From an uncultured Burkholderiales bacterium (GTDB lineage: Bacteria; Pseudomonadota; Gammaproteobacteria; Burkholderiales; Burkholderiaceae_C), in the NCBI GenBank assembly GCA_937864005.1, contig CALMIL010000112.1, positions 1 to 54,062 on the forward strand: a stretch of 54,062 bases of DNA, read 5' to 3'. The position numbers were made by a program, and so were the translations under genes. Below, piece after piece: positions 1 to 54,062 of this stretch. The stretch's first letter is position 1. Each line of letters opens with the position of its first letter. The notes under the pieces are model-generated. The model ran no database searches. It saw only the letters and a program-made list of their open reading frames with translations, and was not told the origin of the DNA.

Positions 1-102
1 GGCGTCGACGAAGTCGAGCGCCTCATCGAAGTGCCGCGGGCGCTCCGCACGGCCCTTTGCCGCCTCGGGCGCGGGCAGGCCGGCGGCCGACCCGACTTCC
101 AT
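1..102 (-). CDS. Partial unidentified protein, runs off left edge
   Basis: An open minus-strand frame enters from the left edge and can be read back to an ATG whose first base is 102. About 34 codons are visible. Nearly every third codon position is G or C, as in the confirmed genes of this window, which suggests real coding. The frame continues open upstream of that ATG into the end of the neighbouring Mrr-like gene, so the true start is uncertain. The visible residues match no family I recognise. It lies in the same direction as the Mrr-like gene and could follow it in one transcript. Confidence 0.35.
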   Translation of the reverse strand, partial: MEVGSAAGLPAPEAAKGRAERPRHFDEALDFVDA

Positions 103-157
103 GCGGTCGATCGCGAAGCCGTACGACGCAACCGGAGACGTGCCCGCATGGGACGGT

Positions 158-751
158 TCAGCGCCGTGACGCAGGCGCCAGCGCGACGCCGCGCAGTGCC
201 TTCGCGAGTTCGGCGCTCTGCCAGATCGCGATGCGGTGCTCGGCGGCGAAAGGCCGCGCGCTGTCGGTGAGTTGACCGAGGCAGACGCACAGCGCGTCCT
301 GCGCCTCGGCGGCCTCGCACGCCGATTGCAGGGCGCGCAGCACTTCGACGCCGATGCGCGCCGACTTCCAGCGCCGCGCGCTGACGACTGTCACGCGGCC
401 TTTGCGTTCGAGGACGAAATCGACCGGCGCCGCGGCGCCCGGCTTCACGCCGTAGCCGTCGCGGATGAACGCATCCTCGAGCGCCTTCGCGAACGCCGGC
501 CAGGCCATCGCCGAGATCGCGGCGTGCGTCTGCGCGACCTGCGCCGCGCTCGGCGCGCGCCACTGGCGCAGCGCGGCCATGGCGCCGATGACGACGAACG
601 GCACGCCCGAGACGGCGCCGACGACGCGGTACGCCTCGGGCAGCAGCGCCATCGCCGCCGCCGCGAGTGCGAGCGCGATCGCGAAGCTGATCCACCACGG
701 CGAGCGCAGCAGGATCGCGAAGAGCGAGTTCTCGGCCATGCGCAGTTTCAA
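158..751 (-). CDS. Membrane-anchored Mrr/restriction-endonuclease-like protein
   Basis: A protein of 197 residues with two hydrophobic segments near the N-terminus (about residues 17–38 and 41–61), then a soluble domain. The soluble part has the layout of the small Mrr_cat-like nuclease fold: a VDFVLERKG strand followed by VTVVSARRWKSARIGVEVL. The usual catalytic signature D...(E/Q)xK is present only loosely (D..LERK), so nuclease activity is inference. I chose the TTG at 751 because a GGAG sequence lies 7 bases upstream. An in-frame ATG at 739 is the alternative and has no good ribosome site. The gene is transcribed away from the glycosidase gene. Proteins of this shape are common orphan genes in betaproteobacteria and their role is unknown. 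Confidence 0.7.
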   Translation of the reverse strand: MKLRMAENSLFAILLRSPWWISFAIALALAAAAMALLPEAYRVVGAVSGVPFVVIGAMAALRQWRAPSAAQVAQTHAAISAMAWPAFAKALEDAFIRDGYGVKPGAAAPVDFVLERKGRVTVVSARRWKSARIGVEVLRALQSACEAAEAQDALCVCLGQLTDSARPFAAEHRIAIWQSAELAKALRGVALAPASRR

Positions 752-921
752 GCGCGTTCTCCATCGGCGCCCGCAACGTCGGGCTCGGCCAGTCTACGGT
801 GCGCAAGCCGGATCGGCGGATGCATGCGGCGGGCGTTCGAAGGCCGGGGCCGGGGCGGCACGCGACCGCCCGCTGCGCTCACAATCGCCCTTCGAACCTC
901 GCGGTACGAAAGGACGGTGTG

Positions 922-2919
922 ATGAGAATGGCTTCGATACCGCTCGCAGGGCTTCTCGCCGCAACGGTCGCGGGCGGCGTCCGCGCCGAGCCGCCGTGGC
1001 TGCCGCTCGACCCGGGCAAGGCGCAGTGCTCGGTGCAGGACGGCCGGCTGCAGCTGCACAACGCGGCGCTGCGCTTCGAGGTCGCAGCCGCGGGCGGCGC
1101 GCTCGAACCGGTGGCGCTCGACAACCGCTTCACCGGCGCGGCGCATGCGCTCGCCGGTGATCTGTTCCGCCTCGCGCGGCGCAACGGCGACAAGCTGGTC
1201 GCGAGCAAGCTGGCGCTGGACGGCGCGCCGCTGTGCGAGGCGATCGCTGCCGATCCGGCCGCGTCGCGCGCCGCCGATCGCGCGCCGGGCATGGTGCTGC
1301 ACGCGCGGCTGCGCGCGGGCGACGGCCTCACCCTCGACTGGCGCGCCGTGCTGCGCGACGGCGCGAACTACGTGCGCCAGGAGTTGCGGCTCGAAGCTTC
1401 GCGCGACACCGACATCGCGTCGGTGACGATGATCGATCTGGCGCTGGAAGGCGGGCGCACCGTCGGCACGGTCGACGGCTCGCCGTTCGCCGCCGACGAC
1501 CGCTTCTTCGGCTTCGAGCATCCGATGGCGCGCGTGCGCGTCACCGATGGCCGCGCGAATGCGACGCTGCGCCGCGCGCTGCCGCTTCGCGCCGGCGTGC
1601 CGGCAACGTACTCGGCAGTCTTCGGCGTCGCGCCGCAGGGGCAATTGCGGCGCGGCTTCCAGGCCTACGTCGAGCGCGAGCGCGCGCATCCGTTTCGCAG
1701 CTTCCTGCACTACAACTCGTGGTACGACATCGGCTACTTCACGCCGTACAGCCAGGCCGATGCGCTGCGCGTGATCGAGGCCTACGGCCGCGAGCTGGTG
1801 CGCGCGCGCGGCGTAACGCTCGATTCGTTCCTGTTCGACGACGGCTGGGACGACACCTCGCGCCTGTGGCAGTTCCACGCCGGCTTTGCGCAGGGTTTCG
1901 CGCCGCTGCGTGATGCGGCCGCGCGCTATGGCGCGGCGCCGGGCATCTGGCTCTCGCCGTGGGGCGGCTACGGCCCGCCGCGCGACGCGCGGCTCGAGAC
2001 GGCGCGCGCCGCGGGCTACGAGGTCGACGTCCAGGGCCTGGCGCTTTCCGGGCCGAAGTACTACGCGCTGTTCCACGCCACCACGCGGCGCCTGCTGCGC
2101 GAGTACGGCATCAACCAGTTCAAGCTCGACGGCACCGGCAGCCCGGACAAGGTCACGCCGGGCAGCGCGTTCGACAGCGACTTCGCGGCGGCGATGGCGC
2201 TGATCGACGACCTGCGCAAGGCCCGGCCCGGCCTCTACATCAACCTCACGACCGGCACCTGGCCGTCGCCGTTCTGGCTGCGCAGCGCCGATTCGATCTG
2301 GCGCGGCGGCGAGGACCACGCCTTCGCCGGCACCGGCAGCGACCGCCAGCGCTGGATCACCTACCGCGACGCCGACACCTATGGCGGCATCGTGCGGCAG
2401 GGGCCGCTCTTTCCGCTCAACGCGCTGATGCTGCACGGTCTGATCTACGCCCGCCACGCGATCGGCTTGGCGAGCGACCCGAAGGGCGACTTCGGCGACG
2501 AGGTGCACAGCTATTTCGCCAGCGGCACCGGGCTGCAGGAGCTTTACGTCTCGCCCGACCTGATGGATGCGCAGCAGTGGGACCTGATCGCGACCGCCGC
2601 GAAGTGGGCGCGCGAGCGCGCCGACGCGCTGCGCGACAGCCACTGGATCGGCGGCGATCCGGTGCGCGGCGCGGTCTACGGCTGGGCGTCGTGGGCGCCG
2701 GGCCGGGCGGTCGTCGCGCTGCGCAATCCGGGCGCGACGGAGCAGACGTTCGCGCTCGATGTCGACGCCGCGCTCGAACTGCCCGCAGGCCAAGCGCGGC
2801 GCTGGCAGGCGCGGCCGGCGTTCGGCGCTGGCGAAGCGCTCGCGCTCGACGCCGGCGAGGCGGCGCCGATCCGGCTGAAGCCGTACGAGGTGAGGGTCTG
2901 GGACCTGTCGCCGCGCTGA
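922..2919 (+). CDS. Secreted alpha-galactosidase-like glycoside hydrolase (clan GH-D type)
   Basis: A 665-residue protein with a Sec-type signal peptide (MRMASIPLAGLLAATVAGG then VRA, cleavage near residue 22), so probably periplasmic or exported. The middle part has the alpha-galactosidase-like (beta/alpha)8 pattern: YNSWYD at about residue 264, FLFDDGWDD at about 303–311 and NQFKLDGTG, whose Asp403 fits the clan GH-D nucleophile in the K-x-D motif. A downstream RGGEDHA segment may carry the acid/base. The C-terminal ~100 residues look like a beta-sandwich. The start ATG follows GAAAGGA. The family also contains proteins misnamed enterotoxin. The substrate is unknown and no sugar transporter lies nearby. 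Its stop overlaps the start of a 33-codon frame (ATGA). Confidence 0.75.
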   Translation: MRMASIPLAGLLAATVAGGVRAEPPWLPLDPGKAQCSVQDGRLQLHNAALRFEVAAAGGALEPVALDNRFTGAAHALAGDLFRLARRNGDKLVASKLALDGAPLCEAIAADPAASRAADRAPGMVLHARLRAGDGLTLDWRAVLRDGANYVRQELRLEASRDTDIASVTMIDLALEGGRTVGTVDGSPFAADDRFFGFEHPMARVRVTDGRANATLRRALPLRAGVPATYSAVFGVAPQGQLRRGFQAYVERERAHPFRSFLHYNSWYDIGYFTPYSQADALRVIEAYGRELVRARGVTLDSFLFDDGWDDTSRLWQFHAGFAQGFAPLRDAAARYGAAPGIWLSPWGGYGPPRDARLETARAAGYEVDVQGLALSGPKYYALFHATTRRLLREYGINQFKLDGTGSPDKVTPGSAFDSDFAAAMALIDDLRKARPGLYINLTTGTWPSPFWLRSADSIWRGGEDHAFAGTGSDRQRWITYRDADTYGGIVRQGPLFPLNALMLHGLIYARHAIGLASDPKGDFGDEVHSYFASGTGLQELYVSPDLMDAQQWDLIATAAKWARERADALRDSHWIGGDPVRGAVYGWASWAPGRAVVALRNPGATEQTFALDVDAALELPAGQARRWQARPAFGAGEALALDAGEAAPIRLKPYEVRVWDLSPR

Positions 2920-3020
2920 TGACGCTGCCTGCCGCGAAGGCCTTGGCGCGCGACATCGAAGCGCTGGCACAGCGCGCGGCGGCCAACGGCACGCGGCGCT
3001 ACAGTGCGGCCTCACCCTGA
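2919..3020 (+). CDS. Possible 33-residue small protein coupled to the glycosidase
   Basis: An ATG overlaps the glycosidase stop codon in an ATGA arrangement and opens 33 codons with high GC at third positions, ending in TGA. The peptide begins MTLPAAKALARDIEALAQ and is helical and alanine-rich. It is too short to assign. It could be a coupled small protein, the remnant of a longer gene, or chance. Low confidence. Confidence 0.25.
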   Translation: MTLPAAKALARDIEALAQRAAANGTRRYSAASP

Positions 3021-3120
3021 GAGCAACCCAACCCCGCACGCGGGCCAGGTGTCCTGGAAGAAACGACTACGTTCTGTTATGAAGCGGGCACCTGAAATTC
3101 TTGTTTCTTGAGAGCCGGCG

Positions 3121-4158
3121 ATGAACCCCCTGCTCGTCGAAGTGCTGCGCGGCAGCAGCGTCGAATCCTTCCATCGCGGCGCGATCGCGATCGTCGACGC
3201 CGATGGTGCGCTGCACACCGCGATCGGCGACATCGAACGACCGGTCTTTCCGCGCTCCGCGGTCAAGGTGTTGCAGGCGCTGCCGCTCGTCGCGAGCGGC
3301 GCAGCAGACGAGCTTGGCTTGACCGACGCCGAACTCGCGCTCGCCTGCGCATCGCACGGCGGCGAACCGATCCACACGCAAACCGCCGCCGCGATGCTCG
3401 CCAAGGCCGGGCTCGACGCCGGCTGCCTCGAATGCGGCGCGCACTGGCCGTATCACGAGGCGTCGATGCGTGCGCTCGCCGCCGCCGGCGGCGAACCCAC
3501 CCCGCTGCACAACAACTGCTCGGGCAAGCATGCGGGGTTTCTGTGCCTCGCTTGCACGATGGCTGGCCGCGGCGCCGACCTGCGCCGCTTCGTGCGCGGC
3601 TATGTCGCACCCGACCATCCGGTGATGCGCGAGGTGGGCGCCGCGCTCGAAGCGGCGACCGGCGCACAACTTGCCACCGCGCCGCGCGGCACCGACGGCT
3701 GCTCGATCCCGACCTACGCGTTCCCGCTGCGCGCGCTTGCGCTCGCCTTCGCGCGGGTCGGCGCCGGCGTCGGCCTCGCGCCGGACCATGCGCGCGCCGC
3801 GGCGCGCCTGCGCCGCGCGGTCGCGCGCGAGCCGCTGCTCGTCGCCGGCCACGGCCGCATGGACACGCGCGTCATGGAACGCCTGGGCGAGCGCGTCTTC
3901 ATGAAGGTCGGCGCCGAAGGCATGTACTGCGCGGCGCTGCCGGTGCACGGCCTGGGCGTCGCGATCAAGATCGACGACGGCAACAACGCGCGCGCCGCCG
4001 AGGTCGCGATCGCCGCGGTGATCGAAGCGCACGTCGCGCTCGACGACGGCGAGCGCGATTTCATGCGGGGCTTCAGCGCGCCGCCGCTGCGCAACTGGCG
4101 CGCCATCGAGGTCGGCGCGCTGCGCGCGAGTGCGGCGCTGCGCGACGCGCTGCGCTGA
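3121..4158 (+). CDS. L-asparaginase, class 3 / asparaginase II family (ReAV type)
   Basis: A 345-residue enzyme of the Rhizobium etli AnsA/ReAV-like family, which hydrolyses L-asparagine to aspartate and ammonia and is unrelated to the E. coli type I/II enzymes. The family's key residues are visible at the expected spacing: Ser46-x-x-Lys49 (RSAVKVL) matches the ReAV Ser48/Lys51 pair. Cys133 and Lys136 (HNNCSGKHAGF) and Asp192 and Cys194 (GTDGCSIPTYAF) match its zinc ligands. CASHGGEPIHT is also conserved. There is no signal peptide, so it is cytoplasmic. The gene stands alone. Its stop codon TGA lies inside the target duplication of the MITE-like element at 4160–4316, so the insertion landed exactly at the end of the reading frame. 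Confidence 0.92.
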   Translation: MNPLLVEVLRGSSVESFHRGAIAIVDADGALHTAIGDIERPVFPRSAVKVLQALPLVASGAADELGLTDAELALACASHGGEPIHTQTAAAMLAKAGLDAGCLECGAHWPYHEASMRALAAAGGEPTPLHNNCSGKHAGFLCLACTMAGRGADLRRFVRGYVAPDHPVMREVGAALEAATGAQLATAPRGTDGCSIPTYAFPLRALALAFARVGAGVGLAPDHARAAARLRRAVAREPLLVAGHGRMDTRVMERLGERVFMKVGAEGMYCAALPVHGLGVAIKIDDGNNARAAEVAIAAVIEAHVALDDGERDFMRGFSAPPLRNWRAIEVGALRASAALRDALR

Positions 4159-4159
4159 G
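4155..4159. repeat. Left copy of CTGAG target-site duplication
   Basis: CTGAG directly precedes the left inverted end of the MITE-like element and is repeated at 4317–4321 after the right end. It contains the stop codon of the asparaginase gene. Confidence 0.6.
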
Positions 4160-4316
4160 AAGGTGTGAACCAACCCACCATGCCCGCTCATCCCACCCAG
4201 ACGTCCCCACTCGTCGTTGCAAATGCTCGCCGTAGCCCGTGCCACGGCTGCGCTTTGCGCCTGGATTGGAGCCGCCTGGGCTGTCTGCTCGGGCACGTCG
4301 GGTTCGTTCACACCTT
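4160..4316. mobile_element. MITE-like 157-bp palindromic element with target duplication
   Basis: A non-coding element bounded by matching inverted ends: AAGGTGTGAACCAACCC on the left and GGGTTCGTTCACACCTT on the right, one mismatch over 17 bases. Similarity continues imperfectly to about 30 bases. Both ends are flanked by the direct repeat CTGAG (4155–4159 and 4317–4321), which looks like a 5-bp target-site duplication; 3 bp is also possible. The centre (about 4238) is a hairpin with arms GCCGTAGC and GCCACGGC, so the whole element is one long imperfect palindrome. No transposase is present. The parent family is not identified. Confidence 0.7.
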
Positions 4317-4340
4317 CTGAGCCGGGGCCCGCCCGCTCGC

Positions 4341-4385
4341 GCGCCGGCCGACGCGGTCCACGACGTCGCAGTGCGCGGCCGGCGC
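4341..4385. terminator. Inverted repeat between convergent genes, possible terminator
   Basis: A perfect 10-bp inverted repeat (GCGCCGGCCG at 4341–4350, CGGCCGGCGC at 4376–4385) separated by 25 bases. It lies between the convergent asparaginase and AraC-regulator genes. The loop is long and no T-run follows on either strand, so intrinsic termination is only a possibility. Confidence 0.3.
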
Positions 4386-4406
4386 CGTTGCGGCGATCCG
4401 GCGCTT

Positions 4407-5450
4407 TCAGCCCGGCGTCCGAGGCGGCGTGGCGGCGGTCTGCTGGTAGCGGCTGGGCGTGCACCCGGTGTAGCGGCGAAAGGCCCGGCTGAAATTGGCC
4501 GCATCGCTGAAGCCCAGGCGCTCGGAGACCTGCGTCACCGTCATGCCGGGCTGCAGGAGCAGTTCGCGCGCGCGTCCCATGTAGACGCGTTGTGCGATGT
4601 CGCGAAACCGCGCGCCCTCCTTCTCGAGGTTGCGGTCGATCGTGCGCGCCGAGACGTTCAGGCGCCGGCCGATATCGTCCAGCGTCAACAACTCGCCGTG
4701 CGCCTCGGTGAGCATCATCGTGATGAACGTGCTCCAGCCGGCGGCTCCGGGTGCAGGTCGGCGCGAAAGCGCCTCCAGCCGTTCGCTCACCTGCCGCACG
4801 ACAGCCTGCGATGCGAGCGGCAGGGGATGGTCCAGCAGCACCGCGCCCATCAGCACGCGCACGCCCGGCATGGCCCCTTCGTCGAAGCGCACCCTTGCGG
4901 GCGCCAGGGCGTCGTAGCGCGCATGATGCGGCGGCCGCGGCATGCCGAGCACGATGTCAAAGGGCCCCAACGCCGGCCCCAGCAAGAGGCGCAGCTGGTT
5001 GTGGTGCGCCACCGCCAGAGCCTCGGTCATGAAGCGCAGCGTCTCCTGCCTCATCGCGGAGACCGGGCTGTACAGTGCTTCGCCGAACGTCGGCGTGCGC
5101 CGGTAGCGCAGCGTGAACAGTTCGTTCATCAGGTGGTAGTAGCGGCTCACCAGGTGCAGCACCTGGTCGAAGTCCCGGCAACCGAGCATCCCGTAGCCCA
5201 GGATGTCGTGCGAAGTCATCTTGATCAGCAAGCCTGCTTCGAAGCCGAGGTCGGCCCGGCCGGCCAGACGCCCAGCCGCGCCGATCAGCGCGTCGATCTG
5301 CTCCGGCGCGAGCCTGGCGTCGGCACGCCGGAACTGCGTCTCGTCGATGGCGGCCATCCGCAGCATCCGCGCGATGTCCATGCCCTGTTTCTGCAGCGCA
5401 TCGGCAAGCGTCACGAAGTAGCGCGCCGGCACGCGCTTGATGCGGTTCAT
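4407..5450 (-). CDS. AraC-family transcriptional regulator (OruR/Arabinose_bd type)
   Basis: A 347-residue regulator. Residues about 20–200 match the Arabinose_bd ligand-sensing domain found in OruR/GbdR-like AraC proteins. The C-terminal ~100 residues are a double helix-turn-helix: TLDDIGRRLNVSARTIDRNL is the first and VTQVSERLGFSDAANFSRAF the second, followed by the usual GCTPSRYQ end. I chose the ATG at 5450 because the homologous start MNRI falls there and everything upstream is Arg/Pro-rich shadow. It is divergent from the SDR/membrane/propeller operon, separated by about 250 bp, and probably activates it in response to an unknown substrate. Confidence 0.9.
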   Translation of the reverse strand: MNRIKRVPARYFVTLADALQKQGMDIARMLRMAAIDETQFRRADARLAPEQIDALIGAAGRLAGRADLGFEAGLLIKMTSHDILGYGMLGCRDFDQVLHLVSRYYHLMNELFTLRYRRTPTFGEALYSPVSAMRQETLRFMTEALAVAHHNQLRLLLGPALGPFDIVLGMPRPPHHARYDALAPARVRFDEGAMPGVRVLMGAVLLDHPLPLASQAVVRQVSERLEALSRRPAPGAAGWSTFITMMLTEAHGELLTLDDIGRRLNVSARTIDRNLEKEGARFRDIAQRVYMGRARELLLQPGMTVTQVSERLGFSDAANFSRAFRRYTGCTPSRYQQTAATPPRTPG

Positions 5451-5704
5451 CCCGGCACCGCCCGCGCGGGGCAAGCCCTTGGGCGGCGCGAAATGACCGG
5501 CAGGTGTCGGCAACTGACATTGCGCAAGCGTGCCGCGACTCGCATGATCGCACTCCCTTCGACGCAGACCCGGCTCGCGCGACTGTAGCGGCGCCGCGCA
5601 CGATCGCTCATCGCCGCAAACCCGCCCCTTCGGGGGTGATCGTCGGTGCACGGATCTTCGCCGCAGGCCGACGCCAGGGGAGCGGAGATGAACGAGACGA
5701 TGAC
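5451..5704. promoter_or_regulatory. Divergent control region, AraC regulator / SDR operon
   Basis: About 250 bp without a convincing gene between divergently transcribed genes. It should hold both promoters and the regulator's operator by analogy with AraC systems. I see no clear sigma70 hexamers or direct repeats. A small CCCC-TTC-GGGG hairpin lies near 5623–5636. Confidence 0.4.
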
Positions 5705-6541
5705 ATGATGAACGACCTGCAAGGCAAATGGGTGCTCGTGACCGGCGCCGCGTCGGGCATCGGCCGCGCCACGGCGCTGGCCTTCGCCGACGCCGGCGCG
5801 CATCTGGTCTTGTCGGACCGGCAAGGCGACCGGCTGTCGGCGCTGCGCCAGTTGTTGAACAAGCGTGGCACGAAGTGCATTGCCGAATCGGTGGACGTGT
5901 CGGACGCCGCGGCGATGCAGACTTTCGCCGAGCGCGTGCACGCACAGGTGTCGGCGCTGGATGTGCTCGTCAACAACGCCGGCATCGGCTTCGTCGGCCC
6001 CTTTCTCGACACACCGCTGGACGTCTGGAAGCGCGTGCTCGACATCAACGTGATGGGCGCGGTGCACGGCTGCATGCACTTCCTGCCGCGCATGATGCAG
6101 GCCGGCGGCGCGCGCCGCATCGTCAACGTCGCTTCGCTTGCCGGTGTCGCACCGGCGCCCAACATGTCCGCCTACGCAGCCTCGAAACACGCGATCATGG
6201 GCTTGACCGAGGGGCTGGCACTCGAACTTCGCCTGACCGGCTCGTCGGTCGGGATGACGACGGTCTGCCCCGGCATCATCAACACCGACATCACCAAGGC
6301 CGCCGGCGCCACCTCAGCCAGCATCGACGCGGCGCGGTTGGGCAAGCTGCAGTCCTACTACGAGGCACAGGGCGTCGGCCCCGAGGTGGTGGCCGCGGCC
6401 ATCGTCGAGGCGGTGCGCCGCGGCCGGCCCCTGGTACTCGTGGGCCCGTTCGCACGGCCGATGTACCACCTGCGGCGGCTGTCGCGAAGCCTGGCCCAGC
6501 GCTTGATGCTCGCCGACGCGCGCAAAGCCGGGTTTTCATGA
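5705..6541 (+). CDS. Short-chain dehydrogenase/reductase (SDR)
   Basis: A classical SDR of 278 residues. The cofactor loop TGAASGIG occupies residues 13–20, followed by the structural NNAG motif. The catalytic triad is Ser144, Tyr157 and Lys161 (SAYAASKHA), with CPGIINTDI after it. The residue after beta-2 is Asp (LVLSDRQGD), which suggests NAD rather than NADP. The C-terminus has an arginine-rich, partly hydrophobic tail, as in SDRs that act on lipids or retinol-like substrates. Two adjacent ATGs (5705, 5708) could serve as start. It is the first gene of an operon with a four-helix membrane protein and a haem-containing propeller protein, so it probably oxidises a hydrophobic alcohol, but the substrate is not known. 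Confidence 0.88.
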   Translation: MMNDLQGKWVLVTGAASGIGRATALAFADAGAHLVLSDRQGDRLSALRQLLNKRGTKCIAESVDVSDAAAMQTFAERVHAQVSALDVLVNNAGIGFVGPFLDTPLDVWKRVLDINVMGAVHGCMHFLPRMMQAGGARRIVNVASLAGVAPAPNMSAYAASKHAIMGLTEGLALELRLTGSSVGMTTVCPGIINTDITKAAGATSASIDAARLGKLQSYYEAQGVGPEVVAAAIVEAVRRGRPLVLVGPFARPMYHLRRLSRSLAQRLMLADARKAGFS

Positions 6542-6668
6542 ACCGCGCGGGCCTCGACGCTGCGGCTGCGCCGTCGGCGACCGACAAGCAAGTGCCGGAC
6601 GCCGGACGTTGACCCGGCGCGAGTGCGGCGAGATCATCCCGATCGGCGTTCTCTGGAGGAGCGAAACC

Positions 6669-7097
6669 ATGCACCATCCCCCCCGCCCGCTGCCCGCCAA
6701 GGTCGGCAGCGTGGTGTTCGTCGCCAGCGCGCTGTTCATGATCTGGCTGGGCACGATGGCCCGCGCCTACTATGTGCCAGGCCTGTGCCTGCTTGTGCTG
6801 GCCGCGCTGCTCTGGTCGGGCCGCGGCCTCGCGATCCTCGAGGCGGTGCTGCTGCTCAACCAGTTGAGCGCCGTGCTGCTGCTCGCACTTCTGCTGACGG
6901 GGCTGGCCGAGCTGTTGCACCTTCCCAAGCTCGATATGGCGGGCATCATGCTGCTGCTGCACCTGCTGACCGGTGGGCCGCTGGCCGCCGTGATTGCGAT
7001 CCCGCTGCTGCTGTCGCTGCGTCGAAGCCGCACCTTTCGAGGCTGGTTCACATGGCGCACCGGGCGCGGCGCGCCCGTCGTGGAGGCAAGGTCGTGA
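6669..7097 (+). CDS. Small integral membrane protein, four predicted helices
   Basis: A 142-residue protein with about four hydrophobic segments (roughly residues 12–30, 33–49, 55–82 and 94–117) and a basic tail. An excellent ribosome site (TGGAGGAGCG) precedes the ATG. It has no motif that assigns a function. It sits between the SDR and the propeller protein and overlaps the latter by 4 bases (GTGA), so the three are almost certainly one transcript. It may anchor the periplasmic propeller protein or form a transport or electron-transfer partner; that is inference. Confidence 0.8.
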   Translation: MHHPPRPLPAKVGSVVFVASALFMIWLGTMARAYYVPGLCLLVLAALLWSGRGLAILEAVLLLNQLSAVLLLALLLTGLAELLHLPKLDMAGIMLLLHLLTGGPLAAVIAIPLLLSLRRSRTFRGWFTWRTGRGAPVVEARS

Positions 7098-8977
7098 GCC
7101 CGCGGCGCCACGCCATGCGCGCCGCTCGGAATGCGCACGCCCACGCCATCGCGGCGAACGCGAAGCACGGGCCGGCGGCCCGCAGGTGCGGCTCCAGGCT
7201 CGCGCGCGGCATCGCCGCCTTGCTCCTGGTCGCGCTGGCGAGCCACGAGGCTCGATCGGCGTCGTTGACGGGAAGGGTCGCCGCCGCCGACGGCAAGCCG
7301 GTGGCCGGAGCCATGGTCAGCGTATGGGACGAAGCGAAGCGGCGCCGCGAGACCGTCTACACCGATGCCGACGGCGGCTATGCGATTCAGACGCCATTTG
7401 CCGGACAGCTCGACGTGCGCGCCCGGGCCGCGAACTGGCGGGACACGAAGGTGACGCTGCGGCTCGCGCTCGACCAATCGGCGCAGCAGGACTTTCGCCT
7501 CGAGCGCTTCGCCGATGCCGAGGATGCCTCGGCGGCGTTGTCCGCCTCGGCGCACAACGCGAAGCTGACCTTTGCGAGCGCGAGCGATCAGCATGCGTTC
7601 GTCAGCCAGTGCAACTACTGCCACCAGATCGGCAACTCGCTGACGCGTGTACCGCGCAGCCATGAGGCCTGGGTTTCGACGATCGAGCGCATGGAAGGCT
7701 ACTTCGCGATGCTCAGCGCGCCGCAGATCGACCGCGTCGGCGCCGTGCTCGAGCACGGATTCGACGGCAAGCCGGTCAACGCGACCCACGACTACGGGGC
7801 GACCCCGGTGCTGGCAAGGGCCAAGGTCGAGGAGTGGCTGTTCGGGTTGCCGACGTCGTTCGTGCATGACACCGACCTCGGCGAGGACGGCAAGCTCTAC
7901 GGCACCGACGAGGGCCACGACATGCTGTGGGTGCTCGACCGCACCACGGGCAAGATCGAGGAAGTCAAGCTGCCCGACATCGACCTGCCGGTGGGAGGCG
8001 TGTTCTCGGGCATGCAGCTGCCGATCGGCATCTTCACCGGCAAGCACGGCCCGCACAGCACGGCGCAGGCGAAGGACGGCACGTTCTACATCACGAACGC
8101 CCTGTCGAGCACGATCATGGCCTTCGACCCGAAGACGAGGACCTTCAAGACCTATCCGGTGCCGGGCGATGCGCTGTACCCGCACACCATCCGCATCGAC
8201 CAGCAAGGCATCGTCTGGTTCACGATCGTCGCCTCCAACCAGGTCGGCCGCTTCGACCCGAAGACCGAACAGATGACGGTGACCCGGCTGCCGCACAATG
8301 GCTTCTGGCGCTGGGTCAGCGACCTGCTGCTGCCGACGATCCTGAAGGTGTCGGGCTGGCTGCCGCAGCAAAACCTGCTGCTCGACCTGTCGCACCACCG
8401 CTTCCTCGGCTTCCAGGTGCTCGCCTTTCCGTACGGCATCGACGTCAACCCGAAAGACGGCAGCATCTGGTACGCCAAGCTCTACGCCAACAAGATCGGC
8501 CGCATCGATCCGAAGACGATGGAGATCAAGGAGTTCGATACGCCGATGTCCGGCCCGCGCAGGCCGCGCTTCGACGCCGCCGGCGTGCTGTGGATTCCGT
8601 CGTTCGACGAGGGCGGGCTGATGCGCTTCGACACCGCGACCTCGACTTTCGAGTCGTACAAGCTGCCGGCGCTCGCGGACAAGGAATACGAGGTGCCGTA
8701 CGCGCTGAACGTGCATCCGAAGACGCAGGATGTGTGGATCACGGCGAACAACTCCGATCGCGTCCTGCGCTTCACGCCGTCGACCAGGACCTTCCAGAGC
8801 TACCCGAGCCCGGTGCGCGTGACGGTGCTGCGCGATCTGGTATTCACGAGGGACGGCAAGGTCTGCTCGAGCCAGTCGAACCTGCCCGCCTACGGCATCG
8901 AGGACGGCGTGCCGTCGTTCATCTGCATCGACCCCGAGGGCGGGGGCAAGGACCGGGCCGCGCTCTTGCACGGCTGA
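7094..8977 (+). CDS. Vgb-like beta-propeller with CXXCH haem motif and Ig-like N-domain
   Basis: A 627-residue protein starting at GTG, which overlaps the upstream stop and has GGAGGCAAGG before it; an ATG at 7115 is the alternative. Order: basic N-terminus and signal-like hydrophobic segment (about residues 36–54), a carboxypeptidase-regulatory-like beta domain (SLTGRVAAADGKPVAGA and on), a c-type haem site C173-N-Y-C176-H177, then repeated propeller blades of the streptogramin lyase (Vgb/NHL) type with recurring GxxRFDPKT and GIVWFT elements. The signal and haem site place it in the periplasm. It could be a periplasmic dehydrogenase, lyase or sensor acting on the same compound as the SDR. 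Virginiamycin lyase activity itself should not be assumed. Confidence 0.82.
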   Translation: MSPRRHAMRAARNAHAHAIAANAKHGPAARRCGSRLARGIAALLLVALASHEARSASLTGRVAAADGKPVAGAMVSVWDEAKRRRETVYTDADGGYAIQTPFAGQLDVRARAANWRDTKVTLRLALDQSAQQDFRLERFADAEDASAALSASAHNAKLTFASASDQHAFVSQCNYCHQIGNSLTRVPRSHEAWVSTIERMEGYFAMLSAPQIDRVGAVLEHGFDGKPVNATHDYGATPVLARAKVEEWLFGLPTSFVHDTDLGEDGKLYGTDEGHDMLWVLDRTTGKIEEVKLPDIDLPVGGVFSGMQLPIGIFTGKHGPHSTAQAKDGTFYITNALSSTIMAFDPKTRTFKTYPVPGDALYPHTIRIDQQGIVWFTIVASNQVGRFDPKTEQMTVTRLPHNGFWRWVSDLLLPTILKVSGWLPQQNLLLDLSHHRFLGFQVLAFPYGIDVNPKDGSIWYAKLYANKIGRIDPKTMEIKEFDTPMSGPRRPRFDAAGVLWIPSFDEGGLMRFDTATSTFESYKLPALADKEYEVPYALNVHPKTQDVWITANNSDRVLRFTPSTRTFQSYPSPVRVTVLRDLVFTRDGKVCSSQSNLPAYGIEDGVPSFICIDPEGGGKDRAALLHG

Positions 8978-9041
8978 TCGGACGCCCGCGCGGGGCCGGC
9001 CTGCGCGCCGGGCTGCGCGCGCCAGCGTCGTCCCGCGCCGC

Positions 9042-10421
9042 TCAGCCGGGCCAGAGCGCCGTCATCGCCTGCTCGAAGCGCGCGGCGATCGCGTCCTGTC
9101 CGGTGTGGCGGCGGTCACGAATGACGAACTCGCCTGCCACGGCGACATCGCGGATCGCATCGCCCGGGCTCGAGAAGACAAGCGCGTCGAGTGTGTGCGG
9201 CGGCGGCACGCCAAGCAGGCTCTGATCCTGCGCATCGAGGACCAGGAAGTCGGCGCGCGCACCGATCTCGAGACCCCATTTGCCGAGGCCCGCGCTCGCC
9301 GCGCCGGCCGCGAGCGCGGCGTCGTAGAGGCGTGCCGCGGTCGCCGGCTGCGCGCCCGGCTGCGCGGCGACGTTGCGCCGGCGCAGCGCGAGGCGCTGGC
9401 CGTAGTCGAGCCAGCGCAGTTCCTCGGCCCAGCCGCGCGTGATCTGGCTGTCCGAGCCGATCGCAAGCGGCACGCCGCAAGCGAGCCAGCGCGGCAGGTC
9501 GGGCAGGCCGTCGCCGAGGTTGGCTTCGGTCGTCGGGCAGATCACGATACCGGCACCGCTCGCGGCGACGCCCTCGATCTCGGACGCAGTGGCGTGCGTT
9601 GCGTGCACGAGTTGCCAGCGTGCATCGAGCAGGCGTTCGCGCAGCAGCCATTCGATCGGCCGCGCGCCGGTCGCGGCCAGGCAGTCGTCGACCTCGGCGG
9701 TCTGCTCGGCGACGTGGATGTGGATCGGGCCGTCGATGTCCCGCGCGAGCCGCTTCAACGTGTGGATCGATTGCGCCGGCGCCGCACGCAGCGAGTGGAT
9801 CGCGACGCCCGCGTTCAGATGCCGGCGGCCGCTGCGCTGTGCGGCGCGATGCAGCGCGATCACGTCGGCCGGCGTCGTCGCGAAGCGCCGCTGGTCTTCG
9901 CGCAACGCGCCCTGCGTGAAGCCGGCGCGCTCGTAGAGCACCGGCAGCAGCGTGAGCCCGATGCCGGCTTCGTCGGCGGCGTCGGCGAGCGCCCACGACA
10001 GCGCCATCGGATCGGCGTAGCGCGAACCGTCGATGTCGTGCTGCAGGTAGTGAAATTCGCAGGCCTGCGTATAGCCGCCGCGCAGCACTTCGACATAAAG
10101 CTGCGCCGCGATGGCGCGCAGTTGATCGGGCGTGATGCGCAGCGCGACGCGGTACATGCGGTCGCGCCACGACCAGAAATCATCGTCGCCGGTCGCGCGC
10201 CGTTCGGCAAGACCGGCCATTGCGCGCTGGAAGGCGTGGCTGTGCGCATCGACGAGCGGCGGGATCACCGCGCCGTCGAGCCGCTCGCCGTCCTGCGGCG
10301 CGGCAACGCCGGCGCGGATGTCGCTCCAGCGGCCGGCGGCGTCGCACGCGAGCAGCACCTGCGCGTGCCAGGCGCCGCCGATCCAGGCGCGCGGCGTCCA
10401 GAACGTGACCGGACGTGGCAT
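9042..10421 (-). CDS. hutF: Formimidoylglutamate deiminase
   Basis: A 459-residue amidohydrolase that converts N-formimino-L-glutamate to N-formyl-L-glutamate plus ammonia, the fourth step of the five-step histidine pathway. Metal-binding features of the family are visible in order: DAHSHAF (about residue 59), IHIHVAEQ, VHATHATASE and GSDSQ. The length fits HutF. The ATG lies 2 bases after the hutG stop, so it is last in the leftward hutCDIGF operon. Its presence together with hutG shows that this organism uses the HutF/HutG branch rather than the direct HutG hydrolase. Confidence 0.95.
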   Translation of the reverse strand: MPRPVTFWTPRAWIGGAWHAQVLLACDAAGRWSDIRAGVAAPQDGERLDGAVIPPLVDAHSHAFQRAMAGLAERRATGDDDFWSWRDRMYRVALRITPDQLRAIAAQLYVEVLRGGYTQACEFHYLQHDIDGSRYADPMALSWALADAADEAGIGLTLLPVLYERAGFTQGALREDQRRFATTPADVIALHRAAQRSGRRHLNAGVAIHSLRAAPAQSIHTLKRLARDIDGPIHIHVAEQTAEVDDCLAATGARPIEWLLRERLLDARWQLVHATHATASEIEGVAASGAGIVICPTTEANLGDGLPDLPRWLACGVPLAIGSDSQITRGWAEELRWLDYGQRLALRRRNVAAQPGAQPATAARLYDAALAAGAASAGLGKWGLEIGARADFLVLDAQDQSLLGVPPPHTLDALVFSSPGDAIRDVAVAGEFVIRDRRHTGQDAIAARFEQAMTALWPG

Positions 10422-10423
10422 CG

Positions 10424-11227
10424 TCACGCGGCGCGCGCGCCGTGCGCGAGCAGGGTTTCGAGCAGCGCGCGCAGCACCGGCCGCACCTCGCGCGCGCGCG
10501 CTTCGTCGATCGCATAGGGCGGCGACTCGGCCATGTAGCAGCGCCAGCACATCTCGAGCTGCACCGCCTGCACGCCTTCGCCCGGCCGGCCGTAGCGGCG
10601 CGTGATATAGCCGCCCTTGAAGCGGCCGTCGACGGCGTGCGTGTAGCGCGACTGCGCCTGCAGCACGCGCGACAGCGCGTCGCGCAGCGGCGCATCACAG
10701 CTCTCGCCCGCCGCGGTGCCGAGGTTCAGATCGGGCAGCCGGCCGTCGAACAGCCACGGCAGCTCGGACCTGATGCTGTGGGCGTCGAACAGCAGCGCGT
10801 AACCGTGCAGCGCCTTCAGCCGTGCGAGTTCCCCGGCCAGCGCGTCGTGGTACGGGCGCCAGTAGCGCTGCAGGCGGCGCTCGACCTCGGCCGCGCCGGG
10901 CGCCTGACCTTCGCGATAAATCGGCGCGCCGCTGAAGGCGCGCGTCGGGCACAGCTCGGTATTGTTCGCGCCAGCGTACATCGGCGTATTCTCGGGCGGG
11001 CGGTTCAGGTCGATGCAGTAGCGCGAGACGCTCGGCACGAGGGTGCTCGCGCCAAGTTCGCGGACGAAGGCGTAGAGCGCTTCGAGATGCCAGTCGGTAT
11101 CGGCAACCGCGAGTGCGCCGTCCACGAGGTGCGCGGCGACATCCGGCGGGATCGCGGTGCCGACGTGCGGGAAGCTGACGAGCAGCGGCAGGCTGCCCCG
11201 ATGCAGGGTGACGACGTCGGGTTTCAT
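10424..11227 (-). CDS. hutG: N-formylglutamate deformylase
   Basis: A 267-residue N-formylglutamate amidohydrolase that releases formate and glutamate, the last step of histidine degradation. Features of the family are visible: [43 protein letters not shown] and [10 protein letters not shown]. The ATG overlaps the hutI stop codon, so translation is coupled. Cytoplasmic. Confidence 0.95.
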
Positions 11228-12465
11228 CGCATCCTCTCCTCGCCGCCGGCGACGACGCGCAAGCACGGGTTGTGCCCGAAAGCGTAGGCGAGCTCGTTCG
11301 GATGGTCCAGATCCCAGACCGCGAACTCGGCGCGCTGGCCGGCCGCGAGCGTCCCGCGGTCGTGCAGGCCGAGCGCGCGTGCGGCATTGACGGTCGCGCC
11401 GCGCAGCGCTTCTTCCGGCGTCAGGCGAAACAGCGTGCACGCCATGTTGATCATCAGCGGTAGCGACAGGCAGGGCGACGTGCCGGGGTTGTGGTCGGTC
11501 GCGATCGCGATCGGCACGCCGGCGGCGCGCAGCGCGGCGACCGGCGGCAGCTTCGTCTCGCGCAGGAAATAGAACGCGCCGGGCAGCAGCACGGCGACGC
11601 TGCCGGCGCGCGCCATCGCGGCGACGCCCTCCTCGCTCAGATGCTCGAGATGGTCGCACGACAGCGCGCCGTAGGCCGCGGCGAGCGCGGCGCCGCCCTG
11701 GTCGCTCAACTGCTCGGCGTGCAGCTTGACCGGCAGGCCGAGCAGCCTGGCGGCGTCGAAGACGCGCCGCGTCTGCGCCGGCGTGAAGCCGACCGTCTCG
11801 CAGAACGCATCGACCGCATCGACAAGCCCTTGCGCGTGCAGCGCGGGCAGCCATTCGCAGACGGCGTCGATAAATTCGTCGGCGCGGCCGTCGAATTCCG
11901 GCGCCAGCGCATGCGCGCCGAGGAAGGTCGTGCGCACCGAGAGCGGCAGTTCGCGCCCGAGCCGGCGGGCGACGCGCAGGCAGCGCGCCTCGTCGTGCAG
12001 CGAAAGGCCGTAGCCCGATTTCACCTCGAGCGTCGTCACGCCCTGCGCCATCAGCGCGGCCGCTCGCTTGCGCGTCGCCGCGAAGAGCGCCTCGTCGCTC
12101 GCCGCGCGCGTCGCGGCGACGGTCGAGCGGATGCCGCCGCCGGCGCGCGCGATGGCCTCGTAGCTTGCGCCCTGCAAGCGCATCTCGAATTCGGTCGCGC
12201 GCTGTCCGCCATAGACGAGATGGGTGTGGCAGTCGACGAGGCCGGGCGTGACGAGGGCGCCGCCGAGGTCGTGCTCGTCCGGCGCGCCAAGGCCGGCCGG
12301 CAAGGCAGCCTCGTCGCCAACCCAGGCGATCGACCCGCCCTCGGATACCAGCACGCCACGTTCCACCAGCCCCCAGCCCGCACCGGCGCCGAGCGTGGCG
12401 AGCCTTGCGTTGCGCCAGAGAGCGCAGGACGCGCGCCCGCTCGTCGTCTCGCCCCGTTCCTGCAT
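11224..12465 (-). CDS. hutI: Imidazolonepropionase
   Basis: A 413-residue amidohydrolase that opens 4-imidazolone-5-propanoate to N-formimino-L-glutamate. The metal-site signatures are present: [12 protein letters not shown] near residue 79, [25 protein letters not shown] and [11 protein letters not shown]. Length agrees with bacterial HutI. The start ATG shares its first base with the last base of the hutD stop, and its stop overlaps the hutG start, so it sits in a tightly coupled operon. Confidence 0.96.
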
Positions 12466-13046
12466 CAGACGGGCTCCAGGTCGGCGCCGATCCAGTACGC
12501 CGGGGCGTTCGCGCCGATCGGCTCGATGCGGCAGGGTCCCGGGACCAGCGGATAGACGAGCGTCGCGGCATCCAGCTCGATGCTCGCCGCGCCGGGCGCG
12601 TGCAGCCGCGCCGCGCCCGCCGTGAAGAGTGCACGCCAGCGCCAGCCCGCATGCCACGCAATGCCGTCCACCGCCCGCTCGAGCGTGCCCCGAAGGCCGC
12701 CACGCAGCATCAGGTTCAGGTCGCGCGTCGCGCCGTCGATCAGGCGGCACTGCGGCGCCTGCGCGCCGTCGAAGCGCAGCGGCGCGCTGGCCGGCGTCAG
12801 GCGGCGTTCGGCGCCTGACACGCCAAGCACGATGCCCGCGCCGCCGAGCACGGCAAACCAGCGCTCGACGCCTTCGAAGACCGAGAACGGCCCGTCGGCG
12901 TCGATCTCGGCGACGCTGATGCGCACCCGCCAGTCCGCATCGCGCGGCCAGGCGAGCAGTTCGCGCGTGCTTCCGCCGCCATTGCGCCACGGCTGCGGCG
13001 CAACGTCTGCCGCACGCACCTGCTCCAAGGCGGCGAGTGGGTTCAC
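12465..13046 (-). CDS. hutD: HutD family protein, probable regulator of hut expression
   Basis: A 193-residue HutD/DUF886 protein with a predicted bicupin fold. Early conserved residues ([14 protein letters not shown]) and the [15 protein letters not shown] core are clear. HutD in Pseudomonas is thought to limit hut over-expression, possibly by binding formylglutamate; that role is from the family, not this sequence. The start is a GTG that overlaps the hutC stop by 3 bases, giving coupled translation. A frame that runs far upstream is only the shadow of hutC. Confidence 0.92.
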
Positions 13047-13759
13047 GGCGCGAACTCGCCGTGCAGCGCGTAGCGCGCGCCGGGGTGCACGAGGCGCGCG
13101 ATCGTGATCGCCGCGGCGGTCGTGAACGTGCGGCGCACGACGACCAGGCAAGGGTCGCCCGGCGCGATGCGCAGCAGCGCCGCTTCCTGCGCCGTCGGCA
13201 GCGCCGCCTCGATCGAGTACTGCGCGCGCCACAGCGCGGTGACCTCGAAGAGGTAGTGCGTCGGCGTCGTCCGCGTGAAATCGACGCCGAGGTAGCCCGG
13301 CGCGCACGCCGGGTTGACATAGCGGTCCTCGCACTGCAGCGGCACACCCTCCTCCAGATGCACGATCAGGCTGTGAAAGACCGGCGCGCCGGTCGCGAGG
13401 CCGAGCTGATGGGCAAGCGCGGCGGGCGCGGATTCGCTGCGCGCGAACTGCACTTCGGCATGGTGGCGGTGACCGCGCTCGACGATCTCGGCGTGCAGGT
13501 CGCGGATCGTCAGCGTCGACGACACCCGGTGCAGCGGCGCGGCGAAGGTGCCGACGCCCTGCACGCGGTCGACCAGGCCCTCGGCCTGCAGCTCGCGCAG
13601 CGCGCGGTTGACCGTCATGCGGCTGACGCCGAAGCGCGCGACGAGCTCGGCCTCGGAGGGCATCAGCTCGCCCGGCGCCCAGCGCCCGCGGGCGAGCGCA
13701 TCGAGCAGGTACTGCTTGACGCGGCCGTAGGGGGCGAGCGCGGCGGGGGTTGCGGACAT
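13043..13759 (-). CDS. hutC: Histidine-utilisation repressor HutC (GntR family)
   Basis: A 238-residue GntR/HutC regulator: winged helix at about residues 10–75 ([20 protein letters not shown]) and a UTRA ligand-binding domain from about 95 to the end. It should repress both hut arms until urocanate binds. The ATG at 13759 is the only in-frame ATG near the conserved N-terminus. No Shine–Dalgarno sequence precedes it, and the predicted –10 box of its own promoter ends 6 bases upstream, so the message may be leaderless. It heads the leftward hutCDIGF operon and faces hutU across the operators. Confidence 0.95.
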
Positions 13760-13765
13760 GGCGCG

Positions 13766-13794
13766 ATGCTAGCCGGAACCACTTGTCTAGACAA
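13766..13794 (-). promoter_or_regulatory. Predicted promoter of hutCDIGF
   Basis: On the minus strand a –35 TTGTCT (13794–13789) is followed after exactly 17 bases by a –10 TAGCAT (13771–13766). The –35 is half of the HutC-type palindrome, so repressor binding would block it. Transcription would begin about at the hutC ATG. Confidence 0.5.
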
Positions 13795-13795
13795 G
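13782..13795. promoter_or_regulatory. HutC operator 1 (hutC side)
   Basis: Perfect 14-bp palindrome CTTGTCTAGACAAG. It repeats the core of operator 2 and resembles known HutC sites with the form CTTGT-N4-ACAAG. It overlaps the predicted –35 of hutC, giving autoregulation. Confidence 0.8.
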
Positions 13796-13840
13796 GAGGC
13801 GCACCGTCCGGCGCCCTAGGGAAAACCACGAGCAGCGGCA

Positions 13841-13870
13841 CTTGTCTTTACTTGTCTAGACAAGTACATT
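13841..13870 (+). promoter_or_regulatory. Predicted promoter of hutUH
   Basis: A –35 TTGTCT (13842–13847), 17-bp spacer and –10 TACATT (13865–13870). The HutC palindrome fills the spacer. An extra half-site CTTGTCTT (13841–13848) overlaps the –35, which may add a second repressor contact. Confidence 0.5.
13849..13866. promoter_or_regulatory. HutC operator 2 (hutU side)
   Basis: Perfect 18-bp palindrome TACTTGTCTAGACAAGTA between the predicted –35 and –10 of hutU. It shares the 14-bp core with operator 1, 69 bp away. Confidence 0.85.
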
Positions 13871-13906
13871 GAGCGCCATCCGTTCCACCCGACGCCGAGA
13901 TTCGCG

Positions 13907-15610
13907 ATGACCGACCTCTCCAGCACAAGACATTTCGCCGGGCCGCATCCGGTGCGCGCGCCGCGCGGCCCGCAGCTCGCCTGCCGCAACTGGCTGATCG
14001 AGGCCGCCTACCGCATGATCCAGAACAACCTCGACCCCGAGGTCGCCGAGAACCCGGACGCGCTCGTCGTCTACGGCGGCATCGGCAAGGCGGCGCGCAA
14101 CTGGGACTGCTACGAAGCCATCCTCGCCGCGCTGCGCACCCTTGGCGAGGACGAGACGCTGCTCGTGCAAAGCGGCAAGCCCGTCGGCGTGTTCCGCACC
14201 CACGCCGACGCGCCCCGGGTGCTGATCGCCAACTCCAACCTGGTGCCGAAGTGGGCGACCTGGGAGCACTTCCACGAGCTCGACCGCAAGGGCCTGATGA
14301 TGTACGGCCAGATGACGGCCGGCAGCTGGATCTATATCGGCAGCCAGGGCATCGTGCAGGGCACCTACGAGACCTTCGTCGAGGCCGGCAGGCAACACTA
14401 CGGCGGAAATCTGAAGGGCAGGTGGATCCTCACCGCCGGACTCGGCGGCATGGGCGGGGCGCAGCCGCTGGCAGCGAGCTTCGCCGGTGCGTGCAGCCTG
14501 AATATCGAATGCCAGCAGTCGCGCATCGACTTTCGCCTGCGCTCGAAATACCTCGACGAGCAGGCGACGGACCTGGACGACGCGCTGGCGCGCATCGCGA
14601 AATACACCGCCGAGGGCAAGGCAATCTCGATCGGTCTGCTCGGCAATGCGGCCGAAGTGCTGCCCGAACTCGTGAAGCGCGCCAAGGCGGGCGGCATCAA
14701 GCCCGATCTCGTGACCGACCAGACGAGCGCGCACGACCTCGTCAACGGCTATCTGCCGGCCGGCTGGAGCGTCGAGGGCTGGAGGGCCGCGCAGATGGAC
14801 GCCGGCCAGCATGCCGCGCTGCGCGACGCCGCGGCGAAGAGCTGCGCGGTACACGTGCGGGCGATGCTCGACTTCCAGGCGATGGGCATCCCGACCGTCG
14901 ACTACGGAAACAATATCCGCCAGGTGGCTTTCGACTGCGGCGTGCAAAACGCCTTCGACTTCCCCGGCTTCGTGCCGGCCTACGTGCGCCCGCTGTTCTG
15001 CCAGGGCAAGGGGCCGTTTCGATGGGTCGCGCTGTCCGGCGATCCCGAAGACATCGCGAAGACCGACGCCAAGATGAAGGAGTTGTTCCCCGCTGACGCC
15101 CACCTGCACCGCTGGCTCGACATGGCCGGCGAGCGCATCGCCTTCCAGGGCCTGCCGGCGCGCATCTGCTGGATCGGCCTCGGCGAGCGGCACCGCGCCG
15201 GCCTCGCCTTCAACGAGATGGTGAAGTCCGGCGAACTGAAGGCGCCGATCGTGATCGGCCGCGACCATCTGGACAGCGGCTCGGTCGCCAGCCCGAACCG
15301 CGAGACCGAAAGCATGAAGGACGGCAGCGATGCGGTTTCCGACTGGCCGCTGCTCAACGCGCTGCTCAACACCGCCGGCGGCGCGACCTGGGTCAGCCTG
15401 CACCACGGCGGCGGCGTCGGCATGGGCTATTCGCAGCACGCCGGCGTCGTCATCGTCTGCGATGGCACGGATGCGGCGGCGAAGCGCATCGAGCGCGTGC
15501 TGTGGAACGACCCCGGCACCGGCGTGATGCGCCACGCCGATGCCGGCTACGAAGACGCCGTGGCGTGCGCACGCGAACGCGGCCTGAAGCTGCCGATGGT
15601 GGGAGCCTGA
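13907..15610 (+). CDS. hutU: Urocanate hydratase
   Basis: A 567-residue urocanase that hydrates urocanate to imidazolonepropionate using tightly bound NAD+. Diagnostic stretches are visible: the N-terminal [59 protein letters not shown] (NAD site), [10 protein letters not shown] and, near the C-terminus, [13 protein letters not shown] and [16 protein letters not shown]. Length is normal. First gene of the rightward hut operon, directly under HutC control; hutH follows after 2 bases. Confidence 0.97.
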
Positions 15611-15612
15611 GC

Positions 15613-17151
15613 GTGCACATCCGTCCCGGACACTTCACGCTCGAGCAGTTGCAGGCGATCCACGCCGGCGGCGCATCGCTCGCGCTGGACGACGCCGCGC
15701 GCGGGCAGATCGCCGCCAGCGCGGCCGTGGTGCAGCGCGCTGCCGCCGGCAAGGCGCCCGTCTACGGCGTCAACACCGGCTTCGGCAAGCTGGCCTCGAC
15801 GCGCATCAGCGAAGCCGACCTCGCGACGCTGCAGCTGAACCTGATCCGCTCGCACTCGGTCGGCGTCGGCGAGCCGCTGGCACCGCAGATCGTTCGCCTC
15901 GTGCTGGCGCTGAAGGCCGGCTCGCTGGCGCGCGGCGCCTCCGGCGTGCGCCAGCAGGTGGTCGATGCGCTGCTGGAGGTGCTGAACGCCGGCCTGGCGC
16001 CCTTCATCCCCAGCCAGGGCTCGGTCGGCGCGTCGGGTGACCTGGCGCCGCTGGCTCACATGACGCTGGCGCTGCTGGGCGAGGGCGAGTTTCTGGTGGA
16101 CGGCGAGCGCCGCCCGGCCGCCGCAGTGCTGAAGGAACACCGCATCGAGCCGCTGCAACTGCAAGCCAAGGAAGGCCTGGCGCTGATCAACGGCACGCAG
16201 GTCTCGACGGCGCTCGCGCTGCACGGCTTGTTCGCCTTCGAGCCGGTGCTGGAATCGGCGCTCGTCATCGGCGCGCTGACGGTCGACGCCGCGCGCGGCA
16301 GCGACGGGCCGTTCGACCCGCGCATCCACGCGTTGCGCGGCCAGCCGGGGCAGATCGACGTCGCCAAGTACTACCGCGCGTTGCTTGCCGGCAGCAGCAT
16401 CCGCGCGAGCCACACCGAGGGCGACGACCGTGTGCAGGACCCCTACTGCCTGCGCTGCCAGCCGCAGGTGGCGGGCGCCTGCCTCGACCAGTTGCGCCAC
16501 GCCGCGCTGGTGCTGCTGCGCGAGGCCAACGCCGTCACCGACAACCCGCTCGTGTTTGCCGACGATGCAACGATGATCTCCGGCGGCAATTTCCACGCCG
16601 AGCCGGTGGCGCTCGCCGCCGACGCGATGGCCAACGCCATCGCCGAGGTCGGCGCCATCGCCGAGCGGCGCATCGCGATGCTGATCGACAGCAACGTCTC
16701 GCGGCTGCCGCCCTTCCTGGCGGCCGACGCCGGGCTGAACTCGGGCTTCATGATCGCCCACGTCACGGCCGCGGCACTCGCCAGCGAGAACAAGAGCCTG
16801 GCGCACCCGGCCAGCGTCGACAGCCTGCCGACCAGCGCGAACCAGGAAGACCACGTCTCGATGGCGACCTTCGCCGCGCGCCGCCTGCAGCCGATGATCG
16901 CCAACGTCGCCCATATCCTCGCGATCGAGTTGCTGGCCGCGGCCGAGGGCATCGAGTTCCTGCGGCCTCTGACCAGCAGCGCGCCGCTCGAAGCGGCGCA
17001 CGCGCTTCTGCGCGAGAGCGTGCCGCGCTTCGAGCGCGACCGCTTCTTCGCGCCGGAGATCGAACGCGCCGCCGCGCTGGTGCATGCCGGCGCGCTGGCC
17101 CGCGCCTTGCGCCAGATTCCCGGCCTGCCGGCGCTGTGGACGCCGGTCTGA
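15613..17151 (+). CDS. hutH: Histidine ammonia-lyase
   Basis: A 512-residue enzyme that deaminates L-histidine to urocanate, the first step of the pathway. The self-formed MIO cofactor comes from Ala140-Ser141-Gly142 in [11 protein letters not shown]. Active-site Tyr in VYGVNTGFG and the NPLVF and QEDHVSM motifs are also present. The start is a GTG 2 bases after the hutU stop. Immediately after its stop is an octamer tandem repeat. Confidence 0.97.
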
Positions 17152-17196
17152 GCCGCTGAGCCGCTGAGTCGCTGAGTCGCTGAGCAGCCGAGTCGC
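17149..17196. repeat. Octamer tandem repeat after hutH
   Basis: Six adjacent 8-bp units, TGAGCCGC twice, TGAGTCGC twice, TGAGCAGC and CGAGTCGC. The first TGA is the hutH stop. As the period is 8, the repeated TGA falls in all three plus-strand frames. It looks like slipped-strand expansion. Confidence 0.85.
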
Positions 17197-17198
17197 CG

Positions 17199-17564
17199 AT
17201 GGCTGCCTGCCATGCCCAGCGCTTCTCGGTCGAGCGGCTGGCGCGCTGCGACGAAATGGCGCCGCCGCGCGTGCAGCGCTACCTGAAGCAGGCGTTGCAG
17301 CACCTGCCCGGCGCGGCGCGTCCCGGCGACGCTGCACCCGAACTGGGCTGCGGCAGCGGCCGGATCGGGCTGTGCCGGGCGCGGGCCGGCGCGCGCGTGA
17401 CCGGCATCGGCCTCGCCGAGGACAAGCTCTCGCTGGCGCTGCGCGTCGCGGCGCGCACCTTCGAGATCGACGGCTCGAGCCTGTGGTGCGAACTGCGCAG
17501 CCCCGCAAACCTTCCTCCCTCGGGCGCCGCCGGCGCCGCCCCTTCCCCCCACCGGAGTCAGTGA
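17199..17564 (+). pseudogene. Truncated SAM-methyltransferase remnant
   Basis: A 121-codon frame between hutH and the transporter. Residues about 30–90 carry a class I methyltransferase motif I (ELGCGSGRIGLCRARAGA) and the next strand, but the acidic SAM-binding residue expected at its end is Gly (VTGIGLAED). The remainder of the Rossmann domain is missing; the frame runs into the leader of the transporter gene. Intact relatives are 200 residues or longer, so I call it a decayed gene. No ribosome site is obvious. Confidence 0.4.
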
Positions 17565-17566
17565 CC

Positions 17567-18529
17567 ATGAAGAAACTCACCCTCGCCGCGGCTGCCCTCG
17601 CGACCACGCTCGCCTTTGCCGCCCCTCTCGCCACGGCGCAGAGTCTGACGCCCGTCGCTATCGCCATGTCCGGCTGGACCGGCTTCGCGCCGCTCACGCT
17701 CGCCCGCGACGCCGGCATCTTCAAGAAAAACGGCCTGGACGTGACGATCAAGAAGATTCCGCAAAAGGACCGCCACCTCGCGATCGCCTCCGGCGACGTG
17801 CAGTGCGCGGCGACGACGGTCGAGACCTGGGTCGCGTGGAACGCCGCCGGCGTCGCGACGACGCAGATCTTCCAGCTCGACAAGAGCTACGGCGCCGACG
17901 GCATGGTCGTCAAGTCCGGCATCGCGAAGATCGCCGACCTGAAGGGCAAGACCGTCGCCGCCAGCGCGCCCGGTACCGCGCCCTACTTCACGCTGGCCTG
18001 GATGCTGAAGAAGAACGGCGTCTCGGTAAAGGACGTGAAGGTCGTCAACCTCGAGCCGCAGGCCGCCGCGAACGCGATGATCGCCGGCAACCAGGACATC
18101 GACGCCGCGATGACCTACGAGCCGTACTTGAGCGCGGTGCGCGCGAAGCCCGAGGCGGGCAAGATCATCGCCACCACGCTCGACTACCCGATGATCATGG
18201 ACACCTTCGGCTGCACCCCGAAGTTCATCGCCGAGAACCCGAAGGCGGCGCAGGCGCTCGCCGACAGCTATTTCCAGGCACTCGAGATGATCAAGAACGA
18301 GCCGCAGAAGGCCTTCGCCATCATGGGCGCCGACGTGAAGCAAAGCGCCGAGCAGTTCGAGGCGAGCCAGAAGTACCTGCGTTGGCAGGACAAGGCCGCC
18401 AACCAGAAGTTCTTCGCCGGCGAGCACGCCGCGTTCAGCAAGGAGGCGGCCGAACTGCTGCTCGAGGCCGGGATCATCAAGCAGATGCCCGACATGAGCA
18501 AGCTTGCCGATCCGCGCTTCGTCCAATGA
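17567..18529 (+). CDS. ABC transporter substrate-binding protein (NitT/TauT family)
   Basis: A 320-residue periplasmic binding protein: signal peptide MKKLTLAAAALATTLAFAA with AQA-like cleavage near residue 26, then an NMT1/SsuA-type fold (MSGWTGFAPLTLARDAGIFK, ASAPGTAPYFTLAWMLKK). GGAG precedes the ATG. It overlaps or abuts the permease and ATPase genes that follow. Relatives carry taurine, nitrate, pyrimidines and other small ligands. Its place inside the hut operon suggests histidine, urocanate or another imidazole compound; this is inference from context. Confidence 0.9.
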   Translation: MKKLTLAAAALATTLAFAAPLATAQSLTPVAIAMSGWTGFAPLTLARDAGIFKKNGLDVTIKKIPQKDRHLAIASGDVQCAATTVETWVAWNAAGVATTQIFQLDKSYGADGMVVKSGIAKIADLKGKTVAASAPGTAPYFTLAWMLKKNGVSVKDVKVVNLEPQAAANAMIAGNQDIDAAMTYEPYLSAVRAKPEAGKIIATTLDYPMIMDTFGCTPKFIAENPKAAQALADSYFQALEMIKNEPQKAFAIMGADVKQSAEQFEASQKYLRWQDKAANQKFFAGEHAAFSKEAAELLLEAGIIKQMPDMSKLADPRFVQ

Positions 18530-18597
18530 CGCGCGCCGCCGCCCTGGACGCCGCCGCGGCGGCGCCCGCCGATCCGGGCCGAGCGAGGAGGCCGCGC

Positions 18598-19377
18598 ATG
18601 AAGCCCTTGACCCCGGTGAGCCCCGGCACGCGCATCGCGCTGGGCATCTCCTTCTTCGTGCTCTTCGTCGCCGTCTGGAGCGCCGTCACCTTCGGCGGCC
18701 TGGTGCAAAAGACCTTCCTCGCCGACCCGTGGACGATGCTCAGGAGCGGCTGGACGCTGCTCGCCGAGCAGGGCTTCGCCTACGACATCGGCATGACCGT
18801 GTGGCGCGTGCTGGGCGGCTTCGTCATCGCGGCGGCGATCGCCGTGCCGCTGGGCGTCGCGATGGGCGCGTACAAGCCGATCGAGGCCTTCTTCGAGCCC
18901 TTCGTCAGCTTCTCGCGCTACCTGCCGGCGTCGGCCTTCATCCCGCTCTTGATCCTGTGGGCCGGCATCGGCGAGGCGCAAAAGCTCGCGGTGATCTTTC
19001 TCGGCAGCTTCTTCTCGCTGGTGCTGATGATCAGCGTCACGGTCGGCAACACGCGGCGCGACCTGGTCGAGGCGGCCTACACGCTGGGCGTGGGTGACGC
19101 CTCGCTGATCCGCCGCGTGCTCGTCCCCGGCGCCGCGCCCGAGATCGCCGAGCAGTTGCGCATGGTGCTGGGCTGGGCCTGGACCTACGTCATCGTCGCC
19201 GAGCTGATCGGCGCCTCGAGCGGCATCGGCCACATGATCACCGACAGCCAGGCGCTGCTCGCCACCGACCAGATCATCTTCGGCATCATCGTCATCGGCG
19301 TCATCGGGCTGGCGAGCGACCTGTTCTTCAAGTGGGTCAACCGCAGGCTCTACCCCTGGGCGCAACTCGGGCGCTGA
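18598..19377 (+). CDS. ABC transporter permease (NitT/TauT family)
   Basis: A 259-residue inner-membrane permease with about six transmembrane helices and the EAA-like loop EAAYTLGVGDASLIRRVLVP. I chose the ATG at 18598 because GAGGAGG lies 7 bases upstream and the length matches SsuC/TauC. An ATG at 18526, overlapping the previous stop, would add 24 Ala-rich residues and is the alternative. It pairs with the binding protein and ATPase on either side. Confidence 0.9.
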   Translation: MKPLTPVSPGTRIALGISFFVLFVAVWSAVTFGGLVQKTFLADPWTMLRSGWTLLAEQGFAYDIGMTVWRVLGGFVIAAAIAVPLGVAMGAYKPIEAFFEPFVSFSRYLPASAFIPLLILWAGIGEAQKLAVIFLGSFFSLVLMISVTVGNTRRDLVEAAYTLGVGDASLIRRVLVPGAAPEIAEQLRMVLGWAWTYVIVAELIGASSGIGHMITDSQALLATDQIIFGIIVIGVIGLASDLFFKWVNRRLYPWAQLGR

Positions 19378-19382
19378 ACATC

Positions 19383-20162
19383 ATGGCCAACATCCTCTCG
19401 GTGCGCGGCGTCGAGCGCCGCTTCGACGCCACGCTGGCGCTGCAGGCGACCAACCTCGACGTGGCGGAAAACGATTTCATCACCATCCTTGGTCCGAGCG
19501 GCTGCGGCAAGAGCACGCTGCTGCGCATCGTCGCCGGGCTGGATACGCCCACCGGCGGCGAGGTGCTGCTCGACGGCCGGCGCATCGACGGCCCCGGCGC
19601 CGACCGCGGCATGGTGTTCCAGAGCTACACGCTGTTCCCGTGGCTGACGGTGCTGGACAACGTCTGCTTCGGCCTGGCCGAGCGCAGGCTGGCGCGCGCG
19701 CAGCAGTTGGAGATCGCGCACGGCTTCCTTGCCAAGGTCGGCTTGAAGGGCTTCGACAAGCACTATCCGAAGCAGCTCTCGGGCGGCATGCAGCAGCGCG
19801 TGGCGATCGCCCGCGCGTTGGCCAACGACCCGCGCATGCTGCTGATGGACGAGCCCTTCGGCGCGCTCGACCACCAGACGCGCGAGCTGATGCAGGAACT
19901 GCTGCTGGGCATCTGGGAGGAGCAGCGCAAGACGGTGCTGTTCGTCACCCACGACATCGACGAGGCGGTGTTCATGGGCAGCCGCGTCATCGTCATGAGC
20001 GCGCGGCCCGGACGCATCAAGCTCGACCGGCCGGTGACGATCCCGCACCCGCGTCACTACTCGGTGAAGACGACGCCGGCCTTCGCCGCACTCAAAGCCG
20101 AGCTGACCGAGGCGGTGCGCGTCGAGGTGCGCGCCGCGCAGGCGGCGATGGAAGCCGCCTGA
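19383..20162 (+). CDS. ABC transporter ATP-binding protein (NitT/TauT family)
   Basis: A 259-residue ATPase. Walker A is GPSGCGKST (about residues 38–46), Q-loop MVFQSYTLFPW, signature LSGGMQQR, Walker B LLLMDEPFGALD and H-loop FVTHDIDEA. It closely follows the permease (5 bases) and drives the import system of the hut operon. Confidence 0.95.
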   Translation: MANILSVRGVERRFDATLALQATNLDVAENDFITILGPSGCGKSTLLRIVAGLDTPTGGEVLLDGRRIDGPGADRGMVFQSYTLFPWLTVLDNVCFGLAERRLARAQQLEIAHGFLAKVGLKGFDKHYPKQLSGGMQQRVAIARALANDPRMLLMDEPFGALDHQTRELMQELLLGIWEEQRKTVLFVTHDIDEAVFMGSRVIVMSARPGRIKLDRPVTIPHPRHYSVKTTPAFAALKAELTEAVRVEVRAAQAAMEAA

Positions 20163-20178
20163 GCGGGCGAGGCAGCGC

Positions 20179-21309
20179 ATGACGACGCTGGACCCGGCCG
20201 AACTGGCCCGCCCGGCGGTGCGCGGCCTGCCGGCGTACAACGCCGGCCTGTCGAGCGCCGCGGTGCGCCGTCTGTACGGCCTCGAGCGTGTCGCCCGCCT
20301 GGGCAGCAACGAGAACCCTTACGGCGCCGGAGCGGCGGTGCGCCGCGTGCTGGCGGCGCTCGCCGACGACATCTGGACCTATCCCGACCCGTCGTGCGGC
20401 GCGCTGAAGCAGGCGATCGGCGCGCGCACCGGCATCGAGCCCGGGCGCATCATCGTCGGCAACGGCTCGGAGAACCTGCTCGAGCTGCTGTGCCTGGCCT
20501 TCCTGGAGCCGGGCGACCGCGTCGTCACGCAGACGCCGAGCTTCGGGCTGCACGTGATCTACCCGCAGATGATGGGCGCCGCGGTCGAGACGGTCGCGCT
20601 TGGCGCGGGGCTGGCCTACGACGCCGATGCCTGGGTGGCGGCGGCAGCGAGCGCGCCGAAGATGCTGATCCTGTGCAACCCGAGCAACCCGGTGGGCTGC
20701 CGCTACGGCCGGGCCGACTTCGCGCGCATCGTGCAGGCCGCGCCCGAGCGCACGCTGCTCGTCGTCGACGAGGCCCACCACGAATACGCGCTGCATGACC
20801 CGGACTATCCGGATGCGCTGCAGGCGCTGCAGGGCCGGCGCGGCGCATGGATCGTGCTGCGCACCTTCTCCAAGGCCTGGGGCCTGGCCGGACTGCGCGT
20901 CGGCTACGGCCTGGCCTCGCATGCCGCGATCGCCGCGCTCGGCGACCGCGTGCGCACGCCCTTCAACGTCAACCAGGCGGCGCAGCACGCCGCGCTCGCC
21001 GCCTGGAACGACGCCCGGCACATGCGCCAGAGCGTGCAGGCCACCGTGCGGTCGCGCGAGCGCATGGCGCAGGACCTGCGCGCGCTGGGCCTGCCGGGGC
21101 TGCGCATCGCGCCGTCGGCGGCCAACTTCCTGTGGCTGGACCTGGGGGCCGACAGCGCCGCGGTGCACGAGGCGCTGCCCGCCCGCGGCTTCATCACCAA
21201 AGCCTGGAAGGACCCGGGCTTCGAGACCTGCCTGCGGGTGTCGATCGGCCTGCCCGCGCAGAACGAGGCCTTCGTCGGCGCACTGGGCGAAATCCTGGGC
21301 GCCGGCTGA
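20179..21309 (+). CDS. HisC-like pyridoxal-phosphate aminotransferase
   Basis: A 376-residue class I/II aminotransferase most like histidinol-phosphate aminotransferase. Early LGSNENPYG, the GNGSENLLELL phosphate-site loop, CNPSNPVG, VVDEAHHEY and the Schiff-base Lys232 in TFSKAWGLAG are visible. It is the last gene of the rightward hut operon, 16 bases after the ATPase. That context argues against biosynthesis and for transamination of histidine or a related imidazole amino acid, or of an aromatic amino acid. True HisC activity is possible but less likely here. Confidence 0.85.
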   Translation: MTTLDPAELARPAVRGLPAYNAGLSSAAVRRLYGLERVARLGSNENPYGAGAAVRRVLAALADDIWTYPDPSCGALKQAIGARTGIEPGRIIVGNGSENLLELLCLAFLEPGDRVVTQTPSFGLHVIYPQMMGAAVETVALGAGLAYDADAWVAAAASAPKMLILCNPSNPVGCRYGRADFARIVQAAPERTLLVVDEAHHEYALHDPDYPDALQALQGRRGAWIVLRTFSKAWGLAGLRVGYGLASHAAIAALGDRVRTPFNVNQAAQHAALAAWNDARHMRQSVQATVRSRERMAQDLRALGLPGLRIAPSAANFLWLDLGADSAAVHEALPARGFITKAWKDPGFETCLRVSIGLPAQNEAFVGALGEILGAG

Positions 21310-21320
21310 GCCGCGCCGGC
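21301..21320. terminator. Small hairpin between convergent genes
   Basis: GCCGGC arms (21301–21306, 21315–21320) with an 8-base loop span the end of the aminotransferase and lie directly against the stop of the minus-strand small gene. There is no T-run. Confidence 0.25.
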
Positions 21321-21563
21321 CTACTTCCTGCGCACCTTGATCGGCGGCGGCAGGACGGGTTCGGCGCTCAGCTCGAGCCACTCCGAGTTCGTCATCTCGC
21401 GCTCGATCACCTCGGGTTTGCGCGCCTCGACGCCGTGCCGGCGCTCGGGCCGGTCGAAGCGCTCGAGATCGACGCGCCGCCGGTCGACGCCGCTGCGCCG
21501 CTCCTTGGCAGGCAGCGGCCGAAAGGGGTGCGGTGGCATGTGCTGTGCGAATTTGGTGGGCAT
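21321..21563 (-). CDS. Small basic hypothetical protein
   Basis: An 80-residue frame with high third-position GC. The centre is rich in Arg (ERRSGVDRRRVDLERFDRPE) and the end is KVRRK. No signal peptide, helix or known domain is apparent. It converges with the aminotransferase and is separated from clsB by about 150 bp. I regard it as probably real because of base composition and absence of a better frame on the opposite strand, but the function is unknown. Confidence 0.5.
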   Translation of the reverse strand: MPTKFAQHMPPHPFRPLPAKERRSGVDRRRVDLERFDRPERRHGVEARKPEVIEREMTNSEWLELSAEPVLPPPIKVRRK

Positions 21564-21690
21564 CGACGCGTGACGCGCGACAAGGCGGCGCCACTCGACA
21601 GCCGATTCTATGGAGCAGCCGGCACGAATCGCAGCCGGCAGGCGTGCGGATTTCGCGCTTGCGCGCGGCGCTGCGCATCGATCGTGCGGG

Positions 21691-21712
21691 GGCCAGGGCC
21701 TGGCCCGGCCCT
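21691..21712 (-). terminator. GC-rich hairpin after the cardiolipin synthase gene
   Basis: Perfect 8-bp arms CCAGGGCC and GGCCCTGG around a 6-base loop, starting 9 bases past the clsB-like stop in its direction of transcription. It lacks a T-run but fits a terminator position at the end of this operon. Confidence 0.45.
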
Positions 21713-21720
21713 GGGGGCGT

Positions 21721-23121
21721 TCAATAGCGCCCGGCGACGCCCGCCAGCCGCAGGTACAAGCGCACGCACCAGGCGACGAAGCCGCGCCGCATCAGGCGGC
21801 GCGCGCCGCCGCCAACGTTGCGCCCGGTCACCGGCAGCGCGCTCGCGAGCGCGATCTCGATCTCGTGGCGCAGTTGCGCCGCGAAGGCCATGTCGCGCAC
21901 GAAGACGTTCGCTTCCAGATTGAGCAGCAGCGAGAGCGGATCGATATTCGAGCTGCCGACGGTCGCCCATTCGTCGTCGACCACCGCCACCTTGGCGTGC
22001 AGGAAGGCGGCCGTGTACTCGTAGATCTGCACCCCGTGCGCGAGCAGCTCGTCGCACAGCGCATAGGCCGCGACCTCGGCGATGCGGTAGTCCCACCGGC
22101 CCTGCAGCATCAGGCGCACGCGCACGCCGCGGCGCACGGCGTCGCGCAGCGCATGGCGGATCGATCGATCGGGGTAGAAGTAGGCGGAGACCAGATCGAC
22201 GCTGTGGCGGGCGCGGCGGATCGCATCCACGTAGCCGCGCTCGATGCCATTGCGCTGGCGCAGGTTGTCGCGAATCACGAACGCGGCACGCACCGGGAGC
22301 AGATCGGCCTCGCCCGTGGGCGGTCTGCGGTGCGAGCGCAGTCGATCGAGCAGGCGCCTCGCGCGCGCCAGCGGTCGCGCGCTGTGCGCGAGCGCGAGCA
22401 CCTCCTCGCGCCAGGCCTTGCCGATCGTCGCGCGCATCCACATCGCGCGCGCGCTACGGTGCGCGGCGACGGCAACCGGCCCGCGCACGCGCACCGCGAA
22501 ATCGAGCCGCGGCTGGTCGCTCCAGCCGTGGCGCACATCGAAGCGGTCGTCCACCAGGTTGATGCCGCCGACGAAGGCGACACTGGCGTCGATCACGCAC
22601 AGCTTGTGGTGCAGCCGGCGCAACTGGCCCGGCTGGAACCAGCTCCACCACCGGTCCAGCGGCCGGAAGAGCGCCGCATTGACGCCGGCGTCGCGCAGCA
22701 GCCGCTCGGTCGCCGGCCAGGTATCGTCGGCGCCGAAGCCGTCGACGACGACATTGACCATCAGGCCGCGCCGCGCCGCGCCGACGAGGGCTTCGACGAC
22801 GCTGGCCGCCGATGCGTCGAAGTGAAAGATGTAGCTTGCGAGCCAGACTTCATGCCGCGCCGCGGCAAGCGCGGCGCACATCGCGGGAAACAGCTCGGCC
22901 CCTCCGCGCAGCAGCAGGACGTCGTTGCCGCCGCTGTAGTGCACACCGGCATGCGCGGCCGAACGCTGCGCGAAGGCGGCCCCGTCGGCCGCGGCGTGCG
23001 GCGATGGAAGCGGCGCCGGCGCCGGCGCATCGGCCGCGGCGTCGGGGGCAAACGTAGGGCCTGCCGCGGTCTTCGCGGCGCCCGGCGGTGGCGCGTCCTC
23101 GCCGCCGCCCGCGACGGCCAT
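21721..23121 (-). CDS. clsB: Cardiolipin synthase, ClsB-like phospholipase D family
   Basis: A 466-residue membrane-associated enzyme that joins phosphatidylglycerol units (ClsB type may also use phosphatidylethanolamine-like partners). Two HxKxxxxD motifs are visible: HHKLCVIDASVAFVGGIN in the first half and HAKVAVVDDEWATVGSSN in the second. The first ~45 residues are Ala/Pro-rich and low complexity. The ATG overlaps the stop of the upstream endonuclease/phosphatase gene (TGATG), mirroring the E. coli ybhP–clsB pair and supporting one operon. Confidence 0.9.
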   Translation of the reverse strand: MAVAGGGEDAPPPGAAKTAAGPTFAPDAAADAPAPAPLPSPHAAADGAAFAQRSAAHAGVHYSGGNDVLLLRGGAELFPAMCAALAAARHEVWLASYIFHFDASAASVVEALVGAARRGLMVNVVVDGFGADDTWPATERLLRDAGVNAALFRPLDRWWSWFQPGQLRRLHHKLCVIDASVAFVGGINLVDDRFDVRHGWSDQPRLDFAVRVRGPVAVAAHRSARAMWMRATIGKAWREEVLALAHSARPLARARRLLDRLRSHRRPPTGEADLLPVRAAFVIRDNLRQRNGIERGYVDAIRRARHSVDLVSAYFYPDRSIRHALRDAVRRGVRVRLMLQGRWDYRIAEVAAYALCDELLAHGVQIYEYTAAFLHAKVAVVDDEWATVGSSNIDPLSLLLNLEANVFVRDMAFAAQLRHEIEIALASALPVTGRNVGGGARRLMRRGFVAWCVRLYLRLAGVAGRY

Positions 23122-23933
23122 CAAGCCAGCTCCAGCTCCGCGACGAGCGGCAGGTGATCCGACATCCGCGCCCAGGCCGGCCCGCGCGGCACGAGCGTGA
23201 CGCGGCACTCGAAGCCGCGCGTGTAGATGCGGTCGAGCGAGAACACCGGCACGCGCGACGGAAAGGTGCGCTGCTCGATCTCGCCCGGCTTCGAACTGGT
23301 CGCGCGCGCGAGGCCCATCTCGCGCATCGGCGCGTCGAGCTTGACGCCCCAGTCGTTGAAGTCCCCGGCGACGACGATCGCCTCGCCGGCCGGCACCTGC
23401 GCCTCGATGTACTCGGCGATGCGCTCGACCTGGCGCACGCGCCCCGAATGCATCAGCCCGAGATGGGCGACGATCGCATGCACCTTGATGCCGTGCCACA
23501 GCACCGGCACATGCAGCAGGCCGCGCTGCTCGAAGCGGTGATCCGAGACGTCGTGGTGCCCGATATCGCCCAGCGGCCAGCGCGACAGCAGCGCATTGCC
23601 GTGTTCGCCATGGCGGGTGAACGCATTCGTGCGGTACGCGACCTCGTAGCCCTCGGGGGCCAGAAAGTCGGCCTGCGGCTCGTCGGGCCAGCCGAACGAG
23701 GTGTGCTGAAACTTGCGCGCTTCGCGCCGGTTGTACTGCCGCACCTCCTGCAGGAAGACGAGGTCGGCATCGAGCGCCTCGATGCCGAGCCCGAGGTTGT
23801 GGATCTCCAGCCGCTTGCGCGGGCCGACACCGCGCACCCCCTTGTGGATGTTGTAGGTGGCGACCCGGATGCGCGCGGCACCGATCGTGGTGACGGGTTC
23901 GAAGGGGGTCGTTTGCCGCATTGGATCAAGCAT
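23121..23933 (-). CDS. Endonuclease/exonuclease/phosphatase family protein, YbhP-like
   Basis: A 270-residue EEP-fold hydrolase: ATYNIHKGVRG at the start, FLQEVRQ with the metal-binding Glu, VVAGDFNDW, and MSDHLPLVAEL at the end with the conserved Asp-His. It matches YbhP, which neighbours clsB in E. coli; its substrate is not established. I chose the ATG at 23933; a TTG at 23966 and an ATG at 23921 are alternatives and none has a clear ribosome site. Confidence 0.88.
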   Translation of the reverse strand: MLDPMRQTTPFEPVTTIGAARIRVATYNIHKGVRGVGPRKRLEIHNLGLGIEALDADLVFLQEVRQYNRREARKFQHTSFGWPDEPQADFLAPEGYEVAYRTNAFTRHGEHGNALLSRWPLGDIGHHDVSDHRFEQRGLLHVPVLWHGIKVHAIVAHLGLMHSGRVRQVERIAEYIEAQVPAGEAIVVAGDFNDWGVKLDAPMREMGLARATSSKPGEIEQRTFPSRVPVFSLDRIYTRGFECRVTLVPRGPAWARMSDHLPLVAELELA

Positions 23934-24003
23934 AGCGCCGCTGTCGGACCCTCGGAACGACGGCAAGTTCGACCGCTATCAACCAGCGACGGCGGCGCGT
24001 GCC

Positions 24004-25803
24004 TCAGTCCGCCGCCGTGACCGCGTGTGGATTGCGCAGCCGGATATGAAGCTCGCGCAGCTGCTTCTCGTCGACCGCGCTCGGCGCGTCCGTCAGCAGG
24101 CACTGGGCGCGCTGCGTCTTCGGGAAGGCGATCACGTCGCGCAGCGACTCGGCGCCGGTGAGCAGCATCACGAAACGGTCCAGCCCGATCGCGATGCCGC
24201 CGTGCGGCGGCGCGCCGTACTTGAGCGCATCGAGCAGGAATCCGAACTTCACCTGCGCCTCCTCGGGTCCGATCTCGAGGGCGCGGAACACCTTGCTCTG
24301 CACCTCTTCGCGGTGGATACGCACCGAGCCGCCGCCGAGCTCGACGCCGTTCAACACGACGTCGTAGGCCTTCGCGACGCAGCGCCCGGGGTCGGTTTCG
24401 AGCCAGTCCTCGTGGCCGTCCTTCGGGCTCGTGAACGGATGGTGCACGGCGTTCCAGCGCTTGCCCGCGTCGTCGTACTCGAACATCGGAAAGTCGACCA
24501 CCCACAGCGGCTCCCACCCGCCCTGCAGGAGGCCCTTGCCGCGCCCGAATTCGCTGTGGCCGACCTTCACGCGCAGCGCGCCGATCGCATCGTTGACGAC
24601 GCGCGCCTTGTCGGCGCCGAAGAAGATCAGGTCGCCGCTTTGCGCGCCGGTGCGCCCGAGCACCTCGGCGATCGCCTTGTCGTGCAGGTTCTTGACGATC
24701 GGGCTTTGCAGGCCATCGCGGCCCTTGGCGATATCGTTGACCTTGATCCACGCCAGGCCCTTGGCGCCGTAGATCTTCACGAATTCGCCGTAGGCGTCGA
24801 TCTCGCCGCGCGTCATCTCGCCGCCGCCCGGAATGCGCAGGCCGACGACGCGGCCGTCCTTGCTCGTCGCCGGACCCGAGAAGACCTTGAAGTCGACATC
24901 GGTCATCGCATCGGTCAGCTCGGTGAGTTCGAGCTTGACGCGCAAGTCGGGCTTGTCCGAACCGAAGCGCTGCATCGCGTGCGCATACGTCATGACCGGA
25001 AACGGCGGCAGCACGACGCCGATCGCCTGCTCGACGGTGCTGCGGATCATGCCCTCGAACATGGTGCGGATCTCGTCCTCGGCGAGGAACGAGGTCTCGA
25101 TGTCGATCTGCGTGAACTCGGGCTGGCGGTCGGCGCGCAGGTCCTCGTCGCGGAAGCACTTGACGATCTGGTAGTAGCGGTCGAACCCGGCGATCATCAG
25201 CAACTGCTTGAAGAGCTGGGGCGACTGCGGCAGCGCGAAGAAGGTGCCGTCGTGCACGCGGCTCGGGACGAGATAGTCGCGCGCGCCCTCGGGCGTGCTC
25301 TTCGTCAGCATCGGCGTCTCGATGTCGATGAAGCCGTTGACGTCGAGAAACTTGCGCACCTGCATCGCGACGCGGTAGCGCAGCATCAGGTTGTGCTGCA
25401 TCTGCGGGCGGCGCAGGTCGAGCACGCGGTGCGTCAGGCGCGTCGTCTCCGACAGGCTGTCGTCATCCATCTGGAAGGGCGGCGTGATGCTCGGGTTGAG
25501 CACCTCGATCTCGTGGCACAGCACCTCGACCTTGCCGCTCGTGATGTTGGCGTTGGTCGTGCCCTGCGGGCGGGCGCGGACGACGCCGGTGATCTTCAGG
25601 CAGAACTCGTTGCGCACGTCTTCGGCGACCGCGAACATCGCCGGGCGGTCCGGGTCGCAGACGACCTGCACCAGGCCCTCGCGGTCGCGCAGGTCGACGA
25701 AGATCACGCCGCCGTGGTCGCGGCGCCGGTGCGCCCAGCCCATCAAGGTGACGCTTTCGCCCATCAGCGACTCGCTGACCAGGCCGCAGTAAGTGGTTCT
25801 CAT
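24004..25803 (-). CDS. aspS: Aspartate–tRNA ligase, probably non-discriminating
   Basis: A 599-residue bacterial-type class II AspRS. The N-terminal OB-fold anticodon domain is at about 1–105, motif 2 contains [19 protein letters not shown], a GAD insertion lies in the middle and motif 3 is [16 protein letters not shown]. Residue 30 is His and residue 81 is Gly, where E. coli has Leu and Lys. In Pseudomonas aeruginosa the His/Gly pair marks an enzyme that also charges tRNA-Asn. If that holds here, Asn-tRNA would be finished by GatCAB. Belongs to the fmdB–DUF502–aspS–ybhP–clsB gene series. Confidence 0.96.
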
Positions 25804-25933
25804 GATTGCCTCGACTCCATATCCGATCGTTGTTCGGCCGGCGGACGCGCGGCCGCATCCGTCGACATCCTTCGTGTGGCGCTTGTCGGCGGCGCTGCCG
25901 CGTGGGTGCCGCAGGTTGATCGCTTGCCAGGCG

Positions 25934-26617
25934 TCAACCGGGCCGGTTTCGCGCTGCCGCCGCGAGCCCGGCGCCACCGTCGGCGGGATCGGGCCGGCCC
26001 GGCCCGACGACACCCATCGAGATGACGTATTTCAGCGCCTCGTCGACGCTCATGCGCAGCTCCACGACCTCGGCGCGCGACATCATCAGGAAAAATCCGG
26101 ACGTCGGGTTCGGCGTCGTCGGCACGTATACGCTGACCATGTCGTTGCCGAGGTGGCCGGCCACTTCGCCGCCCGGCTTGCCGGTGACGAATGCGATGGT
26201 CCACGCGCCCTGGCGCGGATACTGCACCAGCACCGCCTCGCGAAACGCCTGCCCGGTGCTCGAAAACAGCGTGTCCGAAACCTGCTTGACCGAGTTGTAG
26301 ATCGACTTGACGATCGGAATCTTGTTGAGCAGGCGGTCGCCCTGTCGCAGCCACCACTGGCCGAAGATATTCGCCGCGAACGCGCCGGTCAGAAGCAGCA
26401 GGCCAAGCAGCACGACCACACCCAGACCCGGAATGCCCCGGATCGACTCGATGGTGGCGCCCGCCCCGACGGGCAGCAGTGCCTGCGTCGCGACCAGCAA
26501 GGCGTCGAATACGCCGCTGAGCAGACTCATGACCCAACTCAGCACCCAGACCGTCACGACCAGCGGCAGCCAGACGAGCAGCCCGGTGATGAGGTACTTC
26601 TTCACGTGCGTCTTCAC
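25934..26617 (-). CDS. DUF502 family membrane protein
   Basis: A 227-residue protein with two N-terminal transmembrane segments (about residues 7–29 and 60–83) and a soluble C-terminal domain ([26 protein letters not shown]). This is a conserved family of unknown function that often sits beside aspS in betaproteobacteria. The start is a GTG at 26617; another GTG 12 bases downstream is possible. The last ~20 residues are Gly/Ala-rich and variable. Confidence 0.88.
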
Positions 26618-26636
26618 ATGCGGGCGGCGGCTGCCG

Positions 26637-27026
26637 TCACTGGCCCGGCTTCGACGGCGAGCCCGAAGCGGGGGCCTTGCCCGTTGCGGGCGCGCCGGAC
26701 GCAGCGGCCGGGGCAGGCGCCGGTTTCGTCTCGGCCTTGGCACCGACTTGCGCCGGCGCGGCGGCTTGCGACGGCTTGGCGTCGCCGCCGTTCGCCGACG
26801 CGGACTGGCCCGCGGACTTCGCGTCCGCCGCCGGTGACTTCGATTCGCCCTTGAAGTCCGTCACGTACCAGCCGGAACCCTTCAACTGAAAGCCCGCCGC
26901 CGTGACCTGCTTGCGAAGCGCCTCGGCACCGCACGCCGGGCAGGTGGTCAGCACCGGGTCGGAGACCTTTCGCAGCACGTCCATCGCGTGGCCGCAGGAC
27001 TCGCAACGATAGGCGTAGATCGGCAT
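26637..27026 (-). CDS. FmdB-type zinc-ribbon protein with long Ala/Pro-rich tail
   Basis: A 129-residue protein. The first ~50 residues are the FmdB regulatory zinc ribbon, with CESCG and CPACG as the two Cys pairs (MPIYAYRCESCGHAMD at the start). The remaining ~70 residues are a low-complexity Ala/Pro/Lys tail. It heads the operon that leads into DUF502 and aspS. The biochemical role of the family is unclear; the ribbon may bind nucleic acid or protein. Confidence 0.9.
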   Translation of the reverse strand: MPIYAYRCESCGHAMDVLRKVSDPVLTTCPACGAEALRKQVTAAGFQLKGSGWYVTDFKGESKSPAADAKSAGQSASANGGDAKPSQAAAPAQVGAKAETKPAPAPAAASGAPATGKAPASGSPSKPGQ

Positions 27027-27059
27027 GGCTAAGCTCTTGATTTCAAAGGAAAACCGTCC

Positions 27060-27065
27060 ATTATA
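27060..27065 (-). promoter_or_regulatory. Consensus –10 box upstream of fmdB
   Basis: A perfect TATAAT on the minus strand, 34 bases upstream of the fmdB ATG. No good –35 hexamer lies 16–18 bases further. It is the best promoter candidate for the fmdB–DUF502–aspS operon. Confidence 0.45.
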
Positions 27066-27257
27066 CGGAGCGCTGCCCCGCCACGCGGCGACGCTGGTCG
27101 GGGTGTGCCGCCAACGCCCGTTCGCGTTCCCGCATCGCGGTGCACGGAACAAACATGCGGCCCGCGTCGCCCGAATTCAATGTCGGCGAGAGGCCGACCC
27201 TAGAATGCTGGCCGATCGAAGGCCGGCCTCTGCCTGACCGTGAAGGAGAAGTGATCC

Positions 27258-28376
27258 ATGCGCAAGCTGTCGAAGCGCCTGCTGCTCGCCACCGCCCTGC
27301 CGTTCGCGCTCTGCGTCGCGACGCCGGCGCTCGCGGCGGACGCCGAACCCAAGGTGCTCAACATCTACAACTGGTCGGACTACATCGCCGACGATACGAT
27401 CAAGAATTTCGAGAAAGAGACCGGCATCAAGGTCCACTACGACAACTACGACAGCAACGAGGTGCTGCACGCCAAGCTCGTCGCCGGCAAGACGGGCTAC
27501 GACATCGTCGTGCCGAGCGCGCACTTCGCGAAGATGCAGATCGAAGGCGGCCTGCTGCAGAAGCTCGATCGCTCGATGCTCACGAACTGGGGCAACCTCG
27601 ACCCGGCGATCCTCGCCCAGCTCGCGAAGGTGGACCCGGGCAACCAGTATCTCGTCGACTGGATGTGGGGCTACATCACGGTCGGCATCAATGTCGACAA
27701 GGTCAAGAAGGCGCTCGGCGACCTGGCGATGCCCGAAAACCCGTGGTCGCTGATCTTCGATCCGAAATACGCCTCCAAGCTCAAGAGCTGCGGCGTGAGC
27801 ATCCTCGATTCGGCCTCCGAGGTGCTGCCGATCGCGCTCGGCTATGTGGGCAAGCCGGCGTTCAGCCGCAACGCGGCCGACTATCCTGCGGCGGCAGAAA
27901 TGCTCAAGAAGATCCGGCCCTATGTGACGCGCTTCTCGTCGTCGGGCTATATCAACGACCTGGCCGACGGCGCGCTGTGCGTCGTGATGGGCTATTCGGG
28001 CGACATCAATATCGCCCGCGCACGTGCAATCCAGGCCAAGAACGGGCAGAACATCGAAGCCCTCGTCCCGAAGTCCGGCGCGACGCTGTTCTTCGACACG
28101 ATGGCGATTCCGGCCGACGCGCCGCACCCGAAGAACGCGCACCTCTTCATCAACTACATCCTGCGCCCCGAGGTCGCCGCGGGCATCACGAACAAGGTCT
28201 TCTACGCGAACCCGAACAAGGCGTCGCTGAAGTTCGTGAAGAAGGACGTCGCCGAGAACAAGACGATCTTCCTCAGCGCCGACGAGCTGGCGGCGATGAC
28301 CGCGCCCGACAGCATGCCGCAGGATATCCGCCGCGTCCAGACGCGCACCTTCACCAATTTCAAGGCCGGGCGCTGA
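27258..28376 (+). CDS. potF: Polyamine (putrescine)-binding periplasmic protein, PotF-like
   Basis: A 372-residue type II periplasmic binding protein. The signal peptide ends after TPALA (about residue 26). Mature start KVLNIYNWSDYIADDTIKNF and GYSGDINIARARA match PotF/SpuD. A strong ribosome site, GAAGGAGAAG, precedes the ATG. No potGHI transporter genes follow: the next gene is ubiB on the opposite strand. It must work with a transporter elsewhere or act as a sensor protein. Putrescine versus spermidine cannot be told from the sequence. Confidence 0.9.
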   Translation: MRKLSKRLLLATALPFALCVATPALAADAEPKVLNIYNWSDYIADDTIKNFEKETGIKVHYDNYDSNEVLHAKLVAGKTGYDIVVPSAHFAKMQIEGGLLQKLDRSMLTNWGNLDPAILAQLAKVDPGNQYLVDWMWGYITVGINVDKVKKALGDLAMPENPWSLIFDPKYASKLKSCGVSILDSASEVLPIALGYVGKPAFSRNAADYPAAAEMLKKIRPYVTRFSSSGYINDLADGALCVVMGYSGDINIARARAIQAKNGQNIEALVPKSGATLFFDTMAIPADAPHPKNAHLFINYILRPEVAAGITNKVFYANPNKASLKFVKKDVAENKTIFLSADELAAMTAPDSMPQDIRRVQTRTFTNFKAGR

Positions 28377-28392
28377 CGCCGCGCAAGGCCGA

Positions 28393-29940
28393 TCAGCGGA
28401 AAGCGACGATCAGCTCCATCGCGATCAGCCCGAGCAGGAAGCCGACGCCGGTATAGGCGATGGCGCGCAGCATGCGGTTCGTGCGCCGCTGCTCGACGAG
28501 CAGCGCTTCGAGCAGCCGCGGGTCGGTCGCAAGCGGCTGTTCGAGCGCGCGATGCACGAGCCGCGGCAAATCGGGGATGAGCTGCACGTAGCGCGGCGCC
28601 TCGTTCTTGAGCCGCTCGACGAAGCCGGCCCAGCCGACCTGATCGTTCATCCAGCGCTCGAGGAAGGGCTTGGCGGTATTCCAAAGATCGAGATCGGGGT
28701 CGAGGTCGCGCCCGAGCCCTTCGACGTTGAGCAGCGTCTTTTGCAGCAGCACGAGCTGTGGCTGGATGTGCACATTGAAGCGGCGCGACGTCTGAAACAG
28801 ACGCAACAAGACGTTGCCGAGCGAAATGTCCTTCAGCGGCCGGTCGAAATGCGGCTCGCAGACGGCGCGGATCGCGCCTTCGAGCTCGTCGACGCGCGTC
28901 GTCGGCGGCACCCAGCCCGATTCGACGTGCAGTTCGGCGACACGCTTGTAGTCGCGCCGGAAGAAGGCGATGAAGTTCTGCGCCAGGTACTCCTTGTCGA
29001 CCTCGGTGAGCGTGCCGACGATGCCGAAGTCCAGCGCAATGTAGTGCCCGAAAGTCTCCGGCGCGATGCTGACCTGGATATTGCCGGGGTGCATGTCGGC
29101 ATGGAAGAAGCCGTCGCGAAAGACCTGCGTGAAGAAGATCGTCACGCCGTCGCGCGCGAGCTTCGGGATGTCGACGCCCGCCTCGCGCAGCCTGGCGCGC
29201 TGGCTGATCGGCACGCCGTACATGCGTTCCATCACGATCACGCTGCTGGTGCACAGCTCCCACACCATCTCGGGCACGAGGATCAGGTTCAGGCCCTGCA
29301 TGTTGCGGCGCAGCTGGGCCGCATTGGCTGCCTCGCGCACGAGGTCGAGCTCGTCGTGCAGATAGTTGTCGAACTCGGCGACGACTTCGCGCGGCCGCAG
29401 GCGCTTGCCGTCCACGCTCACGCGCTCGACCAGACGCGCCAGCGTGCGCAGCAGCGAAAGATCGTCCTCGATGATGTCGAGCATGCCCGGGCGCAGCACC
29501 TTGACCGCGACCTGGCGCCCGTCCTCGAGCACCGCGAAGTGCACCTGCGCGATCGATGCGCTGGCCACCGGCTCGGGCTCGAACGCCGAGAAGATCGCCT
29601 CGATCGGCCGCCCGAATGCCTGCTCGACGAGGCGGCGCGCCTGCGCCGCAGGAAACGGCGGCACGCGATCCTGCAGCTTCGCAAGCTCGTCGGCAACGTC
29701 GGTCGGCAGCAGGTCGCGCCGGGTCGAGAGCACCTGGCCGAACTTGACGAAGATCGGCCCGAGCCGCTCCAGCGTCAAGCGCATGCGCTCGCCGCGCGGC
29801 GCGTCGAGTTTTCGGCCGACCGTGATCACCCGCACCAGCGCCCGCACCCAGCGCTGGCGAAATCCCGACAGCGCGAGCTCGTCCATGCCATAGCGCAGGA
29901 CGGTGAAGATGATGAGAACGAGCCGGGCGAAGTGCCTCAT
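28393..29940 (-). CDS. ubiB: Ubiquinone biosynthesis protein UbiB
   Basis: A 515-residue atypical kinase/ATPase of the ADCK/UbiB family needed for ubiquinone synthesis. The KxGQ motif ([16 protein letters not shown]), the Ala-rich nucleotide loop (ASASIAQVH), HADMHPGN and ALDFGIVG are present. Two C-terminal transmembrane helices follow (about residues 475–513). The ATG overlaps the ubiJ stop by 4 bases, so the two are coupled. ubiE, the usual third partner, is not in the window. Confidence 0.95.
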
Positions 29941-30494
29941 CGCGGGCCGGCAGCGGGCACGCCCGTCGGCTCGGTGCGCGGCGTTCGCACGGCCATCGCC
30001 GACAGCGTGCGCAGCGCCTGGCGCAGCCCGCCGGCGAGCAAGCGCCCGATGCGGGCAATCTCGTGTGCCGGCGCCGGGCCTACGAGCCGCTCGAGGTCGT
30101 CCTGCACGTCCCAGCGCAGGTTGTCCATCAGCCAGCTCAGGTCGGCCGCGAACTGTGCGTCGCCCTGCACGTCCACCCTGGGCTGCTCGCCGCCGGCAAC
30201 CAGCGCGAGCAACATCGCGGGGTTCGAGGCGTCGAGTCGCAATTGCAGATCGACATCCTGCGGCGCTTCGGCGCCGCACCACTCGAGCAGCCCGGCGGGC
30301 GTGACACGAAACACCAGATCCGGCAGCGGCGGCAGCAGCGCGGGCCAGCCGTCGAGCTGCAGGCGCAGGGCGCGCCCGTCGTGCGCACGCAGCTTGTGCG
30401 TCGCGACCGCCTCGCCGGCCAGGACATGATTGACGAGCAGGGTCAGACGCTGCGCCAATGCACTGCCGAACGACGACGCGAGGGCGTGAAACAT
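29937..30494 (-). CDS. ubiJ: Ubiquinone biosynthesis accessory factor UbiJ (SCP2 domain)
   Basis: A 185-residue protein with an N-terminal SCP2-like lipid-binding domain (residues about 10–110) and a C-terminal helical part. UbiJ binds ubiquinone intermediates in the soluble Ubi metabolon. Identity is supported by the ATGA overlap with ubiB as in other proteobacteria. I chose the ATG at 30494 ([17 protein letters not shown]), the usual N-terminal pattern; frames extending further upstream are shadows. Confidence 0.88.
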
Positions 30495-30737
30495 TTGCGG
30501 ATTGTAGGCACCGCGAAACCTCGCTCCCCATGGCCCGGAGTCTCTTGCGGGGCCGTTTGTGGGCGAGAATTCACTTTGCCTCGGTCGCGCCGCGCAGACG
30601 CATCGCCGATGCCTGCGGCGCGTCGGCGCAAGTGCCCGCCAACCCGAATCGGCGCTTCGATCCACCGCTGCTGCTGCAAATTCGATCGACGACAGATCAG
30701 AGAACGAACTTGGCGGTCATTCGCCTTTCCTTGCCAA

Positions 30738-32129
30738 ATGTTCGAAGAGCGCACCTACAACCGGACTTTCTACAGCGCACCGCAATCGGTCACGTCGCTC
30801 GTCGCGGCGTTCGTCGAGCCGACGATCATCGTTGCCACGTATATCGCGATCAGCCTGCATTTCGACGAGCCGATCGGGCGCCCGGCGCTCACGCTGTGCC
30901 TGCTGGTCTTCGCGCTCACCTTTCCCGGGCGCAATCGGTTTCGCGACAACCTGACCGCCGCCGGCGTCGATATCGTCGGCTCCTGGGTGACGTTGCTCGT
31001 GATCCTCGCGCTATGCGGTTATGCGACCTTCAGCCTGAAGTATTTCGAGGAGAGCGTTCTGCTCGCCTGGGCGCTCGTCACGCCGTTCGTGCAGTGGGCC
31101 GCGGTCTGGATCGGCCGCAAGATCGTACGGGCGGCCGCGGCCAAACCGGAGAATCGACGCACCGCGATCATTGTCGGCGCCGGAGCGCTCGGCGTGAAGG
31201 TTGCCAAGGCGTTGGGTGGCGCCGACAGCGGGATCGACTTCGTCGGCTATTTCGACGACCGCGTCAACGGCCGGGTCGACCCGCAGGCGAACGACAAGCG
31301 CCTCGGCGGGCTCGCCGAGGTGGCCAACTACATCCGCGCTCACACCATCCGCGAAGTCTTCATCACGCTGCCGCTCGGCTCGCAGCCGCGCATCGTCGAA
31401 CTGCTCGAACAGGTGCAGGGAACGACGGCGTCGCTCTACTTCGTTCCCGACGTGTTCGGCATCAGCATCATCCAGGGCCGGTTGCAGGACATGAACGGCA
31501 TGCCGATCGTCGGCATCTGCGAGACGCCGTTCACCGGCGCGAACGAACTCGTCAAGCGCGCGAGCGACGTCGTGCTCGCATCGATCATCCTGGTACTGAT
31601 CTCGCCGCTGCTGCTCGCGGTCGCGATCGGTGTCAAGCTCAGTTCGCCCGGGCCGGTGATCTTCAAGCAGCGCCGCAACGGACTCGATGGCGAGGAGATC
31701 ATCGTCTACAAGTTCCGCTCGATGACGACGCAGGACAACGGGTCGGTCGTCGTCCAGGCAACAAGGGGCGACCCGCGCATCACGCGCTTCGGCGCCTTCA
31801 TCCGGCGCACCTCGCTCGACGAACTGCCCCAGTTCGTCAACGTGCTGCAGGGCCGGATGAGCATCGTCGGCCCGCGTCCGCATGCGGTCGCGCACAACGA
31901 GCAGTACCGCGCAATCATCAAGGCCTACATGGTGCGCCACAAGGTCAAGCCCGGCATCACCGGCTGGGCGCAGGTCAACGGCCACCGCGGCGAGACCGAC
32001 ACGCTCGACAAGATGAAGGCACGCGTCGAATACGACCTCGAATACCTGCGCAACTGGTCGCTCGCGCTGGACCTGCAGATCATTGTGCGTACCATTCGCC
32101 TCGTCCTGTTCGACAGGCACGCCTATTGA
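30738..32129 (+). CDS. wcaJ: Undecaprenyl-phosphate glycosyl-1-phosphate transferase, WcaJ type
   Basis: A 463-residue polyprenyl glycosyl-phosphotransferase that starts the exopolysaccharide repeat unit on undecaprenyl phosphate. Four N-terminal transmembrane segments (to about residue 110), a CoA_binding_3 domain (IIVGAGALGVKVAKALGG), a further helix near 270–295, then the catalytic Bac_transf domain: FKQRRNGLDGEEI, YKFRSM, LPQFVNVLQGRMSIVGPRP and KPGITGWAQVNG. The sugar is probably glucose or galactose. There is no good ribosome site before the ATG. First gene of the operon up to manC. Confidence 0.92.
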   Translation: MFEERTYNRTFYSAPQSVTSLVAAFVEPTIIVATYIAISLHFDEPIGRPALTLCLLVFALTFPGRNRFRDNLTAAGVDIVGSWVTLLVILALCGYATFSLKYFEESVLLAWALVTPFVQWAAVWIGRKIVRAAAAKPENRRTAIIVGAGALGVKVAKALGGADSGIDFVGYFDDRVNGRVDPQANDKRLGGLAEVANYIRAHTIREVFITLPLGSQPRIVELLEQVQGTTASLYFVPDVFGISIIQGRLQDMNGMPIVGICETPFTGANELVKRASDVVLASIILVLISPLLLAVAIGVKLSSPGPVIFKQRRNGLDGEEIIVYKFRSMTTQDNGSVVVQATRGDPRITRFGAFIRRTSLDELPQFVNVLQGRMSIVGPRPHAVAHNEQYRAIIKAYMVRHKVKPGITGWAQVNGHRGETDTLDKMKARVEYDLEYLRNWSLALDLQIIVRTIRLVLFDRHAY

Positions 32130-32175
32130 TCTCGGCAGGCAATGCGCTCAATCACCCTACGCGGAGACTTCTCGC

Positions 32176-33411
32176 ATGCAGCTTCGAACCGCCCGCACGC
32201 TCGCCCTGTGCCTCGGTCTCGCCTCCAGCGTCGCCGCGCTGGCCGAAACGAGTCCGTACTACATCGGCGCGAATCAGGCCTTCAGCTACAACTCCAACCT
32301 GTACTCGACTCAAAGCAACGAACTCGCCAGTTGGTATTCGACGACCAGTATCGTCGGCGGCTTCGATCAGTCCGTCGGGCGTCAGCACTTCTACGGGTCG
32401 GGCAACTTCGGCTACAACTATTTCTTCAACAACGATGCCCGCAACCTCAACAGCAACAGCTATGGCGTGAACGTCGGCTGGGACTGGGAGACCGTCGAAC
32501 GGCTCTCGGGCACCGCTCGGCTGACAGCGAACCAAAGTCTCGTGTACTACAGCATCGGTGGTGGACAGCCCAACGCGCAGCAGAAGAATATCCAGAATCT
32601 GAGCCAGGCCGATCTGACCGGCCGCTACGGCATCTCGCCCGACATCGCGTTGAACCTCGGCTACACCTACCGGCGGGTGAACTTCTCAGCCGAGCAGTAC
32701 GCCTACGAGGAATACAACCAGAACACCGGCAGCATCGGCCTGACCTACGGCAGCCACGGCATCTGGACATACGGGGCGGCATTTCGTTTCCAGCGCACCG
32801 AGTATCCCTTCTACCCACATCCGTTCCCGAGCACCAAGCTCGGCGACACCGGCGACGGCAAGAATTTCGACTTCACGATCAAGTGGGTGCCCAGCGGGCT
32901 GAGCACAGTGGACGTGCGCCTGTCCTACAGCGACATCAACTACGACATCAACAACGGGCGCGACTTCAACGGATTCAATGGCTCGCTGACCTGGACGTGG
33001 AACCCGACCGGCAAGATCTTCTCCGGTCTGACCCTCATCGGAGCCCCCGGCGACTCATCCACCTTCTACGCATTCATCGGCGAGCCGGTGCGCGTCGACA
33101 CCAGCCGATTCGCCCGCACCATCCGGTGGTACGGCACCTATCTCGCGACGGGCAAGACGAAGTTCACCTGGAACCTGAGCCTCACCAAGGACTATCTGGA
33201 GCAGACGATCTTCTCCAGCACGCAACAAGGCTCGGACCTGGTCACGACAGGCAGTCTGGGTGTGAGCTATGCCCCGACCCGAAACAGCCAGCTCGCCTGC
33301 AATGTGGGGTACCTGGATCGCTCGGCCTCGGACAACGCGCTGCGCTGGGGCATGTCCTATCCATACAGCACGACGACCTTCAGCTGCTCGGGGCAGTTGG
33401 TACTCCAATGA
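32176..33411 (+). CDS. Outer-membrane beta-barrel, EpsL-like EPS protein
   Basis: A 411-residue protein with a signal peptide (cleavage after VAALA, residue 23) and a long series of amphipathic strands rich in Tyr, Asn and Ser, typical of an outer-membrane barrel of about 16–18 strands. It ends in LVLQ. Barrels of this kind (EpsL family) occur in betaproteobacterial exopolysaccharide operons and are proposed to help polymer cross the outer membrane. The GGAGA before the ATG is good. GC content is lower than in the flanking genes, at least partly because of the amino-acid composition. Confidence 0.75.
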   Translation: MQLRTARTLALCLGLASSVAALAETSPYYIGANQAFSYNSNLYSTQSNELASWYSTTSIVGGFDQSVGRQHFYGSGNFGYNYFFNNDARNLNSNSYGVNVGWDWETVERLSGTARLTANQSLVYYSIGGGQPNAQQKNIQNLSQADLTGRYGISPDIALNLGYTYRRVNFSAEQYAYEEYNQNTGSIGLTYGSHGIWTYGAAFRFQRTEYPFYPHPFPSTKLGDTGDGKNFDFTIKWVPSGLSTVDVRLSYSDINYDINNGRDFNGFNGSLTWTWNPTGKIFSGLTLIGAPGDSSTFYAFIGEPVRVDTSRFARTIRWYGTYLATGKTKFTWNLSLTKDYLEQTIFSSTQQGSDLVTTGSLGVSYAPTRNSQLACNVGYLDRSASDNALRWGMSYPYSTTTFSCSGQLVLQ

Positions 33412-33474
33412 ACCTGCACCGCTGCGCGCCGAGCAGATCCGGCAGCGCCTTGCGTGCCGCGTAGAAGCCGCGAC

Positions 33475-34524
33475 GTGACGGCGACAACGATTCTCCTCAC
33501 AGGCGCGACCGGCTATATCGCGTCGCACACCTGGCTTGCGCTCGAGGTAGCGGGGCATCGCGTCGTCGGCGTCGACGACTTCTCGAACAGCTCGCCCGCC
33601 GTCCTCGAGCGCTTGCACCGCCTGGCCGGCCGCGCGCCGGATTTCGTACGCGCCGACGTCTGCGATGCCGCGGCGATGGAGCGGATCTTCGGGCAGCGCC
33701 GGATCGATGCCGTCGTCCACTTCGCCGCTTTCAAGGCGGTCGGCGAATCGGTTGCCAGGCCGCTCGCCTACTACGCGAACAACGTCGGCGCGTTGATGAC
33801 GGTCTGCGCGGCGATGCAGCGCCATGGCTGCAAGCGCATGGTGTTCAGCTCGAGCGCGACCGTCTACGGCAATCCGAAGGCGCTTCCGATACGCGAAGAC
33901 GCTCCTCTGGCCGCGAGCAACCCCTACGGCGCGACCAAGCTGATCGGCGAGTCGCTGCTGCGCGACATTGGCACCTCCGACGCGCAGTGGCAGACCGCCT
34001 GCCTGCGCTACTTCAATCCGGTCGGCGCGCACGAGAGCGGCCTGATCGGGGAAGACCCGCGCGGCACGCCGAACAACTTGATGCCCTTCGTCGCGCAGGT
34101 CGCGGTCGGCCGCCGCGAATGGCTGCAGGTCTTCGGCAACGACTACGACACCCCCGACGGCACCGGCGTGCGCGACTATATCCACGTCACCGACCTCGCC
34201 GAGGGCCATGTCGCCGCGCTGCGCTGGCTGCTCGCCAACGACGGCTCGCTCACCGTCAACCTCGGCACCGGCCACGGCTACAGCGTGCTCGACGTCGTGC
34301 GCGCCTTCGAGCGCGCGAGCGGGCGCGGCGTGCCCTACCGCTTCGCACCGCGCCGCCCCGGCGACGCGGGCGCCGTCTATGCCGACCCGGCGCTCGCCCG
34401 CGCCACCCTCGGCTGGCAGGCCGAGCGTACGCTCGATGCGATGTGCGAAGACAGCTGGCGCTGGCAGAGCATGAATCCGCAGGGTTTTGCGCCCGCCCAG
34501 CCGCTGAAGGAAGCCCTGCTGTGA
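33475..34524 (+). CDS. galE: UDP-glucose 4-epimerase
   Basis: A 349-residue extended SDR interconverting UDP-glucose and UDP-galactose. Catalytic SSSATVYG and the Tyr/Lys of NPYGATK are present, along with [12 protein letters not shown] and [14 protein letters not shown]. The NAD loop reads [11 protein letters not shown], with Ala in place of the third Gly of TGxxGxxG. The start is a GTG at 33475; another GTG at 33454 would add 7 basic residues. Its stop overlaps the gmd start (GTGA). Confidence 0.93.
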
Positions 34525-35660
34525 CGACCCCGAAGCACAAGGTCGCGCTGATCACCGGCGTCACCGGGCAGGACGGCGCCTACCTGTCCGAACTGCTGCT
34601 CGACAAGGGCTACGAGGTGCACGGCATCAAGCGCCGCGCGAGCCTGTTCAATACCGACCGCATCGACCACCTGTACCAGGACCCGCACGTCGAGCATCAG
34701 CGCTTCACGCTGCACTACGGCGATCTGACCGACAGCACGAACCTGATCCGCATCATCCAGCAGGTGCAGCCCGACGAGATCTACAACCTCGCCGCGATGA
34801 GCCACGTCGCGGTGAGTTTCGAGACGCCGGAGTACACGGCGAACGCCGACGCCGTCGGCACGCTGCGCCTGCTGGAAGCGATCCGCATCCTCGGCCTCGA
34901 GAAGAAGACGCGCTTTTATCAGGCCTCGACGAGCGAGCTCTACGGCCAGGTGCAGGAGACGCCGCAGAACGAGAAGACGCCGTTCTACCCGCGCAGCCCG
35001 TACGCCGTCGCCAAGATCTACGGCTACTGGATCACGGTCAACTACCGCGAGGCCTACGGCATCTATGCCTGCAACGGCATCCTCTTCAACCACGAAAGCC
35101 CGCTGCGCGGCGAGACCTTCGTCACGCGCAAGATCACGCGCGCGATCTCGCGCATCGCGCTCGGGCTGCAGGATTGCCTGTACCTGGGCAACCTGTCGGC
35201 GCTGCGCGACTGGGGCCATGCGCGCGACTACGTGCAGGTGCAGTGGCTGATGCTGCAGCAGGACACGCCCGAGGACTATGTGATCGCGACCGGCGTGCAG
35301 AACAGCGTGCGTCAGTTCGTCGAATTCGCGGCGCGCGAACTCGGCATCACGATCGCATTCAGCGGCGAAGGCAGAAACGAGATCGGCACCGTCGCGCGCA
35401 TCGATCCGGTCGGCGGCGAGATCAGGGCCAATTGCCAGGTCGGCGCGGTCGTCGTGCGCGTCGACCCGCGCTACTTCAGGCCGACCGAGGTCGAGACCCT
35501 GCTCGGCGATGCGAGCAAGGCCAGGGCGAAGCTTGGCTGGACGCCGGCGACGAGCTTTGCCGAGCTGGTGCGCGAGATGGTCGAGGCCGACTACGCCGCC
35601 GCACGCCGCGACAGCCTCGTCAAGCAGGCCGGCTTCAGGGCCTACGACTACAACGAGTGA
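34521..35660 (+). CDS. gmd: GDP-mannose 4,6-dehydratase
   Basis: A 379-residue dehydratase that makes GDP-4-keto-6-deoxymannose, first step to GDP-L-fucose. [16 protein letters not shown] is the NADP loop, [16 protein letters not shown], the STSELYGQ active site and [12 protein letters not shown] with the catalytic Tyr-x3-Lys are typical, as is [10 protein letters not shown]. The GTG start overlaps galE; the stop overlaps the fcl start. Works in series with fcl and manC. Confidence 0.96.
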
Positions 35661-36676
35661 TGCCGGCGATGAAGCACGACGCCCGCATCTACGTCGCCGG
35701 CCATCGCGGCCTCGCCGGCTCGGCGATCGTCCGCCGCCTGCAGTCTGCTGGCCACGCGAATCTGCTGCTGCGCACCCATGCCGAACTCGAGCTGACCGAC
35801 GCGCGCGCGGTGCGCGACTTCTTCGACGCCGAACGGCCGGAATATGTCTTCCTCGCCGCAGCGAAGGTCGGCGGCATCGTCGCCAACAATACCTATCCGG
35901 CCGAGTTCATCCGCGACAACCTCGCGATCCAGACCCACATCATCCACAGCGCGTGGCAGTGCTGCGTGAAGCGCCTGCTCTTCCTCGGCTCGAGCTGCAT
36001 CTACCCCAAGCTCGCAGCGCAGCCGCTGCGCGAGTCATCGCTGCTGACCGGCCCGCTCGAGCCGACGAACCGGCCCTATGCGCTCGCCAAGATCGCCGGC
36101 ATCGAGATGTGCTGGAGCTACAACCGCCAGTACGGCACGCGCTATCTGGCCGCGATGCCGACCAACCTGTACGGCCCGGGCGACAACTACCACCCGCAGA
36201 ACAGCCACGTCATCCCGGGGCTGCTGCGCAAGTTTCACGAGGCCAAGGCGAGCGGCGCCGACAAGGTCGTCGTCTGGGGCACGGGCACGGTGCGGCGCGA
36301 GTTCATGTTCAGCGACGATATGGCCGCCGCCTGCGTCTTCCTGATGAGCCTGCCCGATGCGCAGTTCGACGCCCTGCTCGGCAGCGACGAATCGGCGAGC
36401 GGCCGCTTCGAGCCGCCGCTCGTCAACGTCGGCGTCGGCACCGACCTGACGATCGCCGAGCTTGCGCTGCAGATCAAGCATGTCACCGGCTTTCAGGGCG
36501 AGATCGCCTTCGACGCCTCGAAACCCGACGGCACGCCGCGCAAGCTGCTCGACGTGAGCCTGCTCGCGCGCGCCGGCTGGCAGGCGACGACGCCGCTTGC
36601 CGACGGCCTGCGCATCGCCTACCGCGACTATCTCGCCGACCAGGACGCATTGCATACCGCCGACACCGCACCATGA
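35660..36676 (+). CDS. fcl: GDP-L-fucose synthase
   Basis: A 338-residue epimerase/reductase that turns GDP-4-keto-6-deoxymannose into GDP-L-fucose. [53 protein letters not shown] and [13 protein letters not shown] are diagnostic. Two in-frame ATGs (35660 and 35669) could start it; the first overlaps the gmd stop (TGATG). It also overlaps manC at its end (ATGA). Confidence 0.95.
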
Positions 36677-38136
36677 CCCCGTCGCCATCCCCCATCACCG
36701 TGCAGCCCGTCGTCATGGCCGGCGGCAGCGGCACCCGCCTGTGGCCGCTGTCGCGGGCCCAGCATCCGAAGCAGTTTCTCGTGCTGCAGGGCAACCGCAG
36801 CCTCTTTCAGCAGGCCGTATCGCGTCTTGCCGCGCTCGGCGGCGAAGATATCGCGGTCGCGCCGCCGTGCATCGTCGGCAACGAGGAGCATCGCTTCCTC
36901 GTGCTCGACCAACTGCGGGAGGTCACGCGCCAGAGCTGCAGCGTGCTGCTCGAGCCGATCGGCCGCAATACCGCGCCTGCCGTCACGCTCGCCGCGCTGC
37001 TCGCGGCCGCGTCGGGCGCCGATCCGGTGCTCGTCGTCACCCCCGCCGACCAGACCGTCACCGACGACGATGCCTTCACGCAGGCCCTGCAGGCCGCCGT
37101 TCGCAGCGCGGCCACGGGCGGCATCGTGATCCTCGGCATCCGGCCCGAGCGCCCCGAGACCGGCTTCGGCTATATCGAGGCCCAGGCCTCCGGCGCCGCG
37201 CCCCACGCCGTGCAGCGCTTCGTCGAAAAGCCCGACCTCGCGACGGCGCAGCGCTACCTGGCCCAGGGCGACTTCTACTGGAACAGCGGCATGTTCGTGA
37301 TGCGCGCGTCGGTCTGGCTCGCCGCGCTGGCCGCCTTTCGCCCCGATATCGCCGATGCGACGCGCGCCGCATGGCAGGCACGGACGGTCGATGCGCCGTT
37401 CGTGCGGCCCGGGCGCGCCGAGTTCGAAGCCATCCCCGCCGAATCGGTCGACTATGCGGTGATGGAGAAGTGCCCCGGCTCGGCCGCTTTCCCGATCCGG
37501 ATGATGCCGCTGGCCGCCGGCTGGAGCGACCTCGGCGCCTGGGACGGCGTCTGGCAGGTGAGCGACAAGGACGCCGACGGCAACGCGCAGCGCGGCGACG
37601 CGCTGTTCCGCGACAGCCACGACTCGCTGGTGCATGCCACGAACCGGCTCGTCGGCGTCGTCGGTCTCGACAACGTCGTCGTCGTCGAGACGTCGGACGC
37701 CGTGCTCGTCGCCGACCGCGAGCGCAGCCAGGATGTGAAGCACATCGTCGCCCGGCTCAATGCGGCCGGCCGCAGCGAACCGACCGTGCACCGCCAGGTG
37801 CATCGGCCCTGGGGCTGGTACGACAGCATCGACCACGGGCCGCGCTTTCAGGTCAAGCGCATCATGGTCAAGCCCGGCGCGTCGCTCAGCCTGCAAAAGC
37901 ACCATCACCGTGCCGAACACTGGATCGTCGTCAGCGGCACCGCCGAGGTGACGAACGGCGACCAGGTGATGCTGCTGACCGAGAACCAGAGCACCTATAT
38001 CCCGCTCGGCACCGTCCACCGGCTCGCGAACCCCGGCAAGCTGCCGCTCGAGATCATCGAAGTCCAGTCGGGCAGCTACCTCGGCGAGGACGATATCGTG
38101 CGCTTCGAGGACAACTACGGCCGCACGCCCGGATAG
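36673..38136 (+). CDS. manC: Mannose-1-phosphate guanylyltransferase / mannose-6-phosphate isomerase
   Basis: A 487-residue bifunctional type II enzyme supplying GDP-mannose. The nucleotidyltransferase domain starts with [16 protein letters not shown] and contains FVEKPD; the C-terminal cupin isomerase domain has [20 protein letters not shown]. It provides the substrate for gmd and fcl and is last in the operon. Only 7 bases separate it from the convergent cysQ stop. Confidence 0.95.
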
Positions 38137-38143
38137 GTCCCGC

Positions 38144-38917
38144 TCAGCCGCGCCCCGCCGCGACGAAATGCGGGTTGTCGAAGCCCGGCTTGCCGTAGGC
38201 GAGCGCCTCGCCGGTATCGATGCGACGCACGCTTCCGCCGGCAGCGGCCAGCACCGCGTGACCGGCGGCGATATCCCATTCCATCGTCCGGCCCAGGCGC
38301 GGGTACAGGTCGGCCTCGCCGGCCGCGACGAGGCACAGCTTGAGCGATGAACCGGCATTCGCGAGGCTCGCCACCTTGCGGCCGGCGAGGAAGGCATCGA
38401 GCGCCGCCGCGTCGCCGTGCGAACGGCTCGCCACCACCGTGAGCCCGGCATCGGGCACCGACCGGCAGGCGATCGTGCGCCGCCCGGCGGCATCCTCGAC
38501 GAAGGCGCCGCTGCCGCGGCAGCCGCCGAAGAGCCGGCCCAGTGCCGGCGCCAGCACGACGCCCAGCAGCGGCTGGCCGCGCTCGATCAACGCGATGTTC
38601 ACCGTGAACTCGCCGTTGCGGCTGATGAACTCCTTGGTGCCGTCCAGCGGATCGACGAGCCAGAAACGGCCGCCGAGGCTGGCGGGGTCGGGCACCCGCC
38701 CGGCGGCGACCGATTCTTCGGCGACGACCGGAATCTCCGGCGCGATGATGGCGAGCGCCGCGAGGATCAGCGCCTCGGCCTGCTCGTCGGCCTGCGTCAC
38801 CGGCGACGCGTCGTCCTTGCCGCGGACGGCGAAGTCGGTCGCGTAGACCTGCAGGATCACCTCGCCGGCACGGCGCGCGATCTTCGTGATCGATTCCAGC
38901 AATTCGGCGTCGGACAT
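38144..38917 (-). CDS. cysQ: 3'(2'),5'-bisphosphate nucleotidase CysQ
   Basis: A 257-residue Li+-sensitive inositol-monophosphatase-fold enzyme that removes the 3' phosphate of PAP (and PAPS). Metal motifs are clear: VVAEES, LVDPLDGTKEF and EWDIAAGHAVL. It is divergent from cysD/cysNC across a 104-bp gap and convergent with manC. Removing PAP is needed wherever PAPS is used by reductases or sulfotransferases. Confidence 0.95.
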   Translation of the reverse strand: MSDAELLESITKIARRAGEVILQVYATDFAVRGKDDASPVTQADEQAEALILAALAIIAPEIPVVAEESVAAGRVPDPASLGGRFWLVDPLDGTKEFISRNGEFTVNIALIERGQPLLGVVLAPALGRLFGGCRGSGAFVEDAAGRRTIACRSVPDAGLTVVASRSHGDAAALDAFLAGRKVASLANAGSSLKLCLVAAGEADLYPRLGRTMEWDIAAGHAVLAAAGGSVRRIDTGEALAYGKPGFDNPHFVAAGRG

Positions 38918-39021
38918 CAGTTTTCCCTCGCATCAGGACGGTCGGTGGCAGGCGTTTGCATGTATTGTCCAATAAAAGTTTAGTATCCTCGGCAACCTGA
39001 TTTCCTGCCTCCCGCCGTTCG
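38918..39021. promoter_or_regulatory. Divergent cysQ / cysD control region
   Basis: A short intergenic stretch, with an AT-rich patch (TGTATTGTCCAATAAAAG to TAGTAT, 38961–38986) that stands out in this GC-rich sequence. It must hold promoters in both directions. TTGCAT (38956) and TAGTAT (38981) are a possible rightward pair but with a long 19-bp spacer. Confidence 0.4.
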
Positions 39022-39891
39022 ATGCCCGAAGCGCCGCACCTGCCCCTGCAGCAGCTCAACGCCCGCCGCCAGCGTGCGGTGGAGTTGCGCCTTGCGGGGC
39101 AGACGCTGGAGCAGATTCGGCGCCAGACCGGCCTGAGCATCCCGACCGTGATCGGTGCCTACACCGCATTCTTGAACAAGGGCTGGTCCGGCATCGCCAC
39201 CCCGGCGCGCGGCCGCCGCGTCGGCCAGGGCCGCGGATTGACGCCGGACGAAGAAGCCGAAGTGCAGCGCTTCATGCTTGCCGCCCGGCCCGAGGAGGCC
39301 GGCCTGGCGACCGGACTGTGGACCGCCGATGCGGTGCGCGAATTCACGCAATCCGCATTCGGGCATGCCCCGCAGGGCCGCGCGCTGACGCGGGTGATGA
39401 CGCGCGCCGGAATCGACCTCCTGCCGATGGCAGAACTGGCGCGCGAACACGCCGCACTCGCGCAGTGGCGCGAAGCCCGGCTGCCGCACCTCGCCCGCGA
39501 CGCCCGCAAGCGCGGCGCGAGCCTGGCGTGGTGCGGCCAGATCAGCCTGCCGGGCCCGAGCGCGACCCAGCGCCTGCTGGTGGCGCAGACCCTGCGCGAC
39601 AGCACCGCCTGGCTGCCTGTGGGCGATGCCTACAGCGTCGGCACCTATGCCGATTTCCTCGAGCGCCTGCTGGCCGCCTGGCCGGGCGCGCATCACATCC
39701 TGCTGCACGGAATCGATATCCGGGCCGCGGGGCTCACCGGCTGGCTGCAAGAGCATCCCGAGATCACCGTCAGCGCCTGCCCGGCCGGCCCGACAGCGCG
39801 CCTGCAGCGCAATCCGACGCCCGCCGTGGGCGGCGCCGCGCCGCCTTCGAAAGCAACGATTCACCGATCGGCGAGCGCCGATTCACTGCCC
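39022..39891 (+). other. IS630-transposase-like, DDE-less domain in frame with cysD
   Basis: The first 290 codons of the cysD reading frame. Residues about 8–55 form a homeodomain-like helix-turn-helix ([20 protein letters not shown]). Residues about 95–135 form a second winged helix ([17 protein letters not shown]). The rest follows the IS630 DDE_3 layout, but the acidic residues are gone: the first D position lies in LAWCGQISL, the second (normally DNxxxH) reads LLHGIDIR, and the final NPxE position reads QRNPTPA. It looks like a domesticated, catalytically dead transposase kept for DNA binding. No terminal inverted repeats were found around it. Confidence 0.6.
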
Positions 39892-40791
39892 ATGAAACTC
39901 ACCCATCTGCAGCAACTGGAAGCCGAGAGCATCCACATCATGCGCGAGGTCGTCGCCGAGGCCGACAACCCGGTGATGCTCTATTCGATCGGCAAGGACA
40001 GCGCGACCATGCTGCACCTCGCGCGCAAGGCCTTCTATCCCTCACCGCCGCCGTTTCCGCTGCTGCACGTCGATACGACCTGGAAATTCCGCGACATGTA
40101 TGCGCTGCGCGAGCGCATGGCTGCGGAGTCGGGGATGAAGCTGCTCGTCCACCAGAACCCGGAGGCCGCCGCGCTCGGCATCAACCCCTTCGATCACGGC
40201 TCGCAGATCCACACCGACATGTGGAAGACGCAGGGCCTGAAGCAGGCGCTCGACCAGTACGGCTTCGATGTCGCCTTCGGCGGTGCGCGGCGCGACGAGG
40301 AAAAGTCGCGCGCCAAGGAGCGCATCTTCTCGTTTCGAAGCCACCAGCACCGCTGGGACGCGAAGAACCAGCGCCCCGAGCTCTGGCACCTGTACAACGC
40401 GCGCAAGCACAAGGGCGAGTCGATCCGCGTCTTTCCGCTCTCGAACTGGACCGAGCTCGACGTCTGGCAGTACATCGAGGCCGAGAAGATTCCGATCGTG
40501 CCGCTGTATTTCGCCGCCGAACGGCCGGTCGTCGAGCGCGACGGCGCGCTCATCATGGTCGACGACGAGCGCATGCCGCTCGAGGCCGGCGAACTGCCGG
40601 TGATGCGCAAGGTGCGCTTTCGCACCCTCGGCTGCTACCCGCTGACCGGCGCGATCGAAAGCGACGCCGATACGCTCGCCGCCGTCATCCAGGAGATGCT
40701 GCACTCGCGCAGCAGCGAGCGCCAGGGCCGCATGATCGACCACGACGCCGCCGCCTCGATGGAGAAGAAGAAGCAGGAAGGGTATTTCTGA
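39022..40791 (+). CDS. cysD: Sulfate adenylyltransferase subunit 2 with in-frame N-terminal extension
   Basis: One uninterrupted frame of 589 codons. The CysD part begins at the internal ATG 39892 ([20 protein letters not shown], 299 residues, normal length) and has the PP-loop SIGKDS (residues 322–327 of the long frame), [16 protein letters not shown] and [15 protein letters not shown]. With CysN it makes adenylyl sulfate from ATP and sulfate. Upstream are 290 codons of transposase-like sequence without a stop. There is no Shine–Dalgarno before 39892, only a small hairpin, so the product may be a fusion, or CysD may start internally. If only conventional CysD is made, the gene is 39892–40791. 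Confidence 0.85.
39867..39882 (+). promoter_or_regulatory. Hairpin just upstream of the internal cysD ATG
   Basis: ATCGGCG and CGCCGAT form a 7-bp stem with a 2-base spacer, ending 9 bases before the ATG at 39892, where a ribosome site would be expected. It could hinder or guide internal initiation. Confidence 0.35.
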
Positions 40792-42650
40792 TGAGCGCGC
40801 AAGAGAACAAGGGTCTGCTCAGGTTCATCACCTGCGGCAGCGTCGACGACGGCAAGAGCACGCTCATCGGGCGCATGCTGTACGAGTCGAAGATGCTGTT
40901 CGACGACCAGCTCGCCGCGGTCGAGGCCGACAGCCGCAAATGGGGCACGCAGGGCGACGCGATCGACTTCGCGCTGCTCGTCGACGGCCTGGCCGCCGAA
41001 CGCGAGCAAGGCATCACGATCGACGTCGCCTACCGGCTGTTCGCCACCGAGCGGCGCAAATTCATCGTCGCCGACACGCCGGGCCACGAGCAGTACACGC
41101 GCAACATGATCACCGGCGCCTCCACCGCCGACCTCGCCGTGATCCTGATCGACGCCCGCAAGGGCGTGCTCACGCAGACGCGCCGGCACAGCTACCTGGC
41201 GCACCTGATCGGCATCCGCAAGGTGGTGCTCGCGATCAACAAGCTCGACCTCGTCGACTACTCGGAGGAGGTCTTTCGCACCATCGAGGGCGAATACCGC
41301 GATTTCGCGGACCAGATCGGGCTCGCGGACATCGTGCCGATCCCGCTCTCCGCGCTGCGCGGCGACAACATCCTGACGAAGAGCGCGCACACCCCCTGGT
41401 ACCACGGGCCGACGCTGATGGCCTACCTCGAGACGGTCGAGGTCGACGATCTGCGCCAGCAGGCCGGCGCACTGCGCCTGCCGGTGCAGTGGGTGAACCG
41501 CCCGAACCACGACTTCCGCGGCTTTTGCGGCACCGTTGCCGGCGGCAGCGTCAAGCCCGGCGACCGCATCCGCATCCAGCCTTCGGGGCGCGAGAGCACG
41601 GTGGCGCGCATCGTCACCGCCGACGGCGACCTGCCGCTCGCCGTGGCCGGCCAGTCGATCACGCTGACGCTCGCCGACGAGATCGACATCTCGCGCGGCG
41701 ACATGATCAGCGACGCCGAGAAGCCCGCCGAAGTGGCCGACCAGTTCGAGGCGACGCTGGTGTGGATGGGCGAGGAGCCGATGCTGCCGGGCCGCGCCTA
41801 CGTCATGAAGATCGGCACCCGCAGCGTGAGCGCGACCATCACCGAGCCCAAGTACAAGGTGAACGTCAATACGCTGCAGCACCTCGCCGCCAAGACGCTC
41901 GACCTGAACGAGATCGGCGTGTGCAACCTGTCGCTCGACCAGCTCGTCGCCTTCGATCCCTACGACGCGAACCGCGAGACCGGCGGCTTCATCCTGATCG
42001 ACCGCCTGACCAACAACACCGTCGGCGCCGGCATGCTGCACTTCGCGCTGCGCCGCGCCCACAACATCCACCTGCAGTACGTCGATATCGACAAGGCCGC
42101 GCGCGCCACCCTGAACGGCCAGCGGCCGGCGCTGATCTGGATGACCGGGCTGTCGGGATCGGGCAAATCGACGATCGCCAACCTGGTCGAGAAGAAGCTC
42201 TACGCGATGGGCCGGCGCAGCTACCTGCTCGACGGCGACAACGTGCGCCACGGCCTGAACCGCGACCTCGGCTTCACCGACGCCGACCGCGTCGAAAACG
42301 TGCGCCGCGTCGCCGAAGTCGGGCGCCTGATGGTCGATGCCGGGCTGATCGTGATCGCCGCATTCATCTCGCCGTTTCGCGCCGAGCGCGCCATGGCGCG
42401 CGCCCTGCTCGCCGAAGGCGAATTCATCGAGGTCCACGTCGACACCCCGCTCGAAGTCGCCGAATCGCGCGACGTGAAGGGCCTGTACAAGAAGGCCCGG
42501 CGCGGCGAACTGCGCAACTTCACCGGCATCGATTCGCCCTACGAACCCCCCGAGAATCCCGAACTGCGCGTGCACGCCGCCGCCTGCAGCGCCGAGGAGG
42601 CGGCCGAGCAGGTGATCGGCGCGCTGCGCGGGCTGGGGCTGATTTCGTAG
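40791..42650 (+). CDS. cysNC: Sulfate adenylyltransferase subunit 1 / adenylylsulfate kinase fusion
   Basis: A 619-residue bifunctional protein of the NodQ/CysNC type. The N-terminal GTPase CysN has [18 protein letters not shown] and NKLD. The C-terminal APS kinase CysC starts near residue 445 with GLSGSGKST and holds [14 protein letters not shown]. With CysD it converts sulfate to PAPS. The ATG shares its first base with the last base of the cysD stop. A CysC domain is not required by organisms that reduce APS directly, so PAPS may be meant for sulfotransferases in the surrounding polysaccharide locus. Confidence 0.96.
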
Positions 42651-42692
42651 GTCGGCGCGCCGGTCGCAAGCGTCGACGAGACAAATGGTGCA

Positions 42693-43718
42693 ATGAAGGT
42701 CTGGTTCGATCTATCCAACTCGCCCCACATCAATCTGTTCGCGCAGATGATCCGCGAGCTGGAGGCGGATGGGCACGAGGTCATCATCACCTGCCGCCCG
42801 CTGGCCAATACGATCGACCTGCTCGATCTGCACGGCTTCCGGTACGAAGTCGTGGGCGAGCACTACGGCGCCAACTTCTATCGAAAGCTCTTCGGCTACC
42901 CGATCCGCGTGATGCAACTGCGCGCCTACCTCGCCCCCAAGCGCATCGACGTCGCCATCTCGCAAAGCTCGTTTCATTCCCCGGTCGTGGCGCGGCTCCT
43001 GGGCGTGCGATCGATCTACATGAACGACAACGAGCATGCGCTGGGCAACGTGCCGTCGTTCCTGAGCGCCAGCAAGATCATGGTGCCCGAGTTCCTCTCG
43101 CTGGCGAACCTGAAGCGGCAGATGGCCAACCCCGCGAAGGTCGTTCGCTACCCCGGCGTGAAGGAGGGCATCTACCTCTGGGGGCTGCAGAAGCGTCTCG
43201 ACCAACGCGGCGTTCGGGCCAAGCCGTCCGGCCGGCCGGCGGTCTACGTGCGGCCCGAGCCCTGGACGGCGCAGTACTACAAGGGCGGCAAGGACTTCCT
43301 CGACGATGTGCTGCTCGGCGTCAAGGATCACGTCGACGTCACGTTGCTGCCGCGAGGCAAGGCGCAAGGCGAACACTACCGGGCGCCGAGGTTCGCCCGA
43401 ATCCGGATCGTCGATACGGCCCTAGACATCGCCGATATCGCGCCCGATTGCGACCTCTTCGTCGGCGCCGGTGGAACCATGACGCGCGAAATGGCGGTGC
43501 TGGGCGTGCCCACCATCTCCGTTTATCAAGACGCGTTGCTGGATGTCGACAGGTATCTGCTGGAGCTTGGCGCGTTCTCCCACCAGCCGAAATTGACGGC
43601 TGCCGCACTGCTGGACTTTCTCGGCGCCGCCGATCGCCGGCCCGCCAACAGCCTGCTGCTGAACAAGGGCGAACAGGCCTATGCCCAAATCAAGCATGCG
43701 ATACTCGCCGCCGATTGA
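42693..43718 (+). CDS. DUF354 family protein, glycosyltransferase-B-like
   Basis: A 341-residue protein of the DUF354 family: MKVWFDLSNSPHINLFAQMI at the start, ISQSSFHSPVVARLLG and, near the C-terminus, LFVGAGGTMTREMAVLGVP, which resembles the nucleotide-sugar binding half of GT-B enzymes. Relatives occur in archaeal and bacterial polysaccharide clusters; no activity is firmly known to me. It starts 42 bases after cysNC and is followed by an oxidoreductase and an aldo-keto-reductase-like protein, probably a functional trio. Confidence 0.75.
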   Translation: MKVWFDLSNSPHINLFAQMIRELEADGHEVIITCRPLANTIDLLDLHGFRYEVVGEHYGANFYRKLFGYPIRVMQLRAYLAPKRIDVAISQSSFHSPVVARLLGVRSIYMNDNEHALGNVPSFLSASKIMVPEFLSLANLKRQMANPAKVVRYPGVKEGIYLWGLQKRLDQRGVRAKPSGRPAVYVRPEPWTAQYYKGGKDFLDDVLLGVKDHVDVTLLPRGKAQGEHYRAPRFARIRIVDTALDIADIAPDCDLFVGAGGTMTREMAVLGVPTISVYQDALLDVDRYLLELGAFSHQPKLTAAALLDFLGAADRRPANSLLLNKGEQAYAQIKHAILAAD

Positions 43719-43724
43719 TGCCGG

Positions 43725-43748
43725 TTGTTCGGCAACAGTGCCGAGCAA
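43725..43748 (+). terminator. 10-bp stem-loop between DUF354 and oxidoreductase genes
   Basis: TTGTTCGGCA and TGCCGAGCAA pair over 10 bp (one G·U) around ACAG, followed by TT. It ends just before the ribosome site (CAGGGGG) of the next gene. It could attenuate readthrough or affect translation rather than fully terminate. Confidence 0.4.
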
Positions 43749-43761
43749 TTCAGGGGGTTGA

Positions 43762-44850
43762 GTGGTCAGAGTTGCAATGGTCGGGCTCGGCAAGATGGGC
43801 CTGTCCCACCTTGCCATCGTGCGCGCGCATCCGCAGGTCGACTTGATCGCCGGTTGCGACAGTTCGAGCTACCTGACGGACGTGCTGTCCAGGCATGCCG
43901 GGCTCGAGTGCTACGCGGATTTCGACCGCATGCTGGCCAACGAGCAGTTGGACGCGGTCGTGGTTTCCACCCCCTCCAAGATGCATGCGTCGATGGTGCA
44001 CAAGGCGCTGGACAAGGGCTTGCACGTATTCTGCGAGAAGCCTTTCGTGCTCGACGTGAATGACGGTGAACGATTGGTTGCGTTGGCCGACAGCAAGAAC
44101 CTGGTGACGCAGGTCGGCTACCACTATCGGTTCGTCGGCGCCTTCCGGGAGGCCGCGCGGGTCGTCAAGTCCGGTGCACTGGGCACGATCCATCATGTGC
44201 GTGCCGAGGCCTACGGCCCCGTCGTGCTGCGGCCCAAGGGCGGCACCTGGCGCCTGGCGAAGGACGAGGGCGGCGGCGCCCTCTACGACTACGCCTGTCA
44301 CGCGATCGACCTCGTGAATTTCATCGCCGGGACCCCCGCATCGGTGGGCGGCGTGGTGCGCCACGGCGTCTTCTCGCGCGACGTCGAGGATGAAGTCTAT
44401 TGCTCGCTCTACTACGCCAACGGCGCCAGCGGCCAGTTGTGCGTGAACTGGAGCGACGAGAGCTTTCGCAAGATGAGCACCAAGATCTCGGTCTGGGGCA
44501 CGAACGGACGCTTGACTGCAGATCGACAGGAGTGCCAGACCTATCTGCGTGAACCGACGCCGGCCCTGCCTGAGTTGAAGACCGGCTGGAACGTCCGCTA
44601 CACCACCGATCTGACCGAGCCGGTCTGGTACTACCTGCGCGGCGAAGAGTACTCGGCACAGGTCGACTACTTCGTCAAGAGCATTGAAGCCAGGCGCACG
44701 CAGGGCGAGAACAGCTTTCGCTCGGCGCTCGAAGCGGATCGCATCGTTTCGATGATCGTCGCGCAGGGGCTGTCCGGGGCGCCGAGTGCAGGCGCGGTTG
44801 CGGCGCCCGCCTCCGCGCCGGCAGGCTTCTGGAAGCGACTCTTCGGTTGA
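43762..44850 (+). CDS. Gfo/Idh/MocA family oxidoreductase
   Basis: A 362-residue NAD(P)-dependent sugar oxidoreductase. Rossmann loop VGLGKMGLSHL, the family hallmark CEKPFVLD with the catalytic Lys, and the catalytic-region motif ALYDYACHAIDLVNF (His likely catalytic). The start is GTG, with AGGGGG before it. The last ~20 residues are Ala/Pro-rich. Sits between DUF354 and the AKR-like gene, so it likely oxidises or reduces a nucleotide sugar or glycan during polymer tailoring; the substrate is unknown. Confidence 0.85.
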   Translation: MVRVAMVGLGKMGLSHLAIVRAHPQVDLIAGCDSSSYLTDVLSRHAGLECYADFDRMLANEQLDAVVVSTPSKMHASMVHKALDKGLHVFCEKPFVLDVNDGERLVALADSKNLVTQVGYHYRFVGAFREAARVVKSGALGTIHHVRAEAYGPVVLRPKGGTWRLAKDEGGGALYDYACHAIDLVNFIAGTPASVGGVVRHGVFSRDVEDEVYCSLYYANGASGQLCVNWSDESFRKMSTKISVWGTNGRLTADRQECQTYLREPTPALPELKTGWNVRYTTDLTEPVWYYLRGEEYSAQVDYFVKSIEARRTQGENSFRSALEADRIVSMIVAQGLSGAPSAGAVAAPASAPAGFWKRLFG

Positions 44851-44884
44851 ACCACACCTGCGCACGCAGGGCAATCAGCAAGCT

Positions 44885-45769
44885 ATGGACCGTGTCCTGT
44901 TCGGTGACAACCAGTTCTTCGGCGTCAACCACATGTCCGAAGAGAAGGCGCGCGCGCAGCAGATGCGGTTTCAGGACACGCAAGCCATCATCGATGTGCT
45001 GGATGCCGCCTACCAGGAAGGCATCCGCACCTTCATGTGCACGACGCACGATCGCGTGGCAGAGGTGTGCGACTACTTCCGCGCCAATCGCGACAAGTAT
45101 CCGGACTACGAGTTCTTCCCCTGCATGCCCTACGCGCACAAGTACGCGAATGCCGTGACCGAGTACGGCATGATCGACGCACTGCGCAAGTTCCTGCCCG
45201 ACGAAGGCGCGGTCGGCGCCATGTTGAAAGGCGGGCTGGCGCTTGCCAACAAGGACGTCGCGGCCATCATGCAGTTGCTGATCGACGCCGAGATGAAGAT
45301 GTTTCACGGGCTGCGCACACCCGTCATCTTCATGCAGAACGTCATCACCGATCTGCTGCTGGGCGTCGGCATGAAGGGCTGCCTTCGCGTCTTCCATGAC
45401 CACGTGCGCGAAAAGTATCAGGCCGAGCCCGGCTTCATCACGATGAATACGCCAGTCCTGCTCGACGTACTGGACGAGTTGGGCATCGACAACCCGATCG
45501 TCTGCTCCAACATCAACAAGATCGGCTTTCGCATGTGCGGCGGCATCGAGCTGTACGAGAAGACGCTTGCCGAGCGGCGCTTCCGTCCGGTCGCCATGTC
45601 GGTGCTCGCCTCCGGCGCGATCACGCCGCGCGAGGCCATCTCGTACGTCTGCGGCCTGCCCAAGGTGGAATCGATCGTCTTCGGCGCATCGAGCCGCGGA
45701 AATATCCGCCAGACGAAGAACTTGATCGACGAGTTCTGGCCCGTCAGCACCGGCGCCGGCGCCGGCTGA
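44885..45769 (+). CDS. Aldo-keto-reductase-like TIM-barrel protein, unknown function
   Basis: A 294-residue soluble protein. The start (RVLFGDNQFFGVNHMSEEKA) and the end (VFGASSRGNIRQTKNLIDEF) recall the first strand and last helix of aldo-keto reductases, with ADAAYQEG-like and GIRTFMCTTHDR segments between. The classical AKR catalytic Tyr/Lys/His cannot be placed with confidence. Proteins of this type are usually listed as hypothetical next to polysaccharide genes. It follows the Gfo/Idh gene by 34 bases and is probably co-transcribed. Confidence 0.6.
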   Translation: MDRVLFGDNQFFGVNHMSEEKARAQQMRFQDTQAIIDVLDAAYQEGIRTFMCTTHDRVAEVCDYFRANRDKYPDYEFFPCMPYAHKYANAVTEYGMIDALRKFLPDEGAVGAMLKGGLALANKDVAAIMQLLIDAEMKMFHGLRTPVIFMQNVITDLLLGVGMKGCLRVFHDHVREKYQAEPGFITMNTPVLLDVLDELGIDNPIVCSNINKIGFRMCGGIELYEKTLAERRFRPVAMSVLASGAITPREAISYVCGLPKVESIVFGASSRGNIRQTKNLIDEFWPVSTGAGAG

Positions 45770-45803
45770 TCGGTACGCGCGCGGGCGCATTGCGCCGCCG
45801 GGC

Positions 45804-45826
45804 GCCGGCAATCGATGCATGCCGGC
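45804..45826. terminator. Hairpin between convergent AKR-like and hipA genes
   Basis: GCCGGCA and TGCCGGC form a 7-bp stem around a 9-base loop directly before the hipA stop on the other strand. Position between convergent genes suggests a two-way terminator; no T-run. Confidence 0.4.
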
Positions 45827-47089
45827 TCACGCGCCGGGTTGCCTTTCGAAGAAGAAGCAGTCGGGAAGGATGGCCGGGGCGATGTGGTCGATATCTTCGA
45901 CCGAGACACCGCAGGCGCGGAAGTTGTCGCGCCAATGCCGGATGACATCGACGAGCCGGTCGATCTGCCCCCGCGCCTCTTCGGCCGACAAGCCGAAGCG
46001 CCCCGCCTGCGACAGCAGGTTGTAGATGCTCGCGCTGCGCCCGTAGTCGCCGACGGTCAAGGCCAGGTCGCGCCGCTCCAGGCTGACCACAGGTACGGGC
46101 ACGAGGTCATAGGCCGGAGACAGCCGCCATCCCTTATGCCTGCGCAGCAGCGCATGGTTTCGCGGATGGTCATCGTTGTTGGTCACGGCGGCATTGAAGA
46201 CCATCCGCCCGAATAGTTCGGCGCAGTCGGCTGCAGGCTTGTCGGACCAGCGGCGCAGGTTGTCGGCCAGCAACGGGTATGACCAGCGTTCCCGGTCCAG
46301 GTGGCTGTCGCCGCAGTCGAGCACGGTCAAGCCGCTGACGAGCCCGAATCGCAGGTAGCCCTTGTCGGTGTAGTCGCGATCGAACCGCTGCAGCATCAGC
46401 ACGTCGCCCTCGCCAACCGACTCCAGCCGGGCCCGTGCGACATTCAGACCGCATCTGCGTGCCAGGTCGAGCGTCGCGAACTCGACGCGCTGCAGATTGA
46501 AGCGGTCATCTCTTGCCGGAAACTTGCCGAGCCAGAGATTCTGCGCATCCTCGATCGTGGCCTTTGGCCGCGCGCCCCCCATGCTGGTGCCGGGATCAAG
46601 CTGTTCGAGCAGATGGGCGGCCACCGGGCGCCCCGCGTCGATCGCCTGTGTGACCGCGATCAGTTCCGCCAACTGATGCGTCCGGTTGTACTGGCGCCTG
46701 GGCGCGGGCGGTTCGGCCTTCATGCCGAAGCTCAGATAGCCTGCCCCGTCTTGCGGTCCGTGCAGCAAATAGTCGATTTCTTCCAGGTCGGCCGCACTGC
46801 GCTCGAGCCTGTGCTCGATCACGCGCCGCCCCCAGGCATCGGGGCCGGCGTCTCGAACGGCGCCGGGAATCCCCTTCAGCCGGGTGAACTCGAAGACTTC
46901 CTTGGCAAGAGGCAGCTGGAACGGATCGAGTGCAACTGCCTCTTGGCGCTGAAGGTAGCGATCGCCGTAGCGAAACCGCCCTATTTGCCTGCCATCGGGC
47001 AGCGTCTGCACCCTGAGCAGCGCTGCCGGCACCGTTTCCAACGTGCCGGGCAGCTGAATGTAGACATAGGCTTCGCGCTCAAAAGTCAT
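45827..47089 (-). CDS. hipA: HipA-family serine/threonine kinase toxin
   Basis: A 420-residue HipA-like kinase. The regulatory/G-loop Ser is probably Ser169 in GTSMGGARPKA, with Lys176 nearby as a nucleotide-site residue. The catalytic loop is NNDDHPRNH and the DFG-like metal site is AYDLV. HipA kinases phosphorylate glutamyl-tRNA synthetase or other targets and slow growth when not held by HipB. The ATG lies inside the end of hipB (11-bp overlap), so the module is translated together. It interrupts the polysaccharide region on the opposite strand. Confidence 0.9.
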   Translation of the reverse strand: MTFEREAYVYIQLPGTLETVPAALLRVQTLPDGRQIGRFRYGDRYLQRQEAVALDPFQLPLAKEVFEFTRLKGIPGAVRDAGPDAWGRRVIEHRLERSAADLEEIDYLLHGPQDGAGYLSFGMKAEPPAPRRQYNRTHQLAELIAVTQAIDAGRPVAAHLLEQLDPGTSMGGARPKATIEDAQNLWLGKFPARDDRFNLQRVEFATLDLARRCGLNVARARLESVGEGDVLMLQRFDRDYTDKGYLRFGLVSGLTVLDCGDSHLDRERWSYPLLADNLRRWSDKPAADCAELFGRMVFNAAVTNNDDHPRNHALLRRHKGWRLSPAYDLVPVPVVSLERRDLALTVGDYGRSASIYNLLSQAGRFGLSAEEARGQIDRLVDVIRHWRDNFRACGVSVEDIDHIAPAILPDCFFFERQPGA

Positions 47090-47411
47090 AGTCGTCGCTC
47101 GCCTTGCGGGCCTTTCCCGCTCGCGTCGGGCGGCGCGATGCTTCGAGCGCCTTGCCGTGGAGATCGCCATCGGGATCCGCGACAGCGTCCAAGGACTTGT
47201 CCAGGCCGAGCGCCCACAGTACCGTGAAGCACACACCGACCGCCGTACCCGGCCTGCCCAGCTCGAGCGCCGTGAGGGTGTTTCGGTTGATGCCCGCCTT
47301 GCCGGCGAGATCAGCGGCCGACCAACCGCGCCGAATCCTCGCCACCCTGATGCGCCGGCCCAACTCGGCAACCCGCTCGTTCGCTTGCAGAGGAATCATG
47401 AACTTGCTCAT
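47079..47411 (-). CDS. hipB: HipB-like antitoxin, XRE-family repressor
   Basis: About 110 residues with an XRE helix-turn-helix (RRIRVARIRRGWSAADLAGK, then AGINRNTLTALELGRPG) and an unstructured basic-acidic tail. It should bind HipA and repress its own operon. Possible starts are GTG 47429 and ATGs at 47423, 47411 and 47399; I prefer 47411, because one operator repeat covers the more distant ones. No start has a strong ribosome site. Confidence 0.88.
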   Translation of the reverse strand: MSKFMIPLQANERVAELGRRIRVARIRRGWSAADLAGKAGINRNTLTALELGRPGTAVGVCFTVLWALGLDKSLDAVADPDGDLHGKALEASRRPTRAGKARKASDDYDF

Positions 47412-47412
47412 T

Positions 47413-47457
47413 ATGCTAGGCATTATCACGAATCAACGATCGAAATACTAGGCATTG
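47413..47457. promoter_or_regulatory. Two direct repeats upstream of hipBA, likely HipB operators
   Basis: ATGCTAGGCATTA (47413–47425) and ATACTAGGCATTG (47445–47457) share 11 of 13 bases and are 32 bp apart, about three helical turns, so two HipB dimers could sit on the same DNA face. Confidence 0.6.
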
Positions 47458-47787
47458 AACGCATGAAGCACAAGCCGTTCGCCCGGGAAGAAGAGCGCCA
47501 GACCTAAAACCTCGAGACGGCTTGCACGCCGTTACCACTGCCGTCGGCGCCTTACAAGGCGGGGGTTCATCGAAACGTTTCGGCGACGAAAGCTAGGCAG
47601 ACTACCGCCCGGCCCCGCAGACCGCTTCGTCTGCCGCCCGGCAGCAGCGAGTGCCCAGGTGATGCATCACGCATCGCGTAGCGCCGACACGGTCGGCTCG
47701 CTCACCCAACGCACGGAAGCCCGCTTCATCCATGGCCGCATCGCGCGGCCATGGATGACATCGTCGTCCTGCTTTCCCTGGCCGCAT
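47458..47787. other. Non-coding stretch between hipB and the lyase gene
   Basis: About 330 bp without a convincing gene. It holds a 12-bp palindrome CGAAACGTTTCG (47571–47582), a hairpin with arms GCAGAC and GTCTGC (47617–47634) and the larger hairpin at 47726–47758. A frame open from 47659 lacks coding character before 47788. Confidence 0.5.
47726..47758 (+). promoter_or_regulatory. Perfect 14-bp hairpin in the lyase leader
   Basis: TCATCCATGGCCGC and GCGGCCATGGATGA form a perfect 14-bp stem with a 5-base loop (ATCGC), ending 29 bases before the lyase ATG. No T-run follows, so it may be a leader regulatory structure, a protein-binding palindrome or a transcription stop for the preceding region. 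Confidence 0.55.
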
Positions 47788-50127
47788 ATGATCACCACTA
47801 CCCCGCTGCATCCCCGCTTCATGTCGCTGAGCGTGCTTTCGCTGTGCATCTCGCTGGCTGCATGCGGCGGATCGGATACGCCCGAGGATATTGCCGCAGC
47901 CTCCACCTCGGCGCATTCTCTGGAATCACCCGCAGCGCTGCGCGACACCCGCTCCCCGGCAACGGCGACCGGCGCCGGCGCTTCGCTCGCCGGGCCCGCG
48001 CTTTCGACGGCAAGCGTCGGATCGAACCTGCAGAGGCTGATCGCGGCAGCAACCACACCGGCGTCCGCTGCGGCCGGCGCGGGAACCGGGCTCGTCAGGG
48101 CGCCCATCCTCATCGGCTCCGACGAAACCTCGCGCACGCTTCCGGCCTCGCGCGACACGTCGCCGACGCGCGCGCCGGTATTCACTCCAAAACAGGAACC
48201 CACGCCGCCGCGTTCCCTTTGGACGCTTCCCGAGAGTGTCACGGTCGAGGGGGACGTATCCGGCACGACCTTCACGGCGTCAACGGCAGACGCGCTTGCG
48301 AAGCGGAGCGATATCGTCTTGAGCACCAGCCGCATTCCGAAGGAGGATTGGGCGGCCGCGAAGTCGAAGTTCGCCTCCGTGCCGTCCTGGACGAGTTGGG
48401 TGGGAAGGCGCAAGGCGCTTGTAGACGATTGGATTGGCGCATCACGCGATCGTGCGGACCTGATTGGCGGCTACGGGCACGATTACAACGACCCGAAAAC
48501 CGGCATTCCGCTTGCTTGGACTCCCGAGTCAGCCGAACCCCCGGACGGAGCGACCGATACCGAGATTCGCTTCAAGCAAGCCTGGGTATATTTCATGCGC
48601 GCCTACAACCTGACCCGGACCGGTGAGGCCGCGAGGATCTATGCCCTCACCGGCGATGTGAAGTACGCGGAGTGGGCAGCGCGCCAACTCGACTTCTATG
48701 CCACCAACTACAACCTGTGGCCGCTGCGCACGGAGAACGGGCGCGGGCGCATGTACCGCCACGGGCTCGACGAGGCCACCGGCGTCTGGGACTTGCTGGA
48801 CGCCGCCCGCCTTCTCGAAGTCTATGCCGGGGCAGCCCGTGTCAGTTCATGGCGCACGGGCCTATTCCAACCTATGGCAGAGAACCTCAAGACGGTAACG
48901 TCGCCCCTGACGAACATCGGCCTCTGGCACGCCTCGGGCATCGCAGGCATTGCCATGCGCCTGCACGATGGCGCGTTGCTCGACTATGCGCTCAACAACC
49001 CGATCGGCATCCGAGCTACGTTGGCCGCCGCGATGACTTCGGACTACCTCTGGGATGAAGGCAGCTTCGGCTACAACGACTATGTGATCTGGGCACTCAG
49101 CAACCTGCAGGTCGCCGCCGGCGTGGAGGGCTATGCGTCATCCGTCGCTTCCGAGCGCACGCCGCTTTACCGCCTCCTCCTGAGCCCGCTCGACTATCGT
49201 TTCGACGACGGCTCGCTGCCAACGCCCGGCGACTCGGCACCGTACAACGCATTCACTTCGCGATCCTTCGTCCGCGCTTACCGTTCCATCCCGACCTGGT
49301 GGGGCGTGCAGGCAGCCAACGCCTCGCAGTCGTGGGAAGCCCTGATGGATGCCCCGCCCGCCACGCCACCGGCGCCCACATTACCACCGGTGACGACCCG
49401 CAACTTTCCCGGCAACCGTATGGCCGTGTTGCGCTCCGGCGCGTGGCAGGCATTCGTTCACTATGGACAGTCGCGCGCGAATCATTGGCAGGAAGAGGCA
49501 CTGACCTACGAGCTTCATTTCGGAACGGTCCGCCTCAGCAGCGATCCCGGCACGGTGAACTACAGTTCGCCGTACCACAACGACTATTTCCGAAAGGGCC
49601 CTGCGCAAAACGTGCCGCTCATCGATGGAATGGGTCAGGAGAAGTGGAGCCCTGGCGAGATTGACGTATTCGACCCCGCCGAAGCCCGTCTCGTCGTCAA
49701 GCATCCGTCATACAGGTCAGGCGTCGCCGTCGTGCGCGGATTTAGAACGACGACGCAAGGCTTCGTCGAACGCACGTCGTTAAGCACAGCAGACAAAAGC
49801 GTAAGGCGACTCGGGATCGCCTACCATAGCAACTGCAGTATTCGGCCGCTGAACGGACTCATCTCACTTGCGGTGGCGCCTTCGGTTCCGGCGACGCCAG
49901 CCACGGCTTACTGGACGGAACTGTCCGCCTACTCCGCCGCCGCCAAATGGTCCATAGAGATCGATTGCGGTGGCGCCAAGTTCTCTTACATGGTCGTGGG
50001 GACGCCCAATCAAAGGGTTTATCTTGGAAAGGAGCCCACTACACCGCTACCAGGTGTACGTCCTGTGCTCTACTATGAAGTTACTTCGGACGCAGCAGTC
50101 TTTGAATCAACAATTGATGCCAGATAA
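47788..50127 (+). CDS. Polysaccharide lyase lipoprotein (alginate lyase / heparinase II-III type)
   Basis: A 779-residue lipoprotein. The lipobox LAAC lies at about residue 26 if the ATG is 47788; ATG 47821 would leave a very short signal. After a ~150-residue Ala/Thr/Ser/Pro-rich linker comes an alpha-helical toroid (about 200–500: MYRHGLDEATGVWDLLDAAR, GLWHASGIAGIAMR), then a beta-sheet domain with VHYGQSRANHWQEEALTYEL and SDPGTVNYSSPYHNDYFRKG, as in the Heparinase_II_III domain. It probably cleaves uronic-acid-containing polymer, perhaps the one made by this locus. GC content falls toward its 3' end. Confidence 0.8.
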   Translation: MITTTPLHPRFMSLSVLSLCISLAACGGSDTPEDIAAASTSAHSLESPAALRDTRSPATATGAGASLAGPALSTASVGSNLQRLIAAATTPASAAAGAGTGLVRAPILIGSDETSRTLPASRDTSPTRAPVFTPKQEPTPPRSLWTLPESVTVEGDVSGTTFTASTADALAKRSDIVLSTSRIPKEDWAAAKSKFASVPSWTSWVGRRKALVDDWIGASRDRADLIGGYGHDYNDPKTGIPLAWTPESAEPPDGATDTEIRFKQAWVYFMRAYNLTRTGEAARIYALTGDVKYAEWAARQLDFYATNYNLWPLRTENGRGRMYRHGLDEATGVWDLLDAARLLEVYAGAARVSSWRTGLFQPMAENLKTVTSPLTNIGLWHASGIAGIAMRLHDGALLDYALNNPIGIRATLAAAMTSDYLWDEGSFGYNDYVIWALSNLQVAAGVEGYASSVASERTPLYRLLLSPLDYRFDDGSLPTPGDSAPYNAFTSRSFVRAYRSIPTWWGVQAANASQSWEALMDAPPATPPAPTLPPVTTRNFPGNRMAVLRSGAWQAFVHYGQSRANHWQEEALTYELHFGTVRLSSDPGTVNYSSPYHNDYFRKGPAQNVPLIDGMGQEKWSPGEIDVFDPAEARLVVKHPSYRSGVAVVRGFRTTTQGFVERTSLSTADKSVRRLGIAYHSNCSIRPLNGLISLAVAPSVPATPATAYWTELSAYSAAAKWSIEIDCGGAKFSYMVVGTPNQRVYLGKEPTTPLPGVRPVLYYEVTSDAAVFESTIDAR

Positions 50128-50288
50128 AACAACAAAAGAAGAAAGCAATCGCATGGATAAATTCTGTCTCCGACAAACGATGCACACAAGATATTAGAAC
50201 GGACCTTACAACAAGATATAAACACCTCACAAGCCCGAACACCAAACAGACAGAGTTGTAAATTTCACTATAGTCTAGTCAGAACATT

Positions 50289-51422
50289 TCACGATTCATC
50301 GCACCTTCTAGTAGCCATCTTCACCATACTCCTATTGATGCGATGGACTTGGCCCCTTCCAAAGCGCTGGCCCGGAAGTTCTATAAATCGATAACTAAGC
50401 ACTGAAAAGGCGATCAGTGTGGCCAACATTAATATGGCAAGCGTATCCCCAATCCAGGCCGGGCCGGCAAAGACATTGGCACCACCGCTATTTCTACTAA
50501 TATATTCAGGAAAGAACAATCCCACACCATCCAACAATCGAGCCTGGAGCATCACCTGCCATAGGTAGATTGAGTAAGAAAGTGCGCCAAGTCTAATTAG
50601 GAGTGGCGCCTTAAGTAGGCCACTGATTAGTCCGTCCGATCTAGCAAACGTGAAAACTACAGCTGCGAAAAGAAGTGGCGTAGCAAATTTTAGAGTTGCT
50701 GGTGTGAAGATGACGGCAAGAGCTGAGAGCGCGATGATAATAATCTCTATCACACTTGCCATTTTCCAGAGTTTAAACGGATATCGTTTATGAATCGCAA
50801 ACGTCAGAGTGCCGATACCAAATCCCAGTAGTGCCCTCAGAATTCCCCAGTTGAACGTGCGATCCGGTACCCCAGAAAAAGCGCTCAATGCCAGCGCGAC
50901 TCCGGCGACTATCAACCAAACAAGATTGGCCCTCGTCCTGGCTGCAACCTCGATCGTTGCAAATGTCGCATAGGCCCACCACTCCCCACCGATACTCCAC
51001 GATGGGCCATTCCAGCCAAGCTCATCAGTTAGGCCGAAGCAATTGACAAGTGTCGCCGCATAGAAGAATTCACTTAGCGTCTTTCCAGGCCCGAACGGTT
51101 CGCGCCCCGCAGTCACCACCCCAGCCGCAAGAAGTACTTCACTGAGAAGCATGACGCACAGAATCGCGATGTGCAATGGATAGAGTCGCCAGAAGCGAGC
51201 CCACATGAACAGCAATGGGGAGAATCCTTCGGAGAGCCGCCGGCGGTAGGCTGCCGCAATGACGAAGCCGCTCAAGACGAAGAAGAAGTCGACAAAGAGC
51301 CAACTATTTGCAACGATTGGCAAGCTTACGATCGCTCCCGACGCGGGGAAGTGGAAGAGCGCCACCATGATCGCGCAGACGCCACGCAGGCTGTCGAGCA
51401 CCAGAAAGCGATCTGACTTCAC
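50289..51422 (-). CDS. Acyltransferase 3 family O-acyltransferase (OafA/YrhL-like)
   Basis: A 377-residue membrane protein with about ten transmembrane helices. RFLVLDSLRGVCAIMVALFH is the conserved start with the catalytic-type His, FFFVLSGFVIA follows, and the middle carries NGPSWSIGGEWWAY. Such proteins O-acetylate exported glycans. The start is GTG 51422, with GAAGG 8 bases before; a TTG at 51512 would add 30 residues and is unlikely. The base composition is clearly poorer in GC than the rest of the window, consistent with transfer. Confidence 0.88.
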   Translation of the reverse strand: MKSDRFLVLDSLRGVCAIMVALFHFPASGAIVSLPIVANSWLFVDFFFVLSGFVIAAAYRRRLSEGFSPLLFMWARFWRLYPLHIAILCVMLLSEVLLAAGVVTAGREPFGPGKTLSEFFYAATLVNCFGLTDELGWNGPSWSIGGEWWAYATFATIEVAARTRANLVWLIVAGVALALSAFSGVPDRTFNWGILRALLGFGIGTLTFAIHKRYPFKLWKMASVIEIIIIALSALAVIFTPATLKFATPLLFAAVVFTFARSDGLISGLLKAPLLIRLGALSYSIYLWQVMLQARLLDGVGLFFPEYISRNSGGANVFAGPAWIGDTLAILMLATLIAFSVLSYRFIELPGQRFGRGQVHRINRSMVKMATRRCDES

Positions 51423-51612
51423 ACTACTACCTTCGCTTTGCCAGACTGGCGAATGGATCCGATCGTTTGCACCGACATATCCGTCGATCCGGGGTTCAGA
51501 GCGACAATCCAATAGATCAGAGAGCGCACTTCGAACGCCGATCCTTGGTGGTGGACGAGACGCCTCAATATGGGATACTAAAGCGGTTGGAACGCTGCTC
51601 GACTCGGGGGGC

Positions 51613-52482
51613 TTAGACCCAGCCCGTACGTCGAAGAGCTACCCGCCTGGTGATCCGCTTGCCCGCGCGCGGCTGCTCCCAGCGTGTGGCGGCATCGGCA
51701 TCGAGCCGCGCAGCCAGCGCGGCCACATCGGTACTGCGCGGGTTCCACTTGATGAGCCAGTCCACCTGCGCCAGCCCCGAGGCGTTGCACGCTTCGATGC
51801 CGCGCATCAGCCGCGCGGAGTCGAACCCCGAGTCCAGCCGAGCGAGGATCGGCGCCTTCGGACCCGCCGCACTCAGGCGCTGGGCCATCGGGATGACGCG
51901 CTCGAGGTTGAAGTCGGTCTCGCTGGCAGAGTGCTGCACCCCCGGGCGCAAGGCAAGTTCGAGGCAAAACCCGTGCGATCCCAGATAGGCCGCCAACGGG
52001 CAGTAGCCGTCCACGCCGGCATAGGTGCGGCCCACGCCTTCCTTGGCGGTGCCGCCGTTGTCCATCGCAAACGTATCCACGTCCAAAGGCAGCCAGCCAC
52101 ACGGCAGCACGCCGTAGTCCGGGCGCTGGCCGGCCAGCAGCGTCTCGATCATCGGTGCGGCGAAGTCGAACATCTCGACCGCCTTGGCGTCCATGCGCTG
52201 GCGCAGCGTGGGGCTCGAGGGCAGCAGGCCGATGCCCAGCGCCTGCTTGTAGAACGCGTCGCCGCGAAAGTTCTCGATGGCGTCGAAGTCGCTCTTGCCT
52301 TGCACGAGCAGGCCGACGTAGCTGCGCACGATGTCGCTGTTGGCAACGCCGCTCTTGACGGGCAGCGCCGCATCGAGCCGGGCGAGCACGGGCTGCAGGG
52401 CCTTCAGGTAGTGCCCCACCAGCGCCAGGCCGGCCACCGGAGTGAGGTCGTAGTCGAGTTGCTTGACGATCAATTGGCGCAT
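51613..52482 (-). pseudogene. IS1380-family transposase, C-terminally truncated
   Basis: A 289-codon frame matching the N-terminal two thirds of IS1380-type transposases, which are about 450 residues long. SGVANSDIVRSYVGLLVQGK, the first catalytic-region stretch LPLDVDTFAMDNGGTAKEG and the second ARLDSGFDSARLMRGIE are visible, but the part with the catalytic Glu is missing after ITRRVALRRTG. It must be inactive. GC content is high, unlike the flanking DNA. The exact ends of the element could not be set. Confidence 0.8.
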
Positions 52483-52579
52483 TCGATTGAGCTGGGCTGG
52501 CAGTATCGAAACGGATACTCCCCTTCAACTCACCCGCAGGGTGATCGGTTGTCGGGATCAACCCTGCCATGATCGTCAA

Positions 52580-52921
52580 TCAGATCAACGACTTGGCCGC
52601 GTCGGCGTTCGGCGAGGTCACGGATTCAGGTTGTATAAACTCAATATATCCAGGCCACCCATTCGGTTTATTCTTTGGAACTACCGTGGAATAGACATCG
52701 GGGGGAACTACGGGTGTTCTTTGCAGGACCTTCGTTCCGTCTCCCGACCTATTTATTCCAGTACCGTCAAGCGTCATTGTACGGAGCACAACCATACCGG
52801 GAATGACCGGTGCAGCAGGTAGCTCTGGAATGTCATCTTTCCAGCCCCCACCACAACCGGACAACGCTGCGGTCGGCGCGATTGCACCGGTAATAGTAGC
52901 TTTACGTCGACTGAACTTCAC
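52580..52921 (-). CDS. Small lipoprotein of unknown function, perhaps truncated
   Basis: A 113-codon frame starting at GTG, preceded by AAGGAAA. It has a basic N-terminus and a lipobox ALSGC (Cys23), followed by a Gly/Trp segment and a polar domain (MTLDGTGINRSGDGTKV). Codons are AT-richer up to about residue 95, after which the last ~17 codons become strongly GC-rich. That jump, right beside the IS1380 fragment, suggests that the natural C-terminus may have been replaced. Function unknown. Confidence 0.5.
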   Translation of the reverse strand: MKFSRRKATITGAIAPTAALSGCGGGWKDDIPELPAAPVIPGMVVLRTMTLDGTGINRSGDGTKVLQRTPVVPPDVYSTVVPKNKPNGWPGYIEFIQPESVTSPNADAAKSLI

Positions 52922-52964
52922 GGCAACAGTTTCCTTGGCGATTTGTATAAAATCTATAGGTGTG

Positions 52965-53849
52965 TCATGATAATGTTAGGCTTCGGCGTGCATATATCCT
53001 GAGCATATCTTTTGCGTTGAGATGAATATGTCTACTATGCAACGAAGGCCTATCAATTACCGCTTTGAGCATTCGCTGAGCTGAAGTACTCTTTGACATC
53101 ACGCCAAAATTCCAAAGCAACCTCGACAGCGACATCGTTCTGCCCACGCGCTCCGAGCGAAGGATGGTGAAGCCGCAGTCGGTGAGCAGCCGGCTCAGGG
53201 TTGCCTGAGTGTAGAAGAAGATATGCCCATCGCAACTCAAGCTGCGCTCTCTTCGCCCGAGAAGGCGGTATGCAAGCGTGTCGTATATTGGCGTTTCTAC
53301 AACGAATACTCCGTCGTCTCGAAGAATCCGACTTACCACGCGAAGATTCGCTGCCGGATCGTCCAGATGCTCGATGACATGCAACATGACGACCGCGTCC
53401 GCACACCCATCTTCGAGATCGGTTGAAAGCAGTGTTGCCCTGCGTACATCGATGTCATAGGCGCGGCGGGCAAACTCTACCGCACGACCATCGGGCTCGA
53501 TGCCGGTCACTTTCCAGCCCTTGGACCTGAATGACCCGAGCAGCAAGCCGGAATGAGCGCCGACTTCAACCACGTGCCCCTTGCGCGGCAATAGATCTGA
53601 CAAGACGGATTCGATCTTTTCGTAGTCTGGAAGCTTCGTCAGTGCACGGCGTACTTCAGGGCTTGCTTCGCTGAGCGGTTCCTGCTCAGTGGCGGTGACG
53701 GAATAAGTCTCGAGATTGTCCCGTTCGAGTGGAAAGGCGTACATCAGGCCACAGTTTTCGCACTGCACAATCTGGTGTATTTGGGCCCTTCCGGCTTTAT
53801 GGAGAACCTTGTAGCTTGCGGTGCCGCAGTTGTTGCATCGAGCTTTCAT
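52965..53849 (-). CDS. Class I SAM-dependent methyltransferase with N-terminal Cys4 motif
   Basis: A 294-residue protein. The N-terminus has two Cys pairs (CNNCG at 5–9 and CENCG about 30–34), a small zinc ribbon as in sugar methyltransferases. Motif I is VVEVGAHSGLLLGSF with Glu at VTGIEPDG, and LHVIEHLDDP follows. It is likely to methylate a nucleotide sugar or glycan. Base composition is AT-richer, like the acyltransferase. The gene lies between an IS1380 fragment and a probable IS21-like terminus. Confidence 0.85.
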   Translation of the reverse strand: MKARCNNCGTASYKVLHKAGRAQIHQIVQCENCGLMYAFPLERDNLETYSVTATEQEPLSEASPEVRRALTKLPDYEKIESVLSDLLPRKGHVVEVGAHSGLLLGSFRSKGWKVTGIEPDGRAVEFARRAYDIDVRRATLLSTDLEDGCADAVVMLHVIEHLDDPAANLRVVSRILRDDGVFVVETPIYDTLAYRLLGRRERSLSCDGHIFFYTQATLSRLLTDCGFTILRSERVGRTMSLSRLLWNFGVMSKSTSAQRMLKAVIDRPSLHSRHIHLNAKDMLRIYARRSLTLS

Positions 53850-53979
53850 GACAGGTAACTTTGCCTCATTTCTGATACGAGCCTGAGTATTCCACTACGC
53901 CCCCCGCAGCGCGGTTCGGTCGGGATGGGTACGGCTCAGGTCGCCCCGGCACCCCACGCGTAGCTCTTGGCGTCGAGTT

Positions 53980-54062
53980 TCTGCATGGTTGGCGACAATT
54001 ACCTTGGCCGGTCGACGACAACTATCTTGGCCGGTCGAGGCTGACGCCGGGTAGGTCCGGGG
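53980..54062 (+). mobile_element. Probable left terminus of an IS21-like element, cut by window edge
   Basis: The 23-bp tandem repeats, a nearby 5'-TG and the return to high GC suggest an insertion-sequence end. The transposase (istA-like) would lie beyond the right edge. The outer boundary is not certain. Confidence 0.4.
53993..54038. repeat. Two adjacent 23-bp direct repeats
   Basis: Two exactly adjoining copies (53993–54015, 54016–54038) that begin CGACAA, end CTTGGCCGGTCGA and differ at only two positions. Tandem terminal repeats of this kind are typical of IS21-type elements, where they bind the transposase. Confidence 0.8.

Follow-up and report, generated by a model that had tools for sequence, protein, structure and literature searches.

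A candidate autorepressor composed of an IS630-type transposase remnant and the ATP sulfurylase subunit CysD

A 54,062-nucleotide stretch of an uncultured Burkholderiales bacterium (the window) contains an open frame in which a transposase-like protein runs without interruption into CysD, the small subunit of ATP sulfurylase. The locus raises the question of what a transposon-type DNA-binding protein does on a sulfate-activation enzyme, and whether the two belong together at all. The first-pass annotation had described one 589-codon frame joining an IS630-like part to a CysD of normal length, and we confirmed this: the translated frame (589 aa, no internal stop) consists of a 290-residue IS630-type transposase remnant (hereafter the N-part), followed by a complete CysD of 299 residues that begins at M291 (ATG 39892) (Table 1). 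The CysD half matches the NCBIfam models PRK12563 (544.5 bits, cut-off 413) and TIGR02039 (501 bits, cut-off 396.6) over residues 2–299 of 299, and its GKDS motif and a 15-letter stretch are invariant across the 22 fusion rows of alignment A1 (P0001–P0004 left out); judged by its profiles, it is a full-length member of the ATP sulfurylase small subunit family. The cysD stop shares one base with the start of cysNC (TGATG). A gene of the cysNC family lies beside the fusion in 34 of 40 clustered loci (the window included; many contigs are short), and a cysQ-like family member occurs within the retrieved flanks of 16 of the other 39 loci. The window's own genome (G000, 3.9 Mb, 95% complete) contains a single CysD by search with the 589-aa protein, and PF01507 adds one match, which by its span is a CysH-like PAPS reductase; for these two reasons the fusion gene probably supplies the ATP sulfurylase, if the cell makes an enzyme of this type. 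Genes of sugar-nucleotide or polysaccharide type flank the cys genes of the window (33454–38133 and 42693–50124), encoding a GDP-mannose dehydratase, an epimerase, ManC-type, DUF354 and heparinase-like proteins and an oxidoreductase, and they fit a sulfated polysaccharide as a possible product. We also observed a protein with a HipA-like C-terminal domain (45830–47371, minus strand) in the window, and a neighbor of about 575 aa that recurs in 13 loci (e.g., L033, 7339–9072).

Table 1. Positions of the fusion gene, its parts, its neighbors and the predicted upstream site in the window.
Feature	Residues	Position	Strand	Basis or remark
cysQ-like inositol-phosphatase family gene, divergent, upstream of the fusion		38144..38917	-	Family match
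TATTGTCC		38963..38970	+	By-eye comparison with related IS630 TATTGATCC
Predicted operator CAATAAAAGTTTAGTA		38970..38985	+	36 nt ahead of the start codon; conserved motif
Fusion gene, IS630-derived N-part and CysD		39022..40791	+	589 codons, open frame
First helix-turn-helix with TGLSxPT recognition region	13–57	39058..39192	+	Model helices 9–24, 29–36, 40–57
Second (winged) helix-turn-helix	74–133	39241..39420	+	Weak HTH_33 match (E 0.036); IS630 model reaches residue 133; model helices
RNase H-like core without catalytic acids and without last helix	167–256	39520..39789	+	Model strands and helices 168–252; alignment A4; integrase-core matches
Pro/Ala/Ser-rich linker, low model confidence	257–290	39790..39891	+	Length varies among relatives
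CysD, ATP sulfurylase small subunit, 299 aa and stop		39892..40791	+	Family profiles
cysNC (GTPase subunit and APS kinase)		40791..42650	+	GTP_EFTU and APS_kinase domains

Residues 15–133 match the NCBIfam model transpos_IS630 (NF033545) with an E-value of 6.7e-11 and 42.2 bits, below the curated cut-off of 100 for the full-length family, and the N-terminal paired-type DNA-binding domain is present with two helix-turn-helix (HTH) units, both of which had been reported as kept. The first-pass annotation had further stated that each catalytic acid is replaced. Alignment to related IS630 transposases upholds this for the first two, as HWGDE reads AWCGQ in the N-part (D to G, E to Q; the first acid position is G172) and LILDN reads LLHGI (D to H; the second is H229), but the assignment of the third to QRNPTP is uncertain, since that C-terminal region is absent altogether; the DDE residues are not intact. 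The acids have been lost differently among the fusions: L027 and L073 retain the first pair and L027 also the second D, the third is found in none, and L050 and L051 show partial decay of the RNase H part.

A structure model of the whole protein was set aside because its CysD half was poor (mean pLDDT 66.2), and a model of the N-part (pLDDT 89.6) was used. The structural comparison that had been proposed for residues 1–290 was borne out in part: the model matched TnsB (E 1.4e-4, with a TM-score of just 0.23) and cores of retroviral integrases, the catalytic domain of Sleeping Beauty followed further down (E 1.4e-2, rank 45 in the Foldseek list), and the first 135 residues of the model matched paired (Pax) domains. 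The VIA lists held integrase cores, CysD-type folds and paired domains, with no IS630 or Tc1 entry among the 50 rows listed. A sequence search of the PDB with the N-part gave just two weak matches, seemingly unrelated. In a tree of the N-part, which carries a warning of long branches meeting, the 49 fusions described below fall together on one side of a branch (100/100), apart from 12 IS630 transposases. Four further long frames that carry the domain were rejected as CysD fusions. L151 is another protein; L149, L152 and L153 are IS630-like proteins that stand alone, with no CysD and with broken catalytic motifs (WAHTE; WLDES, lacking the third acid; WVHGA), and they may form a second domesticated set of IS630 proteins, one without the fusion.

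How widely the fusion occurs was assessed in several collections, and the search for the same fusion and for separate versions, which the first-pass annotation had suggested, found both. Merging loci whose sequence is the same in the 600 bases around the start of CysD, and setting aside the unfused L012 and L013, left 49 distinct loci with the same order and frame, in Beta- and Gammaproteobacteria by record title; L119 carries the domain as a separate gene beside cysD. The hosts, again by record title, include isolates of Azohydromonas, Scleromatobacter, Denitromonas, Marinobacterium, Allopusillimonas, Achromobacter, Caenimonas and Polynucleobacter, plus MAGs. A scan of named contigs gave 39 loci; in 37 the frame continues into CysD, and in the remaining two the contig ends before that point. 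L015–L053 were found via the patterns RLLVAQTLR or TGLS[AIV]PT, so the constancy of that stretch partly reflects how the loci were found. A database search that used residues 1–290 for scoring and the length of the whole protein as a size criterion gave 21 full-length fusions (573–638 aa, N-part identity 39–90%); one of them, P0005, is named simply CysD, a name that hides the extra 290 residues and their predicted regulatory role. Within a family sample, the N-domain search and inspected loci place the fusion in at least 21 of 399 genomes, with one more cut by a contig end. In a class-wide sample, 4 of 369 genomes match over both parts (own included) and 22 match the N-profile; six of the 22 have the domain beside cysD, namely four full fusions (own included), one fusion with the first HTH (HTH1) only and one separate gene. 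In the same-genus sister G001, CysD begins at its own start without the 290-residue N-part, as ordinary CysD does.

Fused and unfused CysD do not form two clades. On a CysD tree that comprised 47 of the 49 fusions (without the incomplete L026 and L035) together with five additional fusions and 30 singles, 10 changes of the label are required, at least five of them forced; these counts are somewhat too high, given that L119 and L123 were labeled single though domain-bearing. A single N-part clade with a scattered CysD label suggests repeated loss or transfer. No paper on such an IS630-type/CysD fusion was found in the literature covered, which mostly excludes subscription journals, and IS630 is absent from the main text of PMC8987985 in the part that was available.

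We then looked for signs of selection on the join and on the domains. The last 60 codons before CysD contain 0 in-frame stops across the 49 loci, against 55 in the +1 frame, 38 in the +2 frame and an expectation of 59 ± 8 from mononucleotide shuffles; over the same loci, 38 different spacings separate the first HTH from CysD. These counts indicate that the open join between the domain and CysD is selected. The earlier statement that no stop separates the two parts holds for all 49 loci found via the N-part, which run into CysD, and fails in L119, which has a stop and two genes. Median dN/dS over 15 close pairs, some sharing a member, was 0.08 for HTH1, 0.43 for the linker and 0.06 for CysD, and it was 0.25 for the RNase H part (14 pairs). 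Between the window and its nearest relative, the values were 0.35 for HTH1 (few changes), 0.20 for HTH2, 0.34 for the RNase H part, 1.54 for the linker and 0.06 for CysD, and outside the linker dN/dS was at most 0.55 in every computable pair. HTH1, which has the lowest mean entropy among the N-part regions (residues 13–57, 1.22 bits), is by these measures under purifying selection.

An open join need not mean that the long protein is the main product. The internal ATG could be the main start, with free CysD doing the chemistry and the full fusion serving as a minor regulator or merely being tolerated, a reading that we consider rather unlikely. It would account for the ATG that 41 of 49 loci have no more than six codons ahead of the CysD core, for the SD-like pairing of the internal ATGs (mean −4.4 kcal/mol, against −3.4 kcal/mol for 753 other in-frame ATGs; Mann–Whitney p 5e-4, kinship ignored), and for the candidate starts in L027, L071 and L073 that follow a strong SD-like stretch; in L119, the two parts are separate genes anyway. 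In the window, however, M291 has no Shine–Dalgarno sequence (anti-SD duplex −2.2 kcal/mol, against a mean of −2.7 for the 16 other in-frame ATGs of the frame), L018, L042, L049, L051 and L052 have no ATG or GTG within eight codons, the sole other PF01507 match in the genome of L052 is weak (E 1.2e-4), and a linker open in all 49 loci is not required of a tolerated by-product. The first-pass annotation had noted the missing Shine–Dalgarno sequence, which is correct for the window and not for many relatives, where an SD-like stretch precedes the internal ATG. Its proposal that a hairpin takes the place of the ribosome site was rejected: the hairpin is present (about 39867–39882), but the stability of the stretch equals that of shuffles (z −0.24) and gives no evidence for such a role. 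The number of products, one or two, may differ among species.

Upstream of the fused loci lies a common AT-rich motif of about 16 bp (19.2 bits), and the sole match to AWTAAANSTTTARTA with at most one mismatch in the window's own genome is at 38971–38985. When each locus was scored with a matrix built from the other groups (leave-one-group-out, 20 groups at 50% N-part identity; the training sites had been chosen with a matrix that had seen all loci, a slight leak into this test), the upstream site was the best of its locus in 44 of 49 loci and in 26 of 31 loci longer than 9 kb, with a mean of 17.2 bits. The exceptions were L016, L049 and L051 (rank 2), L052 (rank 22) and L027 (rank 82, no site). 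Against dinucleotide shuffles of the same 250 nt, the site reached P ≤ 0.05 in 42 of the 49 fused loci and 0.01 in 31; L016, L027, L049, L051, L052, L065 and L071 missed 0.05. None of 28 distinct domain-less cysD loci (31 rows minus L013/L109, which are one gene, and the domain-bearing L119 and L123) reached P ≤ 0.05 (lowest P 0.07, mean 5.2 bits), and the domain-less sister G001 scored −2.6 bits. In seven domain-bearing loci outside the matrix (3.9–5.5 kb), the site ranked first throughout, with 25.1 bits in L154 and L119, 19.5 in L155, 19.4 in L115 and 17.4 in L123 (P 0.002–0.006); L116 and L117 scored 7.0 bits each, which is not significant (P 0.11 and 0.12). Of five independent fused/unfused pairs on the CysD tree, too few for significance and with L119 and L123 labeled domain-less, the site went with the fusion in three on average and against it in none. 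With a conserved site upstream of domain-bearing and not of domain-less genes, the earlier guess that sulfate activation feeds back directly on transcription gains support.

Several features qualify this signal. The site ends a median of 24 nt before the first in-frame ATG or GTG, which is a predicted start only; the distance is at most 20 nt in 20 of the 46 loci in which one was found, and 2–7 nt in several. In L030, L031 and L119, the top-scoring site coincides with the probable coding start or falls slightly within it; the bases of the site also code for a shared IKHLS peptide, and protein conservation may add to the signal there. A palindrome with compensatory arm changes was rejected: in tests run without L027 and L051, the arms did not co-vary beyond chance (fixed axis 0.66 vs 0.66; free axis 6.02 vs 5.79 ± 0.19 in chimeras, with about 12% of the null as high), and dimer symmetry is therefore unsupported. 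A scan of window positions 38850–39950 for sigma-70 promoter and terminator consensus sequences found none. In L049, a site elsewhere in the locus (24.6 bits) outscores the one before the fusion (18.2 bits) and may be a second target. L116 (G587) and L117 (G790), with their weak upstream sites, are fusions with an altered recognition helix (AGVSAPTVTAAF), and both genomes have a second CysD match, partial in G790.

Related IS630 elements have a similar sequence at their left ends. Among matches no farther than 70 nt from the transposase start, the best one falls between −36 and −45 in every one of 12 such elements, which is a consistent pattern and not 12 independent tests, as the elements are interrelated; this match ranks first in its locus in 9 of the 12 and beats its own shuffles at 0.05 in only 8. 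The left inverted repeat of L079 (TATTGATCCGGCACTAAACATTTGAACT), the operator of L065 (ACTAAATCATTTAGTG) and the window (TATTGTCCAATAAAAGTTTAGTA) are laid out similarly, and the left-end-like motif of the window spans 38963–38985, the left side alone having been compared. That TATTGTCC is a fossil of the outer left inverted repeat is suggestive only.

Two variants separate the domain from the join. In L119/L158 (G792), a class-level relative, the domain is a gene of its own, with about 268 open codons and a TAG stop a short way ahead of cysD, which lies in another frame; two operator-like sites of 25.1 and 22.0 bits stand upstream, about 40 nt apart. L123/L167 (G686) has only the first HTH and the GR-rich connector in frame with CysD, together with the upstream site scored above. 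The separate gene of L119 shows, at the level of gene layout, that the regulator can exist without a tie to CysD, and the database proteins P0002 and P0004, which are known from the protein only, resemble the N-part and end before CysD, may be further separate-gene forms; a covalent tie between the domain and CysD is not universal. L119 and L123 strengthen the case for a regulator to roughly the degree that they make a tie to CysD less necessary. L128 and L130 (G432 and G490) have about 200 extra open codons ahead of CysD, with a weak match to the fusion profile from position 159–165 and none to the N-domain profile; this is a different N-terminal extension or nothing.

Taken together, these results lead us to propose, with a probability of roughly 0.6, that the IS630-type part fused to CysD, its catalytic acids replaced, binds the upstream site of about 16 bp and likely represses its own cysD-cysNC operon. 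An IS630 element would have inserted upstream of cysD in an ancestor; its transposase would have been shortened at its end, with the paired DNA-binding domain retained, and would in most lineages have come to run into cysD, and the inner part of the left inverted repeat would persist as the binding site. The right arm, which is TTTAAT-like, likely doubles as a −10 element, and given how closely the site precedes the first ATG or GTG, transcription probably starts in or next to it. The N-part bound there would block RNA polymerase, which would amount to autorepression. As a weaker step, CysD could act as the sensor: engaged with CysNC or substrates, it would draw the N-part off the DNA, and with enzyme in excess the N-part would bind and shut off the operon, much as PutA represses without proline. 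A flexible linker would allow CysD-CysNC assembly while the N-part holds DNA, so that enzyme saturation could be read out, and free CysD may also arise where the internal ATG retains a ribosome site. The fuller account, in which a captured insertion sequence gave its left inverted repeat as operator and promoter and its transposase as the DNA-binding half, and the chimera senses sulfate activation directly, is more tentative, a little short of an even chance.

The sign of the regulation could be the opposite. It is unlikely, but conceivable, that the domain activates its own operon or bridges two sites to set its output. By eye, a second TTAA-rich inverted repeat lies upstream in L033, L035, L041, L042 and L046, tens of bases from the first site, L119 has its two strong sites, and the low-confidence linker of the model would permit bridging; against this, the site stands so close to the predicted start in many loci that there is no room for a promoter downstream of it. 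Still less probable is a reading in which the motif is a mere conserved promoter, a −10 box and its flanks, and the N-part no longer binds DNA and scaffolds CysD-CysNC assembly. Such a promoter would explain the −10-like right arm near the start and the arms that do not co-vary, but not why the motif beats every other position, other promoters included, in most of the longer loci, is missing from all 28 domain-less cysD loci, and has a counterpart at a constant spacing in IS630 relatives, within their left ends; moreover, HTH1 is the most constrained part of the N-domain and the one kept in L123, and the sites of L119 are present although its domain is not joined to CysD. Finally, that the frame is an artefact of gene prediction or assembly (the window comes from a 281-contig assembly) or a recent insertion reading into cysD by chance is refuted by the isolate records that carry the fusion and by the 49 loci open in frame, along with a 91% identical fusion in a second same-genus assembly and the dN/dS values outside the linker.

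On the reading that we favor, an autorepressing fusion, an enzyme would control its own gene by means of transposon parts and would have persisted long enough to be found in Beta- and Gammaproteobacteria; it would also be a single-site regulator of activated sulfate, standing in the window beside sugar-nucleotide genes. How enzymes acquire a DNA-binding half is seldom visible; here, the protein and its predicted site are traceable to one transposon family, and several stages are at hand, from related transposases and domain-less sisters to the partly decayed L027 and L073, the separate gene of L119 and the single HTH of L123. The window and 48 other loci place an enzyme and a DNA-binding-type domain in one polypeptide, as read from their open frames. 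By function, such a fusion would be a trigger enzyme; by descent, it is IS630-derived and no longer an IS630 transposase.

Among known systems, NodP-NodQ is a sulfate activation system comparable to CysD-CysNC, and in this arrangement CysD stands beside a CysN-APS-kinase fusion, as in the window, where the pair lies within a sugar-nucleotide cluster. With IS630 and Tc1-mariner transposases (relatives among L004–L083), the fusion shares two HTH units, a GR-rich connector, an RNase H-like core and an operator-like left-end sequence; unlike them, it has replaced acids, lacks the last part, occurs in a single copy in its own genome and has CysD attached. The plant proteins FHY3/FAR1 stem from another transposase family and are not known to be enzyme fusions. 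They are host transcription factors derived from a transposase, as the available part of the source describes them (PMC6000157), and are eukaryotic, unlike the bacterial CysD fusion. TldR, a TnpB-like nuclease-dead repressor, is likewise a regulator from a transposon-encoded protein; according to the passages at hand, it is RNA-guided, whereas the fusion here is an HTH transposase joined to a metabolic enzyme (PMC13418256). The closest functional parallel is PutA among the trigger enzymes, likewise an enzyme with a DNA-binding domain, which binds only beside its own gene and acts as a repressor in the absence of its substrate; the PutA passages available mention no transposase origin, and in our case the enzyme is CysD, with an IS630 remnant as its DNA-binding part, and the regulation is predicted (PMC8249747). 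The trigger-enzyme type is thus already known, and the new part is the transposon-derived pair of protein and operator.
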